DNA of 59,552 nucleotides, from NCBI GenBank assembly GCA_028820935.1, contig JAPPHZ010000043.1, forward strand, positions 1 through 59,552, in the 5' to 3' direction. This DNA comes from a bacterium. Its GTDB lineage: Bacteria; Actinomycetota; Acidimicrobiia; Spongiisociales; Spongiisociaceae. Shown here piece by piece: positions 1 to 59,552 of the stretch. The notes under the pieces were generated by a model that had not been told where the DNA came from, searched no databases, and saw only the letters and a program-made list of their open reading frames with translations. Position numbers and translations under genes: made by a program. Numbering within the stretch: the stretch's first letter is position 1; each line of letters opens with the position of its first letter.

Positions 1-68
1 GCCCGCTGACGAAGGCGTACCCGCAGCGGTACGTTGAGGAAGCGAAACGCAGCGAGGGGCGCCGCTAA
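1..68 (+). CDS. C-terminal end of an unidentified protein (partial)
   Basis: One plus-strand frame is open from the window edge to a TAA at 66-68 and ends in a charged tail (LTKAYPQRYVEEAKRSEGRR). It would converge on ispE, which lies on the minus strand. About 21 codons are visible, too few to name a family. The helical, Arg/Glu-rich composition looks like a normal protein C-terminus, but chance openness cannot be excluded over this length. Confidence 0.35.
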   Translation, partial: PLTKAYPQRYVEEAKRSEGRR

Positions 69-75
69 CCGCCAG

Positions 76-107
76 AGCACGCCTAGCTGTTCCACAGACA
101 GATCACT
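76..107 (+). repeat. short dispersed motif, copy 1
   Basis: This segment ends in CACAGACAGATCACT (93-107). It aligns over about 32 bases with the copy at 8138-8172 (shared AC-GCC...CTGTT...CAGACAGA-CACT). Further copies of the core are at 17391-17408 (minus), 29047-29073 and 59499-59515 (minus). It sits in the convergent gap after the truncated plus-strand gene and ispE. Confidence 0.5.
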
Positions 108-185
108 TTTCAGGGTGCCGGACGATCCACCAGCGGCCCCGCATCCGGTATGGCCTCCCGGGCCTGGTTCAGCCCGTAACCCTCT

Positions 186-1049
186 TCATCCATCCCCGAC
201 CAGGTGGGCCCCCTGGGCCTGGGCCAGGGCGACAAAGGCGTCTCTGGCTTCCTCGGGGACCGACTCAAGGCCCTCCTCGGCTTCGGCCTGGTCGGTGAAG
301 AAGGCATAGAGGGAGGGTCCGCTCCCCGACATGAGCACCGGACGGTCCCAGCGCCCCTCTAGTTCGACCCTCCAGTCGTCCAGCTCCGGCTCGATCGAGG
401 TCGCCGCCGGATAGAGATCATTGACCAGCGGGCCGTGGCTCCGGAGACCGGGAGGGATGGCTGTCCCGCCCACGGCCCGGCCCTCCGGCTCGCCGATGCG
501 ATCCCAGGCCGAGTACACCCGAGCGGTCTCGAGCATGAAGGGCGGCACGGCAACAACTAGGACAAAGTCGCCATCCCTATCCAGCCGGTCGCCGATCTTC
601 TCCCCGTAACCTCCGATCCACCGGAGGCCGCCCCGCAAGCAGAAGCTGACGTCGGCGCCTATCGCCACCGCCGGCCTCGTGAGGTGGTCCCGGCCCCTTC
701 CGGTCAAGCTTGCGTAGAGAAGCAGAGCGGCCGCCGCGTCCGAGCTTCCCCCCGCCAGACCGGCCGCCACCGGGATCCGCTTCCACAGCTCGAACCTCAC
801 CGGCGGGCGATCCGTCCGGCCGCTCCGGAGCGCGGACACCGCCTTCCACACCAGGTTCTCGTCACCGGTGGGGAGGTCCGCCCCGTGGATCTCCAGATGA
901 TCCGATTCGGCCGGCGCCATGACCAGGATGTCGTTCCGGCTGATCGAGAGGGTGAGCCCTCGCACGGGATGGAGGCCCGAGGAGTCCACGCGCCGCACGT
1001 GGAGGGACAGGTTGAGCTTGGCGGGCGCCAGTGCCCGACGGGCCACCAC
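186..1049 (-). CDS. ispE: 4-diphosphocytidyl-2-C-methyl-D-erythritol kinase
   Basis: IspE is the GHMP-family kinase that phosphorylates CDP-methylerythritol in the cytoplasmic MEP isoprenoid pathway. The protein (287 aa, usual family size) opens with APAKLNLSLHV, the substrate-binding start of IspE. It carries the GHMP ATP-binding loop at residues 93-105 (PVAAGLAGGSSDA) and a late MSGSGPSLYAFF glycine motif. The GTG start at 1047-1049 overlaps the rsmA stop codon by one base, so it is translationally coupled as the last gene of tatD-rsmA-ispE. The usual GYH of the N-terminal motif reads GLH here. Confidence 0.93.
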   Translation of the reverse strand: MVARRALAPAKLNLSLHVRRVDSSGLHPVRGLTLSISRNDILVMAPAESDHLEIHGADLPTGDENLVWKAVSALRSGRTDRPPVRFELWKRIPVAAGLAGGSSDAAAALLLYASLTGRGRDHLTRPAVAIGADVSFCLRGGLRWIGGYGEKIGDRLDRDGDFVLVVAVPPFMLETARVYSAWDRIGEPEGRAVGGTAIPPGLRSHGPLVNDLYPAATSIEPELDDWRVELEGRWDRPVLMSGSGPSLYAFFTDQAEAEEGLESVPEEARDAFVALAQAQGAHLVGDG

Positions 1050-1870
1050 TAGGGGGCCTTGAGGATGGCCGCTGCTATGGACAGGTAGGCGGCGGGGTCC
1101 AGGTCCTCGGCCCGCTCGGTGGGATCGACCCCGGTACGGGGCAGTATCTCCTCCGCCGGAGCCGGGAGCACGCCGCGCAGTGACGAGCGGACCATCTTGC
1201 GTCGTTTACGGAAAGCTGCGGCAGCAATCCGCACCGCCAGCCCCCGCAGGGGTTCGGGCGGCGCGACACGCAGGATGGACACTGCCGCCGAGTCCACGTT
1301 GGGCGCCGGCAGGAACACCTGGGGAGGGATGCGGAACTCCAACCGGGCCTGCCCGTACAGGGCGGTTATCACGCTGGGCAATCCGTAGGCCTTGGACCCG
1401 GGACCCGCGATGAGCCTCTCTGCGACCTCCCGCTGGGCCACCACCACGCACCTGCCCAGACCGGCCGCCTCCTGCAAGAGATCCAGGAGGATCGACGTAC
1501 CCACCTGGTAGGGGAGGTTGGACACCAGCACCCAGTCGGTCCCTGCGCCGAACTCCTTCATGTCCAGACGGGTCGCGTCCTGGAACCGCAGGTCCACGTC
1601 GAGGCCCGCCAGGCTCTCCTCCAGGACCGGCCGGAGCCTCTCGTCTACCTCGTAGGCCGTCACCGCGAATCCTGCTTCGACAAGCGCCCGCGTGATCGTG
1701 CCGGTACCGGGTCCGACCTCGAGGGCTCTGGACCGCGCCGGATCACCGGCCAGGCCCACCATCTTGGCCACCAGGTTGCGATCGGCCAGAAAGTGCTGCC
1801 CGAGCCCCCTGCGAGGCGTTACGGCATGCCGCCGCAACAGGGCTCTGATCTCGGAACGGGTCTGGCTCAC
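1049..1870 (-). CDS. rsmA: 16S rRNA adenine dimethyltransferase RsmA/KsgA
   Basis: RsmA dimethylates two adjacent adenines in the 3'-terminal hairpin of 16S rRNA during 30S maturation. The 273-aa protein has GLGQHFL (22-28), the SAM-binding motif EVGPGTGTIT (51-60) and the catalytic SNLPY (117-121). A longer frame exists upstream to 1936, but the GTG at 1868-1870 is preferred. It forms a GTGA overlap with the tatD stop, and the protein then starts just before the conserved TPRRGLGQHF region. Middle gene of tatD-rsmA-ispE. Confidence 0.94.
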   Translation of the reverse strand: MSQTRSEIRALLRRHAVTPRRGLGQHFLADRNLVAKMVGLAGDPARSRALEVGPGTGTITRALVEAGFAVTAYEVDERLRPVLEESLAGLDVDLRFQDATRLDMKEFGAGTDWVLVSNLPYQVGTSILLDLLQEAAGLGRCVVVAQREVAERLIAGPGSKAYGLPSVITALYGQARLEFRIPPQVFLPAPNVDSAAVSILRVAPPEPLRGLAVRIAAAAFRKRRKMVRSSLRGVLPAPAEEILPRTGVDPTERAEDLDPAAYLSIAAAILKAP

Positions 1871-2616
1871 AGGTCGAAGACACCGATGGCGCGCTCGCTG
1901 GTCAACCGGGCCACCTCCGTCGCTTCCATGCCCCATATCCGCGACAGGGCTTCACCTGTCAGGTTGACGTAGCGGGGCTCGTTGGGGCCTCGCCGGTGGG
2001 GCTCCGGGGCCAGGTAGGGCGAGTCGGTCTCGACCACTGCCCGTTCAGGAGGGATGACCGCGGCCCCCCGGCGGATCGTATCGCCCGTCCGGTAGGTGAC
2101 CGGTCCGGCGAACGAGAACGTGACGCCCATCTCGAGGAACCGCTTGGACCACCTCGGCCCGCCGGTCCAGCAATGGAGCACCACCCAAGGACCGGCGCCG
2201 TGCTGTTCGAGGACCTCGTAGACCTGTTGAAATGCGTCCCGGCAATGAACGATCAGCGGCTTGGCCATCTGCACAGCCAGCCGGTGATGCTCCAGAAAGC
2301 TCTCCATCTGCGCCTCGGGCGGTGAGAGGTTGCGGTAGAAGTCCAGGCCGGTCTCTCCGATGGCCACCGCTTCCTCCATGAGCGGCAGCAGCCCGTCCCG
2401 TTCGGTGTTCCAGCGACTGGCTTCGTGCGGGTGCAACCCGGCGGCGTAGAAGGCCCGCCCGGGCGCCCCGCGAGCGATATCACGGGCGGCCACGCTCGAT
2501 GCCACGTCCACCCCGGGCACCACCACGTACCGCACATGCCCGGCCCGGTTGAGGAGGATGGCCGGGTCACGCGTATCCATCTGGAGATGGCAGTGCGTGT
2601 CAACCCATTCGACCAT
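1867..2616 (-). CDS. tatD: TatD-family metal-dependent hydrolase
   Basis: TatD-type TIM-barrel hydrolase of the amidohydrolase superfamily, a DNase/exonuclease-like enzyme by family. The 249-aa protein shows the metal ligands DTHCH (6-10), IGETGLDFYR (87-95), HCRDAF (124-129) and a late ETDSPYLAPEPHRR segment. It is the first gene of tatD-rsmA-ispE, an order common in actinobacteria. No ribosome binding site precedes the ATG. Instead a TACCCT hexamer ends 6 bases before it, which suggests a leaderless mRNA. Confidence 0.9.
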   Translation of the reverse strand: MVEWVDTHCHLQMDTRDPAILLNRAGHVRYVVVPGVDVASSVAARDIARGAPGRAFYAAGLHPHEASRWNTERDGLLPLMEEAVAIGETGLDFYRNLSPPEAQMESFLEHHRLAVQMAKPLIVHCRDAFQQVYEVLEQHGAGPWVVLHCWTGGPRWSKRFLEMGVTFSFAGPVTYRTGDTIRRGAAVIPPERAVVETDSPYLAPEPHRRGPNEPRYVNLTGEALSRIWGMEATEVARLTSERAIGVFDL

Positions 2617-2622
2617 GGCGCG

Positions 2623-2628
2623 AGGGTA
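2623..2628 (-). promoter_or_regulatory. candidate -10 box for leaderless tatD transcript
   Basis: TACCCT read on the minus strand lies 6 bases upstream of the tatD ATG. TAnnnT at this distance is the usual arrangement for leaderless transcripts in actinobacteria, and no Shine-Dalgarno sequence is present. No clear -35 box is seen. Confidence 0.4.
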
Positions 2629-2660
2629 GCGACGGGCCGGAGGTGGCCGGACGCCCCGAA

Positions 2661-2723
2661 CCTGAGGATCAGGGCGTCATATATGGTGCGGTGTTCCTGA
2701 GGATCAGGGCGTCATATTTGGTG
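2661..2723. repeat. tandem direct repeat upstream of tatD
   Basis: Two 28-base copies, at 2661-2688 and 2696-2723, start with CCTGAGGATCAGGGCGTCAT and are offset by 35 bases. They differ by one base (ATATATGG versus ATATTTGG). The spacer ends in GCGGTGTTCCT, the same 11 bases with which the window ends at 59552, so another copy may begin just outside. No coding capacity is apparent. Confidence 0.75.
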
Positions 2724-2754
2724 TCCTGTGCATCAAGAACCGAGACCCCGGGAG

Positions 2755-2985
2755 CAAAACTCGCGAAAAACCGGTGCTCCGCACCGGGCCCTCCCCCACC
2801 ACCACCTGTCCTGGCTTGGAGCGTGGTCGGCCATGCCCGGCTGGATGCCGGGTGACACGGCGGTTCGCTCCACGAAGCCTTGTTTGTTCCCTCCGGGCCG
2901 GCCGGACCGATCGATGAGAGCCTTCAGGCCGGTGTAGGTGCTTGGCAACAGGCAACGTATAGCGGGGGTGTGACAGATCCAGGGT
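2755..2985 (+). repeat. dispersed intergenic repeat, copy A, with GC hairpin
   Basis: This non-coding segment resembles 52420-52615. Both carry GCGAAAAAC, then a perfect 7-bp hairpin with a TCC loop (2771-2787 here: CCGGTGC-TCC-GCACCGG), then GGGCCCTCCCCCACC and CCACCACC. A later TTGTTCCCTCCGG block follows, ending near ATAGCGGGGGTGTGACA (about 2957-2973). The hairpin stems differ between the two copies but stay fully paired. Together with the tandem repeat this fills the 515-base gap between tatD and rsmI; no gene is seen there. Confidence 0.65.
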
Positions 2986-3131
2986 CGTGGGCGAGAACGC
3001 GACAATCTCGCTCTCCTCAGGGGATGAGCCCGGCAGGTGGGCAGCACTTCCGATCGGATACAGAGCGGCACCTGGATCCTGCCCCAGGAGGTAGCATCTG
3101 ATCGTTCCCGATCCGCTTCCGCGAAGCCGAG

Positions 3132-3956
3132 TCAGTCCTGGCGGAGCACCGCCTCGTAGAGGGTCCGCCGGGACAGACCCAGCCCGTCCGCCACCCGACG
3201 AACCGCCTCCGACATGGGCTCCCCCGCTTCGATCCGGGTGTTGATCTCGCCGATTGCCCTCTGGATGGGAGGGACCCGTCCGGGGCTTCCCTGTACCACC
3301 AGCGTGAACTCCCCTAGTGGCCGCCTGCGGCGCCACTCCTCTACCGCCCCTCCGAGAGTGCCCGACCACACCTCCTCGTGCGCCTTGGTCAGCTCCCGCG
3401 AAATCGTGACATGACGGTCGTCGCCCAAGGCTCCGGCGAGGGCGGACAGGTCCTGCACCACCCGGGCCGTGGCGGAGAACAGCACGATGGTGCGGACCTC
3501 GGCCACCAGCTCGGCCAGGTGCGCGGAACGCTCCTTGCCCCTGCGCGGCAGGAACCCTTCGAACACGAACCGTTCGGACGGGAGTCCGGAAACGGCCAGC
3601 GCCGCCACCACCGCGCTCGGACCTGGGACAACCGACACCTCGGCCCCCACCTGGCGGGCGATGCGAACGGCGGAGAGGCCGGGATCGGCGACCGCGGGGG
3701 TGCCGGCGTCCGAGATCAGCGCCACCGACGCGCCCCCTTCGAGGAGTTGCGCCAGCCGGCCGGACCGGTCGGCCTCGTTGCCGGCGTGGTATGACTCGGG
3801 GCGGGCTTCGACTCCCAGGTGGTCCATCAGGACCCGGGCCCGGCGGGTGTCCTCCGACAGGATCACGTCGGCCCTGGCCAGCGCATCCGCCAGCCTCGGA
3901 GATGCGTCACCGAGATTGCCGATCGGCGTGGCGCACAGGACCAACCGGCCGGTCAT
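3132..3956 (-). CDS. rsmI: 16S rRNA (cytidine-1402-2'-O)-methyltransferase RsmI
   Basis: RsmI is a SAM-dependent tetrapyrrole-methylase-fold enzyme that 2'-O-methylates C1402 in the ribosomal P-site region. The 274-aa protein has ATPIGNLGD (9-17), SEDTRRARVLMDHL (about 34-47), ISDAGTPAVADPG (about 80-92) and VPGPSAVVAALAVSGLP, all diagnostic. The C-terminal LSRRTLYEAVL segment is the small helical domain often present in this family. It lies 10 bases downstream of the lipoprotein gene on the same strand, so the two may be cotranscribed. Confidence 0.93.
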   Translation of the reverse strand: MTGRLVLCATPIGNLGDASPRLADALARADVILSEDTRRARVLMDHLGVEARPESYHAGNEADRSGRLAQLLEGGASVALISDAGTPAVADPGLSAVRIARQVGAEVSVVPGPSAVVAALAVSGLPSERFVFEGFLPRRGKERSAHLAELVAEVRTIVLFSATARVVQDLSALAGALGDDRHVTISRELTKAHEEVWSGTLGGAVEEWRRRRPLGEFTLVVQGSPGRVPPIQRAIGEINTRIEAGEPMSEAVRRVADGLGLSRRTLYEAVLRQD

Positions 3957-3966
3957 TGCCCGCCTC

Positions 3967-5400
3967 TCATGCGAGGTTGACCCCGAGTTGGGCGGCGATC
4001 TGGCGTCCTACGTCCGGGTCGGACGCGACCACCCAGGTGATCACGCCCACATCCCAGGAGATCATGGCGTAGTCGGCGCCTTCCCACTCGGTGGCCGTGT
4101 CCACCACCCGCGAGGCGCCCACATCCATCCCCGACCTGATCAGGTCCCGTACGGCGGCGTTCACCTCCGACTCGTCCACGAACGAGTCTGCAGCCAGCCG
4201 GACTGCGAAGGCCAGCTTCCCGGAGGCCGGGGCCCACAGCAGTTGGTAACGGTCCCCGCCCCATCCCTCGGCGGCCCGGGCGGCGCTGACCGGGTCGCTG
4301 TGATGAGTCAGCAAACCGCGCCAGCGCAACTCGCCCCAGGTCCCTTCATCGACCACCTCGTACCCACTCACCACCAGCCCGAGCGGCTCCAGTTCCACCG
4401 CCGGCTCCAGGGCCTTGTAGCGGTCCGGGTGGAGAACCTGCTCGGTGGTCTCGGGCGGATGGTCGAGGGCCTGATCGAGGGCGGTGAACCCCCCTTGCCG
4501 GTACAGGTCCATGACCAGCGACGCACCGGCCCGGGTGGGGAAGCGAGTCGTTTCCGACATGAGCCGGGGGACTTCCTCCGGAGAGGGTACGGAACCGTCT
4601 CCCGTATCATCGACTTCCGTGGCCCGGCGCGCCTGGTCGGCGAGGAGCGCCCGCCGCTCCGGCGGCAACGAGTCTATGTACAACGTCTGGACCAGGATGG
4701 CCTCACCCTCCAGCAGGGCGCGGTGGGCGGCCGAGCGATCCGTGTCGCTCCCTTCCGCCGAGACGAGAACTTCGACCACGGATGGATGGTGCTGATGGGA
4801 CAGGGCCTTGGTCAGTTCTCCGACCAGTACCAGGCTCTGGTAATCATCCAGCGGGAGCAGCTGTTCGGGGATCAGCACCGCCCTCTCGACCGGGTCGTAG
4901 AAGGGACCGGGCGGCGCGTTCTCGAGCCGCGCGTAGTAGCTCGCCAAGTCGGCGTCCGGAGATGCCATTCCCAGCAATTCGAAGAAGGCCGGCAGGTAGT
5001 CCACACCGCCGGCGCCGAAACTCGTGCCTGCACCTGCCAGGTGCCGGACCGGGTAGTCCTCGGCGGTGATGACCTCCACCCAGGGTCGCTCCTCAAAGGA
5101 CCGGCCCCTCAGAGCTTCGACGGTGGCGACCAACTCTTCGACATAGGCAACCTGGCCGGCGGGAATCGCCCAAGGAACCGGCGTGGTGGTGGTCGTAGTG
5201 GGGATCGTGGTGGTGGTCGTCGAGGTGGTAGGCGGGCTGGTGGAGGTGGTGGTCGCCGGGGGGAGGGTGCTGGTCGAGGACGTGCTGTCCGGTTCGATCG
5301 GAGGTGCGGGTTGGCTCGTGGAACAGCCCGCGACACCCAGCATGAGCGTCATCCACGCACCCGCGATCGCGATGGTGCGTGGCGCGGCTCCGGTTCTCAT
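3967..5400 (-). CDS. lipoprotein with degenerate zincin-like motif
   Basis: The 477-aa protein starts with a lipoprotein signal (lipobox LGVAGC, Cys about 26), then a Ser/Thr/Pro-rich linker to about residue 75, then a globular extracytoplasmic domain. Around residue 200 it reads LVLVGELTKALSHQHH, followed by ALLEGEAILVQTLY. This matches the layout of actinobacterial secreted proteins with HELTHALxDQH...LxEGdA zinc-peptidase motifs, but the two zinc histidines of HExxH are Gly and Lys here. That suggests a catalytically dead relative acting as a binding or structural lipoprotein. Function unknown. The family link is by pattern only. Confidence 0.7.
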   Translation of the reverse strand: MRTGAAPRTIAIAGAWMTLMLGVAGCSTSQPAPPIEPDSTSSTSTLPPATTTSTSPPTTSTTTTTIPTTTTTTPVPWAIPAGQVAYVEELVATVEALRGRSFEERPWVEVITAEDYPVRHLAGAGTSFGAGGVDYLPAFFELLGMASPDADLASYYARLENAPPGPFYDPVERAVLIPEQLLPLDDYQSLVLVGELTKALSHQHHPSVVEVLVSAEGSDTDRSAAHRALLEGEAILVQTLYIDSLPPERRALLADQARRATEVDDTGDGSVPSPEEVPRLMSETTRFPTRAGASLVMDLYRQGGFTALDQALDHPPETTEQVLHPDRYKALEPAVELEPLGLVVSGYEVVDEGTWGELRWRGLLTHHSDPVSAARAAEGWGGDRYQLLWAPASGKLAFAVRLAADSFVDESEVNAAVRDLIRSGMDVGASRVVDTATEWEGADYAMISWDVGVITWVVASDPDVGRQIAAQLGVNLA

Positions 5401-5417
5401 CCCGGTGGTGAGGGTAG

Positions 5418-5525
5418 GAGGGTACCGAGAAATGTCCAGTTGGCCCTATAGCTTGCAGTGAGACCCCGGATCAAGGCACCGCGGGCCCACCAATCCCGCC
5501 TCTGTCAGCACGCTCCTCCTGGTCG
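5418..5525 (-). repeat. dispersed intergenic repeat, partial copy
   Basis: The plus-strand text GGAGGGTACCGAGAAATGTCCA through CACCGCGGGCCCACCAA to CAGCACGCTCCTCCTGGT aligns with 33350-33450 (same order and spacing, scattered substitutions). In both places the element lies just upstream of a minus-strand start codon (5400 and 33318). Only the distal part of the longer element is present here. No gene is seen in this gap. Confidence 0.6.
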
Positions 5526-5560
5526 ACCGCCCGGCGGAGACCGATCGGCGGAGGGAAGTC

Positions 5561-6346
5561 TCAGTTGTCCGGGACGTCGTACGTCTGGGCGGTGAGGGCG
5601 CCGTCGACGACCAGGTTGACTCCGCTCACGTACTTGGCGGCGTCGGACGCCAGGTAGAGGAACGCCTCGGCGATGTCCAAGTCGTCGGCCAGGCGGTTGG
5701 CCGGCACGACCGGGAAACCCTCCTGCCGCCACTTGTCCATCAGCTGGTCCCCGACCAGGTCCACCGACTGCTGGGTGTCGGCCGGCCCCGGGCTGACGCA
5801 GTTCGCCCTGATCCCGTACGGGGCGCACTCCACCGCGATGGCCCTGGCCAGGGAGATGAGCCCCGCCTTCGACACGCAATAGGCGGTGAAACCACGCCCG
5901 TGGCCGAGGGAGACGATCGAGGAGGTGAACAGGATGACGCCACCTCCGGTGTCCCGCATAGCCCTGGCCGCCTCCCGCGCCAGGACGAAGTAGGCGTCGA
6001 GGTTGACCGACATGATCCGCCGCCAGTCCTCGGTCGACAGGTCGATGAACTGGGCGTCCACCCAGGCGCCTGCGTTCGACACCATCACGTCGAGCTTGGG
6101 ATCGACCGCCAGCGCCTGCGACACGGCGTCTATGCAGTTGTCCATGTCCGCCATGTCCAGGCAGATCTTGTGCGGCACCGCTCCATGGGCCTCGATGGAG
6201 GGTGCCGTGTCGTCCAGGCGTTCCTGGTTGTAGTCCACCAGGTAGACATGGTGGGCGCCCTCCTCGGCGAACCGCTGGGCCGTACGCCGCCCGAACCCGC
6301 TGCCGGCGCCGGTGACGAAGACGTTCTTGCCCTCGAACCGCCTCAC
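5561..6346 (-). CDS. SDR-family NAD(P)-dependent oxidoreductase
   Basis: Short-chain dehydrogenase with a Rossmann fold: GAGSGFG cofactor loop near the N-terminus, NAG at the end of beta-4, and the catalytic pair in FTAYCVSKAGL with the upstream Ser. The start is set at GTG 6346, which forms a GTGA overlap with the EthD stop and is preceded by GGGAG. An ATG 15 bases upstream is possible; the much longer open frame runs through the EthD gene and is rejected. Length 261 aa is typical. The Tyr motif is YCVSK rather than the usual YxxSK with Ala/Gly. Substrate unknown. Confidence 0.85.
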   Translation of the reverse strand: MRRFEGKNVFVTGAGSGFGRRTAQRFAEEGAHHVYLVDYNQERLDDTAPSIEAHGAVPHKICLDMADMDNCIDAVSQALAVDPKLDVMVSNAGAWVDAQFIDLSTEDWRRIMSVNLDAYFVLAREAARAMRDTGGGVILFTSSIVSLGHGRGFTAYCVSKAGLISLARAIAVECAPYGIRANCVSPGPADTQQSVDLVGDQLMDKWRQEGFPVVPANRLADDLDIAEAFLYLASDAAKYVSGVNLVVDGALTAQTYDVPDN

Positions 6347-6708
6347 GAGCCCGTCTCCCATGTCGAGGCCAGCCCGGGGCCCCGGTCCGGCGGGGGCACG
6401 ATGACATGCTCCTTCACGATCCAGAAGGTACCGGTGGTCTTGGCGTACCGGCCCACGTCCTCCCAGGCGGCGGCCGCCTGTTCGGTCGCCGATGCCCGGT
6501 CCCACGCCGCCTCATCGTCATACCACTGCTCCACGAAGGCCTCGGTCTCCAACTCGCCGCCGATCTTGCTCGTCACCTCGGACACCACGTAACCACGCAG
6601 CCCCGGAAGCTGCGCGGAGATCGGAGCGTGGACATCGAACCAGTAGTCGAAGAATCCTTCCTTCGTAAAATCGTCCCGCTTGTAGGCCGTCCCTATGAGT
6701 TTGATCAC
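6343..6708 (-). CDS. EthD-domain (dimeric alpha+beta barrel) protein
   Basis: A 121-aa protein, IKLIGTAYKRDDFTKEGFFDYWFDVHAPI at the start, matching the EthD pattern (hydrophobic strand, KR..dlt.eeF..yW...HapL). It has a late ETEAFVEQWYDD segment. EthD-like proteins bind or transform small organic substrates and are often encoded beside SDR enzymes. The start is GTG 6708 with a GGAGG site 7 bases upstream; the 336-aa frame extending to 7353 is antisense to the next gene. It overlaps the SDR gene by 4 bases, so the two are probably one transcript. Substrate unknown. Confidence 0.8.
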   Translation of the reverse strand: MIKLIGTAYKRDDFTKEGFFDYWFDVHAPISAQLPGLRGYVVSEVTSKIGGELETEAFVEQWYDDEAAWDRASATEQAAAAWEDVGRYAKTTGTFWIVKEHVIVPPPDRGPGLASTWETGS

Positions 6709-6919
6709 CCTGTACCTCCAGGCTCCCGGCTTCTCGCCGCCGAATCTATCAAAACGCCCGGCCCGAAGTAGCGCTCGGGCGGCACAATGTTGATTGGCGC
6801 GATCCGGCACGGTTCCCCGGATAGGATCGGCCTTCGGATCCCGTGGCGCCCGAATGTGACCACCCGAGCGTTCGGACGGCCAACCATGGGGGCAGGATTG
6901 CCGATCGGAGGGGTCGAGC

Positions 6920-8122
6920 ATGAGGAGACGAGCGCTAGGCCAGGTCATCCTGGGGCTGGTGCTTGTGGCAGTACTCGTTTTCGTCCTCATCAACCGGGAC
7001 CGCGGTGACGACCTCGCGCCCGCGACGACGATCGCATCCGGCGGTACGACTACCGGACCGGCCGCGACCCCCTCCACCGAGGCCACGACCACCACCCTCG
7101 CCGATGCGGCGGCCCCCACCGCAGCAACCACGCCAACCACGACCACCACAGCCACGCCAACCACGACCACAGCCCCGGCCACCGCGAGCACGACCGCGCC
7201 CACCACGAGCACCACCGCCGGGGCCACGACCACCACCCTCGCCGATGCGGCGGGTCCGGAATACGCCGCCGGGCTGGCGGAGGCCCGCCGGACCCTCACG
7301 CTCCTGGTCGAGGGGATGGCGGACACCAACCGGGTCTTCGACAACCGCCACACGACCGGACCGGACTACCGGATGACCCGTGACGCCATCCGTACCGTTG
7401 TGGCCGGTGTGCGGGCTCTGGCCGGCCAGGCTGCTGCTGTGGATGTTCCGACCGCCCTGGCCGACCTCCATGAGGGATCGGGCGGTCCGATCGAGTTGAC
7501 CGCCCGCCTCGTCCCCCTCGCCGAATCGGTCCTGGCCGGGCTCAGGCTCCCCTTCCCCGAGGACGGCTCCGCCCGCAGGGCGGCCCTCGCCGACTACGCC
7601 GCCGCCTCCGAAGGATTCGAGACCGCTATCAACGAGCTGATCGACCGGGTGAGGGACGATCCCGGGAACCTGGGAGTCGCCACCACGGAGAACGACACGG
7701 ACGGGTTGGCAGAGGATGCGGCTCTCTATCTGGAAGAACTGTCAGGCCTGACCGGCACAGCCACCCGGCTACTCGGCGACCTCACCGATGCCAGCCGGGC
7801 CTGGGATGGCCAACTGGAGATCGGGGCTTCCTACCGCCAGACGGAGGCCGCCCTCCTCGACATCATCGACAGGACCCGGACACTCGAGGCCGCGGTCCGG
7901 AACCTGACCCCGCCGGTCGGCTTGGCCGACCTTCACGAAGGGCCGGGAGGCCCGATCGAACTGGCCGGTGAGCTGTCCACCCTGGCCCAAGACGTCCTGG
8001 CCGGCCTCCGCCTCCCCCAACCGGATGACGGCTCCGACCGCCGGGCGGCGGCGGCCGGGTACGCCGCGGCAGCCGCCCGGTTCGACGCCATCGCCGACCA
8101 GCTGATAAGCCAGAGCCGTTAG
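6920..8122 (+). CDS. membrane-anchored protein with duplicated domain
   Basis: The 400-aa protein has an N-terminal transmembrane anchor (about residues 8-23, LGLVLVAVLVFVLI), then a Thr/Ala-rich low-complexity linker containing TTTLADAA twice. Two homologous alpha-helical repeats of about 120 residues follow. Each repeat contains LADLHEG-GGPIEL followed by a long helix, VLAGLRLP, a D/E-DGS-RRAA block and a final helix. The start ATG has GGAGGGG upstream. It diverges from the EthD/SDR pair. The fold resembles helical extracytoplasmic domains, but I do not recognise the family and give no function. Confidence 0.75.
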   Translation: MRRRALGQVILGLVLVAVLVFVLINRDRGDDLAPATTIASGGTTTGPAATPSTEATTTTLADAAAPTAATTPTTTTTATPTTTTAPATASTTAPTTSTTAGATTTTLADAAGPEYAAGLAEARRTLTLLVEGMADTNRVFDNRHTTGPDYRMTRDAIRTVVAGVRALAGQAAAVDVPTALADLHEGSGGPIELTARLVPLAESVLAGLRLPFPEDGSARRAALADYAAASEGFETAINELIDRVRDDPGNLGVATTENDTDGLAEDAALYLEELSGLTGTATRLLGDLTDASRAWDGQLEIGASYRQTEAALLDIIDRTRTLEAAVRNLTPPVGLADLHEGPGGPIELAGELSTLAQDVLAGLRLPQPDDGSDRRAAAAGYAAAAARFDAIADQLISQSR

Positions 8123-8137
8123 CTTCTACAGCAAGCA

Positions 8138-8172
8138 GAACACGCCAAACTGTTTCGCAGACAGACCACTAG
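8138..8172 (+). repeat. short dispersed motif, copy 2
   Basis: It ends in CAGACAGACCACTAG (8158-8172) and aligns over about 32 bases with 76-107. It lies 59 bases upstream of the thiolase start codon and in the same orientation as that gene. Confidence 0.55.
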
Positions 8173-8230
8173 CATCACTTACTGCCCATTCGCCCGGGGT
8201 GGGTGTTCGCGGTCGTGTAAAGGAACAGGC

Positions 8231-9406
8231 ATGGTTGATACGGATCAGGTGGTCGTAGTCGGGGCGGCTCGGACCGCCATCGGAACGTACGGAGGGTCGC
8301 TCGCCAAGATCGACTCCTACAAGCTCGGCGCCATAACGATCAAGGAGTCGTTGAGCCGGGCGGGCGTCGAAGCCGGAGAGGTGGACGAGGTGGTCATGGG
8401 CCAGATCGGCCAGGTCGGTCCTGACGCCTACAACGCCCGGCGGTGTGCCCTCGAAGCGGGGCTTCCGTCATCCACCACGGCCATGAACGTCAACCGGCTC
8501 TGCTCGTCCGGTCTGCAGGCGATCATCACCGGCGCCCAGCAGATCATGCTCAGGGATGCGGACATCGTCGTGGCCGGAGGGAACGAGAACATGAGCAGCC
8601 AGCCGTTCCTCGACTACCAGGCGCGTGACGGTTGGAGGCTGGGCCCGCGGAAGTCCATCGACGGCACCCTGTCCCTGGTAACGGATCCCTTCGGCGGGTA
8701 CCCGATGGGCACCACCGCCGAGCGAGTGGCCGAGCGCTACAACGTCAGCCGCAGCGCGCAGGACCGGTTCGCCGCCGAGAGCCAGTACCGGGCCGCTGTC
8801 GCCATCAAGGAGGGTCTGTTCGAGGACCAGATCGTCGGGGTGGACCTGCCTAAGGACGACCCGTTCCTGGTGGACGAGCACCCGCGGCCGAACACCACGG
8901 AAGAGAGCCTCGGCCGGCTCCGACCGGTGTTCGTCAAGGACGGAACGGTCACGGCCGGCAATTCTTCGGGCATCAACGACGGCGCCGCCTCCGTGGTCCT
9001 GATGAGCGAGAAGGTGGCCCGGGCCCGGGGCGCCGAACCACGCCTGCGCCTGGTGGCGTGGGCGGTGAGCGGCATCGATCCGGAGGTGATGGGCTACGCA
9101 CCCGCACTGGCGGTCCCGGCCGTGCTCGACAAGGCGGGCCTGACGCTCGACGACATCGACCTGATCGAACTCAACGAGGCTTTCGCCGCCCAAGCCGTGG
9201 CCGTCATTCGGGATGCAGGACTGGACCCGGAGAAGACCAACGTCTCCGGCGGAGCCATAGCGCTGGGCCACCCGGTCGGCGCGACCGGGACGATCCTGGC
9301 CATCAAGCTCATGCACGCCCTGGAGCGGTCCGGAGGCCGGCGCGGCATCGTCACGATGTGCATCGGAGGCGGCCAGGGGATGGCAGCGATCTTCGAACGC
9401 CCTTGA
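8231..9406 (+). CDS. thiolase / acetyl-CoA acetyltransferase family
   Basis: Thiolase-fold enzyme for reversible Claisen condensation or thiolytic cleavage of acyl-CoA. The 391-aa protein has the acyl-accepting Cys91 in NRLCSSGLQAI, NEAFAAQA, the His motif GGAIALGHPVGATG (about 345-358) and the second catalytic Cys377 in CIGGGQG. All catalytic residues are present. Its stop overlaps the TTG start of the AAA+ ATPase gene (TTGA), so it is cotranscribed with the CoxD/CoxE-like pair. Whether it works in acetoacetyl-CoA formation or beta-oxidation cannot be told. Confidence 0.92.
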   Translation: MVDTDQVVVVGAARTAIGTYGGSLAKIDSYKLGAITIKESLSRAGVEAGEVDEVVMGQIGQVGPDAYNARRCALEAGLPSSTTAMNVNRLCSSGLQAIITGAQQIMLRDADIVVAGGNENMSSQPFLDYQARDGWRLGPRKSIDGTLSLVTDPFGGYPMGTTAERVAERYNVSRSAQDRFAAESQYRAAVAIKEGLFEDQIVGVDLPKDDPFLVDEHPRPNTTEESLGRLRPVFVKDGTVTAGNSSGINDGAASVVLMSEKVARARGAEPRLRLVAWAVSGIDPEVMGYAPALAVPAVLDKAGLTLDDIDLIELNEAFAAQAVAVIRDAGLDPEKTNVSGGAIALGHPVGATGTILAIKLMHALERSGGRRGIVTMCIGGGQGMAAIFERP

Positions 9407-10290
9407 CCGCACCGGGCGGCGGGTTCACCGGTGACATAGCCACCGTCACCGAGATGCTGGCCGGTCAGGCCTACCTGGCCGACCGGGGTCTGTCGACCGC
9501 CATCTACCTCTCCCTCACGCTGCCACAGCCACTCCTGCTGGAAGGTGAGGCGGGCGTGGGCAAGACCGAGGTGGCGAAAGCACTGGCGGGAGGGCTGGGA
9601 GTGAATCTGATCCGGCTCCAGTGCTACGAGGGAATCGACGCCAACCAGGCCCTCTACGAGTGGGACTACCCGCGCCAACTCCTCTACCTGAGACAGGCCG
9701 CCGGGGCGGAAGCGGATGGCGACGGATCGGACGATCTCTTCGCCGAACGGTTCCTGGTGGAGCGCCCGTTGCTGCAGGCGATACGAAAGGGCGCGGACTG
9801 CGTATTGCTCATCGACGAGATCGACCGGGCGGACGACGAGTTCGAGGCATTCCTCCTCGAGATCCTCTCCGAGTTCCAGATCACGATTCCCGAGATAGGC
9901 ACGGTGGGCGCAGCCGACCCGCCCAAGGTCATCATCACCTCCAACCGCACCCGCGAGCTGCACGACGCTTTGAAGCGCCGCTGCCTCTATCACTGGATCG
10001 ACTTCCCGGGGCTGGAGAGGGAAGTGGAGATCGTGGCGGCGCGCGCGCCCGAGGTTCCGGCGCGCCTCGCTCGCAGCACCAGCCGGGTGGTGTCCAGGCT
10101 GCGCGGGCTGGAGCTGGTGAAGCAACCCGGCGTCGCCGAGACCATCAACTGGGCCCGGGCGCTGAACCAGCTCGGTGAGCATGAGGTGACCGGCGACAAC
10201 CTCGACATCAGCCTGGGGTCGGTGATCAAGGACCACGACGACCTGTCCACGGTCCGGAGCCGGGCAACCGAGATGCTGGATGGAGTCTGA
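9403..10290 (+). CDS. MoxR/CoxD-like AAA+ ATPase
   Basis: Cytoplasmic AAA+ chaperone of the MoxR group. CoxD-type members, with a VWA partner, help mature the metal centre of CO-dehydrogenase-family molybdenum hydroxylases. The protein (295 aa from TTG 9403) shows Walker A GEAGVGKTE (48-56), LIRLQCYEG-D--QALYEW (typical of CoxD), Walker B VLLIDEIDRAD (about 135-144) and a sensor in TSNRTRELHDALKRRC. The TTG start makes a TTGA overlap with the thiolase stop and places the conserved N-terminus correctly. The longer open frame is antiparallel noise over the thiolase. It is followed by its VWA partner with an 11-base overlap. Confidence 0.9.
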   Translation: MTAPGGGFTGDIATVTEMLAGQAYLADRGLSTAIYLSLTLPQPLLLEGEAGVGKTEVAKALAGGLGVNLIRLQCYEGIDANQALYEWDYPRQLLYLRQAAGAEADGDGSDDLFAERFLVERPLLQAIRKGADCVLLIDEIDRADDEFEAFLLEILSEFQITIPEIGTVGAADPPKVIITSNRTRELHDALKRRCLYHWIDFPGLEREVEIVAARAPEVPARLARSTSRVVSRLRGLELVKQPGVAETINWARALNQLGEHEVTGDNLDISLGSVIKDHDDLSTVRSRATEMLDGV

Positions 10291-11425
10291 GCCCGGACCG
10301 ACCACCGAACTGGTCCGATTCGGACGGTTGTTGCGGACCCACGGGGTTAAGGTCGGGGCGGGGCAGGTGGTGTCCTACGCCAGCGCGGTGGCCGACCTCG
10401 ACCCTGCCGGCATCGAGGACCTCTACTGGACGGGCCGGATCACCCTGGTGAACCAGCAGGCCGACCTGGCCGTCTACGACGCCGCCTTCGACGCCTTCTT
10501 CATCGGCTCGGAGAGCGACTCCCCTCCTGCCATCCTGCCGCTGGCGACCGCCGACGGCGGTGACGGGGACCCGGCGTCCATCTCCTTCGGCACCGACCAC
10601 CAGGAGGTCGAGGTACTTGATGCCGGCGATGAGGAACTGCCTGCGGCCGGAGGACCACGGGCCTCGAGCGCCGAGATCCTGAGGACCAAGCACTTCGACC
10701 GCTGGACGGAGGAGGAGTTCCGCCGGTTGGCCCGGCTGCTACCGACCCTGCAGCTGCCCCAGAAGATCACCCGGCGCACCCGCCCCTCTCCGAGAGGCCC
10801 CCGGATCGACCTGCGGCGCAGCGTCCGTCACTCCCTTCGCTACGGGGGTGATCTGGTCCACCTCCGCCGGCGCCGCCGGATGGAGCGGCCCCGGCCCATC
10901 GTCCTGATAGTCGACGTCTCGGGGTCGATGGCCGGCTTCTCGCGGGCCCTGGTCCAGTTCGCCTACGGGATGAGCCGAGCCTCGCGACGGGTGGAGGTGT
11001 TCTGCTTCGGAACCCGACTCACCCGCCTCACGAACGCCATGCGGGTCCGCGACCCCAACGCGGCCCTCGACGAGGCAACCGATCTGGTGGTCGACTGGGA
11101 CGGGGGCACCAGGATCGGCGAGTCATTGGGCGCCTACGTGACAAGGTGGGGCAAGCACCGCCTCAACCGCGGCGCCACGGTGATCATCTGCTCGGACGGC
11201 CTGGAGCGGGGCGAGCCCGACCGGCTGGCGTGGGCCATGCGGCGCCTGTCCCACCAGGCGCACCGCGTCATATGGGTCAACCCCCTGGCAGGCGACCCCA
11301 AGTTCCAACCGCTGGCCCGCGGGCTGGTGGCAGCCCTACCGTTCGTCGACGAACTCATCGCCGGACATAGCATCGAAGGCCTGGAAGACCTAGCCCGAGT
11401 CCTGGAAGGCTGGGCGGTGGCATAG
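10280..11425 (+). CDS. CoxE-like VWA domain protein
   Basis: The 381-aa protein has an N-terminal helical part (LVRFGRLLRTHGVKVGAGQV), an acidic middle, a basic RRTRPSPRGPRIDLRRSVRHSLRYGG segment typical of CoxE, and a C-terminal von Willebrand A domain. The MIDAS motif DVSGSM is at 212-217. Later MIDAS elements are in WDGGTRIG and ICSDGLERG. It forms an overlapping pair with the MoxR-like ATPase, the standard CoxD/CoxE arrangement. A molybdenum hydroxylase that the pair could serve lies 8 kb away (19375-23103) on the other strand; that link is inference. Confidence 0.88.
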   Translation: MESEPGPTTELVRFGRLLRTHGVKVGAGQVVSYASAVADLDPAGIEDLYWTGRITLVNQQADLAVYDAAFDAFFIGSESDSPPAILPLATADGGDGDPASISFGTDHQEVEVLDAGDEELPAAGGPRASSAEILRTKHFDRWTEEEFRRLARLLPTLQLPQKITRRTRPSPRGPRIDLRRSVRHSLRYGGDLVHLRRRRRMERPRPIVLIVDVSGSMAGFSRALVQFAYGMSRASRRVEVFCFGTRLTRLTNAMRVRDPNAALDEATDLVVDWDGGTRIGESLGAYVTRWGKHRLNRGATVIICSDGLERGEPDRLAWAMRRLSHQAHRVIWVNPLAGDPKFQPLARGLVAALPFVDELIAGHSIEGLEDLARVLEGWAVA

Positions 11426-11503
11426 CCCTACCGGTCGCCTGTTACCGCACGGTGGTCCCATCGGAAGGACGGGCAAGCGGCCCGGAAAGGCTGCCGTCAA
11501 CCG

Positions 11504-12796
11504 TCACAGGCTGTTGACGAGGTCCTCGACGGCATCCACCAAGCCGTCCAGTTGCTCGGAGGTCATGGCGGTGGACAGGCAGCCCATACCGCGCGGAGCC
11601 AGGAAGTAGCCGCGGTTCATCAGGCCCAGGTGCAGGAGCTCGGTCAGCTCGGGATCGGCTCGCCGCACGGCGCGATGGTCGGTGACCTCCTCGCCGGTGG
11701 CGTGGATGTTGAAGAGGGACCCCGTGCCGGTCGCGCCGGCCGGGAGTCCGGAGGCTTGGAGGGCCTTCTCGAGGCGCTCCGTGAGCTCCTCCCCGGAGCG
11801 GTTCAGCTCGTCGATGACCGGGGCGGTGAGAGCTTCCAGGGTCTCGATGCCGGCCGCGGCGCTCACCGGGTTGCCGTTGAAGGTGCCGCCCCAGGCGATG
11901 GTCCCCTCGGTCGGGTGGAGGAGGGCCATCACCTCCCGCCGCCCGCCGAAGGCGCCGACCGGGAACCCGCCGCCGATGATCTTGCCGAACGTGGTGAGAT
12001 CCGGGCGGATCCCGCTGATCGCCTGGGCGCCGCCCGTGTGCAGGCGGAGGGTGACGATCTCGTCGAAGATCAGCAGGGCGCCCATCCGGCCGGTGGCGTC
12101 CCTCAGGTAGGCGAGGAACTCGTGGTCGGCGGCGATCACTCCCCCGGCGCCCAGCACCGGCTCGATGATGACCGCCGCCAGCGAGTCGGCCAGCTCCGCC
12201 ATTCTCTGCTCGCAACCTGCGATGTCGTTGAACGGGAGGGTGACCACCAGCTCGCCGATCAGGTCGGGGATCCCCGCCCCGGGCGTGGCCGTGTAGTCGT
12301 GCGTGCCGTGGTAGCCACCCTCGAAGCGCGCTACGACCGGACGGCCTGTGAAGGCCCGGGCCAATCGCATGGCAGCCATGGTGGCCTCGGTTCCGGAGTT
12401 CGTGAAACGGACCTGGTCGACCGAGGCAACCCGCTCGACCAGCACCTCGGCCAGGACAACCTCCTGCTCGGTAGGCGACGAGAAGGCGGTCCCCCGGCGG
12501 GCCACCGACATGGCTCGCTCCAGCACGTCGGGATGGGCGTGGCCGAGGATCAGGGACGTGTAGTTGTTGAGGTAGTCAACCCTGCGGTTGCCGTCCGCAT
12601 CCACTATCTCCGATCCTTCGCCCCGGACCAGGACGGGCGGGAAAGGCGCGAAGAAGGTAGTGGTCCGGGTGGTGCCTCCGGGAAGGACCACCGCCGCCCG
12701 CTCGGCGATCTCCATGGAACGAGTATTCCGGGCCACGTACTCGTCGCTGACCCGGCGGAGGGCTTCCGTGTACTTGAAGTCTGCGGTCACCTTCAC
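11504..12796 (-). CDS. class III PLP-dependent aminotransferase (GSAM-like)
   Basis: Fold-type I PLP enzyme close to glutamate-1-semialdehyde aminomutases. The 430-aa protein has GTEATMAAMRLARAFTGR (about 135-152), FEGGYHG (158-164), the PLP-binding FDEIVTLR (244-251) and the Schiff-base Lys272 in TFGKIIGGGFPVGAFGG. N-terminal LPGGTTR is as in HemL. The neighbours are not tetrapyrrole genes and the protein shows the ATG/VRF variants of catabolic relatives. It is therefore called an aminotransferase or aminomutase of unknown substrate, not hemL. It diverges from the LLM gene at 12915. Confidence 0.85.
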   Translation of the reverse strand: MKVTADFKYTEALRRVSDEYVARNTRSMEIAERAAVVLPGGTTRTTTFFAPFPPVLVRGEGSEIVDADGNRRVDYLNNYTSLILGHAHPDVLERAMSVARRGTAFSSPTEQEVVLAEVLVERVASVDQVRFTNSGTEATMAAMRLARAFTGRPVVARFEGGYHGTHDYTATPGAGIPDLIGELVVTLPFNDIAGCEQRMAELADSLAAVIIEPVLGAGGVIAADHEFLAYLRDATGRMGALLIFDEIVTLRLHTGGAQAISGIRPDLTTFGKIIGGGFPVGAFGGRREVMALLHPTEGTIAWGGTFNGNPVSAAAGIETLEALTAPVIDELNRSGEELTERLEKALQASGLPAGATGTGSLFNIHATGEEVTDHRAVRRADPELTELLHLGLMNRGYFLAPRGMGCLSTAMTSEQLDGLVDAVEDLVNSL

Positions 12797-12914
12797 CTCC
12801 CCGAGAGACTGCCGGCCAGCCTACCGCCTGCCGGCACCGCCCGGCAGCAGCCCGGGAGGGCACTCCCGGTAGAGTTGCCATCGATCGGCATTGACAGGGA
12901 GGACGATCATTCCG

Positions 12915-13973
12915 ATGACCGGTGGGCGCGTGGGGATGTGTTATCTCGACCGTCCGGACCCTCGGCGGCAGGTACGGCTGGCCCTCCGGATGGAGGAATT
13001 GGGATACGACTCGGTGTGGGTGTGCGAGACCCGGACCGCCCGAGACGCCATCTCCGTCATGGGCGCCATCGCCTACGCGACCGACCGTATCAAGGTGGGC
13101 AGCGGGGTGGTCAACTCGTGGACCCGCCCGGCGTCGCTGATGGCGGTCACCTTCGCCACCCTGGACGAACTGGCCCCCGACCGGATGCTGCTCGGGATAG
13201 GCGCCTACTGGGACCCGCTGGCGTGGAAGCAGGGGATCGACCGGCGCAAACCCGTCAAGCAGATGCGGGAGTACATCGAGGTCACCCGCCGCCTGCTGGC
13301 GCTCGAGACGGTCACATATGAAGGCGAGCTGGTGGCGGTGCGCGACCTGCGCCTGGACCTCGGGCACGGCGTGGCCCGCATCCCGAAGCGGGTACCGATC
13401 TACGTCGGCGCCACCGGACCCCAGATGCTGGCGCTCTCCGGCGAGCTGGCCGACGGGGTGATGCTCAACGGCTTCACCTCCGTCACCTACCTGGCGGACG
13501 CCCTCCGGCGCATCGAGCGGGGAGCCCGGCGGAGCGGCCGGCGGGTGGACGACCTGGACCTTCCCCAGACCATCGTGGTCGCCATGGACGAGGACGAGGA
13601 GAAGGCGCTGGAGGTGGCCACCAGGATGACGACCATGTACCTGGGCCAGCAGCCCCACATCGCCCTGGCGAGCGGCGTCGACCACGACCTGCTCGACAAA
13701 GTGAGGGACGCAATGGGAGGCTGGCCACCCAGGGACGGGGGAATCGAGGCCGCCATGCCGCTGGTACCCATCGAGGTGGTCAGGTCCCTGACGGCAGCCG
13801 GAACACCTGACCAATGCCGCGAGCAGGTGGCCGCCTACTCGGTCCGGCCCAACATCTACCCGGCCCTGCTCCCGATCACGGAGAACTACGAGGAGATCAT
13901 CGAGGCGTTCGCGCCCCGCCGGGATCCCGGCGGCTCCTCCCCTAGTGCCACTGCCGCATCCCCGGTGGCCTGA
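12915..13973 (+). CDS. LLM-class (F420-type) flavin oxidoreductase
   Basis: Luciferase-like monooxygenase-fold enzyme; actinobacterial members commonly use coenzyme F420. The 352-aa protein has YLDRPDPRRQVRLALRMEELGYDSVWV, ATDRIKVGSGVVN, TFATLDELAPDRMLLGIGAYW and PIYVGATGPQMLALSGELADGVMLN, the 5,10-methylene-H4MPT reductase-like pattern. The ATG at 12915 is chosen over TTG 12891 because GGGAGGA lies between them. The following esterase gene starts 8 bases after the stop. Substrate unknown. Confidence 0.85.
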   Translation: MTGGRVGMCYLDRPDPRRQVRLALRMEELGYDSVWVCETRTARDAISVMGAIAYATDRIKVGSGVVNSWTRPASLMAVTFATLDELAPDRMLLGIGAYWDPLAWKQGIDRRKPVKQMREYIEVTRRLLALETVTYEGELVAVRDLRLDLGHGVARIPKRVPIYVGATGPQMLALSGELADGVMLNGFTSVTYLADALRRIERGARRSGRRVDDLDLPQTIVVAMDEDEEKALEVATRMTTMYLGQQPHIALASGVDHDLLDKVRDAMGGWPPRDGGIEAAMPLVPIEVVRSLTAAGTPDQCREQVAAYSVRPNIYPALLPITENYEEIIEAFAPRRDPGGSSPSATAASPVA

Positions 13974-13980
13974 GTCTCGG

Positions 13981-15309
13981 GTGGGCTTGCTGCGACTTCT
14001 CGGTAGATCGACGGTCTGCCTCCTGGTGGCCGCCGTCTCGTTCGCCTGTGCCGGTTCGAGCCAGGATCCTGCCCCGGACCAGCGGTTGATCGCGCTGGAG
14101 GAGAAGGTGCATTCGCTGGAGGAGTCGATCGAAGCCCTGGCAAGCGAGACCGCTGCGCTGAGGCACGAAGTTGCGATCCTGGCAGACCAGGCCGGTTCCT
14201 TGGAGAGGCGTGAGGCCGCGGGGTCAGCGAGTGAGCCTCAAGAGGTGGCCGACACGGAGGGGGGACAGGAGAAGCAGCCGGCCATCCACGAAGACGGCCG
14301 GACCGACGTTCTCGAGCGCCTGGACGATCTGGACGCCCGCGTGCGGGACATGGAGGACCTCGCCGCCACCGTGGAGTGGGTCCTCCGCTCCGTGGAGCAG
14401 TGGGCCAAGGGACAGGACGATCCCTTGTCGCTCCTGGAGGGCACCGTCCTGGAAAGGACCGTCCGGCTGGCGGCGGAGTCCGGAGGCAAGGTCCACCACA
14501 TCGACCACCCCGAACGGGAAGACCCCGCTGTTCTGCTGGTGCCTCTCGCAGTGGTTGACGGAGAGACCCCGCTCATCGTCTCCCTGCACGGCTACGGAGG
14601 GGATTCCTCCTACCAGACCACCTACATGCCCCTCCACGAGCGGGTTAACACCCACGGGTTCGCGCTGCTGCTCCCCAACGGGATCCCTGACAGCGAGGGC
14701 AACCGCTTCTGGAACCCCACCGACGAGTGCTGCGACTCCGCCAAGGGCGGCCAGGATGATGTCGCCTACCTGACCGAGTTGGTAGCCGGAGCGCAGCAGG
14801 TCATGGACTTCGGGCCGGTGTACTTCTTCGGTTACTCCAACGGCGGGTTCATGTCATACCACATTGCCTGCAAGGGGCTGCCCGGCCTGCGCGCCGTCGC
14901 CAGCCTGGCCGGTACGAGCTACGTCGAGGACAGCAGTTGCGACGGCGCATCCCCCGTGTCCGTGCTGCACATCCACGGCACCGCGGACGACGTGATCCGC
15001 TTCGAAGGCGACAGCGAGCCGGACACGAAGGGTGACGGCACACGGGCCTTCTACGCCGGCGCTCTGGACATGGTGAACCGGTGGAGCCGGCGGGCCGGCT
15101 GCGAATGGTCCGGACAACCCCAGCCTTATGCCACGCTCGATCTGGACGGGCATGTGGCCGGAGCCGAGACCAGGGCATTCCGACTGGAATCAGGCTGCGC
15201 CGACGGAGTCGAGATAGAGCTCTGGATGGGCGTGGGGAGCAGCCATGCTCCCGGCTACGGCGACGCCTTCGTGGACGCGCTCGTGGACTGGCTCCTGTCG
15301 CAAGAGTGA
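13981..15309 (+). CDS. secreted alpha/beta-hydrolase (LpqC/PHB-depolymerase-like esterase) with coiled coil
   Basis: From GTG 13981 the 442-aa protein begins with a lipoprotein-like or Sec signal (LLVAAVSFACAGSS). A long coiled-coil stalk (LIALEEKVHSLEESIEALASE, about 35-130) and an esterase domain follow. The domain has the oxyanion region VSLHGYGGDSS, nucleophile GYSNGG, Asp in HIHGTADD and catalytic His in SSHAPGYGDAF. This is the layout of feruloyl/PHB-depolymerase-type esterases, acting outside the membrane. The start at 13945 would overlap the LLM gene and delay the signal, so GTG 13981 is preferred. Coiled coil plus esterase suggests surface display or oligomerisation. Confidence 0.82.
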   Translation: MGLLRLLGRSTVCLLVAAVSFACAGSSQDPAPDQRLIALEEKVHSLEESIEALASETAALRHEVAILADQAGSLERREAAGSASEPQEVADTEGGQEKQPAIHEDGRTDVLERLDDLDARVRDMEDLAATVEWVLRSVEQWAKGQDDPLSLLEGTVLERTVRLAAESGGKVHHIDHPEREDPAVLLVPLAVVDGETPLIVSLHGYGGDSSYQTTYMPLHERVNTHGFALLLPNGIPDSEGNRFWNPTDECCDSAKGGQDDVAYLTELVAGAQQVMDFGPVYFFGYSNGGFMSYHIACKGLPGLRAVASLAGTSYVEDSSCDGASPVSVLHIHGTADDVIRFEGDSEPDTKGDGTRAFYAGALDMVNRWSRRAGCEWSGQPQPYATLDLDGHVAGAETRAFRLESGCADGVEIELWMGVGSSHAPGYGDAFVDALVDWLLSQE

Positions 15310-15326
15310 ACCTTCCGGCGTGTCCG

Positions 15327-15660
15327 GATCCGGTAGTTCGTTACCCCACCCCAAACGACGAGAACGCGAAAAACGCCGGGACACGCCCCCAACCCGCGGG
15401 CCCATCCCCCAGCCACCACCTCCTTTGGTCCGTGCGCGTTCCGCTATCCCCCGGCGGGTCCGCTCCCGAATTGATCCCGGTTCCGGTTCCCTCGACGTCG
15501 AATAGCAAGAAACCGGTGGTGCTTGTGACTGCCGGGCAGTATGCGGCGGGCCCGTGACATGTTCAAGACCCTTGTTCGGGACACAGAGCCCGCGCCGCCC
15601 ACGGCCACGCTCACAGAACGCGGCCAACCGAAGACATCGGGCACCAGGAGTACTCGGCCA
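15327..15660 (+). repeat. dispersed intergenic repeat, copy B (long form)
   Basis: This segment matches the reverse complement of 33350-33770 in order and spacing: GATCCGGTAGTTCGTT, GAGAACGCGAAAAACGC, GGGCCCATCCCCCAGCCACC, CGGGTCCGCTCCCGAATTGA, GTGACTGCCGG-CAGTATGCGG and ACAGAACG-GG--AACC-AAGAC. It starts directly after the esterase stop and fills most of the 422-base gap before the SDR gene. Its first part is also shared with 52420-52615 and 2755-2985. The small open frames inside differ between copies and are not conserved, so it looks non-coding. Confidence 0.75.
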
Positions 15661-15731
15661 AGACGGGTACCGACGCCTGCCGCGGGCGTCGCCGGGGGTC
15701 GGCGGGAGCTCTACAGGTTTGACGGCTGCGG

Positions 15732-16514
15732 CTAGTCCGCCGTCCAGCCTTCGGCTGTCCAGCCTCCGTCGACGAAGATGGTCTCGCCGGTGATGTAGCT
15801 GGCCGAGTCTCCCGCCAGGAACAGCACGGCGTTGGCGGTCTCGGACGGGTCGGCGAACCTCTTCATCACGACCTGATCGCGGATCGACTCGAACAGCTCG
15901 CGGTTGGCGGGGTCGGTCCGGAGCTCGTAGTTCATGTAGGACTCGGTCCAGCCGGGGGCCACCGAGTTGGTCCGGATGCCGAACTCGGCCCATTCGACCG
16001 CCATCACCTTGGTGAGGGCGATCACCCCCGCCTTGGCGGCCGAGTAGGCGCCGATGCTGGCGAACGCCACCGGGCCGGCTATGGATGAGATGTTGACGAT
16101 CGAACCGGAACGCTGCTCGATCATCGAGGTGACCGCCGCCCGGGACATGTAGAAGACCGATGACAGGTTGGCCTCGATGGCCAGGCGCCACTCCTCCAGC
16201 TCGAGGGTGTCGAGCCGGCTGAAGTTCTGCCGTAGGCCGGCGTTGTTGACCAGGACGTCGAGGCCGCCGAGTTCGGACCGCACCCGGTCGAGAGCCGACA
16301 TCGCGTGCTCTGGGTCGGTCACGTCGCAGGTGACGGCCAGATGGGTTCCCGCGCCCCCCTCCATCATCTCCACGGTGCGCGCCAGGTCGTCTCCCGTCCG
16401 GGCCAGTGCGGCCACGCGGGCGCCCTCGGCGGCGAACGCCTGTGCGATCGCCCGTCCGATCCCCCGGCTGGCGCCGGTCACCACGACTACCTTGTCCTTC
16501 AGGCCCAGGTCCAT
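15732..16514 (-). CDS. FabG-like SDR oxidoreductase
   Basis: Classical SDR of 260 aa: GASRGIG cofactor loop (14-20), NNAG (89-92), catalytic Ser in NISSIAG and the pair YSAAK. The C-terminal SYITGETIFVDGGW is typical of 3-oxoacyl-ACP-reductase-like catabolic dehydrogenases. It lies 25 bases downstream of the nitrilase-family gene on the same strand and is probably the last gene of the pyrimidine-degradation transcript. Its substrate might be a semialdehyde or hydroxyacid from that pathway, which is inference only. Confidence 0.88.
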   Translation of the reverse strand: MDLGLKDKVVVVTGASRGIGRAIAQAFAAEGARVAALARTGDDLARTVEMMEGGAGTHLAVTCDVTDPEHAMSALDRVRSELGGLDVLVNNAGLRQNFSRLDTLELEEWRLAIEANLSSVFYMSRAAVTSMIEQRSGSIVNISSIAGPVAFASIGAYSAAKAGVIALTKVMAVEWAEFGIRTNSVAPGWTESYMNYELRTDPANRELFESIRDQVVMKRFADPSETANAVLFLAGDSASYITGETIFVDGGWTAEGWTAD

Positions 16515-16539
16515 CGGTTCGCTCCTTGTAATCGGTTGA

Positions 16540-17376
16540 TCAGGTACTCAGCTGTCCGTACAGGTCCGGCCTGCGGTCACGGAAGAAACCCCAGTCGTTG
16601 CGGATCTGCGGGATAACCGACAGGTCCAGATCGGCGACCAGAACCTCGTCCTCGGTGTCGCTCGCCTGCGAGATGATCCTCCCCTTGGGGTCCACCCACA
16701 TCGACGACCCGTAGAAGTGCGAGTCGGAACCCCCCTGGTCCACCCCCACGCGGTTCACGCCGCCGACGTAGTAGATGTTGTCGACCGCGTGGGCCTGGAG
16801 TTCCAGCTCCCACAGGTAGCGGCTCATGCCGGTGGTGGCGGTGGGGACGTAGACGATCTGTGCCCCGTTGAGCGCCAGGGTGCGGGCCGCCTCGGGGAAG
16901 TGGCGGTCGTAGCAGATCAGGATCCCGATCGTCACGTCGAAGGGCGTCGGGAAGGTGATGAACCCGGTGTCACCCGGCGCGAAGTAGTACTTCTCAACCC
17001 CGGTCAGGGTAGGCACCGAGACGATGGGGATATGGCTCTTGCGGTAGATGCCCAGCAGGTCGCCGTCCGGGCCGACCACCGGGGCGCTGTTGTAGAGCAG
17101 GCCGTCGAGCGCCTTCTCGTAGATGGGGGCGATCAGGACGATCTGCAGCTCGCGGGCCAGCTCCCGCATGGCCTCCATCGTGGGACCGTCGATCGGCTCG
17201 GCCAGGTCGAGGTGGCGTGCGTTCATCTCGAAGGGGAAGTACACCGTGTGGAACAACTCCTGGAGGCATACGATCCGGGCGCCCCGGTCCGCCGCTTCAC
17301 GCACCAGGTGCTCGGCCCGCTTGACGTTGCTCTCCGTGTCGTACTCCGTACCCATCTGGACGAGTGCGGTCCTCAC
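16540..17376 (-). CDS. carbon-nitrogen hydrolase (beta-ureidopropionase-like)
   Basis: Nitrilase-superfamily amidase with the full catalytic triad: Glu40 in QELF, Lys113 in YRKSHIP and Cys155 in ICYDRHFPE. The 278-aa sequence has the beta-ureidopropionase/N-carbamoylputrescine-amidase style GLLYNSAPVVGPDG and EKYYFAPGDTGF. With a dihydropyrimidinase immediately upstream it would cleave N-carbamoyl-beta-alanine to beta-alanine, CO2 and NH3. The start is GTG 17376 after GAAGGAGG. N-carbamoylputrescine amidase is the main alternative; the neighbour favours the pyrimidine role. Confidence 0.87.
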   Translation of the reverse strand: MRTALVQMGTEYDTESNVKRAEHLVREAADRGARIVCLQELFHTVYFPFEMNARHLDLAEPIDGPTMEAMRELARELQIVLIAPIYEKALDGLLYNSAPVVGPDGDLLGIYRKSHIPIVSVPTLTGVEKYYFAPGDTGFITFPTPFDVTIGILICYDRHFPEAARTLALNGAQIVYVPTATTGMSRYLWELELQAHAVDNIYYVGGVNRVGVDQGGSDSHFYGSSMWVDPKGRIISQASDTEDEVLVADLDLSVIPQIRNDWGFFRDRRPDLYGQLST

Positions 17377-17390
17377 GATCGGGCCTCCTT

Positions 17391-17408
17391 CAGTGGTCTG
17401 TTTGTGGG
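17391..17408 (-). repeat. short dispersed motif, copy 3
   Basis: The minus strand reads CCCACAAACAGACCACTG directly before the ribosome binding site of the nitrilase-family gene, in that gene's orientation. It matches the CAGACAGACCACTAG core with two changes. Confidence 0.4.
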
Positions 17409-17442
17409 ATAGCGGTCCGAATCATCTCGCCGAGAGACCGCA

Positions 17443-18843
17443 TCATGATACGAGCGTGGAGCTGCTCAGAGCGGCGGACTCGGCGCTCCTCACAAAGCTC
17501 CCCGCCGGCCTTGACGCCACGTACCTGCCATCGCGCACGATAGCCCGGCCGCGCAGGAGCACCTCCCGGATGGCGCCCTGCAAGACCGTGCCCTCATAGG
17601 GGTTGTAGTCGCAGTTGGTGACCTGGGTGTCCAGGGCCAGCGTCGTGGTAGCGGCAGGATCGAGCACCACCAGGTCGGCATCCGATCCGGGAGCGATCTC
17701 CCCCTTGCGCGGGTACAGGCCGAACAGCTTCGCCGCGTTGGTCGAGGTGATCTCCACGAACCTGTTGAGCGAGAACCGGCCCTGGGCCACGCCGTAGTGA
17801 TACAGCAGGCCCATGCGCCACTCGATGCCAGGGAGGCCGTTGGGGATCTTGGTGAAGTCGTCCTTTCCCACCATGCGCTGCTCGAAGAAGAACGGCGCGT
17901 GGTCGGTTCCCACCGCCTGCAGGTCCCCGGCCGCCAGCGCGTCCCACAACGGATCGTGGTGGTCTGCGGAGCGGAGGGGCGGGGAGCAGACGTACTGGGA
18001 ACCCCGGAACCCCGGCTCGGCCAGCCTTTCGTCCGTCAGCACCAGGTAGTGCGGGCAGGTCTCCGCATAGGCGCGCACCCCCCGCTCCCGGGCCTCGGCC
18101 ATCGCCTGAGCCGAACCGGCCGATGACATGTGGACTATGTAGAGGGGCACGCCCGCCATCTCCGCCAGCGCGATCCCCCGCCGGGTCGCCTCGTCCTCGG
18201 CGAGGGACGGCCGGGTCCGGGCATGGAAGATCGGATCGGTGTCCCCGCGGGCCAGCGACTCCTTGACCAGCGCGTCGATGGCGTAGCCGTTCTCGCAGTG
18301 GAGCATGATGAAGCCGCCGTTCTCGGCGGTCCTCCGCATCGCCTTGAAGATGGCGCCGTCGTCCAGCATCCAGACGTTCGGGTAGGCCATGAAGAGCTTG
18401 AAGCTGGTCACGCCCTCGGTGACCAGGCCGTCGAGAGACGGGAGCAGGCTGTCGGGCAGATCGGTGATGATCTGGTGGAAGGCGTAGTCCACAGCGGCCT
18501 TCCCGTCCGCCATCCCGTGCCATCGCATCAAAGACGCTCTGGGGTCGGCGCCCTTCTCCTGGATGGCGAAATCGATGACCGTGGTGGTACCGCCCACGGC
18601 GGCGGCACGCGTCCCCGTGTCGAAGTCGTCCGAGATCACCGTGCCCGCCACCGGGGTGTCCAGATGGGTATGGGGATCGATGCCGCCGGGGAACACCAGG
18701 TGACCGGAGGCGTCGATGGTCTCGTCCGCCTCCGTGCCCTCGAAGTCGCCGATGGCGCGGACCCGTCCGTCCTCAATGAGGATGTCCGCCACGTAGTCGT
18801 CCGTGGCCGTGACGATCCGGCCTCCCTCGACGAGCGTCGTCAC
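17443..18843 (-). CDS. hydA: dihydropyrimidinase / D-hydantoinase
   Basis: Binuclear zinc amidohydrolase that opens the dihydropyrimidine ring, step two of reductive pyrimidine catabolism. The 466-aa protein has PHTHLD (His58, His60), the carboxylated Lys149 in TSFKLFMAYP, His-bearing LHCENG and IVHMSS, the catalytic Asp in GTDHAPF (about 313-319), and IPNGLPGIEWRM, a hallmark of this family. The GTG start overlaps the retropepsin stop by GTGA; the nitrilase-like enzyme follows after 66 bases. Dihydropyrimidine dehydrogenase is not in the window. The family also includes hydantoinases and phenylhydantoinases. Confidence 0.92.
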   Translation of the reverse strand: MTTLVEGGRIVTATDDYVADILIEDGRVRAIGDFEGTEADETIDASGHLVFPGGIDPHTHLDTPVAGTVISDDFDTGTRAAAVGGTTTVIDFAIQEKGADPRASLMRWHGMADGKAAVDYAFHQIITDLPDSLLPSLDGLVTEGVTSFKLFMAYPNVWMLDDGAIFKAMRRTAENGGFIMLHCENGYAIDALVKESLARGDTDPIFHARTRPSLAEDEATRRGIALAEMAGVPLYIVHMSSAGSAQAMAEARERGVRAYAETCPHYLVLTDERLAEPGFRGSQYVCSPPLRSADHHDPLWDALAAGDLQAVGTDHAPFFFEQRMVGKDDFTKIPNGLPGIEWRMGLLYHYGVAQGRFSLNRFVEITSTNAAKLFGLYPRKGEIAPGSDADLVVLDPAATTTLALDTQVTNCDYNPYEGTVLQGAIREVLLRGRAIVRDGRYVASRPAGSFVRSAESAALSSSTLVS

Positions 18844-19235
18844 GCCGCGGCCACCCGTAACGCCCGGAACTCGGTGGCAGGAACGAGGAACCCTGTGGCG
18901 GGAACGAGCTTGCCCCGGACCGGGTCGACGGCAAGTCGTAGACCGTCCAGGGTGTAGGTGCCCAGGCGCGGACGGTCCTTCTTCTCCCCGAACAGCACGA
19001 GCGTGTGGATACTCCTCCCTTCCACGGTGGCAATCGCCCGGCCCATGTCGTATTCCACCCGGCGTCCGTCTTGGAGGACAAGCGGGAACCGGTCGATAGG
19101 AGAAACACCCAACTCCCGGAGCAGGGGGGCAGGAACCATCGTGAAGAGGGTACCGATGTCCACCATTAGCTCGACATCCAGCGACCGTCCGCCATCCTCA
19201 GCCGCAAGGCGTACGGTTTGGTTAAGTACTCCCAC
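18840..19235 (-). CDS. retropepsin-like protein with altered active site (DIG)
   Basis: A 131-aa single-domain protein of the clan AA aspartic-protease fold: hydrophobic strand into LMVDIGTLFTMVP, then LLRELGV, a basic-polar loop and a second hydrophobic strand LGTYTLDGLRLAVDP-RGKLVP. The active-site triad is Asp26-Ile-Gly instead of D-T/S-G; a normal DTG relative is encoded at 28301-28726. The GTG at 19235 has AGGAGG 8 bases upstream; the longer frame lacks a site. It overlaps the dihydropyrimidinase start by 4 bases. Loss of the Thr/Ser may weaken or abolish proteolysis. Function unknown. Confidence 0.75.
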   Translation of the reverse strand: MGVLNQTVRLAAEDGGRSLDVELMVDIGTLFTMVPAPLLRELGVSPIDRFPLVLQDGRRVEYDMGRAIATVEGRSIHTLVLFGEKKDRPRLGTYTLDGLRLAVDPVRGKLVPATGFLVPATEFRALRVAAA

Positions 19236-19374
19236 AGCCGTCACCTCCTGATGCGCTCTCCCGCCCACGCTGTGCCGTGTGGCCCCTCTCCCTGGCATCG
19301 TGCCACCGGAGGATGCTAAGACCGGCGCCCGTGCCCCAACCAGTGGGCGCACGGGCGAACGATCACATATACGG

Positions 19375-21750
19375 CTAGCCGCCGGCCTGGTCGATCAGCG
19401 ACCACAGGCGGCTCGGCGTGACCGGGGTCTGGTCCGCCTCGACTCCGAGGTGCGACAGCGCGTCGGTCACCGCGTTGGCCAGCGCCCCGGCGGCCGGGAA
19501 GCATCCCGCCTCGCCCATGCCCTTGAAGCCGCCCTCGGTGTGTGGCGAGGGGGTCACCAGGTGATGGATCTCGAAGTCGGGCAGATCCGTGAAGGACGGC
19601 ACCAGGTAGTCCATGAGGGTCGAAGACAGAAGCTGTCCGCTCTCCTCGTCATACACGAACTCCTCCAGCATCGCGCCACCGAGCCCGTTGGAGAGAGCCC
19701 CGTGGATCTGGCCTTCCACCAGGAGCGGGTTGATGATCGTGCCGGCGTCGTCCACCACCACGTACTTGACCCAGTCGATCTTGCCGGTGTCGATGTCCAC
19801 GTCCACCACGGCCACATGGGTCCCGCAGGCGGTCGTGAAGTTGGCCGGGTCGTAGACGTAGGTCGCCTCGAGGGTCGGTTGGTCCCCCTCCGGGAGCTTG
19901 TGCGCCCAATAGGCCTGCTGCGCCACGTCGGCCAGACTGAGGGACCGCATCTCCTCGGCGCCCTTCACCGATATCCGGCCGTCGGCGTAGGCGACGTCGT
20001 CCGGATCCGCTTCCAGGAGCCCGGCGCCGATCCGCACCGCTTTGGCCTTGATCTCCTCGATGGCCTTGATGACCGCCACCGCCGCCACGTTGGAACGGCT
20101 GCCCGCCGACCCGAAACCCGTGTACGGGGTCTGGTCGGTGTCGCCCCAGACGACCCGCACGTTGGCGATGTCGATCTCCAGGTGATCGGCGGCCACCTGG
20201 GCGAGCGTGGTCTCGGTGCCCTGACCCATCGGGATCATCCCCGTGTACAGGGTGGCCCTGCCGTGGGGGTCGATCTTCACGGTCGAGCCCTCGTAGCCGC
20301 CCGTGTAGTAGTCGAGAATGCCGAGGATGGCCGAGGGTCCGAAGCCGGACACGTGGATGTAGGAGGAGATGCCGATCCCGCGGTATACGCCTTGGTCCCG
20401 CAGGCTCTGCTGCTCCTCCCGCACCTTGTCGTACTCGACCGCCTCGAGGGCCTTCTCCAGCGCCGCGGGGTAGTTGCCGCTGTCGTAGACGGCGCCGCCC
20501 GGGCTGAAGTAGGGGAACTCATCGGCCTGGATCATGTTGCGGCGACGCAACTCGGCCGGGTCGATCCCCAGCCTGCGAGCCGTCTTGTCCATCATCCGCT
20601 CGATACCGAACATGGCCTCCGGGCCTCCGAAGCCGCGGAAGGTGCTGTTCGGGGTCTTGTTGGTGGCCACCCCCACCACGTCGCAGTGGTAGTTGGCGAT
20701 CTTGTACTGGTTGACCGCGGCGGCGCCCGTCACCCAGGCGGGCCCGATGCCCACGCTATGCAGGTGGGCGCCCTGGTCGCTCAGCACCCGGCCCTTGAGG
20801 CCGAGGACCGTCCCGTCGGAGTTGGCCGCGAGCTGCCATTCCTGGAGTTGCTCGCGCCCGTGCACCGTGGCCTGGAGCGCCTCCCGGCGATCCTCGATCC
20901 ACTTGACCGGCCGGCACAGCTTCATCGACGCCAGCGAGACGAGGATGTCCTCGGGGTAGCGGTCCCATTGATTGCCGAACGCGCCACCGATGTTGGGGGT
21001 GAGGATCCGGACCGACGTCTCGGGAATGCCAAGGGCGGCCGCCAACTCCGTGCGGAGCAGGCTGGCCACCTGGCTCCCGGAGTGGAGGGTGAGGGTCTGG
21101 CGAAGATCGTCCCACTCGGCTACGTGACCGCGCGTCTCCAGCGCCACGCCCGAGTAGCGACCCACCTTGAACCGTCCGGAGACGATCTCGTCCGCCTCCT
21201 CGAAGGCGCCGTCGATGTCACCGGCTACACCGAGGGCGTTGATCCCCGGGAAGGTGTACTCGATGATCGTGTTGTCGCCCATGTCCTCGTTGATCACCGG
21301 AGCGCCATCGGCCAGGGCAGCCTCCACGTCGACCACGTGGTCGAGGATCTCGTAGTCCACGTCGAGCAGATCGAGGGCGTCCTCGGCCAGATAGCGCGAG
21401 TCGGCCACCACCGCGGCGACCGGCTCACCTACGTAACGAGCCTTGCCGGGGGCAAAGGCGGGCGTGGTGCATTCCTTCTGGCCCGGAAGGCGCCAGATGG
21501 TGGGAAAGTCCCCGATGCCCTCCAAGTCGGCGGCTGTCAGCACGCAGTGGACGCCGTCGAGGGCCTCCGCCGCGGCCGTGTCGATACCGTTGATGCGGGC
21601 GTGTGCGTACGGACTGCGGAGGATGGCCATGTGGACCGTCCCGGCCGGCTCGATGTCGGCGATGTAGCGACCCCGGCCCCGGATCAGCGGAGCATCCTCC
21701 CGGCGGGGCGCCGAGACTCCGATCCACCGGTTTTCCTGCGTGGTGGTCAT
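19375..21750 (-). CDS. molybdenum hydroxylase large subunit (CoxL/xanthine dehydrogenase family)
   Basis: Molybdopterin-cytosine-dinucleotide-type large subunit (791 aa), with RIDAPLI-G-GRY-like start (REDAPLIRGRGRYIADI), PNIGGAFGNQ and TPNSTFRGFGGPEAMFGIERMMD. The catalytic Glu is at about 747 in KGMGEAGCFPA. The loop reads STFRGFGG, not the AYxCSFR of true form I CO dehydrogenases nor AYRGAGR of form II, so the substrate is probably another heterocycle or aldehyde. The start overlaps the small-subunit stop (ATGA); order is medium-small-large. A CoxD/CoxE-like maturation pair is at 9403-11425. Confidence 0.9.
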   Translation of the reverse strand: MTTTQENRWIGVSAPRREDAPLIRGRGRYIADIEPAGTVHMAILRSPYAHARINGIDTAAAEALDGVHCVLTAADLEGIGDFPTIWRLPGQKECTTPAFAPGKARYVGEPVAAVVADSRYLAEDALDLLDVDYEILDHVVDVEAALADGAPVINEDMGDNTIIEYTFPGINALGVAGDIDGAFEEADEIVSGRFKVGRYSGVALETRGHVAEWDDLRQTLTLHSGSQVASLLRTELAAALGIPETSVRILTPNIGGAFGNQWDRYPEDILVSLASMKLCRPVKWIEDRREALQATVHGREQLQEWQLAANSDGTVLGLKGRVLSDQGAHLHSVGIGPAWVTGAAAVNQYKIANYHCDVVGVATNKTPNSTFRGFGGPEAMFGIERMMDKTARRLGIDPAELRRRNMIQADEFPYFSPGGAVYDSGNYPAALEKALEAVEYDKVREEQQSLRDQGVYRGIGISSYIHVSGFGPSAILGILDYYTGGYEGSTVKIDPHGRATLYTGMIPMGQGTETTLAQVAADHLEIDIANVRVVWGDTDQTPYTGFGSAGSRSNVAAVAVIKAIEEIKAKAVRIGAGLLEADPDDVAYADGRISVKGAEEMRSLSLADVAQQAYWAHKLPEGDQPTLEATYVYDPANFTTACGTHVAVVDVDIDTGKIDWVKYVVVDDAGTIINPLLVEGQIHGALSNGLGGAMLEEFVYDEESGQLLSSTLMDYLVPSFTDLPDFEIHHLVTPSPHTEGGFKGMGEAGCFPAAGALANAVTDALSHLGVEADQTPVTPSRLWSLIDQAGG

Positions 21751-22238
21751 GCGCTCCCCCCTTCAGCGGACATGACGGCAGCTGCCGCCTGCACCGACTC
21801 GACGATCTTCTGGTATCCGGTGCAGCGGCAGATGTTGCCGCCCATCTCCTCCCGTATCTCCTGTGGGCTGGGATCCGGGTTCCGTGACACCACGTCGATT
21901 CCGGCCAGGATCATCCCCGGCGTGCAGAAGCCGCACTGCAGGCCGTGGTACTCGGAGAACGCACTTTGCATGGGGTGGAGATCGTCGCCGTCGGCGATGC
22001 CCTCGATGGTGGTTATCTCCGCGCCGTCCGCCTGTACGGCGAGCATCAGGCAGGATCGGACGACCTCGCCGTCGAGCAGGATCGTGCATGCGCCGCACAC
22101 CCCGTGCTCGCACCCGAGGTGGGTCCCGGTCAGGCCGAGGTCCTCGCGTATGGCATCCGCCAGTGTCTTGCGCGGCTCGACCGAGACCGCCCGGCCGGCG
22201 CCGTTGACGTTGATTACGACACTCATGTTCTCAGCCAT
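21747..22238 (-). CDS. (2Fe-2S) small subunit of molybdenum hydroxylase
   Basis: The 163-aa electron-transfer subunit has two [2Fe-2S] sites: plant-ferredoxin-type CEHGVCGAC (about 51-59), and the all-helical domain CGFC...CRCTGY. ATG 22238 is used because AGGAGG lies about 7 bases upstream; an earlier in-frame ATG lacks a site. It overlaps the medium subunit gene by 8 bases and the large subunit by 4, so all three are translationally coupled. It passes electrons from the Mo centre to the FAD subunit. Confidence 0.92.
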   Translation of the reverse strand: MAENMSVVINVNGAGRAVSVEPRKTLADAIREDLGLTGTHLGCEHGVCGACTILLDGEVVRSCLMLAVQADGAEITTIEGIADGDDLHPMQSAFSEYHGLQCGFCTPGMILAGIDVVSRNPDPSPQEIREEMGGNICRCTGYQKIVESVQAAAAVMSAEGGSA

Positions 22239-23103
22239 TTCCGCCTCCTGCCTGGCCGGCCGCATCATTCAAGGCCCGTACCGTCAGAACGTTGATCAGA
22301 TGACTCCTGTACTCGGCCGTTCCGTGAACATCCGAGGTGGCGGGAAAGTCCGCGGCCGCACCGGCCCCGGCCGCCGCGAACGCGGCGTCTCCCGTCTCGG
22401 CGCCCACCAGAGCGGCCTCCGCGGTGGGTAGGCGGGTGGCATGGGTGCCCCCGAAAGCCCCTAGTGCCGCGTGCGTGATGGTCGACCCATCGGTCGTGAT
22501 CACCGCCGCCACCCCGGCCAGCGCGAAGTCGCCATGCCGGCGGGCGAACTCCTGGAATCCGAAAGTGCTCCCCGCTGCTGCCGCCGGTATCCGGATCTCG
22601 GTCAGCAGTTCGGTGTCGCCCAGGGTCGTGTCGAACAGGCGATCCTCGATCAGGTCCTGCATCCCGATGACCCGCTCGCCGTCCACCGACCGGGCGGTGA
22701 CCTCGGCATCGAGAGCCATCAGCACGGCCGGAAGCTCCGCCGCCGGGTCGTTGTGGGCCACCGAGCCGCCGATCGTGCCCCGGTTGCGGATCGCCCGGTG
22801 GCCGATCTCGGCGACGGCCGCGGGGATGACCGGATGTGCCCCCGCCACGTCACCCGACTCACCGACCGCGGTCAGGCGGGTCATGGCACCGATCCGCAGC
22901 GACCCGTTGGCCGAGATGTAGGACAGCGAGTCGACTCCGTTGACATCGATCAGGTGGGCCGGCCTGGCCAACCTGAAGTTGAGCATCGGCACGAGGCTCT
23001 GGCCGCCGGCAAGGACTTTCGCCCCCGATCCGTGTTCGGCCAGAAGATCGAGGGTCTCCCCGATGCTTTCCGGCGCCGAGTAATCAAAGACCGCTGGTTT
23101 CAT
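22231..23103 (-). CDS. FAD-binding medium subunit of molybdenum hydroxylase (CoxM-like)
   Basis: The 290-aa flavoprotein subunit has the two FAD pyrophosphate motifs AGGQSLVP (about 32-39) and TIGGSVAHNDPAAE (about 110-123), and the C-terminal CO-dehydrogenase flavoprotein domain. It is the first gene of the medium-small-large operon. ATG 23103 is preceded by AGGAGGTGA. The gene diverges from the ABC importer at 23221, so the 117-base gap probably holds both promoters. A TATGAT (23166-23171, minus) is a possible -10 box without a good -35. Confidence 0.92.
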   Translation of the reverse strand: MKPAVFDYSAPESIGETLDLLAEHGSGAKVLAGGQSLVPMLNFRLARPAHLIDVNGVDSLSYISANGSLRIGAMTRLTAVGESGDVAGAHPVIPAAVAEIGHRAIRNRGTIGGSVAHNDPAAELPAVLMALDAEVTARSVDGERVIGMQDLIEDRLFDTTLGDTELLTEIRIPAAAAGSTFGFQEFARRHGDFALAGVAAVITTDGSTITHAALGAFGGTHATRLPTAEAALVGAETGDAAFAAAGAGAAADFPATSDVHGTAEYRSHLINVLTVRALNDAAGQAGGGNG

Positions 23104-23220
23104 AGGCGGTTCACCTCCTGCGTGACGGCGCTCCGGTCAGACCGCCGATTTCCCATCCCGGCAGGATCATAGACACGCCCGACCTGGGGGTGCGGTGATA
23201 CGCGCCCAAAGCCCGAGCCC

Positions 23221-25566
23221 GTGCTGAAGACCCGTCGGATCGAGGCCCGTCGTGCCGCTCCCGGACCCGCAACGAGTCACGTGGCCACCCTGGTCGTGGC
23301 ATCGGAGGACGGGCACCGGTACGTCGATGCCGAAGACCGCTCTGACTATGATCTGGCACACCCCGTCCTCGACCACCGACCACCGCCGAGACTGGGAAAG
23401 TGGGTTCGTATTCGCCTCGCCGTCGCTCTGGTTGCCGCCACCACCCTGATCCTCGGCCTGGCCGCGTGCGGAACGGACGGAGAGGGGCCGGCTACACCCG
23501 ATGAAGCGGCTACCGGCTCCTCGTTCGCCGGAACGATAAGGATCGGGGCGGCCCTTAGCGAGACCGGCAAGTTCGCGGTGGAGGGACGCGACTCTCGCGA
23601 GGGTTACGACACCTGGGTGAGATGGGTGAACGAGGAGTACGGGGGCATCGAGATCGGCGGCCGCCGCTACGCCGCCGAGATCGTCTACTACGACGACGAG
23701 TCCGACGCCGACACGGCCGCCAACCTCGTCCAGAAGCTCATCGACGAGGACAAGGTCGACTTCCTGCTAGGTCCATACTCCAGCAGCCTCACCACCGGCG
23801 CCAGCGCCATCGCCGAGGCCAACAACGTCATCATGGTGGAGGGGAACGGGACCTCCGACACCATGTTCGAGCGCGGCTTCCGGAACCTCTTCCTGGTGGC
23901 CACCATCGCCAGCGACTACACCAAGTCCACGATCGAGGCCCTGGCGGCCCGGGGGGCGCGCACCGCGGTGATCGCCTACGAGGACACGTCCTTCCCCACC
24001 GCGGTCGCCAACGGGGCCCGGAGGCATCTGGAAGCCGCCGGGATCGAAGTCCTGGCCATGGAGACCTATCCCAAGGACATCCAGGACGCCTCGGCGATCA
24101 TGACCAAGTTCCGCGACCTGGATCCCGACGTATTCATCGGCGGCGGCCACTACAACGATGCGGTGCTGTTCGTCAACGCGGCCAAGGAACTCGGGTTCGC
24201 TCCCGACGGGATGCTCATCACGGTGGGCCCGTCCAATCCCAAGCTGATCGACGAGCTCGGCGAGGATCTGGACGGCGTACTGGGACCTACCCAGTGGGAG
24301 CCGGTGATGGCCTACGAGGGCCCGTACTTCGGTAGCGCGTCGGACTACGCCGCCTACTACGAGAGCCTGTGGGGAGAGCCGCCCGTCTACCAGGCGGCCA
24401 GCGCCACAGCTGCCGCCCTCGCCCTCCACCTGGCCGTCGAGACCGCCGGGACGACCGACACCGAAGCGGTTCGCGAGGCCCTCTACGGGCTGGAAGCCGA
24501 CACGTTCTACGGTCCCATCTCGTTCGACGAGCGCGGTGTCAACACCTCCAAGCCGATGGGCACGGTGCAGGTGCAGGACGGAAAGATCCGGGTGGTGGCG
24601 CCCGGCGAGGCGGCGGTCGCCGACCTGGTGTACCCGCTGGCCGGGGCGAGCGGTGGAGGGAAGGCCTCGGCCGCCGAGCGGGTGGCGCAGACGCTGGTCA
24701 ACGGTATCGCCCTGGGCGGTATGTACACCCTCCTCGTGCTGGGGTTCTCGATCATCTGGGGGGTGATGGGCGTCATCAACTTCGCCCACGGCGAGTTCGT
24801 CATGATCGGCGCCTATGCGGCCTGGCTCGCCAACGACCTGTGGGGCGTGGACCCGTTCGTGACCGTGCCCCTGGTGTTCCTGGTGATGATGCTGGTGGGC
24901 TTCGGAACGCAGCGGCTGCTGGTCAACCGGGTGATCGACCGCCCCCATCTCGTTTCGCTGCTGGTGATGTTCGCGGTGGCGATCATCCTCCAGAACGTCA
25001 TGAAGGTGGTGTTCTCGGCCGACTTCCGGCGCGCCGACACCGCGCTCGACGGCGTCTGGCAGGTGGCGGGCGAGGTGACGGTGCCGGTCACCCGCTTCTG
25101 GATCCTGGTGGTGGCGCTGGCCGTAGCGGGAGGCCTCAGCCTTTTCCTGGCGCGCAGCCGGCTGGGCAAGAGCATCCGGGCCGCCGCCCAGAACCGGGAA
25201 GCGGCGCGGATCCTCGGCATCGATGTCGCCAGGGTCTACGCGGTGACGTTCGCCATCTGCATCGGGATCACCGGCGTGGCCGGCGCGCTCATCAGCCCGG
25301 TGTTGGCGGTGCAACCCTTCCAGGGCCCGCCCCTCACGCTCAAGGCCTTCGCCATCACCGCCATGGCGGGCCTCGGATCGGTCCGGGGCGCCCTGGGCGG
25401 CGCCATGGTCCTCGGCCTCGTCGAAGCCGGGCTGGCCGTCTACATCCCCGAGATAGGCACCAACCTGGCGGTGGTGGCCTCCTTCGTGCTGCTGGTAGTG
25501 GCGCTCGTGGTGCGACCCCAAGGTCTCTTCAAAGGACTCCGGCCCGTGGACGCGACGGCGACATGA
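23221..25566 (+). CDS. fused substrate-binding protein and LivH-type permease
   Basis: A single 781-aa reading frame joins a branched-chain-amino-acid-type periplasmic binding protein to a LivH permease. The order is an N-terminal leader, a lipoprotein-like signal (LILGLAACG, Cys about 81), the LivJ-type domain from IRIGAALSETGKFAVEG (about 103) to VQDGKIRVVAPGE (about 460), and a Gly/Ala linker. Then come LVNGIALGGMYTLLVLGFSI (about 490) and the remaining LivH helices including GLG motifs near the C-terminus. No stop or frameshift separates the halves. The start is uncertain: GTG 23221 leaves about 58 residues before the signal, GTG 23281 and 23296 are also in frame, and no good start lies closer. 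Followed by livM, livG and livF. Confidence 0.85.
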   Translation: MLKTRRIEARRAAPGPATSHVATLVVASEDGHRYVDAEDRSDYDLAHPVLDHRPPPRLGKWVRIRLAVALVAATTLILGLAACGTDGEGPATPDEAATGSSFAGTIRIGAALSETGKFAVEGRDSREGYDTWVRWVNEEYGGIEIGGRRYAAEIVYYDDESDADTAANLVQKLIDEDKVDFLLGPYSSSLTTGASAIAEANNVIMVEGNGTSDTMFERGFRNLFLVATIASDYTKSTIEALAARGARTAVIAYEDTSFPTAVANGARRHLEAAGIEVLAMETYPKDIQDASAIMTKFRDLDPDVFIGGGHYNDAVLFVNAAKELGFAPDGMLITVGPSNPKLIDELGEDLDGVLGPTQWEPVMAYEGPYFGSASDYAAYYESLWGEPPVYQAASATAAALALHLAVETAGTTDTEAVREALYGLEADTFYGPISFDERGVNTSKPMGTVQVQDGKIRVVAPGEAAVADLVYPLAGASGGGKASAAERVAQTLVNGIALGGMYTLLVLGFSIIWGVMGVINFAHGEFVMIGAYAAWLANDLWGVDPFVTVPLVFLVMMLVGFGTQRLLVNRVIDRPHLVSLLVMFAVAIILQNVMKVVFSADFRRADTALDGVWQVAGEVTVPVTRFWILVVALAVAGGLSLFLARSRLGKSIRAAAQNREAARILGIDVARVYAVTFAICIGITGVAGALISPVLAVQPFQGPPLTLKAFAITAMAGLGSVRGALGGAMVLGLVEAGLAVYIPEIGTNLAVVASFVLLVVALVVRPQGLFKGLRPVDATAT

Positions 25567-25627
25567 TCCGGAACGGCCCCGCTCCAGGTCCGGTAACCCT
25601 CGTGCCAGGCGCCCGGGGACCGACCTC

Positions 25628-26683
25628 ATGAGGCCGGCGACCTCCGGCGAGCCTGCCGCCGGCGCCCGGCCGGGAAACCCCGGTCGCCGGCGGGTCGTAG
25701 TCGGGGTCTCGGTCGGATTGCTGGTCGTGCTCGCGGTATTGCCGGCCCTGCCCGGTGTCGGCGACTCGGCGCTGTTCACGCTCACCATGATGCTCACCTC
25801 GGTGGCGGTGGCCGTGAACTGGAACCTCACCGGAGGGTTCACCGGCTACGTCGACTTCGGCCATGCGGCCTGGTTCGGGATCGGGGCCTACACCACGGCG
25901 ATCCTGATGTCACTCCAGACCAACGGCCCGCAGATCGGCTGGGCCGCCCCTCCCGCCATCATCCTGGGCGCCGTGGTGGCGGGTGTCCTGGCCGCGGCCA
26001 TCGGTAGGGCCACTATGCGCCTGAAGGGTCCCTACTTCTCCATCGCCCTACTGGGGACCTTCGTGGCCGTCCGGGAGATCGTGCGGGTTTCCGGGGGGCT
26101 CACCGGGGGCGGGGTGGGGCTGACCCTCCCTCCCTACCTCAACCGGCCGCTCTTCTACTACATCGAGTTGGCGCTCGTAGCCGGCCTGGTCGCACTCGTC
26201 TGGTGGCTGCGGGGCACGCGCTTCGGCGCCGCCCTGGTGGCCATCCGGGAGGACGAGGTGGGGGCGGAGACGCGCGGAATCAACACGACCCGTCTCAAGG
26301 TGACCGTGTTCAGCTTCGCCGGGTTCTCCACCGGGCTGTTCGGGGGACTGTGGGCCTACCAGAACACCTTCGTCGACCCCGACATCGCCTTCATCGAGAT
26401 CCGGACCGTCGACGCGGTGATGGGCACCATGCTGGGCGGCCTCGGCACCGTGGCCGGACCCGTCGTCGGGACCGTCGCGCTGTTCTGGCTGCGCGAGCTG
26501 CTCTGGGCCCACCTGCTCGACTACCACCTCATCGCGCAGGGGGTGCTCCTGATCGTGATCGTCCTGTTCCTTCCCAGGGGTCTGGTCGGGATCATCGACC
26601 CGAGGGGCACCTCGGTCACCGCCCTGTGGCGGCGATGGATCGGGCGGAGTGCCCGCCCGGATGAGCCGGAGAGAGACCCATGA
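25628..26683 (+). CDS. livM: LivM-type ABC permease
   Basis: The second membrane subunit of a branched-chain-amino-acid-type (HAAT) importer, 351 aa with about nine hydrophobic segments. It carries the LivM signatures NLTGGFTGYVDFGHAAWFGIGAYT, LKGPYFSIALLGTF, AIREDEVGAETRGIN and GGLGTVAGPVVG. Start ATG 25628 lies 61 bases after the fusion gene. It overlaps the livG ATG by 4 bases. Cytoplasmic membrane. HAAT systems also carry amides, urea and aromatic acids, so the substrate is open. Confidence 0.92.
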   Translation: MRPATSGEPAAGARPGNPGRRRVVVGVSVGLLVVLAVLPALPGVGDSALFTLTMMLTSVAVAVNWNLTGGFTGYVDFGHAAWFGIGAYTTAILMSLQTNGPQIGWAAPPAIILGAVVAGVLAAAIGRATMRLKGPYFSIALLGTFVAVREIVRVSGGLTGGGVGLTLPPYLNRPLFYYIELALVAGLVALVWWLRGTRFGAALVAIREDEVGAETRGINTTRLKVTVFSFAGFSTGLFGGLWAYQNTFVDPDIAFIEIRTVDAVMGTMLGGLGTVAGPVVGTVALFWLRELLWAHLLDYHLIAQGVLLIVIVLFLPRGLVGIIDPRGTSVTALWRRWIGRSARPDEPERDP

Positions 26684-27426
26684 CCGCGTTGCTCGATGCC
26701 CGCGGGGTGGTGAAGCGGTTCGGCGGTCTCACCGCGGTGGACGGGGTGGACATCAGCGTCGGCGCGGGCGAGATGGTAGGGCTCATCGGCCCCAACGGCA
26801 GCGGGAAGACGACCCTCTTCGACTGCCTGAGCCGGGTGTCGAGCCTCGACGCCGGTTCGGTCAGATTCGACGGTATCGACATCACCCGGCACCGGCCCCA
26901 CCAGGTGGCCCGGCTCGGCCTGGCGCGCACGTTCCAGCTGATCCGGGTGTACCGCGAGCTGACCGTCTCCGAGAACATGGAGCTGAGCATCCAATGGGCG
27001 CAGGTCGGGGCGGCGCGCCTGTTCGGCCGTGCCGACCCGGCGACCCGCCGGAGGGTGGATTCCCTCTTGGAGTTCCTGCTGCTCGCCCCTCTCCGGGACG
27101 AGCGCGCCGGCGCCCTGTCGGGTGGCCAGCGCCGTCTCCTGGAGATCGGGATGGCCCTGATGAGCGAGCCGAAGCTGTTGCTGCTGGACGAAGCCACCTC
27201 CGGCGTCAATCCCACCCTCGTCGCCGAGATCGCCGACCGGCTGCGAGAGGTCAACGCCGACGGCGTGGCCATCCTGCTGGTGGAACACAACGTGGGCTTC
27301 GTGGCCGAGTTGTGCCACCGGGTGGTGGTCCTGGACCGCGGCGCCAAGCTGGCCGAGGGCACGCCGGGCCAGGTCATGGAGGACCCCGCCGTCATCGAGG
27401 CCTACTTCGGGGCGGAGGGGGAATAG
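26680..27426 (+). CDS. livG: LivG-type ABC transporter ATPase
   Basis: A 248-aa nucleotide-binding subunit: Walker A GPNGSGKTT (about 38-46), Q-loop in ARTFQLIRVYRELTV, signature LSGGQRRLLEIGMAL, Walker B LLLLDEATSGVNP and the H-loop in LLVEHNV. The long loop between the Q-loop and the signature is typical of LivG. It is coupled to livM by ATGA and to livF by a one-base overlap. It energises the importer with LivF in the cytoplasm. The usual LDEPxxG is DEATSG here. Confidence 0.92.
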   Translation: MTALLDARGVVKRFGGLTAVDGVDISVGAGEMVGLIGPNGSGKTTLFDCLSRVSSLDAGSVRFDGIDITRHRPHQVARLGLARTFQLIRVYRELTVSENMELSIQWAQVGAARLFGRADPATRRRVDSLLEFLLLAPLRDERAGALSGGQRRLLEIGMALMSEPKLLLLDEATSGVNPTLVAEIADRLREVNADGVAILLVEHNVGFVAELCHRVVVLDRGAKLAEGTPGQVMEDPAVIEAYFGAEGE

Positions 27427-28169
27427 TGGTAGCGACCGCCACGGAGCGCCCGCTGCTCGAGGTCCGGGACGTGAGCGCCGGCTACTACGCCGGCCACGAT
27501 GTCATCCACAACATCGACCTCGAGGTGGCCGAGGGAGAGATCGTCTGCGTCATCGGACCCAACGGCGCCGGGAAGTCCACGGTGTTCAGGGCGATCTACG
27601 GCCTGGCGGAGGTGCGCTCCGGACGGGTGCTGTGTGATGGCGTGGACATAACCAACATCGCTCCCCAGGACGCTCTGCGCACCGCGCGTATGGCGATGGT
27701 GCCGCAGCTCCGCAGCGTCTTCCCCCAGATGACGGTCCATGAGAACCTGGAACTAGGGATGTACCTGGAACCCGACAGGGCGCGGGTACGGGATCGGATC
27801 GACTACGTCTACGGCCTGTTCCCGCGCCTCGCCCGGCGCTCCCGCCAAGAGGCCGGAACGATGTCGGGCGGGGAGCAACGCATGCTCGAGATCGGCCGCT
27901 CCCTGATGCACGAGCCCCGCATCGTCCTGATGGACGAACCCTCGGCGGGCCTGGCGCCCATCGTCACCCGCCAGGTGTTCGAGGCCATCCGGCAGCTGAA
28001 CCGCGAGATCGGCCTTACGGTGCTGATGATCGAGCAGAACGCCCGCCAGGGACTAGAGGCCAGCCACCGCGGCTACGTACTCGAGATGGGCCGCAACAGC
28101 CACCAGGGACCAGCGGGGGAACTGCTGGCCGACCCCGAGGTACGGAGGGCCTTCCTGGGCGTGCGTTGA
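27426..28169 (+). CDS. livF: LivF-type ABC transporter ATPase
   Basis: The second nucleotide-binding subunit, 247 aa: Walker A GPNGAGKST, Q-loop region MVPQLRSVFPQMTVHENLE, signature MSGGEQRMLEIGRSL, Walker B IVLMDEPSAGLAP and H-loop replaced by LMIEQN as usual for LivF. GTG 27426 shares its G with the livG stop and follows GGCGGAGGGGG. Last gene of the five-domain importer; a hairpin follows at 28177. The upstream part of its reading frame is a shadow of livG. Confidence 0.92.
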   Translation: MVATATERPLLEVRDVSAGYYAGHDVIHNIDLEVAEGEIVCVIGPNGAGKSTVFRAIYGLAEVRSGRVLCDGVDITNIAPQDALRTARMAMVPQLRSVFPQMTVHENLELGMYLEPDRARVRDRIDYVYGLFPRLARRSRQEAGTMSGGEQRMLEIGRSLMHEPRIVLMDEPSAGLAPIVTRQVFEAIRQLNREIGLTVLMIEQNARQGLEASHRGYVLEMGRNSHQGPAGELLADPEVRRAFLGVR

Positions 28170-28176
28170 AACCGTT

Positions 28177-28197
28177 GCCGGAGCGGATCCCTCCGGC
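28177..28197 (+). terminator. candidate hairpin terminator after livF
   Basis: The inverted repeat GCCGGAG-CGGATCC-CTCCGGC gives a 7-bp stem and 7-base loop 8 bases after the livF stop. There is no following U tract. An alternative pairing GCGGATC (28183) with GATCCGC (28204) overlaps it. Confidence 0.4.
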
Positions 28198-28241
28198 TGC
28201 GTCGATCCGCGAAAATCGTGTAGCCTAGATTGCCTTATTTA

Positions 28242-28250
28242 TGCTATAAT
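28242..28250 (+). promoter_or_regulatory. extended -10 promoter for 28301 gene
   Basis: TGCTATAAT lies in a short AT-rich island and is a perfect extended -10 (TGn-TATAAT), 51 bases before the ATG of the retropepsin-like gene. No good -35 is present, as is usual for extended -10 promoters. Confidence 0.55.
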
Positions 28251-28300
28251 AATAGAATCAATCAGTGAAGAGTTTCTGCCTAGCTACCTGAAAGGACACG

Positions 28301-28726
28301 ATGGGTCTCATCCGCACCACCGCTGCAATCCGGAATCCGGCCGAACCGGATCGAGTGTGGGAGGGGACATTCCTCGTCGACACCGGTGCCATCGACTGCC
28401 TCGTGCCGCGCCCCCATCTCGAGGCCATCGGCCTGAGACCGGAAGGACAACGGAAGTACACGCTTGCCGACGCCAGCGAGGTAACCATGGATGTCACCGT
28501 CGGCCGGATCGAGTTCATGGACACATTCGTCGGGGCGACGATCCTCTTCGGAGAAGCCGGCAGCGAGCCGCTGCTCGGCGCCACCGCTCTCGAGTCGTTG
28601 GGCATCGAAGTGGATCCGCTCAACCAGACTCTCACGAGACACGCGGCGATCAGCCTGAGGGGAAGGCTCATCCTGAACCCATCGGAAACGATCTCGCTCC
28701 CTCAGGCCGAGCCCGGTCTCTCGTAG
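28301..28726 (+). CDS. retropepsin-like aspartic protease
   Basis: A 141-aa single-domain clan AA protein: FLVDTGAIDCLVP (catalytic Asp27-Thr-Gly), HLEAIGL, a flap-like YTLADASEVTMDV strand, then LLGATALESLGIEVDPLNQTL, which closes the fold. It would need to dimerise to be active. GAAAGG precedes the ATG and an extended -10 promoter lies upstream. A small antitoxin-like gene follows in the same frame 12 bases after its stop. A relative with a DIG site is at 18840-19235. Biological role unknown. Confidence 0.82.
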   Translation: MGLIRTTAAIRNPAEPDRVWEGTFLVDTGAIDCLVPRPHLEAIGLRPEGQRKYTLADASEVTMDVTVGRIEFMDTFVGATILFGEAGSEPLLGATALESLGIEVDPLNQTLTRHAAISLRGRLILNPSETISLPQAEPGLS

Positions 28727-28738
28727 CCCCGACTCTCC

Positions 28739-28918
28739 ATGGATCAGGGGCGCTATGGCTGGGAGGACTCCCTGGTCTTGGAGGAGGCGGACGACCGTGT
28801 CGTCCTGAGGGGGAACGAGGACGCCAAACTGTCCTGGGAGAAGACCTATCGTGCGATGGCCTCCGAGCAGGAGGACTGGAGCGACTTCGACGTGACTGCC
28901 GCCGACGGATTGGACTGA
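28739..28918 (+). CDS. MazE-like antitoxin (short, possibly N-truncated)
   Basis: A 59-aa acidic protein whose middle (LVLEEADDRVVLR) and tail (LSWEKTYRAMASEQEDWSDFDVTAADGLD) resemble the end of MazE/AbrB-type antitoxins, where the tail binds the toxin. It lacks the usual N-terminal DNA-binding strand, so it may be truncated. Its stop overlaps the ATG of a frameshifted MazF-like remnant (TGATG), the standard antitoxin-toxin spacing. Too short to be certain on its own; the neighbour supports the call. Confidence 0.55.
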   Translation: MDQGRYGWEDSLVLEEADDRVVLRGNEDAKLSWEKTYRAMASEQEDWSDFDVTAADGLD

Positions 28919-29000
28919 TGGCGGACTTCCCCAAGCGGTAGCCGTCTACTTCGCCGACCTCAATCCCACCGTCGGAAGCGATCCCGCTCCCTCGCACCGA
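28918..29000 (+). pseudogene. MazF/PemK toxin remnant, frameshifted and truncated
   Basis: The ATG at 28918 gives MADFPKR and a stop at 28939. One base earlier in frame the DNA reads VAVYFADLNPTVGSDPA (from 28938), the characteristic MazF N-terminus. Adding one G to the CGG-TA junction (28936-28940) restores MADFPKRVAVYFADLNPTVGS. After about 28990 the similarity stops, so most of the toxin is missing. The preceding antitoxin-like frame is intact. Confidence 0.7.
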
Positions 29001-29046
29001 GCCTGGTCACTCGTAGCAACCGGCGGTACCACACCGCCACTCCGGA

Positions 29047-29073
29047 GGCAGACCACTAGAGCAGACCGCTAGA
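29047..29073 (+). repeat. short dispersed motif, copy 4 (doubled)
   Basis: GGCAGACCACTAGA is followed at once by GCAGACCGCTAGA, a tandem pair of the motif core, 36 bases upstream of the amidohydrolase ATG and in the gene's orientation. It runs over the end of the MazF remnant frame. Confidence 0.5.
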
Positions 29074-29108
29074 TTGGCTCCGAGACCGGACACGAGAAGG
29101 GCGGGAAG

Positions 29109-30431
29109 ATGGCTGCCACTGCGCTGGTAGGCGGAAGGGTGATCGACGGTACGGGAAGGGCGCCGATCGAGGATGCCGTGGTGCTCATCGACGGGGAGCG
29201 GATCGATGCCGTGTTCCGCAGGGGCGACATGGAGGTTCCCTCCGGCGCCGAAGTGGTGGACATATCCGGCTCGACGGTGATACCCGGCCTGATCGACTGC
29301 CACGTCCACGTGGGGGTGCTGGCCGACAACTCCTTCCTGCAGGTGGAGGACCCGGCCTCCCTCGCCGACCAGTTCATGACCACCCTGCTCGGCCACGGGG
29401 TGACGACCGTCCGGGACACCGGCAACTTCAACCCTGACGAGGTTTTCCGCACCTTCAAGGAGGGCCGGGACGGCTGGCCCCGCTTCTTCGGCGCCGGGAC
29501 GATCCTGGACGGTCCGGCAGATCCTCCCGCGCCGTGGCGCTGGCTGGCCATCATCGACGACGAGGCTTCCGCCCGCGCCGAGACAGCCCGCCTGGCAGAG
29601 GCCGGGATGGACTTCATCAAGGTGTACGTGTGGGCCCGCCTGCCGGTGCTGCGGGCGGTGGTCTCCGAAGCCCACCGCCGGGGGGTGCGGGTCGCCGCCC
29701 ACGTCGGGCATACCGTCACCGTCGAGGAGGCCGTGAAGGTGGGCGTCGACGCCCTCGAGCATGTGCGGGTGGGCCGCGAGTTGGTCCCCGAGAAGCGCCA
29801 GGCGGAGCTGGCGGCCCTGCCGGGGCGGATCCTGGATCCGTTGGTCGGCTTCCAGCCGTGGCGTTACATCGACCCCGAGTCGGACCTGGCCGACGGCCTG
29901 ATCGCGCTTATGGCCGAGCGGGGCACCTTCATCACGCCCACCCTGACCCTCTCCCAGAGCATCCTGGCCGGGAACACGGAGGCGGCAACGTGTCCGGCCG
30001 GCCTCGACGAGATGCCGGAGGCGGTCGCCGAGCAGTGGAGCCAGTACGCCTACCCGTTCGACTACAGCGAGACGGACTGGGAGGCGGCCCCGGTGGAGTT
30101 GCGGAACCAGATGGCCTTCATCGGCCGGGCCCAGCGCGGCGGCGTGAACGTGACGGCCGGAACCGACCTCACCAACCCCTTCGTGGTGCCCGGCCACAGC
30201 ATGCACGAGGAGTTGCGCCTGCTGGTGGACGGATGCGGGTTCACCCCCACCGAAGCCATCGTGGCCGGAACCAGCCGGGCCGCCGAGTTGCTGGGCCAGG
30301 CCGACGAGCTGGGCACGGTCGAGAAGCGCAAGCTGGCCGACCTGGTGGTGCTCGACGGCAACCCCCTCGACGACATCGGCAACACCCGCCGGATCTCCGC
30401 CGTCTACAAGGGAGGCCAGCTAGTCGCTTAG
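29109..30431 (+). CDS. amidohydrolase (imidazolonepropionase/prolidase-like)
   Basis: A 440-aa metal-dependent hydrolase: GTVIPGLIDCHVHVG-type motif (His65, His67), a Lys in DFIKVYVWARLP (about 173), AAHVGHT, LEHVRVG and the Asp in TAGTDLTNPF (about 350). It ends with ADLVVLDGNPLDDI and VYKGGQL, typical of the imidazolonepropionase-related branch that includes secreted and cytoplasmic peptidase-like enzymes. No signal peptide. A GGGCGGGAAG site precedes the ATG. Natural substrate unknown; stands alone between two small-gene patches. Confidence 0.88.
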   Translation: MAATALVGGRVIDGTGRAPIEDAVVLIDGERIDAVFRRGDMEVPSGAEVVDISGSTVIPGLIDCHVHVGVLADNSFLQVEDPASLADQFMTTLLGHGVTTVRDTGNFNPDEVFRTFKEGRDGWPRFFGAGTILDGPADPPAPWRWLAIIDDEASARAETARLAEAGMDFIKVYVWARLPVLRAVVSEAHRRGVRVAAHVGHTVTVEEAVKVGVDALEHVRVGRELVPEKRQAELAALPGRILDPLVGFQPWRYIDPESDLADGLIALMAERGTFITPTLTLSQSILAGNTEAATCPAGLDEMPEAVAEQWSQYAYPFDYSETDWEAAPVELRNQMAFIGRAQRGGVNVTAGTDLTNPFVVPGHSMHEELRLLVDGCGFTPTEAIVAGTSRAAELLGQADELGTVEKRKLADLVVLDGNPLDDIGNTRRISAVYKGGQLVA

Positions 30432-30464
30432 CGCTACCTGATCTTCCGGGCACCCGCCTGAGGC

Positions 30465-30557
30465 ATGCTGGAACCCGTGGTCCGGGGAGTCGTCCAAGGC
30501 ATCACCGAGTTCCTGCCAGCCTCGTGGTCGATGGTGTACATACCCGGTCGGAGATAG
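30465..30557 (+). pseudogene. N-terminal fragment of uppP (undecaprenyl-diphosphatase)
   Basis: The frame reads MLEPVVRGVVQGITEFLPAS and then departs into WSMVYIPGRR and a stop. LxGxxQGxTEFLPxSSSGHL is the opening signature of UppP/BacA, the membrane phosphatase that recycles undecaprenyl diphosphate. The match breaks in the middle of the SSSGH catalytic motif. The rest of uppP is not seen downstream, where a small two-gene module begins 9 bases later. A truncated remnant at a DNA junction. Confidence 0.72.
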
Positions 30558-30566
30558 ACTGAGGAG

Positions 30567-30929
30567 ATGGAACCTGTTCAGCCGATCAGCCCCGTGACTA
30601 CACGTCGGAACGGGGTGAAACTGACCCGTGATCAGGCAAGAAGCCTGTTTCTCCACACCGCTATAGCACGGGAATTGAGGTCTCGCGAATCCGAGGGCAT
30701 CGAGATCGCCCGGCGGAACATCGCCCGGATGCGGTCGGTCAATCCGCATGCCGCACCCCTCCTGGACGAGTGGGAGAGGATTCTCCAGGGGTCGATCGAC
30801 CAGATCGTGGACAGCATGCTCGATCCCGGCTTCCGCGGTCAGGACCTTCGACAGGTGACCCCCTTCGGCGGGATTCTCACCCCCACCCGACGTGCTGATG
30901 TCTACAGGTCGTTCGCAGGAACGGCATGA
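30567..30929 (+). CDS. small helical protein of a two-gene (toxin-antitoxin-like) module
   Basis: A 120-aa helical, charged protein (TRDQARSLFLHTAIARELRSRE..., WERILQGSIDQIVDSMLDP) ending in LTPTRRADVYRSF. It overlaps the next gene by ATGA. Partners of DUF6036-type nucleotidyltransferase-like proteins have this size and coupling; I do not recognise a DNA-binding motif. GAGGAG abuts the ATG, so GTG 30594 may be the true start. Placed directly after the uppP fragment, consistent with insertion at that site. Confidence 0.65.
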   Translation: MEPVQPISPVTTRRNGVKLTRDQARSLFLHTAIARELRSRESEGIEIARRNIARMRSVNPHAAPLLDEWERILQGSIDQIVDSMLDPGFRGQDLRQVTPFGGILTPTRRADVYRSFAGTA

Positions 30930-31465
30930 ACCGCGAGGCGTTTGATCACGCCATCCGGGCCTCCGGCGCCATCCTGGGCGAGAACGAACTCTTGGTGATC
31001 GGAAGCCAGGCTGTCCACGCGTCGGTCTCTGAAGTCCCGATCGAAGCGGAGCAATCCCTGGAGGCAGACATTGCTGCTCTATACGACCCGCACGAACGGA
31101 AAGCCGACTTGATTGATGGTTCCATAGGCGAAGCGTCGATGTTTCACACAACATTCGGTTACTACGTTCAGGGCGTGACCGAGTCCACGGCTGTCCTCCC
31201 TCGAGGCTGGCGCGACCGTCTAGTCAGATATGAGACACCGGGTACGAATGGTGTGGTGGCCTGGTGCCTCGAGATTCACGACCTGTGGATATCCAAGGCA
31301 GTCGCCTTCCGTCTGAAGGATCGCGAATTCTGTGCCGCTCTGATGTCTGAAGGCTTGGTGGATGCCGGCACACTCGCGCGTCGCCTGGATGCAGTCGAAG
31401 GTTTGGAGGCAGAGTTGCGCAGCCAGGTATCCAGACTCATCGAACGGCCACCACTGCCCTACTGA
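30926..31465 (+). CDS. DUF6036-like nucleotidyltransferase-fold protein
   Basis: A 179-aa protein with LVIGSQAVHASV (strand and Gly-Ser of the nucleotidyltransferase fold), SLEADIAALYD (metal-site acidic pair E-x-D) and EIHDLWISKAVAFRLKDREF, which corresponds to the late conserved segment of AbiEii/DUF6036 proteins. Such proteins are found in toxin-antitoxin-like and abortive-infection pairs. Start coupled to the upstream gene (ATGA). The VOC gene converges one base after its stop. Activity is inferred. Confidence 0.7.
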   Translation: MNREAFDHAIRASGAILGENELLVIGSQAVHASVSEVPIEAEQSLEADIAALYDPHERKADLIDGSIGEASMFHTTFGYYVQGVTESTAVLPRGWRDRLVRYETPGTNGVVAWCLEIHDLWISKAVAFRLKDREFCAALMSEGLVDAGTLARRLDAVEGLEAELRSQVSRLIERPPLPY

Positions 31466-31466
31466 C

Positions 31467-32324
31467 CTACGCGGGAACGATCCTGATCCGGGCGCCCGCC
31501 GCCTCTGAGGGGTCGATGTCGAGACCGGCGGGAGACCGGCTGATCCTGACTCCGGCGCGGGCCAGCATCTCGGCGGTGGAGTCCAGGTCGCTCGATGCCA
31601 GCACCAAGCTGTAGGGGCCCGGCCCCCGTCGCTCGAGTTCGGTGGCAACGGGTCCCGGTCCGTCGGGCTGGGAGAGCGCCAGCCGGAAGGAACCGAGCCG
31701 GTATTGGCGGCTCGACGCTCCCGGCCGCTGATGCCCGCCGTCTCCGGCCCGGAGCCCGAGGGCTCGTTCGTAGAGTCGGGCGGCCTCATCCAGGTCCCCG
31801 ACCACCAGGTCGATCCCGGCCACACCGGTGACCAGATTGCCATGGTCACCGGGCGGGTCCCAGGCCAGCAGTTCGCCCTCACCGGTGATCCAGTCGATCA
31901 GGTAGGGCCATGGCTTGCGCCACGGGGATCCCCCCGGAAGGACCAGCCTCCACTCCAACCGACCACCCTTCGGGTGGATCCGGTCCATCTCGAACGGACC
32001 CTCAGCGCCGATACCCAGGCCTCGCAGGCCTTCCACCTCGTCCTCGAGGCCGGTCCCGGCCAGAACGAAACCGACCAGCCCCGAGCCCTGGTCGAGGAAC
32101 GACAGCAACTCCCTCCCGAACGGCCCCCGGGCCCTCGCTACGGCCGGGTCCTCCACCGTCAGCAGTTCCAGGTAGTCGAGACCGAAGCGGACTATGGCGT
32201 TGCGGGTGCCGAGGGAGGGATGGCGGCCCCCCACCGCCACCTCGAAACCGAGCCGTCGGAAGGCGCCCATGGCCGACTCGAGGTCGGGAACGCCGATCAC
32301 GGCGTGGTCGAAGCGTTCGATCAC
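31467..32324 (-). CDS. VOC-family (glyoxalase-like) protein, two modules
   Basis: The 285-aa protein starts with FDHAVIGVPDLESAMGAFRRLGFEVAVGGRHPSLGTRNAIVRFG, the opening of a glyoxalase-like domain of the type that binds a large substrate. A second beta-alpha-beta unit, VAGIDLVVGDLDEAARLYERALGL, follows near residue 160. Metal ligands are only partly obvious (His7 and Glu in YLELL). GTG start 8 bases after the LLM gene's stop, so both are one transcript. Substrate unknown. Confidence 0.8.
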   Translation of the reverse strand: MIERFDHAVIGVPDLESAMGAFRRLGFEVAVGGRHPSLGTRNAIVRFGLDYLELLTVEDPAVARARGPFGRELLSFLDQGSGLVGFVLAGTGLEDEVEGLRGLGIGAEGPFEMDRIHPKGGRLEWRLVLPGGSPWRKPWPYLIDWITGEGELLAWDPPGDHGNLVTGVAGIDLVVGDLDEAARLYERALGLRAGDGGHQRPGASSRQYRLGSFRLALSQPDGPGPVATELERRGPGPYSLVLASSDLDSTAEMLARAGVRISRSPAGLDIDPSEAAGARIRIVPA

Positions 32325-32331
32325 GGTCCGC

Positions 32332-33318
32332 TCACCCCACCAGCGCCGGCAGCACCTCTTCGGTGACCCTCCGGAACTGCCCCGCCTCGTCGTGGCCCAC
32401 CAGCCGCAGGGTGATGCTGGTCGCCCCGGCGTCCGCGAACCCCCGGATCAGATCGATGCACCGCCCGGGATCGCCTATCGCCACCCACCGTTCCAGGAAG
32501 GCGCGGTCGTAGTCCACTCCGTAGTAGGCCTTCAGGTAGGAGGCCACCTCCTCCATACCCCGCTCCCGGTCCTCGGCCACGTGGATGTTGTAGTACAGGC
32601 AGGCCTCGAAGCCCTCGGAGAGGGGGCGGCCCTCCTCGTCCGCGTACCGCCCGATAGCCGCCAGGTTGGTGGCGAGGGTCTCCGGGGTGTTGGCGGTGGT
32701 CATCCAGCCGTCGCCCATCCGGGCCACCCGCCGCAGTGCCCGCTCGGACAGCTTCGGGAAGGCGGGGTTGGGGTTGGCGGTGACCCAGATCGGCAGGGGT
32801 TGCTGGACCGGCCTGGGCAGCACCGTCACGTTATCGAACCGGTTGTAGGTCCCCTCGTAGGAGGCCTCCTCCGTCTCGGAGACGAGGCGCAGGATCTCGA
32901 TCGCCTCCTCCATCCGCCGGCTCCTCGTTCCCGGATCGATGCCGAAGGCGGCGAACTCCTCCGCGAACTTGCCGCCGCCCGCCTCCCGCTGACCCTGGCA
33001 GGCCACGAAGATGGACCGGCCACCGGACAGGCAGTCGAAGCTGAGCCACTGGTAGGCGAACAGCAGGGCGTCGCGAAGGGGCATGCTCGCCATGCAACCC
33101 ACCCCGAGGCCGACCCGCTCGGTGCGCGCCGCCAGGGCCCCGAGCGCCACCATGGCGTCCAGGCGGGGCTTGGCGAAAATCGAATCCCCCACCCACACCG
33201 AGTCCCACACCTCGGCCTGATCCGCCTCCACCGCCAGGTCGAGCATCTCGGAGACCGTGGACATCCCGAGCAGCACGCTCCGGTTCGACAGCGTGAGGCC
33301 GTACTTGATCCGGGTCAT
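32332..33318 (-). CDS. LLM-class (F420-type) flavin oxidoreductase
   Basis: The 328-aa luciferase-like enzyme begins KYGLTLSNRSVLLG and has LAVEADQAEVWDSVWVGDSIF, RTERVGLGVGCM, LSFDCLSGGRSIFVACQG, LPIWVTANPN and a C-terminal GDPGRCIDLIRGFADAGAT. The start is ATG 33318 after GGAGAGGAGAGG; the longer frame runs into the intergenic repeat. Upstream of the VOC gene. Whether it uses F420 or FMN cannot be decided from sequence alone; actinobacterial context favours F420. Confidence 0.85.
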   Translation of the reverse strand: MTRIKYGLTLSNRSVLLGMSTVSEMLDLAVEADQAEVWDSVWVGDSIFAKPRLDAMVALGALAARTERVGLGVGCMASMPLRDALLFAYQWLSFDCLSGGRSIFVACQGQREAGGGKFAEEFAAFGIDPGTRSRRMEEAIEILRLVSETEEASYEGTYNRFDNVTVLPRPVQQPLPIWVTANPNPAFPKLSERALRRVARMGDGWMTTANTPETLATNLAAIGRYADEEGRPLSEGFEACLYYNIHVAEDRERGMEEVASYLKAYYGVDYDRAFLERWVAIGDPGRCIDLIRGFADAGATSITLRLVGHDEAGQFRRVTEEVLPALVG

Positions 33319-33349
33319 CCGGCCTCTCCTCTCCTGCCTCGTGAAGCCG

Positions 33350-33770
33350 GAGGGTACTGAAAATGTCCAATCGGCCCGATTGCCGGCAACGAAACCCCAG
33401 GTAGAGACATCGCGGGCCAACCACCCTCGTCTTTCAGCACCCTCCTGGTGTCCCCTGTCTTTGGTTCGCCCCGTTCTGTGACCTGTGCCGTAGTGGACGG
33501 CGCCGGCTCTGCGCCTGAAACAAGGGGGTTGAACATGTCACATACCCGCCGCATACTGTCCGGCAGTCACAAACACCGCCGATTTCCTGCTTTTCGACGT
33601 CGAGGAAACCGGAACCGGGATCAATTCGGGAGCGGACCCGCCAGGGGATAGCGGAACGCGTTCGGACCAAAGGAGGTGGTGGCTGGGGGATGGGCCCGCC
33701 GGGGAGGGCGTTTTCGCGTTTTTCGCGTTCTCGGCGTCTCTGGCATGGACAACGAACTACCGGATCAGGG
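33350..33770 (-). repeat. dispersed intergenic repeat, copy C (longest form)
   Basis: Read on the minus strand from 33770 it matches 15327-15660 almost throughout. It then continues past CACCAGGAGG into a part shared with 5418-5525 (CGCGGGCC-ACCA, TGGACATTT, GTACCCTCC). It occupies most of the 600 bases between the second LLM gene and the imuA promoter. No conserved open frame runs through the copies. Confidence 0.75.
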
Positions 33771-33831
33771 CAACTGGTAAGGCTTGCTCGTCACCCGGCG
33801 TCCCGACCTGATGTCACATCTCCATCCTATA

Positions 33832-33861
33832 TTGGCAAGCGAACATATGTTCGGGTATAGT
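33832..33861 (+). promoter_or_regulatory. SOS promoter with LexA box for imuA-imuB-dnaE2
   Basis: A perfect palindrome CGAACATATGTTCG (33840-33853) matches the actinobacterial LexA site (CGAAC-N4-GTTCG). It lies between a -35 TTGGCA (33832-33837) and a -10 TATAGT (33856-33861), separated by 18 bases. LexA bound here would block RNA polymerase directly. The imuA start codon is 58 bases downstream of the -10. Confidence 0.88.
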
Positions 33862-33919
33862 CATACGCCCTTTCCCGGACGGAGACCGCGAAGGAACCAA
33901 CCAACTCGAAAGCGGAGAG

Positions 33920-34564
33920 ATGACCGCAAGCATCTTGAGGGCAGCGCCCGATGGACCGCCGGCGCCTGCGGATGCCACCGGCTTTCCGGTGTATCCAGGA
34001 CGGGTGATCGGTTTGGAAGGCCCCACCGGGTTGGGACTTACCCGGATCGGCCTTTCCATGCTGTCGGCGACCCCGGCATCCTGCCGGGTGGTGGTGGACG
34101 TTCGGGGATGGCTGTGCCCGCTGGCGGCATGGGAGGTCGGCATCGATCCCGACCATCTGGCGGTGGTGCGGTGCGATGACGCCCATCGATGGTCCAGAGT
34201 CCTGGCCGTCTTGCTTGACGGGGTGAAGGTGATCTACGCCGAGGTTCCCCGGGGCGTCAAGGAATCACTGCTGCGGCGGCTCGGCGCCAAGGCCCGGGCC
34301 CGCAACGCCACCGTGATCCTGCGTCCTCTGGCGGGCAGGATCCCCTCCGGAATGGCTTTCCTGCGGCTGCGGGCGGTCCGGGTGGAGTGGGCCGGCGCCC
34401 GGGAGGGACGCGGCAGCCTGGGTGGGCGCACCCTGGTGGTCGAGCTGTCCGGCAAGGGGGCTGCGGGCCGGTATCAGGTAGTGGAGGTGGAGGACGATGG
34501 CGCGCGTCCTGTGCGTGTGGTTTCCCGATTGGTTACTCCGCAGATCGGACGCTCCGCCGGATAG
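33920..34564 (+). CDS. imuA: ImuA-like RecA-related protein
   Basis: A 214-aa protein in the first position of the mutasome cassette. It has a RecA-like core layout (VIGLEGPTGLGLTRIGLSML at 29-48 in the Walker A position, later VVVDVRGW and ATVILRPLAGRIPSGMAFLRLRAVRVEW). The Walker A Lys is missing (GPTGLGLT), as is common in ImuA-type proteins that act as partners, not ATPases. It ends inside imuB (68-base overlap). SOS promoter upstream. Called mainly from position and length, with partial sequence support. Confidence 0.75.
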   Translation: MTASILRAAPDGPPAPADATGFPVYPGRVIGLEGPTGLGLTRIGLSMLSATPASCRVVVDVRGWLCPLAAWEVGIDPDHLAVVRCDDAHRWSRVLAVLLDGVKVIYAEVPRGVKESLLRRLGAKARARNATVILRPLAGRIPSGMAFLRLRAVRVEWAGAREGRGSLGGRTLVVELSGKGAAGRYQVVEVEDDGARPVRVVSRLVTPQIGRSAG

Positions 34565-35963
34565 GGCGGCCTTCGTCGTGGGGAGCCGGGACGGCCATCC
34601 CCTGGTGGCGGCCGCCAATGACCGGGCGACAGAAGCGGGAATCGAGGTGGGCATGACCCGCCGATCGGCCGAGGCGCTCTGCCCTTCGGCCCTGGTCCTG
34701 GCGCGCGACCCCGCCGCCGAAGCCACCCGTTTCGAGCCGATCCTCGACGCCATCGAGGATCTGATACCCAGGGTGGAGGTGGTCGAGCCGGGCTGGGTGT
34801 TCGTCCCTATCGACGGGGCGGTCCGCTATTACGGCGGCGAGCGCGCCCTGGTGCGCCGGATAGCCGCAACGTTGGAGCCCCTGGCGCCCGGAGGGCGTTT
34901 CGGAGTGGCTAACGGTCCGTTCGCCGCCTACTGGGCGGCCCGATCGGGCCACCCGACGCTGATCGTGAAGGACGAGAAGGCGTTCCTGTCCGGCCTGGAC
35001 ATCTCCGCTCTGGAGGTCGACGAGTTGGTCGCCACGTTCCGCTGGCTGGGGGTGACCACCCTGGGTGAACTGGCGGCCCTGCCCCGCCATGCGGTGGCCT
35101 CCCGATTCGGCACCCGAGGCTTGGAGGCCCATCGTCTGGCCGGCGGCGAGGATCGGACGGTCCTACCGCGCCGTATTCCTGACGATCTGACCGTGGAGGT
35201 CGTCTTCGAAGAACCTCTGATGCTGGTCGAGCAGGTGGGTTTCATGGCCCGCCGCCTGGCCGGGAACCTCCTGGGCCTGCTGGATCGGCACCGGGTCGCC
35301 CTCCACCAAGTGGAAGTGGAAGCCGAGGCTGCCGACGGGGTAACACGGTCACGGGTGTGGCGCAGTGCCGAACCGTTCGATACCCGAGCGCTGGCCGAAC
35401 GGGTGTGGTGGCAACTCCGGGCCTGGATCGAGACGGGAGGGATCACGGACGGGCTGACCCGTCTGAAACTGTCACCCACCGGCCTGTCCGACGAGGGCTA
35501 CCAGCCGGACCTGTTCGAGCAAAGGGAGGTCCGGATCGAAACCGAACGAGCGCTGGAGCGGACCCGGACCATCCTGGGTCCCGACTCGGTTCTCCGGGCC
35601 CGCCCCCAGGGTGGAAGGGACCCGGCGGAGCGGGTGCAGTGGGCCCGATGGGGCGATGATTTCGCCGAGCCGGCCCGCTCTCTCGCCTCACCATGGCCAG
35701 GAAAGGTCCCGGCGCCCTCCCCCAGCCTGGTCCCACCCCGTCCCCGGCGTCTGGAGGTGGAATGGGACGCCGAGGTCCCCACCCGGGTGCGCCTCTCCAC
35801 CCGATGGGAGCCGGTGCTGGCATGGGCGGGTCCGTGGCGGAGACAGGGCAAGTGGTGGGCCGAGGAGGAACCGAGCGCCCTGTACCAGATCGTCACCTCG
35901 GCCGGCGCGATGCTATGCAGGGCGACCGGCGGCCGGACTTTCGTGGTGGGCGTCTATGACTGA
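34497..35963 (+). CDS. imuB: ImuB, catalytically inactive Y-family polymerase homolog
   Basis: ImuB is the hub that joins DnaE2 to the replication clamp during mutagenic lesion bypass. The 488-aa protein starts ARVLCVWFPDWLL and has the Y-family layout (VEPGWVFVPIDGAVRYYGG, LGVTTLGELAALPRHAVASRFG) but lacks the catalytic acidic cluster, as expected. A QPDLF peptide near residue 338 fits a beta-clamp-binding motif. GGAGGTGGAGGAC precedes the ATG. It overlaps imuA by 68 bases and dnaE2 by 8. Confidence 0.88.
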   Translation: MARVLCVWFPDWLLRRSDAPPDRAAFVVGSRDGHPLVAAANDRATEAGIEVGMTRRSAEALCPSALVLARDPAAEATRFEPILDAIEDLIPRVEVVEPGWVFVPIDGAVRYYGGERALVRRIAATLEPLAPGGRFGVANGPFAAYWAARSGHPTLIVKDEKAFLSGLDISALEVDELVATFRWLGVTTLGELAALPRHAVASRFGTRGLEAHRLAGGEDRTVLPRRIPDDLTVEVVFEEPLMLVEQVGFMARRLAGNLLGLLDRHRVALHQVEVEAEAADGVTRSRVWRSAEPFDTRALAERVWWQLRAWIETGGITDGLTRLKLSPTGLSDEGYQPDLFEQREVRIETERALERTRTILGPDSVLRARPQGGRDPAERVQWARWGDDFAEPARSLASPWPGKVPAPSPSLVPPRPRRLEVEWDAEVPTRVRLSTRWEPVLAWAGPWRRQGKWWAEEEPSALYQIVTSAGAMLCRATGGRTFVVGVYD

Positions 35964-38900
35964 GCACCGCTACGCCGAGCTGCATGCCCATTCCAACTTC
36001 TCGTTCCTGGACGGCGCCTCACACCCCGAGGCCTTGGTGGAGCGAGCCGCCGAGCTCGGCTACGAGGCGCTGGCCGTCACCGATCACGACGGTTTCTACG
36101 GATTGGTGCGGTTCTGGCAGGCGGCCCGGCAGGCCGGCTTGCCGGCCGTGTACGGGGTGGAGCTCTCGCTATGCCCCCCAAACCACGAGCCCGGCGACGA
36201 TGAGGGCCCGATCTCGCCCTTCGACAGAGCCGGCCGCCATGATGCCCTCCGCTGGGAGGCCGGGAAACAGGAGCGGAGGAGGGCCGGGCGAAAGTACCGC
36301 ACCCGGACGGGCACCTGGTTCGAGCCCGAGCACCTGGTGGTGCTGGCCTCGTCCCCCGAGGGGTACGCCCGGCTTGCCCACCTGGTCTCCAGAGCGCAGT
36401 TGCGGGGCGCCAAGGGCCGCCCTCTGTACCGGTGGCAGGACCTGGCCGAGGCGGCCGGTCGAGGAGACCTGGTGGCGCTGAGCGGATGCCGGCAGGGGGC
36501 GGTCCCCCGCGCGGCACGGCAAGGGGATCGGGAAGCGGCTCTGAGGGAAGCCTCCCGCCTGCGGGAAGCCTTCGGGCGGCGTTTCCACATCGAGATCTGG
36601 GATCACCGGATGCCGCAGGACGACCGGCGCAACGACCTGCTGTGGGAGGTGGCCGCCAGGTTGAACCTGCCGGTGGTGGCCACCAACAACGTCCACTACG
36701 CCGACCGCCGGGACGCCGACCTGTCCGACGTCCTTGCCGCGATCGGAGGGCGGCGGCCGCTCACCGAGCACAACGGCTTCCGACCTGACACCGATGAGCG
36801 CCACCTGAAGACTCCGGCGGAGATGGCCGCCCGCTTCCGGACCTATCCGGGAGCGGTGGAACGGGCCGCCCGCCTGGGGCGGGAACTTGCCTTCGACCTG
36901 CAGCTGGTGGTCCCCCGGCTACCCGACTTCCCGCTTCCGGACGGCTTCGCCACCGAGATGGACTACCTGCGCCATCTCACTTTTCGAGGGGCTCGCCAGG
37001 CCTACCCCGTCTCCGGACGGACCGGGGGGATCGACCGCAAAGCGATCGACCGGCTGGAGCACGAGTTGGACGTCATCGAGCGGTTGGGCTTCCCGGGCTA
37101 CTTCCTGGTGGTGTGGGACATCGTCAACTTCGCCCGGTCCCAGGACATCATGTGTCAGATCCGTGGTTCCGGGGCCGATTCGGCGGTGTGTCGATGCTTG
37201 GGCCTCACCCGGGTCGACCCCCTCCGGCTGGGGCTGCCGTTCGAACGGTTCCTGTCCGATGAACGGGGCCGGCCTCCCGACATCGACCTGGATCTCGAAT
37301 CGGAACGCCGGGAGGAGGTGATCCAGTACTGCTACCGCCGGTACGGGCGGGAGCGGGCGGCCATGGTCGCCAACGTGATCACCTACCGGGCCCGGTCGGT
37401 GCTGCGGGACGTGGCCAAGACCTTCGGTTTCACCCCGGCCCAGACCGACGGCCTGACCAGGTACGTGGACACCCACTCACCGGCCGAGCTGCCCCTAGAA
37501 GAGCCCCTGCCGGCCGGGCTGACCGCCGACCTGGTCTACGACATCTGCCGGCGCCTCGACGGGTTCCCCAGGCATATGGGTATCCATTCGGGGGGCATGG
37601 TGATCGCCGACCGGCCCCTCTGGAAGGCGGTCCCGATCGAGTGGGGGCGCATGGAGGACCGAACCGTCCTGCAGTGGGACAAGGACGACTGCGCCGCCAT
37701 GGGGATCGTCAAGTTCGACCTGCTGGGACTGGGCATGCTGAGCGCCCTGCATATGGCGGTGGACACCGTGGAGGAAGCCCATGGGCGGCGGATCGACCTG
37801 GCCGACCTTCCCCAGGAGCCGGCCATCTACCAGATGCTCACCAATGCCGACACCGTGGGGCTCTTCCAGGTGGAGTCACGGGCGCAGATGGCGACCCTGC
37901 CCAGGCTGAAACCCGCCACCTTCTACGACCTTGCTGTAGAGGTGGCATTGATCCGTCCCGGCCCCATCCAGGGCGCTTCCGTCCATCCCTACCTGCGGCG
38001 GCGGAACGGGGAGGAGCCGGTGCGGTATCCCCATCCGCTGGCCGAGCCGATCCTGGAGCGCACCCTGGGAGTGCCGGTGTTCCAGGAGCAGCTGATGGAA
38101 CTGGCCCGGGTGTGCGCCGGTTTCGACGGAGGGCAGTCGGATCGACTCCGGGCCGCCATGACCCACAAGCGGTCGGACGAGGAGATGGAGAAGCTGCGAG
38201 AGGAGGTCTTCGAGGGGATGCGGACCAAGGGCGTGACCGGCGCCGCCGCCGAGGAGATCTGGGAGAAGCTGCAGGGGTTCGCCTCGTTCGGCTTCCCGGA
38301 AAGTCACTCGGTGTCGTTCGCCTACATCGTCTACATGTCGGCCTGGTTGCGCTACCACTATCCCGCCGAGTTCCTGGTCGGGTTGCTCAACGCCCAGCCG
38401 ATGGGTTTCTACTCCCCCAACAGCCTGGTGCAGGACGCTATCCGTCACGGGGTGGTCGTCCTCGGCCCGGATGTGAACCTCTCGCTGGAGGAGAGCACCA
38501 TCGAGCCATATGCGTGTGACGAGGACGATGTGGCGGAGCACTACGGCATGGCCTGGCGCCGGGGAAGAGGCCCGGTGGACGACCCGATCCGGGCATCGGT
38601 GGCGGCCCGGCTGGGCCTGTCCAGCGTGCGCAATCTGGGGGAGGTCGAAGCTCGGCGGATCCTGGCGGCCCGCCAGGTCGGCGGAGGGTTCACCGACCTG
38701 CCCGACTTCGCCCACCGGACCGGTTTGCCGGCGGATGCCATGGAGGGACTGGCCGTCGCCGGGGCCTTCGGATCGTTCGGGGTTGCCCCCCGTCAGGGTC
38801 TGTGGATGGCTGGCGCCCTGGCCGGTACCGGACCCGGACGGTTGCCGCTGGTACCAGATCCGGACCCGCCCCCGCTGGCGCCGATGAGCGACCGGGAGGC

Positions 38901-39294
38901 TCACCAGGCCTCGCTGTGGGCGACCGGGGTGTCGGTCCGCCATCCCATGCACTTCGCCCGCCCGGCCCTGGGCCGAGCCGGATGCGTTCCGATAGCCGAA
39001 GTGCTGGCCATACGGCGGAACCGGACCCGGATCAAGGTGGGAGGGGTGGTCACCCACCGCCAGCGTCCGTCCACCTCCAGAGGCGTCATCTTCTTCAATC
39101 TGGAGGACGAGACCGGCTTGATGAACGTGGTGGTGCTACCCGAAATCTGGAGCCGGCGCCACAAGACCGCCCGCCGCCATCCCGGCCTGATCATCGAAGG
39201 GCGCCTCGAATACCGGGACGGGGTGACCAACCTGGTGGCCCGTGACTTCGTCCCCATAGCAACCGACCCTCTCCGCAGCCGCAACTTCCGGTAA
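35956..39294 (+). CDS. dnaE2: error-prone DNA polymerase DnaE2
   Basis: C-family polymerase of 1112 aa for damage-induced mutagenesis. An N-terminal PHP domain starts at YAELHAHSNFSFLDGASHP. The palm has CQIRGSGADSAVCRCLGLTRVDP and the catalytic PPDIDLD near residue 440; GHRVLRD-like RARSVLRDVAKTFG, FPRHMGIHSGGMVI and GFPESHSVSFAYIVY follow. The C-terminal OB fold is VGGVVTHRQRP. ATG 35956 overlaps the imuB stop; the 115 extra upstream codons of the open frame are a shadow of imuB. Completes imuA-imuB-dnaE2 under LexA control. Confidence 0.94.
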   Translation: MTEHRYAELHAHSNFSFLDGASHPEALVERAAELGYEALAVTDHDGFYGLVRFWQAARQAGLPAVYGVELSLCPPNHEPGDDEGPISPFDRAGRHDALRWEAGKQERRRAGRKYRTRTGTWFEPEHLVVLASSPEGYARLAHLVSRAQLRGAKGRPLYRWQDLAEAAGRGDLVALSGCRQGAVPRAARQGDREAALREASRLREAFGRRFHIEIWDHRMPQDDRRNDLLWEVAARLNLPVVATNNVHYADRRDADLSDVLAAIGGRRPLTEHNGFRPDTDERHLKTPAEMAARFRTYPGAVERAARLGRELAFDLQLVVPRLPDFPLPDGFATEMDYLRHLTFRGARQAYPVSGRTGGIDRKAIDRLEHELDVIERLGFPGYFLVVWDIVNFARSQDIMCQIRGSGADSAVCRCLGLTRVDPLRLGLPFERFLSDERGRPPDIDLDLESERREEVIQYCYRRYGRERAAMVANVITYRARSVLRDVAKTFGFTPAQTDGLTRYVDTHSPAELPLEEPLPAGLTADLVYDICRRLDGFPRHMGIHSGGMVIADRPLWKAVPIEWGRMEDRTVLQWDKDDCAAMGIVKFDLLGLGMLSALHMAVDTVEEAHGRRIDLADLPQEPAIYQMLTNADTVGLFQVESRAQMATLPRLKPATFYDLAVEVALIRPGPIQGASVHPYLRRRNGEEPVRYPHPLAEPILERTLGVPVFQEQLMELARVCAGFDGGQSDRLRAAMTHKRSDEEMEKLREEVFEGMRTKGVTGAAAEEIWEKLQGFASFGFPESHSVSFAYIVYMSAWLRYHYPAEFLVGLLNAQPMGFYSPNSLVQDAIRHGVVVLGPDVNLSLEESTIEPYACDEDDVAEHYGMAWRRGRGPVDDPIRASVAARLGLSSVRNLGEVEARRILAARQVGGGFTDLPDFAHRTGLPADAMEGLAVAGAFGSFGVAPRQGLWMAGALAGTGPGRLPLVPDPDPPPLAPMSDREAHQASLWATGVSVRHPMHFARPALGRAGCVPIAEVLAIRRNRTRIKVGGVVTHRQRPSTSRGVIFFNLEDETGLMNVVVLPEIWSRRHKTARRHPGLIIEGRLEYRDGVTNLVARDFVPIATDPLRSRNFR

Positions 39295-39385
39295 GGCGCC
39301 CCACGGGAAGACGGAGCCAATAGGACCCCTATGAAGAACTATCCTCGTCCGTTCAGCGATTACCGTAGAGCCCGCAATACACCAC

Positions 39386-39403
39386 GTGTGTAGGGAATCA
39401 CAC
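39386..39403. promoter_or_regulatory. inverted repeat upstream of the methylamine genes (possible operator)
   Basis: GTGTG-TAGGGAAT-CACAC is a perfect 5-bp inverted repeat 30 bases before the 39433 start codon and could be extended imperfectly (CACGTGTGT...ACACATACACG). The spacing suits a dimeric regulator site. No regulator gene is adjacent. Confidence 0.35.
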
Positions 39404-39432
39404 ATACACGCCGGATTCGCCGGAGGGCGAGC

Positions 39433-41850
39433 ATGCGAGATGAGGTCCGAGTAGCGATCGTCGGCGGCGGCGCCATGGGCGTCGGCCTGCTCTACTTCCT
39501 CGCCCACGAAGGCTGGACCGACACGATCCTGATCGAGAAGGACGAGCTCACCTCCGGGTCCACCTGGCACGCGGCCGGACTGATCCCCCACTTCATCGGC
39601 GACCTCAACGTGGCCAAGGTCCACCGGGACACCGCCGATCTATACAAGGTGATCGAGCAGGAGACCGGCATGCACTCGGGCTGGCACGGGTGTGGAGCGG
39701 TACGCCTGGCCCGGTACGACAACGAGGTCGACTGGTTCTACTACGTGAAGGGCATCCTGGACTACATCGGCGTGGAATGCCACCTCCTCGGGCCGTCGGA
39801 GATCACGGAGGTGGCGCCCCTTCTCGATGTCGAGCCGGACATCAAGCTGGGCATATGGACCCCAGGGGACGGCTGGACCGATCCCTCCGCCGCCACCAAC
39901 ACCATGGCGATCGGCGCCCGCCGGCTGGGCGCCGAGATCAGCCGCAAGAACCGCGTGACCGACATGAACCTGCTACCCGACGGGAGGTGGGAGGTCATCA
40001 CCGAGAAGGGCCGGATCGTGGCCGAGCACGTGGTCAACGCGGCCGGCTCCTACACCCCGCAACTCGGCGCGATGGTGGGTCTCGACGTGCCCATCGAGTC
40101 GGTGATCCACCAGTACCTGGTCACCGAGCGGATCGAAGAGGTGGCCGCCCTGGAAACCGAGCACCCGGTGGTGCGCGACCCGCGGGCTTCCTGCTACTAC
40201 CGCCAGGAACACGACGGCCTCATCATCGGGCCCTACGAGCGGGCCGACGCGAAGGAGTACGGGGTCGGGGGGATCGACTGGGACCTGACCTTCCATCTCA
40301 CCCCGGTGGAGCTGGACCGGTTGCTTCCGTGGCTGGATTTCGCCGCCCAGCGACTCCCCTGCTTCGCAGGCGCGGGGATCAAGCAGGTGGTGTCGGGACC
40401 GATCACGCACACTCCCGATGCCGGCTACCTGATGGGACCGGCGCCGGGGCTGCCCAACTACTGGTACTGCGCCGGCGCCTCGATCGGCATCACCCAAGGT
40501 CCCGGGGCCGGCAAGTACCTGGCCCAGTGGATGGTCCACGGCCAGACCGAGATCAACGTGGCCAACATGGATCCCCGCCGGTTCGGTCCGTACGCCCCCG
40601 GCCGCTACACCCACGAGCGGTCGATCGACGAGTTCCACGAGATGTACCAGGTGCGGATGCCCAACGAGTACCGGGACGCCGGACGCCCGATGAAGAAGAC
40701 GCCCCTCTACGACATCCTGGATGCCAAGGGCGCCCGGTGGCAGGAGGTGTGGGGCTGGGAACGGGCCATGTACTTCTCCCCCGACCCGGAGGCCTACTCC
40801 TTCCGCCGCTCCTCCGCCCATGACGAGGTGGGCGCCGAGGTGAGGGCCATCCGGGAAGGGGTCGGGATCGCCGACCTCACCGCCTTCGCCAAGTTCGAGG
40901 TGACCGGACCCGACGCCGCCGCCCTGCTGGACCGCCTGTCCGCCAACCGGTTGCCGGCCCGGGACGGCGGGATCAGGCTGGTCCACATGCTCACCACCCT
41001 GGGAGGCATCGAGTCGGAGATGACGATCACCCGGCTGGGACCGGAGCGCTTCTACCTCAACTCGGCGATCACGGCCCAATGGCACGACTTCGACTGGCTG
41101 ACCTCCCACATCCGGGACGGTGAGAGGGTGGCAGTGACGGATGTCACCGACCGGACCGGCATCCTGGCCGTCACCGGACCCCGTTCCCGGGAGGTCCTGG
41201 CCGGCCTGACCGGCGCCGATCTCTCCAATCCGAGCTTCCGCTGGCTCACGGGGCAGGAGATCGAGGTGGCCGGCGCCCCCTGCATCGCCCTGCGGGTCTC
41301 CTACGTGGGGGAGCTGGGCTGGGAGCTGCATATGCCCCTGGAACACATGGTGGAGGCGTACGAGGTCATCCATAAGGCAGGCGCCCCGCACGGGATCGTC
41401 GACTTCGGCAGCCGGGCGATGAACGTGATGCGGATCGAGAAGGCCTACAAGGCGCACGGCTCGGAGCTCACCACCGAGATCACCCCGGTCGAGGCCCGGC
41501 TCGGTCGCTTCGTCGACTACAGCAAGGATTTCCAGGGCAAGGACGCCACCGTTGCCCGGCGTGAACAGGCCGAGCCGCTCAGCATGGTCCTCGTATACGC
41601 CGAGCTGGACGACGGCGACGCCGACTGCCTGGGCAACGAGCCGACCTACGACGGCGACCGCATCATGGGGATCACCACCAGCGGGGCCTGGGCCCATTCG
41701 GTCGGCCGCAGCATCCTGTTCGCCTACGTGGCGCCCGGGTGCGAAGCCCCAGGATCGACCTTCGAGGTGGGGGTCATGAACCGCCGCCGGACCGCCACGG
41801 TGCTGGCCGAAGCGGTCTGGGATCCCCGCAGCGAGCGGTTGCGAGCCTGA
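39433..41850 (+). CDS. dimethylglycine/sarcosine dehydrogenase-like FAD oxidoreductase with GcvT domain
   Basis: The 805-aa flavoprotein has a dinucleotide fold VAIVGGGAMGVG (7-18), the flavin-attachment-type motif SGSTWHAAGL (His46), then a DAO domain to about 400 and a C-terminal aminomethyltransferase (GcvT) half (FRRSSAHDEV..., VTDRTGILAVTGPRSREVL). This is the layout of dimethylglycine and sarcosine dehydrogenases, which oxidise an N-methyl group and pass the C1 unit to tetrahydrofolate. GGAGGGCGAGC precedes the ATG. An MttB-family gene starts 2 bases after the stop. The position next to carnitine genes suggests dimethylglycine as substrate; unproven. Confidence 0.85.
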   Translation: MRDEVRVAIVGGGAMGVGLLYFLAHEGWTDTILIEKDELTSGSTWHAAGLIPHFIGDLNVAKVHRDTADLYKVIEQETGMHSGWHGCGAVRLARYDNEVDWFYYVKGILDYIGVECHLLGPSEITEVAPLLDVEPDIKLGIWTPGDGWTDPSAATNTMAIGARRLGAEISRKNRVTDMNLLPDGRWEVITEKGRIVAEHVVNAAGSYTPQLGAMVGLDVPIESVIHQYLVTERIEEVAALETEHPVVRDPRASCYYRQEHDGLIIGPYERADAKEYGVGGIDWDLTFHLTPVELDRLLPWLDFAAQRLPCFAGAGIKQVVSGPITHTPDAGYLMGPAPGLPNYWYCAGASIGITQGPGAGKYLAQWMVHGQTEINVANMDPRRFGPYAPGRYTHERSIDEFHEMYQVRMPNEYRDAGRPMKKTPLYDILDAKGARWQEVWGWERAMYFSPDPEAYSFRRSSAHDEVGAEVRAIREGVGIADLTAFAKFEVTGPDAAALLDRLSANRLPARDGGIRLVHMLTTLGGIESEMTITRLGPERFYLNSAITAQWHDFDWLTSHIRDGERVAVTDVTDRTGILAVTGPRSREVLAGLTGADLSNPSFRWLTGQEIEVAGAPCIALRVSYVGELGWELHMPLEHMVEAYEVIHKAGAPHGIVDFGSRAMNVMRIEKAYKAHGSELTTEITPVEARLGRFVDYSKDFQGKDATVARREQAEPLSMVLVYAELDDGDADCLGNEPTYDGDRIMGITTSGAWAHSVGRSILFAYVAPGCEAPGSTFEVGVMNRRRTATVLAEAVWDPRSERLRA

Positions 41851-41851
41851 A

Positions 41852-43417
41852 TTGGCCCGCCGCAGACGCGCAGGAGGACGTGCCGCCCGGGTGGCGGCGC
41901 GCCGGGCCGGTCCCACCGAGGATGAGCGGGCGGTACGCCCCGGCCAGAGCGGAGGCGCCTACCGGCCCCTGACCGAGTCCGACATGGAGCGGGTTTACGA
42001 CGCCGCTCTTGAGCTGATCGAAGACGTGGGTATGGGCGATCCGATACCCGAGTTCGTGGAAGCCGTCACCGGCGCCGGTGGTCATCTGGACGGCAACAAC
42101 CGGCTGCACTACCCACGCTCGGTGGTGAAGCGGATCGTCGAGGAGGTGGCCGCCAAAAAATGGGTGTGGCACGGGATCGACGAGGACAAGAGCATCGAGT
42201 TGTCGGGTAACAAGGTCCACTACGGGACGGCCGGCGCCGCCGTGCTGATGCTCGACTACCACGAGCGGACCTTCCGTCCCAGCACCACCGTCGACCTCTA
42301 CGACGCCTCCCGCCTCAACAACACCCTCGAGCACATCCACTTCTTCCTGCGCACCATGGTGACCCGCGACCTGGAGACCTCCCGGGAGGTCGATATCAAC
42401 ACCGCCTACGCCACGATGATGGGAACCGACAAGCCGCAGGGCACTTCCTTCTTCCGCCCTGAGCACGTCTACGAGGTGGTGGAGATGTACGACCACGTGC
42501 TGGGCGGGGAGGGCGAGTTCCGGAAACGTCCCTTCGTATGCGTCAACAACACCTTCGTGGTGCCGCCGCTGCGCTTCGCCTACGAGTCGACCGAGGCCAT
42601 GGTCGCCCAGATCGCGACGGGAATGCCCATCAACCTGCTCTCGGCCGGGCAGGCGGGCGCCACGTCACCGGCAGCCCTCGGCGGATCGCTGGTCCAGGCG
42701 CTGGCCGAGTGCCTGGCCGGGCTGACCAGCGTGAACCTGATCTCCCCCGGGCATCCCTGCGTGATGGGGCTCTGGCCCTTCGTCTCAGACCTGCGCACGG
42801 GCGCCATGAGCGGCGGGTCGGGCGAGGAGGCGGTGCTGAACGCCGCGGCGGCGCAGATGGCCAACTGGCTGGGCCTGCCGTCAGGCGTGGCGGCCGGCAT
42901 GGCCGACTCCAAGCTTCCGGACAACCAGGCCGGGTACGAGAAGGGCATCACCACCGTCCTGGCCGGGCAAGCCGGGGCCAACCTGGTCTACGAGTCGGCC
43001 GGGATGCTGGGTTCCCTGCTCGCCTTCTCCCTCGAGGCCCTGGTGATCGACAACGACATGCTCGGATCCGCCAACCGCACCATCCGTGGAGTCGACATCG
43101 ACGACTCCACCCTGTCCATGGACGTGATCCGCGAGACGATTTCGGGGCCGGGCCACTTCCTGGGTAGCGATCAGACCCTTCACCTGATGCAGCGTGAGTA
43201 CGTGTACCCGGTGATCGGCGATCGCAACAGCCCCGACGACTGGCGCGAACTCGGCGCCAAGAACGCGGCAGAACGGGCCCACGAGCACGTCAGGGAGGTC
43301 ATGCGTACCCACTTCCCCACCCACGTCACCCGCGCCCAGGACGAGCAGATCCGCTCTCGCCTGCCGATCGCACTCCCCGTCGAAGAGGTCACCGGCCAAG
43401 GAACCCGCTGGCTATAG
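41852..43417 (+). CDS. MttB-family (COG5598) amine methyltransferase, non-pyrrolysine type
   Basis: The 521-aa protein matches the trimethylamine:corrinoid methyltransferase fold: YRPLTESDMERVYDAALELIEDVGM, GTAGAAVLMLD, SLVQALAECLAGLTSVNLISPGHPC and GVAAGMADSKLPDNQAGYEKG. No in-frame TAG occurs, so it is the non-pyrrolysine type, some members of which demethylate glycine betaine or carnitine-related compounds. TTG 41852 gives an Arg/Ala-rich start (ARRRRAGGRAARVAARR) seen in relatives. It follows the flavoprotein gene by one base. No corrinoid protein gene is in the window. Confidence 0.85.
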   Translation: MARRRRAGGRAARVAARRAGPTEDERAVRPGQSGGAYRPLTESDMERVYDAALELIEDVGMGDPIPEFVEAVTGAGGHLDGNNRLHYPRSVVKRIVEEVAAKKWVWHGIDEDKSIELSGNKVHYGTAGAAVLMLDYHERTFRPSTTVDLYDASRLNNTLEHIHFFLRTMVTRDLETSREVDINTAYATMMGTDKPQGTSFFRPEHVYEVVEMYDHVLGGEGEFRKRPFVCVNNTFVVPPLRFAYESTEAMVAQIATGMPINLLSAGQAGATSPAALGGSLVQALAECLAGLTSVNLISPGHPCVMGLWPFVSDLRTGAMSGGSGEEAVLNAAAAQMANWLGLPSGVAAGMADSKLPDNQAGYEKGITTVLAGQAGANLVYESAGMLGSLLAFSLEALVIDNDMLGSANRTIRGVDIDDSTLSMDVIRETISGPGHFLGSDQTLHLMQREYVYPVIGDRNSPDDWRELGAKNAAERAHEHVREVMRTHFPTHVTRAQDEQIRSRLPIALPVEEVTGQGTRWL

Positions 43418-43419
43418 CT

Positions 43420-43440
43420 CCCGGTCTTACACTCTCCGGG
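43420..43440 (+). terminator. weak hairpin after mttB-family gene
   Basis: CCCGG-TCTTACACTCT-CCGGG forms a 5-bp stem 3 bases after the stop codon, with no U tract. The remaining 240 bases before the MFS gene hold no recognised feature. Confidence 0.3.
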
Positions 43441-43677
43441 TAAATCTAAACAGGTCGTGGCCTGTGTGTTTTGTTCCTTATAGTTCCATCCACTCGGAAA
43501 CGGCAACGGGCGCCACGGGCGGGTGGCGGGAATGGACAGGGATGAGATCCGACAACACAGTCGCACCGCTACCGCCGACGAGGCGGCCCGGCCGGCCGGA
43601 TCATCAAGCCCTGACCGAGGGCCCTATCCGTACTCCGCAGTACCGGCTCGACCGGTAGTTCCCTCCGGTCACGCGCC

Positions 43678-44910
43678 ATGAGTTCAGACGGCACAGTCCC
43701 TTCGCGGCCTTCGGGCCCGAGCCGCAGGTTCTACCTGGTGATGGGCCTGGTGGTTTCGCTGGGACCGATCTCGGTGGACATGTACCTGCCGGCCCTGCCG
43801 GAGATGGCCGCCTCTCTCGACGCGTCCGATGGAGCGACGCAGATGACCGTCACGGCGTTCCTCCTGGGGTTGATGTTCGGACCGCTCCTGGCCGGGCCGG
43901 TCTCGGACGCGATAGGACGGCGCCGGCCGGTGATGGTTGCTCTGACCGTCTACACGCTGGCCAGCCTGGCGCTCGCCTCCGTGGACACGATCGAAGCCAT
44001 GATCGTCCTGCGGCCCATCCAGGCCCTCGGCAGCGGGTCGTCCTTCGCCGTGGCCCGCAGTATGTTCCGCGATGTCCTCTCGGGCGACGCCTTGGCGAAG
44101 GCCATGTCCGTGCTGATGATGATCGTCCTCGGGGCGCCGATCGTGGCCCCCTTCATGGGTACCCTGCTGCTCCTCGTTGTGGGGTGGCGAGCCATCTTCC
44201 TGGTGCTGGCGCTGGTAGGCGCCCTGGCGTTACTCACCGTCTGGCGCCGGCTTCCCGAGACCCTTCCCCCGGATCGCCGCCGCACCTTGGACCTGGCGAC
44301 CAGCCTTCGGGGATACAGATCCATCACACGGTCGCGAACGGCGGTCGCCTACGCGATAGCGGGCGGCTCCTCGGCGGGTGTTCTCTTTGCGTACCTCGCC
44401 GCCTCTCCCTTCATCTTCATCGACTACTACGGACTCGAAGAGCAATGGTTCAGCGCGCTGTTCGCCATAGCGGTGATAGGAGCGTGGCTGTCGCAGGTCG
44501 TCAACATCAGGTACGTGGAGAGGATCGGATACCGGCGGATCGTTCTGATCGGAACGGTGAGCATGACGGTGCTGTCGGCGGCCCTGTGGTGGGTCACGCG
44601 AACCGATCTGTGGGGGCTGGCCGGAGTGGTCGCCGCGTCGGCACTCGCGGTCTCTCTGACCCACCTGGTCGGGCCGGGCACCCTCACCGGGGTGCTGGAT
44701 GGGTTTCCTCATTTGGCCGGCAGCGCTTCGGGATTCGCCACCTTCGTCCGCTTCGCCATAGGGGGAGCAGGCAGCGCCGCGGTGGCCCTCTTCAACGACG
44801 GCACCCCGGAGATCTTCGGCGTGGTCGCCGTCGTGTTCGCGGTCATCACCCTGGCCGCTATAGCCGTCGCGCACCCTTTGAGGAGTGCCCACCCCCGTAT
44901 AACCGGGTGA
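43678..44910 (+). CDS. MFS transporter, Bcr/CflA drug-efflux type
   Basis: The 410-aa protein has twelve hydrophobic segments and the Bcr/CflA signatures ISVDMYLPALPEMA near the start, GPLLAGPVSDAIGRRRPVM (motif A, about 75-93) and IQALGSGSSFAVARSMFRDV (about 115-134). It would export drugs or metabolites by proton antiport in the inner membrane. It is separated by 260 bases from the mttB-family gene. Its link with methylamine use is unclear. Motif A is intact. Confidence 0.88.
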   Translation: MSSDGTVPSRPSGPSRRFYLVMGLVVSLGPISVDMYLPALPEMAASLDASDGATQMTVTAFLLGLMFGPLLAGPVSDAIGRRRPVMVALTVYTLASLALASVDTIEAMIVLRPIQALGSGSSFAVARSMFRDVLSGDALAKAMSVLMMIVLGAPIVAPFMGTLLLLVVGWRAIFLVLALVGALALLTVWRRLPETLPPDRRRTLDLATSLRGYRSITRSRTAVAYAIAGGSSAGVLFAYLAASPFIFIDYYGLEEQWFSALFAIAVIGAWLSQVVNIRYVERIGYRRIVLIGTVSMTVLSAALWWVTRTDLWGLAGVVAASALAVSLTHLVGPGTLTGVLDGFPHLAGSASGFATFVRFAIGGAGSAAVALFNDGTPEIFGVVAVVFAVITLAAIAVAHPLRSAHPRITG

Positions 44911-44937
44911 CTCCTAGCTACTTCAATTAATAGATAA

Positions 44938-44966
44938 TTGACGTCATATCTTATTGGAAATAGATG
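44938..44966 (+). promoter_or_regulatory. candidate sigma-70-type promoter
   Basis: TTGACG (44938-44943), 17-base spacer, TAGATG (44961-44966) in an AT-rich stretch, followed 69 bases later by the start of the frameshifted small membrane protein gene. Confidence 0.5.
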
Positions 44967-45035
44967 CTTAAGGCTGCCACAGAGCAGCCATCACGGGCGA
45001 GACGTCCCGTCCAGCGATAACAAGGGGGCTACGAT

Positions 45036-45234
45036 TTGACCACAGTGACCGAATCTTTGGTGGACGCGAAGGACGACGCGGTGAGGGGTCGAAGTCCAAA
45101 CGCAGATAGCGAACGCCGTGGCGGACCTCCGCAGAGACATGCTGCGAATGACCCAGTGGATTGCCGGCATAGGGCTGGCAACTCTGGGAGCCGTGGTCGC
45201 CATGGGCATCACCATCCTGGCGCGCCTGCCATAA
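45036..45234 (+). pseudogene. small coiled-coil/membrane protein gene with frameshift
   Basis: From TTG 45036 (AAGGGGG site upstream) the frame gives MTTVTESLVDAKDDAVRG. The continuation is in another frame: VEVQTQIANAVADLRRDML, then RMTQWIAGIGLATLGAVVAM-GITILARLP and TAA at 45232. Together these form a typical 66-residue short protein, an N-terminal coiled coil and one C-terminal transmembrane helix. The shift lies in the GGGG run near 45085; removing one G fuses the halves. Could be a real mutation or an assembly error. Function of this common small family is unknown. Confidence 0.6.
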
Positions 45235-45399
45235 GGCCCGTCCGGAGGCAACCATCGGTCAAGCGCGGCCCGGTGGGTGCCTGTTCGACCTCCTAGGCCT
45301 GACCCAGAGTCGCGATCTACCAAGGCTGCGTACACAGGCCAGATTTACCCTCGATCGCGATGAGCGCGATTTCCTTTCCTGCCGACTCGGGGCGATCCG

Positions 45400-45996
45400 G
45401 TGACGCCTAGGGCTTGCCTTCGGAGACTGCTTCTGGCATCGGGCCTCGCATTGCTCCTGCCGGGGTGCGGACTCCGGGAACCGCCGGCAACACAGCAATC
45501 CACACTGGCGCCGTCCACGCGGGCGACCGTTGTCGACCTGATCGAGGTTCCGTGCGAGGACACGATCACCGAGTTCTCTCCTCCGGGACCGGACCTGAAC
45601 ACCGTCGATCCTGACTTCGACATCATCGGCGGAGTAGCCGCCTTACGAACCAGCAAGACCTCAGGGCAAAGAGCTCAGGGCACCGCGCACGGCTTCTATG
45701 ACGACCCCACGCTCCGTCTGGCGTCCAAGACACCGCTGCTCGTCCGGCGTGGCGCTACGTTCGAGCTCCGGGTTCCGGATCGTTTCAATGATCGCGTCGC
45801 TCTCGATTACGGCCGATCCGGTCCCTCGCTTCGAGCGGCATTCGGGCCTTGCGAGTCCGAGACCGAGTGGCTGCTCTTCACCGGATACGTGTGGGTGGCA
45901 GACCCGGAATGCATCACCCTCGAGGTCGTACTGCCGGACGCCACGGTCGAGGCCCGCGAACTGGGTCTCGGCGCGCCCTGCCGCGGGGAGTCGTAG
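45400..45996 (+). CDS. lipoprotein of unknown function
   Basis: A 198-aa protein with a basic start, a hydrophobic stretch and lipobox LLPGC (Cys about 23). Then come a Ser/Thr-rich linker and a compact domain with four Cys (VPCEDT, GPCES, DPECIT, APCRG) that may form two disulfides outside the membrane. Start GTG 45400 without a strong binding site. The 165-base gap upstream holds nothing I recognise. Family not recognised. Confidence 0.6.
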   Translation: MTPRACLRRLLLASGLALLLPGCGLREPPATQQSTLAPSTRATVVDLIEVPCEDTITEFSPPGPDLNTVDPDFDIIGGVAALRTSKTSGQRAQGTAHGFYDDPTLRLASKTPLLVRRGATFELRVPDRFNDRVALDYGRSGPSLRAAFGPCESETEWLLFTGYVWVADPECITLEVVLPDATVEARELGLGAPCRGES

Positions 45997-46111
45997 CTAC
46001 CGAGAGCAACGTGCCCCGCGTGGCCAAGGAGAACGGTGGCGCGTTAACCCCTGGATCACTGACTTGGCGCTTCCTCAGCCACCGCCGCCCGTGGGAACCG
46101 GTTCTAGTTGG

Positions 46112-46570
46112 TCATCGACCGCCCGTCGCCTGGCGAAGCACCTCAAGGGCGCGGTCGGAGTGGAGGCGCATGTTCAACTCGGAGCGCACGGTCCGCAGCA
46201 CTGTGCCGTCGCGGTCGATCACGAACGTGCGCCGCTTGTCCGGGAGGAAGCGGCCCCGCGACACGCCGAAGCTGCGGGCGATGGCGCGGCTCGGGTCGGC
46301 GAGCAGCGCAAAGCCCAGGGAATTGGCGTCATCGAACTCGAGTTGCCGATCAACCTGATCGGCGCTGATTCCCACGATGCTGGCTCCGAGTTGGGCGAAC
46401 TCTTCCGACAGGTCGCGGAAATAACAGCTCTGACGCGTTCAGCCCCGAGTCATCGCCTTCGCGTAGAAATACACCACCACGGGACCCGAATCGAGCAGGT
46501 CGCGCAACACCAGCGTGTTGCCATGCTGGTCCAGCGCCTCGAAATCAGGCGCCTTGTCTCCCGCCTTCAC
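46112..46570 (-). CDS. Bcp-type peroxiredoxin, candidate selenoprotein (in-frame TGA at the peroxidatic position)
   Basis: From GTG 46570 (GGAAGAGGAC upstream) the frame reads VKAGDKAPDFEALDQHGNT and VVVYFYAKAMTRG. A TGA follows at 46441-46439, and the same frame goes on as TRQSCYFRDLSEEFAQLGASI, VGISADQVDRQLEFDD and FALLADPSRAIARSFGV to a normal stop. In Bcp peroxiredoxins the residue after KAMTPG is the peroxidatic Cys, and a resolving Cys lies five residues on; here TGA is in the first position and Cys (SC) in the second. Both flanks are intact over 152 codons with no other damage. Most likely the TGA encodes selenocysteine. A nonsense mutation or sequence error (TGC/TGT to TGA) is the alternative. 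It would reduce peroxides in the cytoplasm. Confidence 0.75.
46402..46421 (-). promoter_or_regulatory. candidate bacterial SECIS-like stem-loop
   Basis: On the minus strand, 19 to 36 bases after the TGA, TTCCG-CGACCTGT-CGGAA folds into a 5-bp stem (6 with a T-G pair) and an 8-base loop whose second base is G. The distance to the loop lies in the range used by bacterial SECIS elements, which sit inside the coding region just after the UGA. Five base pairs can occur by chance, so this supports the idea but does not prove it. Confidence 0.45.
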
Positions 46571-46736
46571 GTTTTGTCCTCTTCCTTCCGCTAACTGGGG
46601 AACATTATGGCGTTCCGGCCGTGCGCTCGGCCAAGCCGACTTCATAGTCCGGACCGGGCCGTATCATCCGCGACGGCAGGCGGTGAAACGGCCTACCCTC
46701 CTGGTTCCAGGTACGGCGAAACGGAAGGAGTGCCCC

Positions 46737-47666
46737 GTGGCTGGTGTGATCGTCACGTGCGCGGTGACGGGCTCCTCCCACACCCCCACCATGAACAGCG
46801 ACATCCCGGTGACGGTGGAGGACCACATCCGCCAGTCGGTCGATGCCGCGCGGGAGGGCGCCGCCGTCATCCACCTCCACGCCAGGGATCCCCTCGACGG
46901 GCGGCCCATCTCCGATCCCGGGGTCTTCAGGGAGTACTGCTCCGGCATAAAGGCGGAGTCCGACGCCGTGATCTCGATCACCACCGGAGGCGCTACCGGC
47001 CAGACCATCGAGGAACGCCTCCGGGTCATAGAGGTGTTGAAGCCCGAGCTCGCCACCTGCAACCTGGGCACCATGAACTACGGGCTGTTCCAGATGATCC
47101 CCCGCTACGAGGGTCGCTGGAAGTACGACTGGGAGGAGCCCTTTCTCGAGAGCACCAAGTGGGAACCGTTCGTGAACACGTTCGGCGACATCGAGTACAT
47201 GCTCACGGTGCTCGCCGAGAAGACCGGTTGCCGTTTCGAGTTCGAGGCCTACGACATCGGCCACCTCTACACGCTGGCCTACTTCGCCGACCGGGGGCTG
47301 GTGAGACCCCCGATCTTCATGCAGTTCGTCATGGGCACCTTCGGCGGGATCGGCCCCGACATCGAGAACGTGGTGGCGATGAAGACGGTGGCCAACCGGC
47401 TGTTCGGGCACGATCTCGAGTGGTCGATCCTGGGTGGGGGCCGGTTCCAGTTCGACATCGTCACCGCCGGCGCCACGCTGGGCGGGAACGTGAGGGTGGG
47501 CCTCGAGGACGGCATCTACCTCCGCAAGGGCAAGCTGGCCGAGTCCAACGCCGAGCAGGTCGCCAAGATCGTGCGGATCCTGCGCGAGCTGTCCCGCGAA
47601 CCCGCCGACCCGACCGAGACCCGCCGGCGCCTGGCCCTCAAGGGACTCGGTCAGGTGGCCTTCTAG
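46737..47666 (+). CDS. BKACE (DUF849) beta-keto acid cleavage enzyme, probable 3-dehydrocarnitine cleavage
   Basis: Zinc-dependent TIM-barrel enzyme that condenses a beta-keto acid with acetyl-CoA and splits it into a CoA ester and acetoacetate. The 309-aa protein has CAVTGSSHTPTMNSDIPVT at the start, the zinc ligands His46 and His48 in IHLHARD, TTGG, GTFGGIGP and GGNVRVGLEDGIYL. GTG 46737 follows GGAAGGAG. The next gene is carnitine dehydrogenase fused to a thioesterase, so the likely substrate is 3-dehydrocarnitine and the product betainyl-CoA. The upstream part of the open frame overlaps the peroxiredoxin gene and is not coding. Confidence 0.9.
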   Translation: MAGVIVTCAVTGSSHTPTMNSDIPVTVEDHIRQSVDAAREGAAVIHLHARDPLDGRPISDPGVFREYCSGIKAESDAVISITTGGATGQTIEERLRVIEVLKPELATCNLGTMNYGLFQMIPRYEGRWKYDWEEPFLESTKWEPFVNTFGDIEYMLTVLAEKTGCRFEFEAYDIGHLYTLAYFADRGLVRPPIFMQFVMGTFGGIGPDIENVVAMKTVANRLFGHDLEWSILGGGRFQFDIVTAGATLGGNVRVGLEDGIYLRKGKLAESNAEQVAKIVRILRELSREPADPTETRRRLALKGLGQVAF

Positions 47667-47677
47667 CCCCAGGGCTC

Positions 47678-49180
47678 ATGACATCCACGGACGGGGCTCT
47701 CCAGCCGAAGACCTTCGGTGTTGTCGGAACCGGCGTGATCGGTTCCGGCTGGGCCGTCAGGGCCCTGAGCCGGGGCATCGACGTGGTGGCCTGGGACCCG
47801 GCGCCGGGCGCCCAGGACCGGCTGCAGCAGGCGATCGGCCGGGCCTGGCCCTCCGTCCGGAGGCTCGGCCTGTACCCGGGCGCCGAGCCTGACCGGATCC
47901 GGTTCGCAGCCACCCCGGAGGAGGTGTGCCACGCCGCCGACTTCATCCAGGAGTCTGCGCCGGAGGACGAGGATCTAAAACGCACCCTCCTCGCCCGCCT
48001 CGACGCCGCCGCCACGCCCGAGACGATCATCGCCTCCAGCTCCTCCGGCCTGCTCCCCACCCGGATCGCCTCCGACTGCGCCCACCCCGACCGGGTGCTG
48101 ATCGGCCATCCCTTCAACCCCGTCTACCTGCTCCCGCTCTGCGAGGTGGTGGGCGGCGCCGAGACCTCCGCCGGCGCCGTGGGGCGGGCCGCCGCGGTCT
48201 ACGACTTCCTGGACATGTACCCCCTGGTAGTGCGCCGCGAGGTCCCCGGCTACCTGTCGGACCGCCTCCAGGAGGCCCTCTGGAGGGAGACACTCCACCT
48301 CGTCAACGACGGCATCGCCACCACCGCGGAACTGGACGACGCCATCATCTACGGGCCCGGCCTGCGCTGGGCCGGCATGGGCACCAACCTCACCTTCCAC
48401 CTCGCCGGCGGGAGAGATGGCATGCGGCACATGCTGGAACAGTTCGGTCCCGCCCTCGCGCTCCCCTGGAGCAAGCTGGAGGCGCCGGAGCTCACCACGT
48501 CCCTCGTCGACGCCATGGTGGAGGGAACCCGGCGGCAGGCCGGCGGACGGAGCGTCGCCGAACTGGAACGGCTCCGGGACGACTACCTGATCGCGACCAT
48601 GAGAGCGCTGCGTTCGGTGGGTCTGGGCGCCGGCGAGATCCTGGCCAGGCGGGAGGCTCGTCGCTATGGCGAGACCTCGCTGATCTGGTCGGAAGGCGCC
48701 GCGGTCCCGGCGCCGCTGGAGCTGTACCGTTGCGACGTGGAACCCGACTGGGTGGACTACAACCGGCACATGACCGAGGCCGCCTACCTCACAGCCTTCG
48801 GCTGGGCGACCGACGCGCTGTTCCGGTACATCGGCGACGATGAGGACTACCGTGCCGCGGGCCACTCCTTCTACACCGTGGAGACCCACGTCAACTACCT
48901 GCGGGAGGTGGCGGGCGACGACTCCCTACGCTTCACCACCCTGGTCGTGGGCCTCGACGGCAAGCGGCTGCATATCTATCACGAGATGTTCGACGATGCC
49001 ACCGGGGACCTGGTGGCCACGACGGAGCAGATGCTCTTGCATATGGACACGGCGGCAGGCCGTCCCGCCCCGATCGGCGGGCGACCCGCCCGGGCGCTGC
49101 GAGCCATCCGCCGCGAACACGCTGCCATGGACAGGCCCGGCTTTCTGGGCCGGGTGATGAAGACCAGGGAAACGAGCTGA
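47678..49180 (+). CDS. L-carnitine dehydrogenase fused to betainyl-CoA thioesterase
   Basis: The 500-aa protein has two parts. Residues 1-330 are a 3-hydroxyacyl-CoA-dehydrogenase-like NAD enzyme (FGVVGTGVIGSGWAVRALSRG, SSSSGLLPT, GHPFNPVYLLPLCEVVGG) of the carnitine dehydrogenase type. Residues about 345-500 are a hot-dog thioesterase (LYRCDVEPDWVDYNRHMTEAAYL, VETHVNYLREV). In known carnitine degraders the dehydrogenase makes 3-dehydrocarnitine and the thioesterase releases glycine betaine from betainyl-CoA; the fused form exists in some bacteria. With the BKACE gene 11 bases upstream all three steps are present. Stop overlaps the acyl-CoA dehydrogenase ATG. Confidence 0.88.
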   Translation: MTSTDGALQPKTFGVVGTGVIGSGWAVRALSRGIDVVAWDPAPGAQDRLQQAIGRAWPSVRRLGLYPGAEPDRIRFAATPEEVCHAADFIQESAPEDEDLKRTLLARLDAAATPETIIASSSSGLLPTRIASDCAHPDRVLIGHPFNPVYLLPLCEVVGGAETSAGAVGRAAAVYDFLDMYPLVVRREVPGYLSDRLQEALWRETLHLVNDGIATTAELDDAIIYGPGLRWAGMGTNLTFHLAGGRDGMRHMLEQFGPALALPWSKLEAPELTTSLVDAMVEGTRRQAGGRSVAELERLRDDYLIATMRALRSVGLGAGEILARREARRYGETSLIWSEGAAVPAPLELYRCDVEPDWVDYNRHMTEAAYLTAFGWATDALFRYIGDDEDYRAAGHSFYTVETHVNYLREVAGDDSLRFTTLVVGLDGKRLHIYHEMFDDATGDLVATTEQMLLHMDTAAGRPAPIGGRPARALRAIRREHAAMDRPGFLGRVMKTRETS

Positions 49181-50340
49181 TGGACTTCGAACTCACCGGC
49201 GAGCAACGCCTCATAATCGATGTCGCCCGCGACTTCACGGAGAAGGAATTGTTCCCCTACGAGGAGGAGGTGGAGCGTTCCGGTCGGGTGCGCCCCGAGT
49301 TGGTCGACCGGATCAGGTCGCGTGCCATCGCCGCCGGCATCTACGCCGCCAACATGCCCGAGGAGTTCGGTGGGGCCGGGCTGGACCCGCTCACGCTGGC
49401 ACTGGTCGAGCGGGAGCTGGGGGCCGCCTCCTACGCCCTCCAGTACATCGTGGCCCGACCCTCCAACATCCTGCAGGCCTGCCGGGACGAACAGATCGAC
49501 CGGTACCTCCTGCCCACGGTTCGGGGAGAGCGGGTGGAATGCCTGGCGATGAGCGAGCCCGACGCCGGCTCCGATCTGAGAGGCATGCGCTGCTCGGCGG
49601 TCCGGGACGGCGACGGCTACCTCATCAACGGCACCAAGCACTTCATCAGCCACGCCGACCTCGCCGACTACGTCATCCTGTTCGCCGCCACCGGCGAGGA
49701 GCCCGGCCCCCGAGGCCCCAGGAAGATGATCACCGCCTTCCTGGTCGACATGGGCACTCCCGGATTCGAGGTGCGGCCCGGTTACCGGGCGGTCTCCAAC
49801 CGGGGCTACCACAACTTCGTCCTCCAGTTCGACGACTGCCGCGTGCCCTCGTCCGCCATCCTCGGCGAGGAGCACCAAGGATTCCGGGTAGCCAACGAGT
49901 GGCTGGGATCGACCCGTCTCCAGGTTGCGGCGGTGTGCCTGGGAAGGGCGCGGCGCGCTATCGACCTGGCCACCCGGTGGGCCGCCGAGCGCACCCAGTT
50001 CGGCCGCCAGATCGGCAAGTTCCAGGGGGTGTCCTTCAAGCTGGCCGACATGCAAACCCGCTACGAGGCGGCGGAGCTGCTCACCCTCAGGGCAGCGTGG
50101 AAGGACGGGCAGGGCTCCATGACGGATACCGATGCCGCCATGGCCAAGGTCTACGCCAGCGAGATGTGCCAGTTCGTCACGGATGAGGCCATCCAGATCT
50201 TCGGGGGCATGGGCCTGATGGACGAGCTACCGCTGGAACGGCTGTGGCGGGACACCCGGGTGGACCGCATCTGGGACGGCACCTCCGAGATCCAGCGCCA
50301 CATCATCTCCCGGGCCATGCTCCGACCCCTCGGCGGGTAG
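49180..50340 (+). CDS. acyl-CoA dehydrogenase
   Basis: Flavin-dependent acyl-CoA dehydrogenase, 386 aa: CLAMSEPDAGSDLRGM (FAD/substrate motif, about 122-137), INGTKHFISHADLADYVILFA, RTQFGRQIGKFQGV and QIFGGMGLMDELPLERLWRDTRVDRIWDGTSEIQRHI. The position that holds the catalytic Glu in the usual YEGTSEIQ is Asp (WDGTSE) here. Coupled by a one-base overlap to the carnitine dehydrogenase gene and followed by an acyl-CoA synthetase. It may oxidise gamma-butyrobetainyl-CoA to crotonobetainyl-CoA, feeding the CaiD-like hydratase; inference from context. Confidence 0.88.
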   Translation: MDFELTGEQRLIIDVARDFTEKELFPYEEEVERSGRVRPELVDRIRSRAIAAGIYAANMPEEFGGAGLDPLTLALVERELGAASYALQYIVARPSNILQACRDEQIDRYLLPTVRGERVECLAMSEPDAGSDLRGMRCSAVRDGDGYLINGTKHFISHADLADYVILFAATGEEPGPRGPRKMITAFLVDMGTPGFEVRPGYRAVSNRGYHNFVLQFDDCRVPSSAILGEEHQGFRVANEWLGSTRLQVAAVCLGRARRAIDLATRWAAERTQFGRQIGKFQGVSFKLADMQTRYEAAELLTLRAAWKDGQGSMTDTDAAMAKVYASEMCQFVTDEAIQIFGGMGLMDELPLERLWRDTRVDRIWDGTSEIQRHIISRAMLRPLGG

Positions 50341-50346
50341 CCCGGC

Positions 50347-52404
50347 ATGCCGGTTCGGGACTTGGACCGCCTCCTGCGTCCCCGGACGGTGGTGGTGGTC
50401 GGGGGCGACCCGGCCGAGCGAGCCATCCGCCAGTCGGACCGGCTCGGCTTCGAGGGAGAGATCTGGCCGGTCAACCCCAGCCGGTCCACCATGGCCGGGC
50501 GCCACGTCTACCCGTCGCTCGACGACCTGCCGGGAGCACCTGACTCCGCCTTCGTGGCAGTGAACCGCCGGCTCACGGTCGAGGTTGTCAGGCAACTGGC
50601 GGGAATGGGTTGTGGCGGGGCCGTGCTCTACGCCTCGGGATTCGCCGAGGCCGGTGAGGAGGGCGCCGAGATACAGGAACGGCTGGTGGACGGGCACGGG
50701 ATGCCTCTGATCGGACCCAACTGCTACGGGATCATCAACGCGGTGATGGGCGCCGCCCTCTGGCCCGACGTTCAGGGCTGCCGGCGGATCCGGAGCGGGC
50801 CGGCCCTGATCAGCCAGTCAGGGAACATCTCCCTCAACCTCACCATGAACCGGCGCGGGATCGAGTTCAGCTACGTGATCTCGCTGGGCAACCAGTCCTC
50901 GGTCACAACCGAGGACTGCCTGGAGCACTTCGCAGCCCGTTCCGAGGTGACTGCGGTCGGCATCCACGCCGAGTCGATCCTCGATCCGATCGCCTTCGGT
51001 CGAGCGGCGCTCGCCTGCCGGGACACCGGCACGCCCGTGGTGGTGCTCAAGACCGGGAGGTCGGAGGAAGCCGAGCGCATCACCTCATCCCACACCGCCG
51101 CGCTGGCCGCCCCCGCTGTTGCCTACGACGCCCTGTTCGAGCGCTACGGGGTGGTGACGGCGGAGTCGATACCCGACTTCATGGCCACGCTGGGATTGCT
51201 GGACACGGTCGGCCCGATCCCGGGCAACCGGCTGGTCTCCCTCTCGTGCTCGGGAGGCGAGGCGGCGCTGGTGGCCGACCGGTCGGTTCGCTATGCGGTG
51301 GCCTTCCCGGCCTTCGGCCCCGAGCACCGGGACCGGATCGCGGCCACCCTGCCGCAGCTGGTAGCCATCACCAACCCGCTCGACTACCACACCTTCATCT
51401 GGGGTGATGAGCCGGCCCTGGAACGATGCTTCACCGAGGTGGTGTCGGGGCCGTTCGACGCCGCCATGCTGGTCATCGACTGGCCGTCGGAGGGGAACGA
51501 CGACACGGACTGGTGGCCCGCGCTCCGGGCGTTCGCCATCGCCACCAACCGAGCGGGCCGAGCCGGCGTGATCGTGTCGGGGCTCCCGGAGAGCCTTCCC
51601 GGCCCCGTCCGGGATTTCGCAACGGAGCGGGGTCTCGGCATGGCCTGGTCGATCGATGAGGCCCTGGCCGGATTGGCGGCAGCAGCTTCAAGGGGCCGAT
51701 GGCTCGAGGATCCGCCACCGTCGCTCCACCTTCCCGCCGGGACCTGGACCGGTCCTGTCCTGGCCCTGGACGAACCGGCCGCCAAGTCGATCCTCTCGAG
51801 CGCGGGAATACCGGTACCCGAGGGCGTCGTCGTGGACGGTTGCACAGACGGCGTCCCGGCACGGTTGCCACGTCACCTGTCCTTCCCGCTGGTGGCGAAG
51901 GCCGTCGGGCCGGTCCACAAGTCGCGGACCGGTGGGGTGATCGCCGGGATTGCCGACCTGGAGGAACTCGAAGCAGCGATCGAGCGTCTGGGACGTGGTA
52001 GCCGCCAGGTGCTGGTCGAGGAGCAGGTGACGGGAGCCGTTGCCGAGCTGCTCGTGTCGGTGAGCCGGATACCACCGATCGGTCTGGTGGTGACACTCGG
52101 AGCGGGAGGGACCCTGGTGGAGTGGCTGGAGGACACCACCGGCCTGCTGGCGCCCGTAACACGGCCCGGGCTGCGACGAGCGCTCCGCCGGCTCCGCATC
52201 GGGCGCATGCTGGAGCACCGGGTACCCGGTCTGGTCTCCGATCCCGAACCGATCCGCGACATCATCGACCGGCTGACCGCCCTGGTGGCCGGCCGCCCCG
52301 GCATCGTCGAGGTGGAGATAAACCCCCTCATCCTCACCGAGGATGCACTATGGGCGGTCGACGCCCTGATCTCCACCAACCCGGAAGACGGGTCCAACTC
52401 CTAG
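50347..52404 (+). CDS. NDP-forming acyl-CoA synthetase (fused alpha/beta, acetate-CoA ligase family)
   Basis: The 685-aa protein has the CoA-binding domain (VVVVGGDPAERAIRQ, IWPVNPSRSTMAGRHVYPSLDDLP) and two CoA-ligase domains (GPNCYGIIN, SQSGNIS, ISLGNQSSV). The phospho-acceptor His is in TSSHTAALAAP (about 249), and a C-terminal ATP-grasp part holds PLVAKAVGPVHKSRTGGVIAG and VEINPLIL. It forms acyl-CoA from acid, CoA and ATP with ADP as product. ATG 50347 is 6 bases after the acyl-CoA dehydrogenase stop. In this setting it may activate gamma-butyrobetaine or carnitine. Substrate not proven. Confidence 0.88.
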   Translation: MPVRDLDRLLRPRTVVVVGGDPAERAIRQSDRLGFEGEIWPVNPSRSTMAGRHVYPSLDDLPGAPDSAFVAVNRRLTVEVVRQLAGMGCGGAVLYASGFAEAGEEGAEIQERLVDGHGMPLIGPNCYGIINAVMGAALWPDVQGCRRIRSGPALISQSGNISLNLTMNRRGIEFSYVISLGNQSSVTTEDCLEHFAARSEVTAVGIHAESILDPIAFGRAALACRDTGTPVVVLKTGRSEEAERITSSHTAALAAPAVAYDALFERYGVVTAESIPDFMATLGLLDTVGPIPGNRLVSLSCSGGEAALVADRSVRYAVAFPAFGPEHRDRIAATLPQLVAITNPLDYHTFIWGDEPALERCFTEVVSGPFDAAMLVIDWPSEGNDDTDWWPALRAFAIATNRAGRAGVIVSGLPESLPGPVRDFATERGLGMAWSIDEALAGLAAAASRGRWLEDPPPSLHLPAGTWTGPVLALDEPAAKSILSSAGIPVPEGVVVDGCTDGVPARLPRHLSFPLVAKAVGPVHKSRTGGVIAGIADLEELEAAIERLGRGSRQVLVEEQVTGAVAELLVSVSRIPPIGLVVTLGAGGTLVEWLEDTTGLLAPVTRPGLRRALRRLRIGRMLEHRVPGLVSDPEPIRDIIDRLTALVAGRPGIVEVEINPLILTEDALWAVDALISTNPEDGSNS

Positions 52405-52419
52405 CGTCCTCTCCCGACG

Positions 52420-52615
52420 GAAGAACGCGAAAAACGCGGCAGGCGGGCTCCGCCCGCCGGGCCCTCCCCCACCGCCACCACCTTGGTGTCGAGCGCGTTC
52501 GCCCTACCCTTGGCGGGGTTGCCCGACGATATGTTCCCTCCGGCGGCCCGGTCGACTTCGGACCTCAGGTGCTTACGGTATCCAACACCATATAGCGGGG
52601 GTGTGACACCAACAG
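52420..52615 (+). repeat. dispersed intergenic repeat, copy D, with GC hairpin
   Basis: GAACGCGAAAAACGC is followed by a perfect 7-bp hairpin with a TCC loop (52442-52458: GGCGGGC-TCC-GCCCGCC), GGGCCCTCCCCCACC, CCACCACCTTGGTGTCGAGC, TGTTCCCTCCGGCGGCCCGG and finally ATAGCGGGGGTGTGACA (52593-52609). The same order occurs at 2755-2985. It starts directly after the synthetase stop and converges on phyH; no gene is present in this 258-base gap. Confidence 0.7.
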
Positions 52616-52662
52616 GCCACTCCTGACGGCAACAGAAGCCGGAAGGATCGGATGGTCCTGGC

Positions 52663-53544
52663 TCAGCCTTCGTCTTCCTGGGCGGCGAAGATCGAGTCGT
52701 ACCCGCCGGACCAGTCCGGGGGGATCAGGCAGGGCCGGGGATCGTGGTGGGCCCACCGGGCGGGCTGCCCGCGAATCACCTTGCCGGTGTTGCGGGTCGG
52801 TTGCGGGTGGGCCGTGTACGGGAAGGCATCGGCGGAGGCATAGGCGTTGAGCAGCAGGGGCCGACCGCTCGGCCTGGAGGTAGGTGGCGAGCCGTGGACC
52901 GTCCGGCAGTTGTGGGCGGTGATCGATCCGGCCGGTCCGGTGAGGTACTCGACCCGTCTGACATCGACGGTCGCGGAGTCTTCAGCTGACAGGCATCCGA
53001 TCCAGTTTCCCTCCTCGTCGTACTGATCGAACAGGGGGCCGTCGTGGCTGCCCGGTATCACCATCAGGGGGCCGTCATCCATACCGGTGTCGGCGAGGTA
53101 CGTGCCGATCGTCAGCGGGCTGTAGTTGGTGTGCGGGTAGAACTGGATGTCCTGATGCCACTTGACATCGTCCGAGCCGGCGTCCCACTTGAAGTTGAGC
53201 TTGGAGTGATGGAACACCACGTCCGGCCCCACCAGGTCGGCGGCGACATCGGCGATCAGGCCGGAGGCGAACTCCCAGTACGTGTCGTGCAGGCGGTCGG
53301 GCATCTTGAGACGCCGTATCTTGGGCGAGTCCGGGCCGTGATCATCAGCCACGTCGTAGTCCTCGCCCGACCGGGTGACCGATCGGCTCCGCTCCACGAA
53401 GACCGCCGTGACCTCGTTGAGCCGGTCGATCAGTTCCTGGGGGATGAGTGACTCCACGCTCACGTACCCGCCCTCGAAGTACGACTCCCTCTGCTTCTGG
53501 GTCAGCACTCTCGGCGGTTCGGCAAGAACCTGTTCCGGTGTCAT
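52663..53544 (-). CDS. PhyH-type 2-oxoglutarate/Fe(II) dioxygenase
   Basis: Phytanoyl-CoA-dioxygenase superfamily protein of 293 aa. The iron ligands are His and Asp in KWHQDIQFYPHTN (about 126-128) and the distal His in HNCRTVHGSPP (about 213); the oxoglutarate-binding Arg is probably in PSGRPLLLNAY. The start is ATG 53544 after GAGGAG; the longer frame is antisense to the 5' end of the enoyl-CoA hydratase region. It is divergent from caiD. It may hydroxylate a quaternary amine or an acyl group; ectoine-hydroxylase-like and phytanoyl-type functions are equally possible. Confidence 0.88.
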   Translation of the reverse strand: MTPEQVLAEPPRVLTQKQRESYFEGGYVSVESLIPQELIDRLNEVTAVFVERSRSVTRSGEDYDVADDHGPDSPKIRRLKMPDRLHDTYWEFASGLIADVAADLVGPDVVFHHSKLNFKWDAGSDDVKWHQDIQFYPHTNYSPLTIGTYLADTGMDDGPLMVIPGSHDGPLFDQYDEEGNWIGCLSAEDSATVDVRRVEYLTGPAGSITAHNCRTVHGSPPTSRPSGRPLLLNAYASADAFPYTAHPQPTRNTGKVIRGQPARWAHHDPRPCLIPPDWSGGYDSIFAAQEDEG

Positions 53545-53715
53545 ACAGGCACTCCTCGCGGGGATTCTCGGGCTACCAGGGCTGGATCGCCGGAACGCGG
53601 CTACGGCCGGCACCCGGCGTCTTCGTACCAGATCGAGTATAGGTCTCGGCGGGGTTTCGCCGGTGTGGAGACGCCGGCCCACGCCGCGCAAGTGCGGGGC
53701 CAATACACTTCGATC

Positions 53716-54501
53716 ATGATGAACGACGTCATCCGAGCGGTCCGCCGGGGATCGACGCTCGAGGTCACCCTCGACCGGCCCAAGGCCAACGCCATCGACG
53801 CGGCCACCAGCCGGGCCCTGGGGGCGGTCTTCTCCGGCTTCCGGGATGATCCCGACCTCCGGGTGGCCATCTTCACCGGCGCGGGCGAGCGGTTCTTCTC
53901 CGCCGGATGGGACCTGGCCGCAGGGGCCGAAGGCGAGGCCTACGAGAGCGACTTCGGACCGGGCGGCTTCGGCGGGTTCGCGGAACTACCGGACCTCAAC
54001 AAGCCCGTCATCGCCGCGGTGAACGGCATGGCGGTCGGGGGCGGATTCGAGCTCGTGATGGCCGCGGACCTGGTGGTGGCTGCGGAACACGCCACCTTCT
54101 TCCTGCCCGAGGCCTCGATCGGGCTGATCCCCGATGTGGGATCCGTCCTGCTTCCCAGGTTGCTGCCGGCCCCGCTGGCCAACGAGGTGCTCCTGGCAGG
54201 GCGCCGATTGGACACCGAGGATCTCCATCGATTCGGCCTGGTGAACGAGGTAGTGCCCGGGACGGATCTCATGAACGCAGCGCACGACCTGGCCGACCGG
54301 ATCGCAGCCCACGCCCCGCTGGCTGTCGCCGCCATCCTGGACATCGGCCGCCGGAGCGACGGCCTGCCGGCATCCGCCGCGCTCCATGACCTACGTTCCG
54401 GCGCGGTCGAGACCTACCTCAAGATGCTGGATTCGGAGGATGCTGAGGAGGGACTGCGAGCGTTCGCGGAGAAGCGCGACCCGGTCTGGAAAGGTCGCTA
54501 G
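53716..54501 (+). CDS. caiD: crotonobetainyl-CoA hydratase / carnityl-CoA dehydratase (CaiD-like)
   Basis: Crotonase-family enzyme of 261 aa with unusually close match to CaiD: LDRPKANAIDAATS, FRDDPDLRVAIFTGAGERFF, SAGWDLAAGAEGEA, DFGPGGFGG, KPVIAAVNGMAVGGGFEL, and the C-terminal FAEKRDPVWKGR, which CaiD proteins share. CaiD interconverts crotonobetainyl-CoA and carnityl-CoA. ATG 53716 is chosen; the open frame extends 17 codons upstream without a binding site. With the carnitine dehydrogenase and BKACE genes 4 kb upstream, it allows crotonobetaine to enter the carnitine route. Confidence 0.88.
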   Translation: MMNDVIRAVRRGSTLEVTLDRPKANAIDAATSRALGAVFSGFRDDPDLRVAIFTGAGERFFSAGWDLAAGAEGEAYESDFGPGGFGGFAELPDLNKPVIAAVNGMAVGGGFELVMAADLVVAAEHATFFLPEASIGLIPDVGSVLLPRLLPAPLANEVLLAGRRLDTEDLHRFGLVNEVVPGTDLMNAAHDLADRIAAHAPLAVAAILDIGRRSDGLPASAALHDLRSGAVETYLKMLDSEDAEEGLRAFAEKRDPVWKGR

Positions 54502-54709
54502 CCCACACGCGCCACACCGGCGTCGATCGCCCTACACGCCGGGCCCAGAACATCAGGTACCGGTACGAGTTAACGTCCCCTCTCACTACCATGTGAGCGG
54601 ACACCGGACCCTATTCGGGGCATCTCCTGATCGACCCGGGTGGTTCGGAATAGCCACGGTGGCATCGCTGTTTTTGTCTGTACCCGAGCCCCTTCAAGGT
54701 ACGTGCCTC

Positions 54710-56044
54710 ATGAGATTGTCGACCCTCCCCGATCCCACTCCCGGCTCCGGCGGCACCACCAGGACCATCCTGGGATCGCGAGGCCTGCTCCTGGCCGTCC
54801 TCTTCGTGATGCTGGGGAACGGGATGATGAACCCCCTGCTCGGCATCAGGGCCGAACTGGAAGGCTTCTCGACCACCGCCACCGGCACGATCCTGGCGTT
54901 CTACTACGTGGGGTTCCTGGCGGGCGCGTGGATAACCCGGCGCCTGATGGTGGACGTCGGCCACATCCGCGTGTACGCCGCGCTGGCGTCGCTGGCATCT
55001 ACCTCGACCCTCATCTACATCCTGAACGACTCCCCCGCCGTCTGGTCACTGGCGCGGCTGATCACCGGCTTCGCCATGAGCGGCCTATTCATCGTGGGAG
55101 AGAGTTGGCTCAACGAGGCTGCCACCAACCGGACTCGGGGACGCCTGCTCGCCATCTACATGGTGGTGCTGATGGGAGGGCTGGCGGCGGGCCAGATGCT
55201 GATCGTGCTGGGTGATCCATCCGGGATCGCCCTGTTCATCGCCGCCTCGATACTGGTGTCGATGGCGGTGATCCCGATCACGCTGTCGACCTCGCCGGCT
55301 CCCAGGCCGGTGCTTCCCGGCAAGCTCCCGGTCGCCCAGGTGTGGCACGCCGCGCCCCTGGGAATTCTCACCTCCTTCAGCCAGGGCACCGCGGTAGCGG
55401 CTTTGCTGACACTCGGCGCCGTGTTCGGCGCGAGATCGGGTATGAGCGTGGACCGGATCGCCTTGTTCACGTCCGCCGCCGTGGTCGGAAGCGTGGCGCT
55501 CCAGCCTGCCATCGGCGTGTTGTCCGACCGGATGGGACGGAGAAGGTTGATCCTGGGTACGGGCCTCGTGTGTGCTGGTGCGTGCCTAGCGATGGTTCAG
55601 GCCAACCCGCTCGGCTGGTGGGCGCTGGCGGTCTCCTTCGTGGTCGGCGGGCTGGCACTGAGCATGTACCCGCTAGCGCTCAGCCACATCAACGACCGGG
55701 TCCCTCCAGGGTCGGCCGTCGGAGTCAGCACCGTGCTGTCGCTCGCCGCCGGAATCGGCGCCGTCATCGGTCCGATCGCCGGCGCGCAGGTCATGGACGC
55801 TTTGGGACCCGCCGGCCTCTACTGGTTCGTAGGCGTCCTGTTCCTCGTCACCGCCCTGTTCAGCCTCTTCCGGATCTTCACCCGGGAAGGCGTGCCTGCG
55901 GACAAGCGGCGGCCGTTTGCCCTGGTTCCGGCCCGTGCCGGCACGGTCATCGTGCAGATGGCACGCCGGATGCGGCAGCCGGGCGAGAGGACGGCCCGCA
56001 GCGGGACCGGTAGGAACAAACGAGCGCCCGGCCACAAGGAGTGA
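54710..56044 (+). CDS. MFS transporter
   Basis: The 444-aa membrane protein has twelve predicted helices: MLGNGMMNPLLGIRAELEGFSTTATGTILAFYYVGFLAGAW in the first pair, GESWLNEAATNRTRGRLLAIYM in the 4-5 region, and GVLSDRMGRRRLILGTGL (motif A repeat) in the second half. This pattern is that of YcaD-like MFS proteins. A basic C-terminal tail. The true start is ATG 54710; the longer frame lies over caiD. Substrate unknown; quaternary amine or drug transport are both possible from context. The 208-base gap to caiD holds no recognised signal. Confidence 0.82.
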   Translation: MRLSTLPDPTPGSGGTTRTILGSRGLLLAVLFVMLGNGMMNPLLGIRAELEGFSTTATGTILAFYYVGFLAGAWITRRLMVDVGHIRVYAALASLASTSTLIYILNDSPAVWSLARLITGFAMSGLFIVGESWLNEAATNRTRGRLLAIYMVVLMGGLAAGQMLIVLGDPSGIALFIAASILVSMAVIPITLSTSPAPRPVLPGKLPVAQVWHAAPLGILTSFSQGTAVAALLTLGAVFGARSGMSVDRIALFTSAAVVGSVALQPAIGVLSDRMGRRRLILGTGLVCAGACLAMVQANPLGWWALAVSFVVGGLALSMYPLALSHINDRVPPGSAVGVSTVLSLAAGIGAVIGPIAGAQVMDALGPAGLYWFVGVLFLVTALFSLFRIFTREGVPADKRRPFALVPARAGTVIVQMARRMRQPGERTARSGTGRNKRAPGHKE

Positions 56045-56144
56045 GCGCGTCCTGGTGGTCAGCCGGTGCCTGCCGGTGCCTCCATCGTCACATCACGGGC
56101 ACCGCGAGGTGGCAATGCCACCGACCAGGTGGAGTTCTCGGGTA

Positions 56145-56885
56145 TCAGCCCTGGCAGCCCAGCAGGTTGTCGACCGCCGGCCGGATGCCGAGCCGGTAGC
56201 TCGACACCTCGCCATCGTCGATAGCGAAGTAGATGCGGTAGTCGGCATCCGCCTCGTCGTTGGGAACGAAGGCCAGGGCCTGGCCCTCCGACACGGCGTC
56301 GTTGGCCTGCTGGATGTTGTCGGGGTAGACCTCGCGCACGCTGGATTCGGGAGTGCCGATCCTGACGCCCGAACGGGTGGCGATCACGCTGGGAGCGTTG
56401 ATCTCGACGCGGACGACGGCCCCGTCGACCACCATGAAGGCCACGCCCGGCAGGCCGGCGCCGGCGGTCACGTAGTAACAGTTGTCGGTCGATGCCCGGC
56501 CGAAGTCCTGGGAAAGCGACAACCCGGAGGCGGCAACGGCTTCCTCTACCGTCATACCCAACGTGACCGGACCCAGCGCACGCAGAGTCACGACGTCGTC
56601 GCTGGTCAATTCCGCAGTGCCCGTGGACGGGGCCGCAGTGGTGGCGGTGGTCGTCGTGGCCACCTCTTCGGCCAAGGTCACCGCTACCTCCTCGGTGGCG
56701 ACCGTTCCCGACGTCCCGGAGTCGTCTGGGGAAGCAGAAGCCTGAGCCGAGGTGGTGGTGACCAGGCTGGTGGTGGCGGTGACCCCTGCGGAGGCCTCGG
56801 TGGTCTCGGGAGGAGTGTCCTCGCCTCCACCGCACGCCGCCATGACCATAGCCATTGCTGCTACTAGTAACGCCCGCTTTCTCAA
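56145..56885 (-). CDS. lipoprotein with Thr-rich linker
   Basis: The 246-aa protein starts from TTG 56885 after AAGGAGA: basic start, hydrophobic core, lipobox MAAC (Cys18), then a long Thr/Ser/Ala linker to about residue 95. A compact domain LGPVTLGMTVEEAVAASGL... follows, with two Cys in DNCYYV and LLGCQG and IRIGTPESSVREVYP. The GMTVEEA helix pattern occurs in many actinobacterial secreted proteins of unknown role. It is extracytoplasmic; no function proposed. Confidence 0.72.
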   Translation of the reverse strand: MRKRALLVAAMAMVMAACGGGEDTPPETTEASAGVTATTSLVTTTSAQASASPDDSGTSGTVATEEVAVTLAEEVATTTTATTAAPSTGTAELTSDDVVTLRALGPVTLGMTVEEAVAASGLSLSQDFGRASTDNCYYVTAGAGLPGVAFMVVDGAVVRVEINAPSVIATRSGVRIGTPESSVREVYPDNIQQANDAVSEGQALAFVPNDEADADYRIYFAIDDGEVSSYRLGIRPAVDNLLGCQG

Positions 56886-56975
56886 GACATCTCCTTCAGA
56901 CAGCCAGCAGACCCGATCCCAGTCATTTCGACATGCGAAAACCCGCCGCCCCGCCCGATTTTCGCGTTCTGGGCA

Positions 56976-57003
56976 TCAATACGCTAACAGCATCGGACAA
57001 CAA
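56976..57003 (-). promoter_or_regulatory. candidate promoter of the 56145-56885 lipoprotein gene
   Basis: On the minus strand TTGTTG (57003-56998), a 16-base spacer and TATTGA (56981-56976). The region also contains AGAACGCGAAAA followed by GGGCGGGGC, which resembles the start of the intergenic repeat family. Moderate match only. Confidence 0.35.
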
Positions 57004-57088
57004 AACTATCCCTTTCTTCGATTTTCACTCTCGAAACCTGCGGTGAGCGTCGGAGGAGGCTCCACGATGAGCCGGACAGGCAGGCTGA

Positions 57089-57781
57089 CTACTCGCGAAC
57101 CCATATCGCCAAACCCCGGCACTCGCCGCCGAGGAGGTCGCGCAGAAACCCCGCCTCCCGACCATCGACGGTCAAATCCCACCGGGCCTTGATCGCAATC
57201 CACCAAGCAACGTAATCGCACCTGTGATCGGCATTGGGCGGCATCCATTGCGCCGGGTCACCGGCGCCCTTGGCCTCGTTAACGGCGGCCGTAACCGCAG
57301 CGAGGCCGTCAAGGTCGTTGGCGAAGGCCCGCCTGCGACCGGGGTCCCACGCATGAGCACCCGAATCCCATGCTTCCTGCAAGGGCACCACATGGTCAAC
57401 GTGTATACCGGCCGGCGATCCTTCTACCCACGTATCGTCATACACCGAGTACCAAACGCCCGACACGATGCGGCATTCCGGACCGCTACCCGGTCGGAGG
57501 CCGGAATAGGCGTCCCTCAGAAGAACCTCCCGGCGGGTATCACATCCGTCCGCGTCCTCGTCCGTCCAATGGACGAACAGGTCCCGGTCATACCCGTCCC
57601 ATCGTTCACGGGCAACCACCAAACCTTCGAGAATGTCGACCGCCCGAACCTGGATCCGGATACTGCCTTCGGAGCGAAGGGAAGCCGCGAGGGAGTGCGC
57701 AGACGCATCAGCGCCGCTATCCGGGCCGGACCCGCCGCATGCGACCGCCAGGAGGCTCACCAGGATGAGAGTGGGAAGCAG
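57089..57781 (-). CDS. secreted lipoprotein with HNH/DUF1524-type domain
   Basis: The C-terminal domain reads IHVDHVVPLQEAWDSGAHAW, RRAFANDLDGLAAVTAAVNEAKGAGDPAQWMPPN and YVAWWIAIKARWDLTVD, typical of secreted HNH-type nuclease-like proteins. The N-terminus has a lipobox AVAC preceded by LPTLILVSLL. The start is unsolved: the open frame runs back through the tRNA-Val gene. After the tRNA end only GTG 57760 (signal too short) and CTG 57781 are available, so 57781 is given as a working start. Two Cys pairs (GCDT, ECRI, RCDY, GECRG) suggest disulfides outside the cell. Confidence 0.68.
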   Translation of the reverse strand: MLPTLILVSLLAVACGGSGPDSGADASAHSLAASLRSEGSIRIQVRAVDILEGLVVARERWDGYDRDLFVHWTDEDADGCDTRREVLLRDAYSGLRPGSGPECRIVSGVWYSVYDDTWVEGSPAGIHVDHVVPLQEAWDSGAHAWDPGRRRAFANDLDGLAAVTAAVNEAKGAGDPAQWMPPNADHRCDYVAWWIAIKARWDLTVDGREAGFLRDLLGGECRGLAIWVRE

Positions 57782-57816
57782 ATGGCCGGGCCGTCGGGGC
57801 CGCCGGTCGGAGAATG

Positions 57817-57888
57817 TGGGCGCTACTGGGATCGAACCAGTGACCTCTGCCGTGTGAAGGCAGCGCTCTCCCGCTGAGCTAAGCGCCC
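57817..57888 (-). tRNA. tRNA-Val (anticodon CAC)
   Basis: A complete 72-base cloverleaf on the minus strand: acceptor GGGCGCT/AGCGCCC, D arm GCTC/GAGC, anticodon loop TTCACAC with CAC, T arm ACTGG-TTCGATC-CCAGT, discriminator A. No encoded CCA. The lipoprotein gene follows on the same strand. Confidence 0.95.
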
Positions 57889-57914
57889 GGGGGCAGCAAG
57901 TGTAGCCGTGCCTG

Positions 57915-58349
57915 GTGGGTTCGCCGCGCCGGATCGGAGATGAATTGTCATTGCCCATAACCCCATCTATAACCTCTTCCTATGACACGGACGGAGCGAG
58001 CGCCATCAGCCTGACGCGCCAGGAATTCGAGCAGATCGTCGATCGGGTCCTCGATGAACTACCCGGCGACATCGCCGGCAAACTCGACAACCTGGTGGTC
58101 GTGGTCGAGGAACGGCATCCCCAAGGCGAGGATCTCCTCGGCCTGTACGAAGGCATCTCGTTGGCCGACCGGGGCATGGACTATGCGGGCGTGCTACCCG
58201 ATCGGATCACCATCTATATGGACAGCCACATCGAGATGGGACTCGACCGGATCGGCACGATCGAGGAAATCCGCCGGACGGTCCTGCACGAGATCGGTCA
58301 TCATCTGGGCATCGACGACGCCCGATTGTCGGAACTGGGATGGGTCTAG
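57915..58349 (+). CDS. zincin-like metallopeptidase family protein
   Basis: A small (144 aa from GTG 57915) cytoplasmic protein with ISLTRQEFEQIVDRVLDELP, LVVVVEERHP, LLGLYEGISLADRG, ITIYMDSHIE and, near the end, VLHEIGHHLGIDDARLSELGW. The HExxHxxGxxD motif is intact. This is the minimal MMP-like family found in most actinobacteria. The first 35 residues look poorly conserved; TTG 57945 or a later start is possible. Stands alone between the tRNA-Val and a helical protein. Substrate unknown. Confidence 0.82.
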   Translation: MGSPRRIGDELSLPITPSITSSYDTDGASAISLTRQEFEQIVDRVLDELPGDIAGKLDNLVVVVEERHPQGEDLLGLYEGISLADRGMDYAGVLPDRITIYMDSHIEMGLDRIGTIEEIRRTVLHEIGHHLGIDDARLSELGWV

Positions 58350-58546
58350 GAGGTGCCAAGAAACGAGGGAGATAGCTTGGTGCAAGTCCGCTGACCTCGG
58401 GGGTGTTAATCGCCCGTCGGACCTACCTGGACGGGTCGGCACGTTCTGGGAGGGTGCCCAAAAGACGGGATGGAGGGTTGGCCCGTTATGCCTTGACCTG
58501 GGGTTTCCTTGCCGGATGACAGGCCAACCGGACGTTCTCGGTATCC

Positions 58547-58942
58547 CTACATGCGCCGCGTGCGCTTGATTCCCGACGCCTTTAGTACCCTGGCGGGTAC
58601 TCCCACCTCACGCCACGTGTGGTAGCTGATCTGGTTGCGTTCGGAATACGAAACCACTACCCCGATGAAATCTGCCTCCAGGGCGTCAAAGTCGATCGAG
58701 GTGTCCACATCCTTGAGCTTGTCCTCCGTGTCGAAACGCTTTTGGATCAGCTTGACACGCCGCAGGAGGTTGTCCTCGTTGGCGATATCATCGCGCAACT
58801 TCTCGATCTTCTGCTCCAAGACTTTGGCGCGCGCCGCGCCGCCGGGCTGACCGGCCTCCAAAGCCTTCAGATACCTCGTGACTTTGGCGGCTTCGCGCTT
58901 GCCCTTCGCAAGAGCCGCCTTGTGGTCTTCGCCCATCGGCAT
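58547..58942 (-). CDS. coiled-coil protein of unknown function
   Basis: A 131-aa basic, mainly helical protein: MPMGEDHKAALAKGKREAAKVTRYLKALE, then a coiled coil (KVLEQKIEKLRDDIANEDNLLRRVKLIQKRFDTEDKL), then FDALEADFIGVVVSYSERNQISYHTWREVGVPARVLKASGI. The last part looks like a small DNA-binding or histone-like helix pair and recurs in actinobacterial genomes. The start is ATG 58942 after GGGAG at 6 bases. The 197-base gap to the zincin gene holds nothing recognised. Confidence 0.72.
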   Translation of the reverse strand: MPMGEDHKAALAKGKREAAKVTRYLKALEAGQPGGAARAKVLEQKIEKLRDDIANEDNLLRRVKLIQKRFDTEDKLKDVDTSIDFDALEADFIGVVVSYSERNQISYHTWREVGVPARVLKASGIKRTRRM

Positions 58943-59149
58943 GGAAAACTCCCTTTCTGGCCGGAAATACTCACCTGCCACATCCGATAGTAATCAAAGT
59001 CCTACCGTCCGTGGTAATGGAAGCTGTGCGCATCAGGCATGAATCAATCTTCGCACCGCAGTAGCTTAACGCAACCCGCTGCAGACAAAACCGAGAACAC
59101 CTCCCTGCCATGTCATTGATAAACCGGCAGGTGAATAGGCATCTGGCCG

Positions 59150-59221
59150 TGGGCGCTACAGGATTTGAACCTGTGACCTCTTCCGCGTCAAGGAAGCGCT
59201 CTTCCCCTGAGCTAAGCGCCC
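59150..59221 (-). tRNA. tRNA-Val (anticodon GAC)
   Basis: 72-base cloverleaf on the minus strand: acceptor GGGCGCT/AGCGCCC, anticodon loop TTGACGC (GAC), T arm ACAGG-TTCAAAT-CCTGT, discriminator A. Last of a Gly-Cys-Val tRNA cluster and similar to the Val(CAC) gene at 57817. Confidence 0.95.
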
Positions 59222-59238
59222 CGAATCCGATGCATGCG

Positions 59239-59309
59239 AGGCGACGACCGGAATCGAACCGGTGTAGCAGCTTTTGCAGAGCTGTGCCTAACCACTCGGC
59301 CACGTCGCC
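59239..59309 (-). tRNA. tRNA-Cys (anticodon GCA)
   Basis: 71-base cloverleaf: acceptor GGCGACG/CGTCGCC, anticodon stem CAGCT/AGCTG with loop CTGCAAA (GCA), T arm ACCGG-TTCGATT-CCGGT, discriminator U as expected for Cys. Middle gene of the Gly-Cys-Val cluster. Confidence 0.95.
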
Positions 59310-59354
59310 GTACACCTGCGCCGGCCGGTTCGCACCGGTCCGGCCCGGGCTGGG

Positions 59355-59427
59355 AGCGGAAGACGGGGCTCGAACCCGCGACCTCAACCTTGGCAAGGTT
59401 GCGCTCTACCAACTGAGCTACTTCCGC
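59355..59427 (-). tRNA. tRNA-Gly (anticodon GCC)
   Basis: 73-base cloverleaf: acceptor GCGGAAG/CTTCCGC, D arm GCTC/GAGC, anticodon stem CAACC/GGTTG with loop TTGCCAA (GCC), T arm CGGG-TTCGAGC-CCCG, discriminator U. First of the cluster; a TACAAT lies 9 bases upstream. Confidence 0.95.
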
Positions 59428-59436
59428 GTGCCTCTC

Positions 59437-59442
59437 ATTGTA
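59437..59442 (-). promoter_or_regulatory. -10 box of the tRNA-Gly-Cys-Val cluster
   Basis: TACAAT on the minus strand ends 9 bases before the tRNA-Gly 5' end, where transcription would start. The -35 region is weak. Confidence 0.5.
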
Positions 59443-59498
59443 GCGTCTGGCTGATCCCGAGCGACGGGCCGATCACCCCCGTGTTTCCCGCCAATCCC

Positions 59499-59515
59499 CT
59501 AGTGGTCTGTCTGTG
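59499..59515 (-). repeat. short dispersed motif, copy 5
   Basis: The minus strand reads CACAGACAGACCACTAG, an exact copy of the core at 8158-8172. It lies upstream of the tRNA-Gly-Cys-Val cluster in the same orientation. The window ends 37 bases later with GCGGTGTTCCT, also found inside the tandem repeat at 2690-2700. Confidence 0.55.
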
Positions 59516-59552
59516 TAATGGCGGTGTGGTATGGCGAGGCAGCGGTGTTCCT

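Follow-up and report, generated by a model that had tools for sequence, protein, structure and literature searches.

Selenocysteine (Sec)-containing peroxiredoxins (COG1225/PF00578, with a TxxU active site) have been counted in a series of surveys: 43 genes in the Sargasso Sea survey (PMC1088965), 12 in a 2006 genome survey, 253 in the GOS survey (PMC2398784), and 91 genes in 78 organisms in a 2016 survey. The biochemical precedent, according to the passage of PMC13188914 that cites it, is PrxU from Eubacterium acidaminophilum (Sohling et al., 2001). The gene described here lies within the window, that is, the whole stretch of 59,552 nucleotides that was analyzed, from a bacterium of the class Acidimicrobiia. 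With a probability of about 0.96, judged from sequence, it encodes a functional selenoprotein of the atypical 2-Cys (PrxQ/Bcp) type of thiol peroxidase, whose codon UGA44 would be decoded as Sec by SelA, SelB, SelD and tRNA-Sec. The features of the gene are as follows.

46112..46570, minus strand: predicted Sec-containing Bcp/PrxQ peroxiredoxin gene, GTG start, TGA stop, 152 amino acids plus stop (translation, Pfam, dN/dS)
46439..46441, minus strand: in-frame TGA, codon 44, predicted Sec at the peroxidatic position (TGA shared by all 9 genus copies and by Acidimicrobiia relatives; other relatives have a Cys codon)
46424..46426, minus strand: TGT, codon 49, candidate resolving Cys of a U-x4-C pair (sequence; present in all genus copies)
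46578..46585, minus strand: GGAAGAGG, putative Shine-Dalgarno-like element 7 nt upstream of the GTG start (direct sequence reading)

Reading frame and active site

When the TGA is read through, the 152-codon frame contains one internal stop, the TGA at codon 44 (46441-46439), and the protein reads VKAGDKAPDFEALDQHGNTLVLRDLLDSGPVVVYFYAKAMTRG-U-TRQSCYFRDL... from the GTG at 46570 to a terminal TGA at 46112. The Pfam AhpC-TSA family (PF00578) matches across the internal TGA (residues 4-124, E 7e-34), the two halves forming one domain, and the original prediction of a Bcp-type frame open but for a single TGA is thereby borne out. Gene calling with table 11 returns two ORFs of 68 and 87 amino acids at the locus, the split that had been anticipated for standard callers; automated annotation leaves two ORFs without meaning in place of what appears to be a working antioxidant selenoprotein.

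The active site of the window protein, FYAKAMTRG-U-TRQSC, fits the Bcp/PrxQ type (FYxKAMTxGC with a resolving Cys at +5). The top PDB match found with phmmer is the peroxiredoxin 5epf (E 5.6e-38, aligned over residues 2-149), in which a Cys faces the TGA and a second Cys faces the +5 Cys. This alignment agrees with the earlier placement of the TGA in the peroxidatic Cys column after KAMTRG, as do the homolog columns, and with the proposed Sec-x4-Cys pair completed five residues later by the Cys of TRQSC (Cys49), which is the sole Cys of the protein. The top NCBIfam match is PRK09437 at 104 bits, below the curated cut-off of 140 bits, and on this score the window protein is best classed as a relative of that equivalog, outside its membership. 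Database relatives are mostly annotated by similarity alone, and the enzyme might on that account be mainly a Sec-dependent thiol oxidoreductase of the peroxiredoxin fold rather than a peroxidase; we consider this improbable, as the AMTxxU peroxidase motif is retained and the closest solved structure is a Bcp/PrxQ-type peroxiredoxin.

Selenocysteine machinery and conservation of the UGA codon

The host genome (3.3 Mb, 97% complete) encodes each component of the Sec machinery that had been named as a check on the original prediction: selA (428.8 bits) adjoins selB (320.6 bits, in one frame) on contig C10, both above curated cut-offs, tRNA-Sec with the anticodon UCA (76.6 bits) lies on contig C14, and selD (380 bits) lies on contig C36. 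The selenoproteome of this genome was probed family by family. One in-frame TGA is carried by selD, within the active-site sequence SPGGGUASKLG, and one by the gene for formate dehydrogenase alpha (FdhA), within NRTUHAPSV; at both sites Sec is what these families usually have. As both occur besides the Sec-peroxiredoxin, the organism would have at least three candidate selenoprotein genes. At the FdhA locus (L171, G000:C11:43384-45237), the N-terminal profile positions 1-51 are missing and are matched downstream, at C11:47920-48072.

Within the genus, TGA occupies codon 44 in nine of nine copies, the window's own included, all of which retain the +5 Cys, and neither TGC or TGT at this codon nor any other inactivating mutation was found among the genus members. 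A tenth genus genome (G027, 95% complete) has selA and lacks the Sec-peroxiredoxin gene. TGA is also found at this codon in two genomes from another family of the same order (G013 and G014), both with selA, and in other members of the order the column is occupied by TGC or TGT; the distribution is thus TGA only in the genus and TGA, TGC or TGT in more distant relatives. Among 11 close sequences, the variable columns are mostly third codon positions and dN/dS is 0.17 for the part 5' of the TGA and 0.21 for the part 3' of it, the latter value indicating that the codons beyond the TGA are under in-frame selection at the protein level. A truncated copy from G022 was excluded as a probable contaminant (the assembly is listed with 8% contamination); over 60 residues it is nearly identical to the G030 copy, beyond which the two diverge.

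A scan of the genome collection with a DNA pattern in which TGA is fixed within FYxKxxTxGU-T...D returned at least 119 stretches, plus one in the viral collection. About one match is estimated to arise by chance, and the matches translated across the TGA are peroxiredoxin active-site regions. Acidobacteriota, Planctomycetota, Verrucomicrobiota, Myxococcota, Chloroflexota, Pseudomonadota, Neomarinimicrobiota, Poribacteria and others are represented among the listed matches. This breadth bears directly on whether the gene is instead a decaying pseudogene, or whether mutation or a sequencing error has converted a Cys codon (TGC/TGT) into TGA. An in-frame stop within a housekeeping gene that is missing from one congener is what such an explanation would predict, but the same TGA is shared by nine genus assemblies and by the stretches from many phyla, dN/dS remains low past it, and the Sec machinery is complete. 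On the sequence comparisons we therefore regard decay or error as already refuted by conservation, with a negligible residual probability; the earlier claim that the rest of the protein is undamaged, unlike a decaying gene, is upheld by the low dN/dS on both sides of the TGA and by the retention of the TGA in all nine genus copies.

No Cys-type Bcp copy was found in the host genome, in which the one further peroxiredoxin-like match is distant (25% identity), has Cys at the active site and is not a Bcp. In this actinobacterial lineage, the sole Bcp-type peroxidase would be selenium-dependent.

Among the matches listed, Cys occupies the +5 position in 59 of 129 distinct Sec-peroxiredoxin sequences, the others having R, K, S, Q or further residues; the resolving Cys is therefore often absent in Sec forms. 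In two sequences from another family of the same order (L035 and L036), it is replaced by Arg (UTIESR and UTLESR, respectively), and the L036 protein contains no Cys at all, which suggests a 1-Sec mechanism for that enzyme. In a phylogenetic tree, the window gene falls within a well supported clade (100/99), mainly of Acidimicrobiia, where Sec and Cys forms are mixed and the Cys rows require three changes, in a sample that is biased because most Sec rows were gathered by the TGA pattern. The clade, in which Sec and Cys enzymes coexist and the resolving Cys is missing from some of the Sec enzymes, is useful for the study of Sec/Cys exchange.

Several of the more distant sequences are unusual in other respects. 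Poribacterial genes (L054:144-1148, L063 and L119, also L056, L122 and L167) encode two fused peroxiredoxin domains in a single frame, with a hydrophobic stretch at the N-terminus and TGA at the peroxidatic position of each domain, which makes them tandem double-selenocysteine peroxiredoxins; a literature search for Poribacteria together with selenoprotein found no paper. The Sec-peroxiredoxin of L076 (CAMBFS010000005.1), labelled as a Klebsiella pneumoniae MAG, groups with Myxococcota/Binatota, and the organism label is probably wrong. That of L170:9803-9859, an IMG/VR contig filed as viral, is located near the contig end and is close to copies from proteobacterial MAGs; it is possibly host sequence.

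The region downstream of the UGA

The original prediction included a small stem-loop at the right distance past the UGA. RNAalifold analysis of the close sequences yields the following.

46379..46428, minus strand: candidate SECIS region (RNAalifold, 11 close sequences; unproven)
46395-46416, minus strand: consensus hairpin GCGA-C-CU / loop GUCGGAAG / AG-U-UCGC (RNAalifold)

The consensus hairpin is extended, and its apical loop opens with a G 29 nt past the UGA. No compensatory changes were found in any pair of the candidate helix among the close sequences, and the GCGA-CU/AG-UCGC helix is kept in the genus but is formed in some Cys homologs too. Furthermore, the UGA region of the window gene shows no excess fold stability relative to dinucleotide shuffles (z -0.04) or to synonymous shuffles (z +0.7; about +0.4 to +1.3 in the genus). 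Over a set of 125 Sec-peroxiredoxin sequences, the 51 nt from the TGA show somewhat greater stability than their synonymous shuffles (mean z -0.88); a control stretch taken from these genes has a mean z of -0.36 (Mann-Whitney P 0.0003 for the difference). Synonymous change is marginally reduced in codons +1 to +10 after the UGA (P 0.06).

The bacterial SECIS search past the UGA gave a negative result, there being no Rfam SECIS match in this region; a Rfam match to a Pseudomonas sRNA on the opposite strand was discarded as chance-level. Two further hairpins were rejected, namely GUUAU/GCGAC, which is mispaired in the genus and good in some relatives, and UUCCG/CGGAA, which is broken in several congeners. 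Of the predicted stem-loop, what stands is that weak hairpins can be drawn at this location, whereas folding is at shuffle level and lacks covariation. A SECIS hairpin downstream of the UGA in the window gene is, on the sequence, possible but unproven. It seems unlikely that SelB in this lineage reads a weak or differently built SECIS missed by standard models, which would amount to a divergent Sec-insertion rule. At other loci, L035 and L036 have a perfect GUCAC-loop-GUGAC hairpin 3' of the UGA, and at the selD locus (L018:1501-2430, G000:C36) a 6-bp stem closed by a 7-nt loop whose first base is G can be drawn (AGCUCG GCGCUGA CGAGCU); the loop lies 13 nt after the UGA, and the structure differs from the minimum-energy fold.

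That a SECIS could not be demonstrated would be expected if a standard amino acid were inserted at the UGA, as a near-cognate tRNA might do with Trp or Cys, or if the codon served as a regulatory stop. Either reading is nevertheless very improbable, since the UGA is placed exactly at the peroxidatic Cys column, the classical position of Sec/Cys exchange, in a genome that has the Sec trait and two more genes with UGA at known Sec positions.

Proposed mechanism and relation to known selenoperoxiredoxins

Under the favored Sec interpretation, UGA44 would be decoded by means of SelB and tRNA-Sec, with SelB recruited by a presumed SECIS hairpin within approximately 60 nt past the UGA. By analogy with the PrxQ family, Sec44 would attack the peroxide as a selenolate to yield a selenenic acid, which would react with Cys49 to give a selenenyl-sulfide that thioredoxin or a similar reductant would recycle.

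The original interpretation of the codon as Sec is supported. The novelty that it implied is overstated, given that Sec-peroxiredoxins already form an established family of selenoproteins. A literature search for selenoprotein together with Acidimicrobiia returned no relevant paper, and Sec use in the lineage was not found described in it. The window protein shares with the known bacterial Sec-peroxiredoxins the Pfam family, the Sec position (T-x-x-U) and the architecture of a stand-alone small peroxiredoxin. Like PrxU, it has Sec at the peroxidatic position, but the corresponding model (NF040737) scores it weakly (28.9 bits versus a cut-off of 270), which places it in another peroxiredoxin subfamily. 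The resemblance to the Cys-type Bcp/PrxQ protein 5epf extends over residues 2-149 and includes the Cp-x4-Cr pair, with the difference that 5epf has Cys at the peroxidatic site where the window protein has predicted Sec. The window gene leaves knowledge of selenoproteins unchanged; the family to which it appears to belong has been described since the 2000s, and the lineage in which it occurs is at most all that is new.
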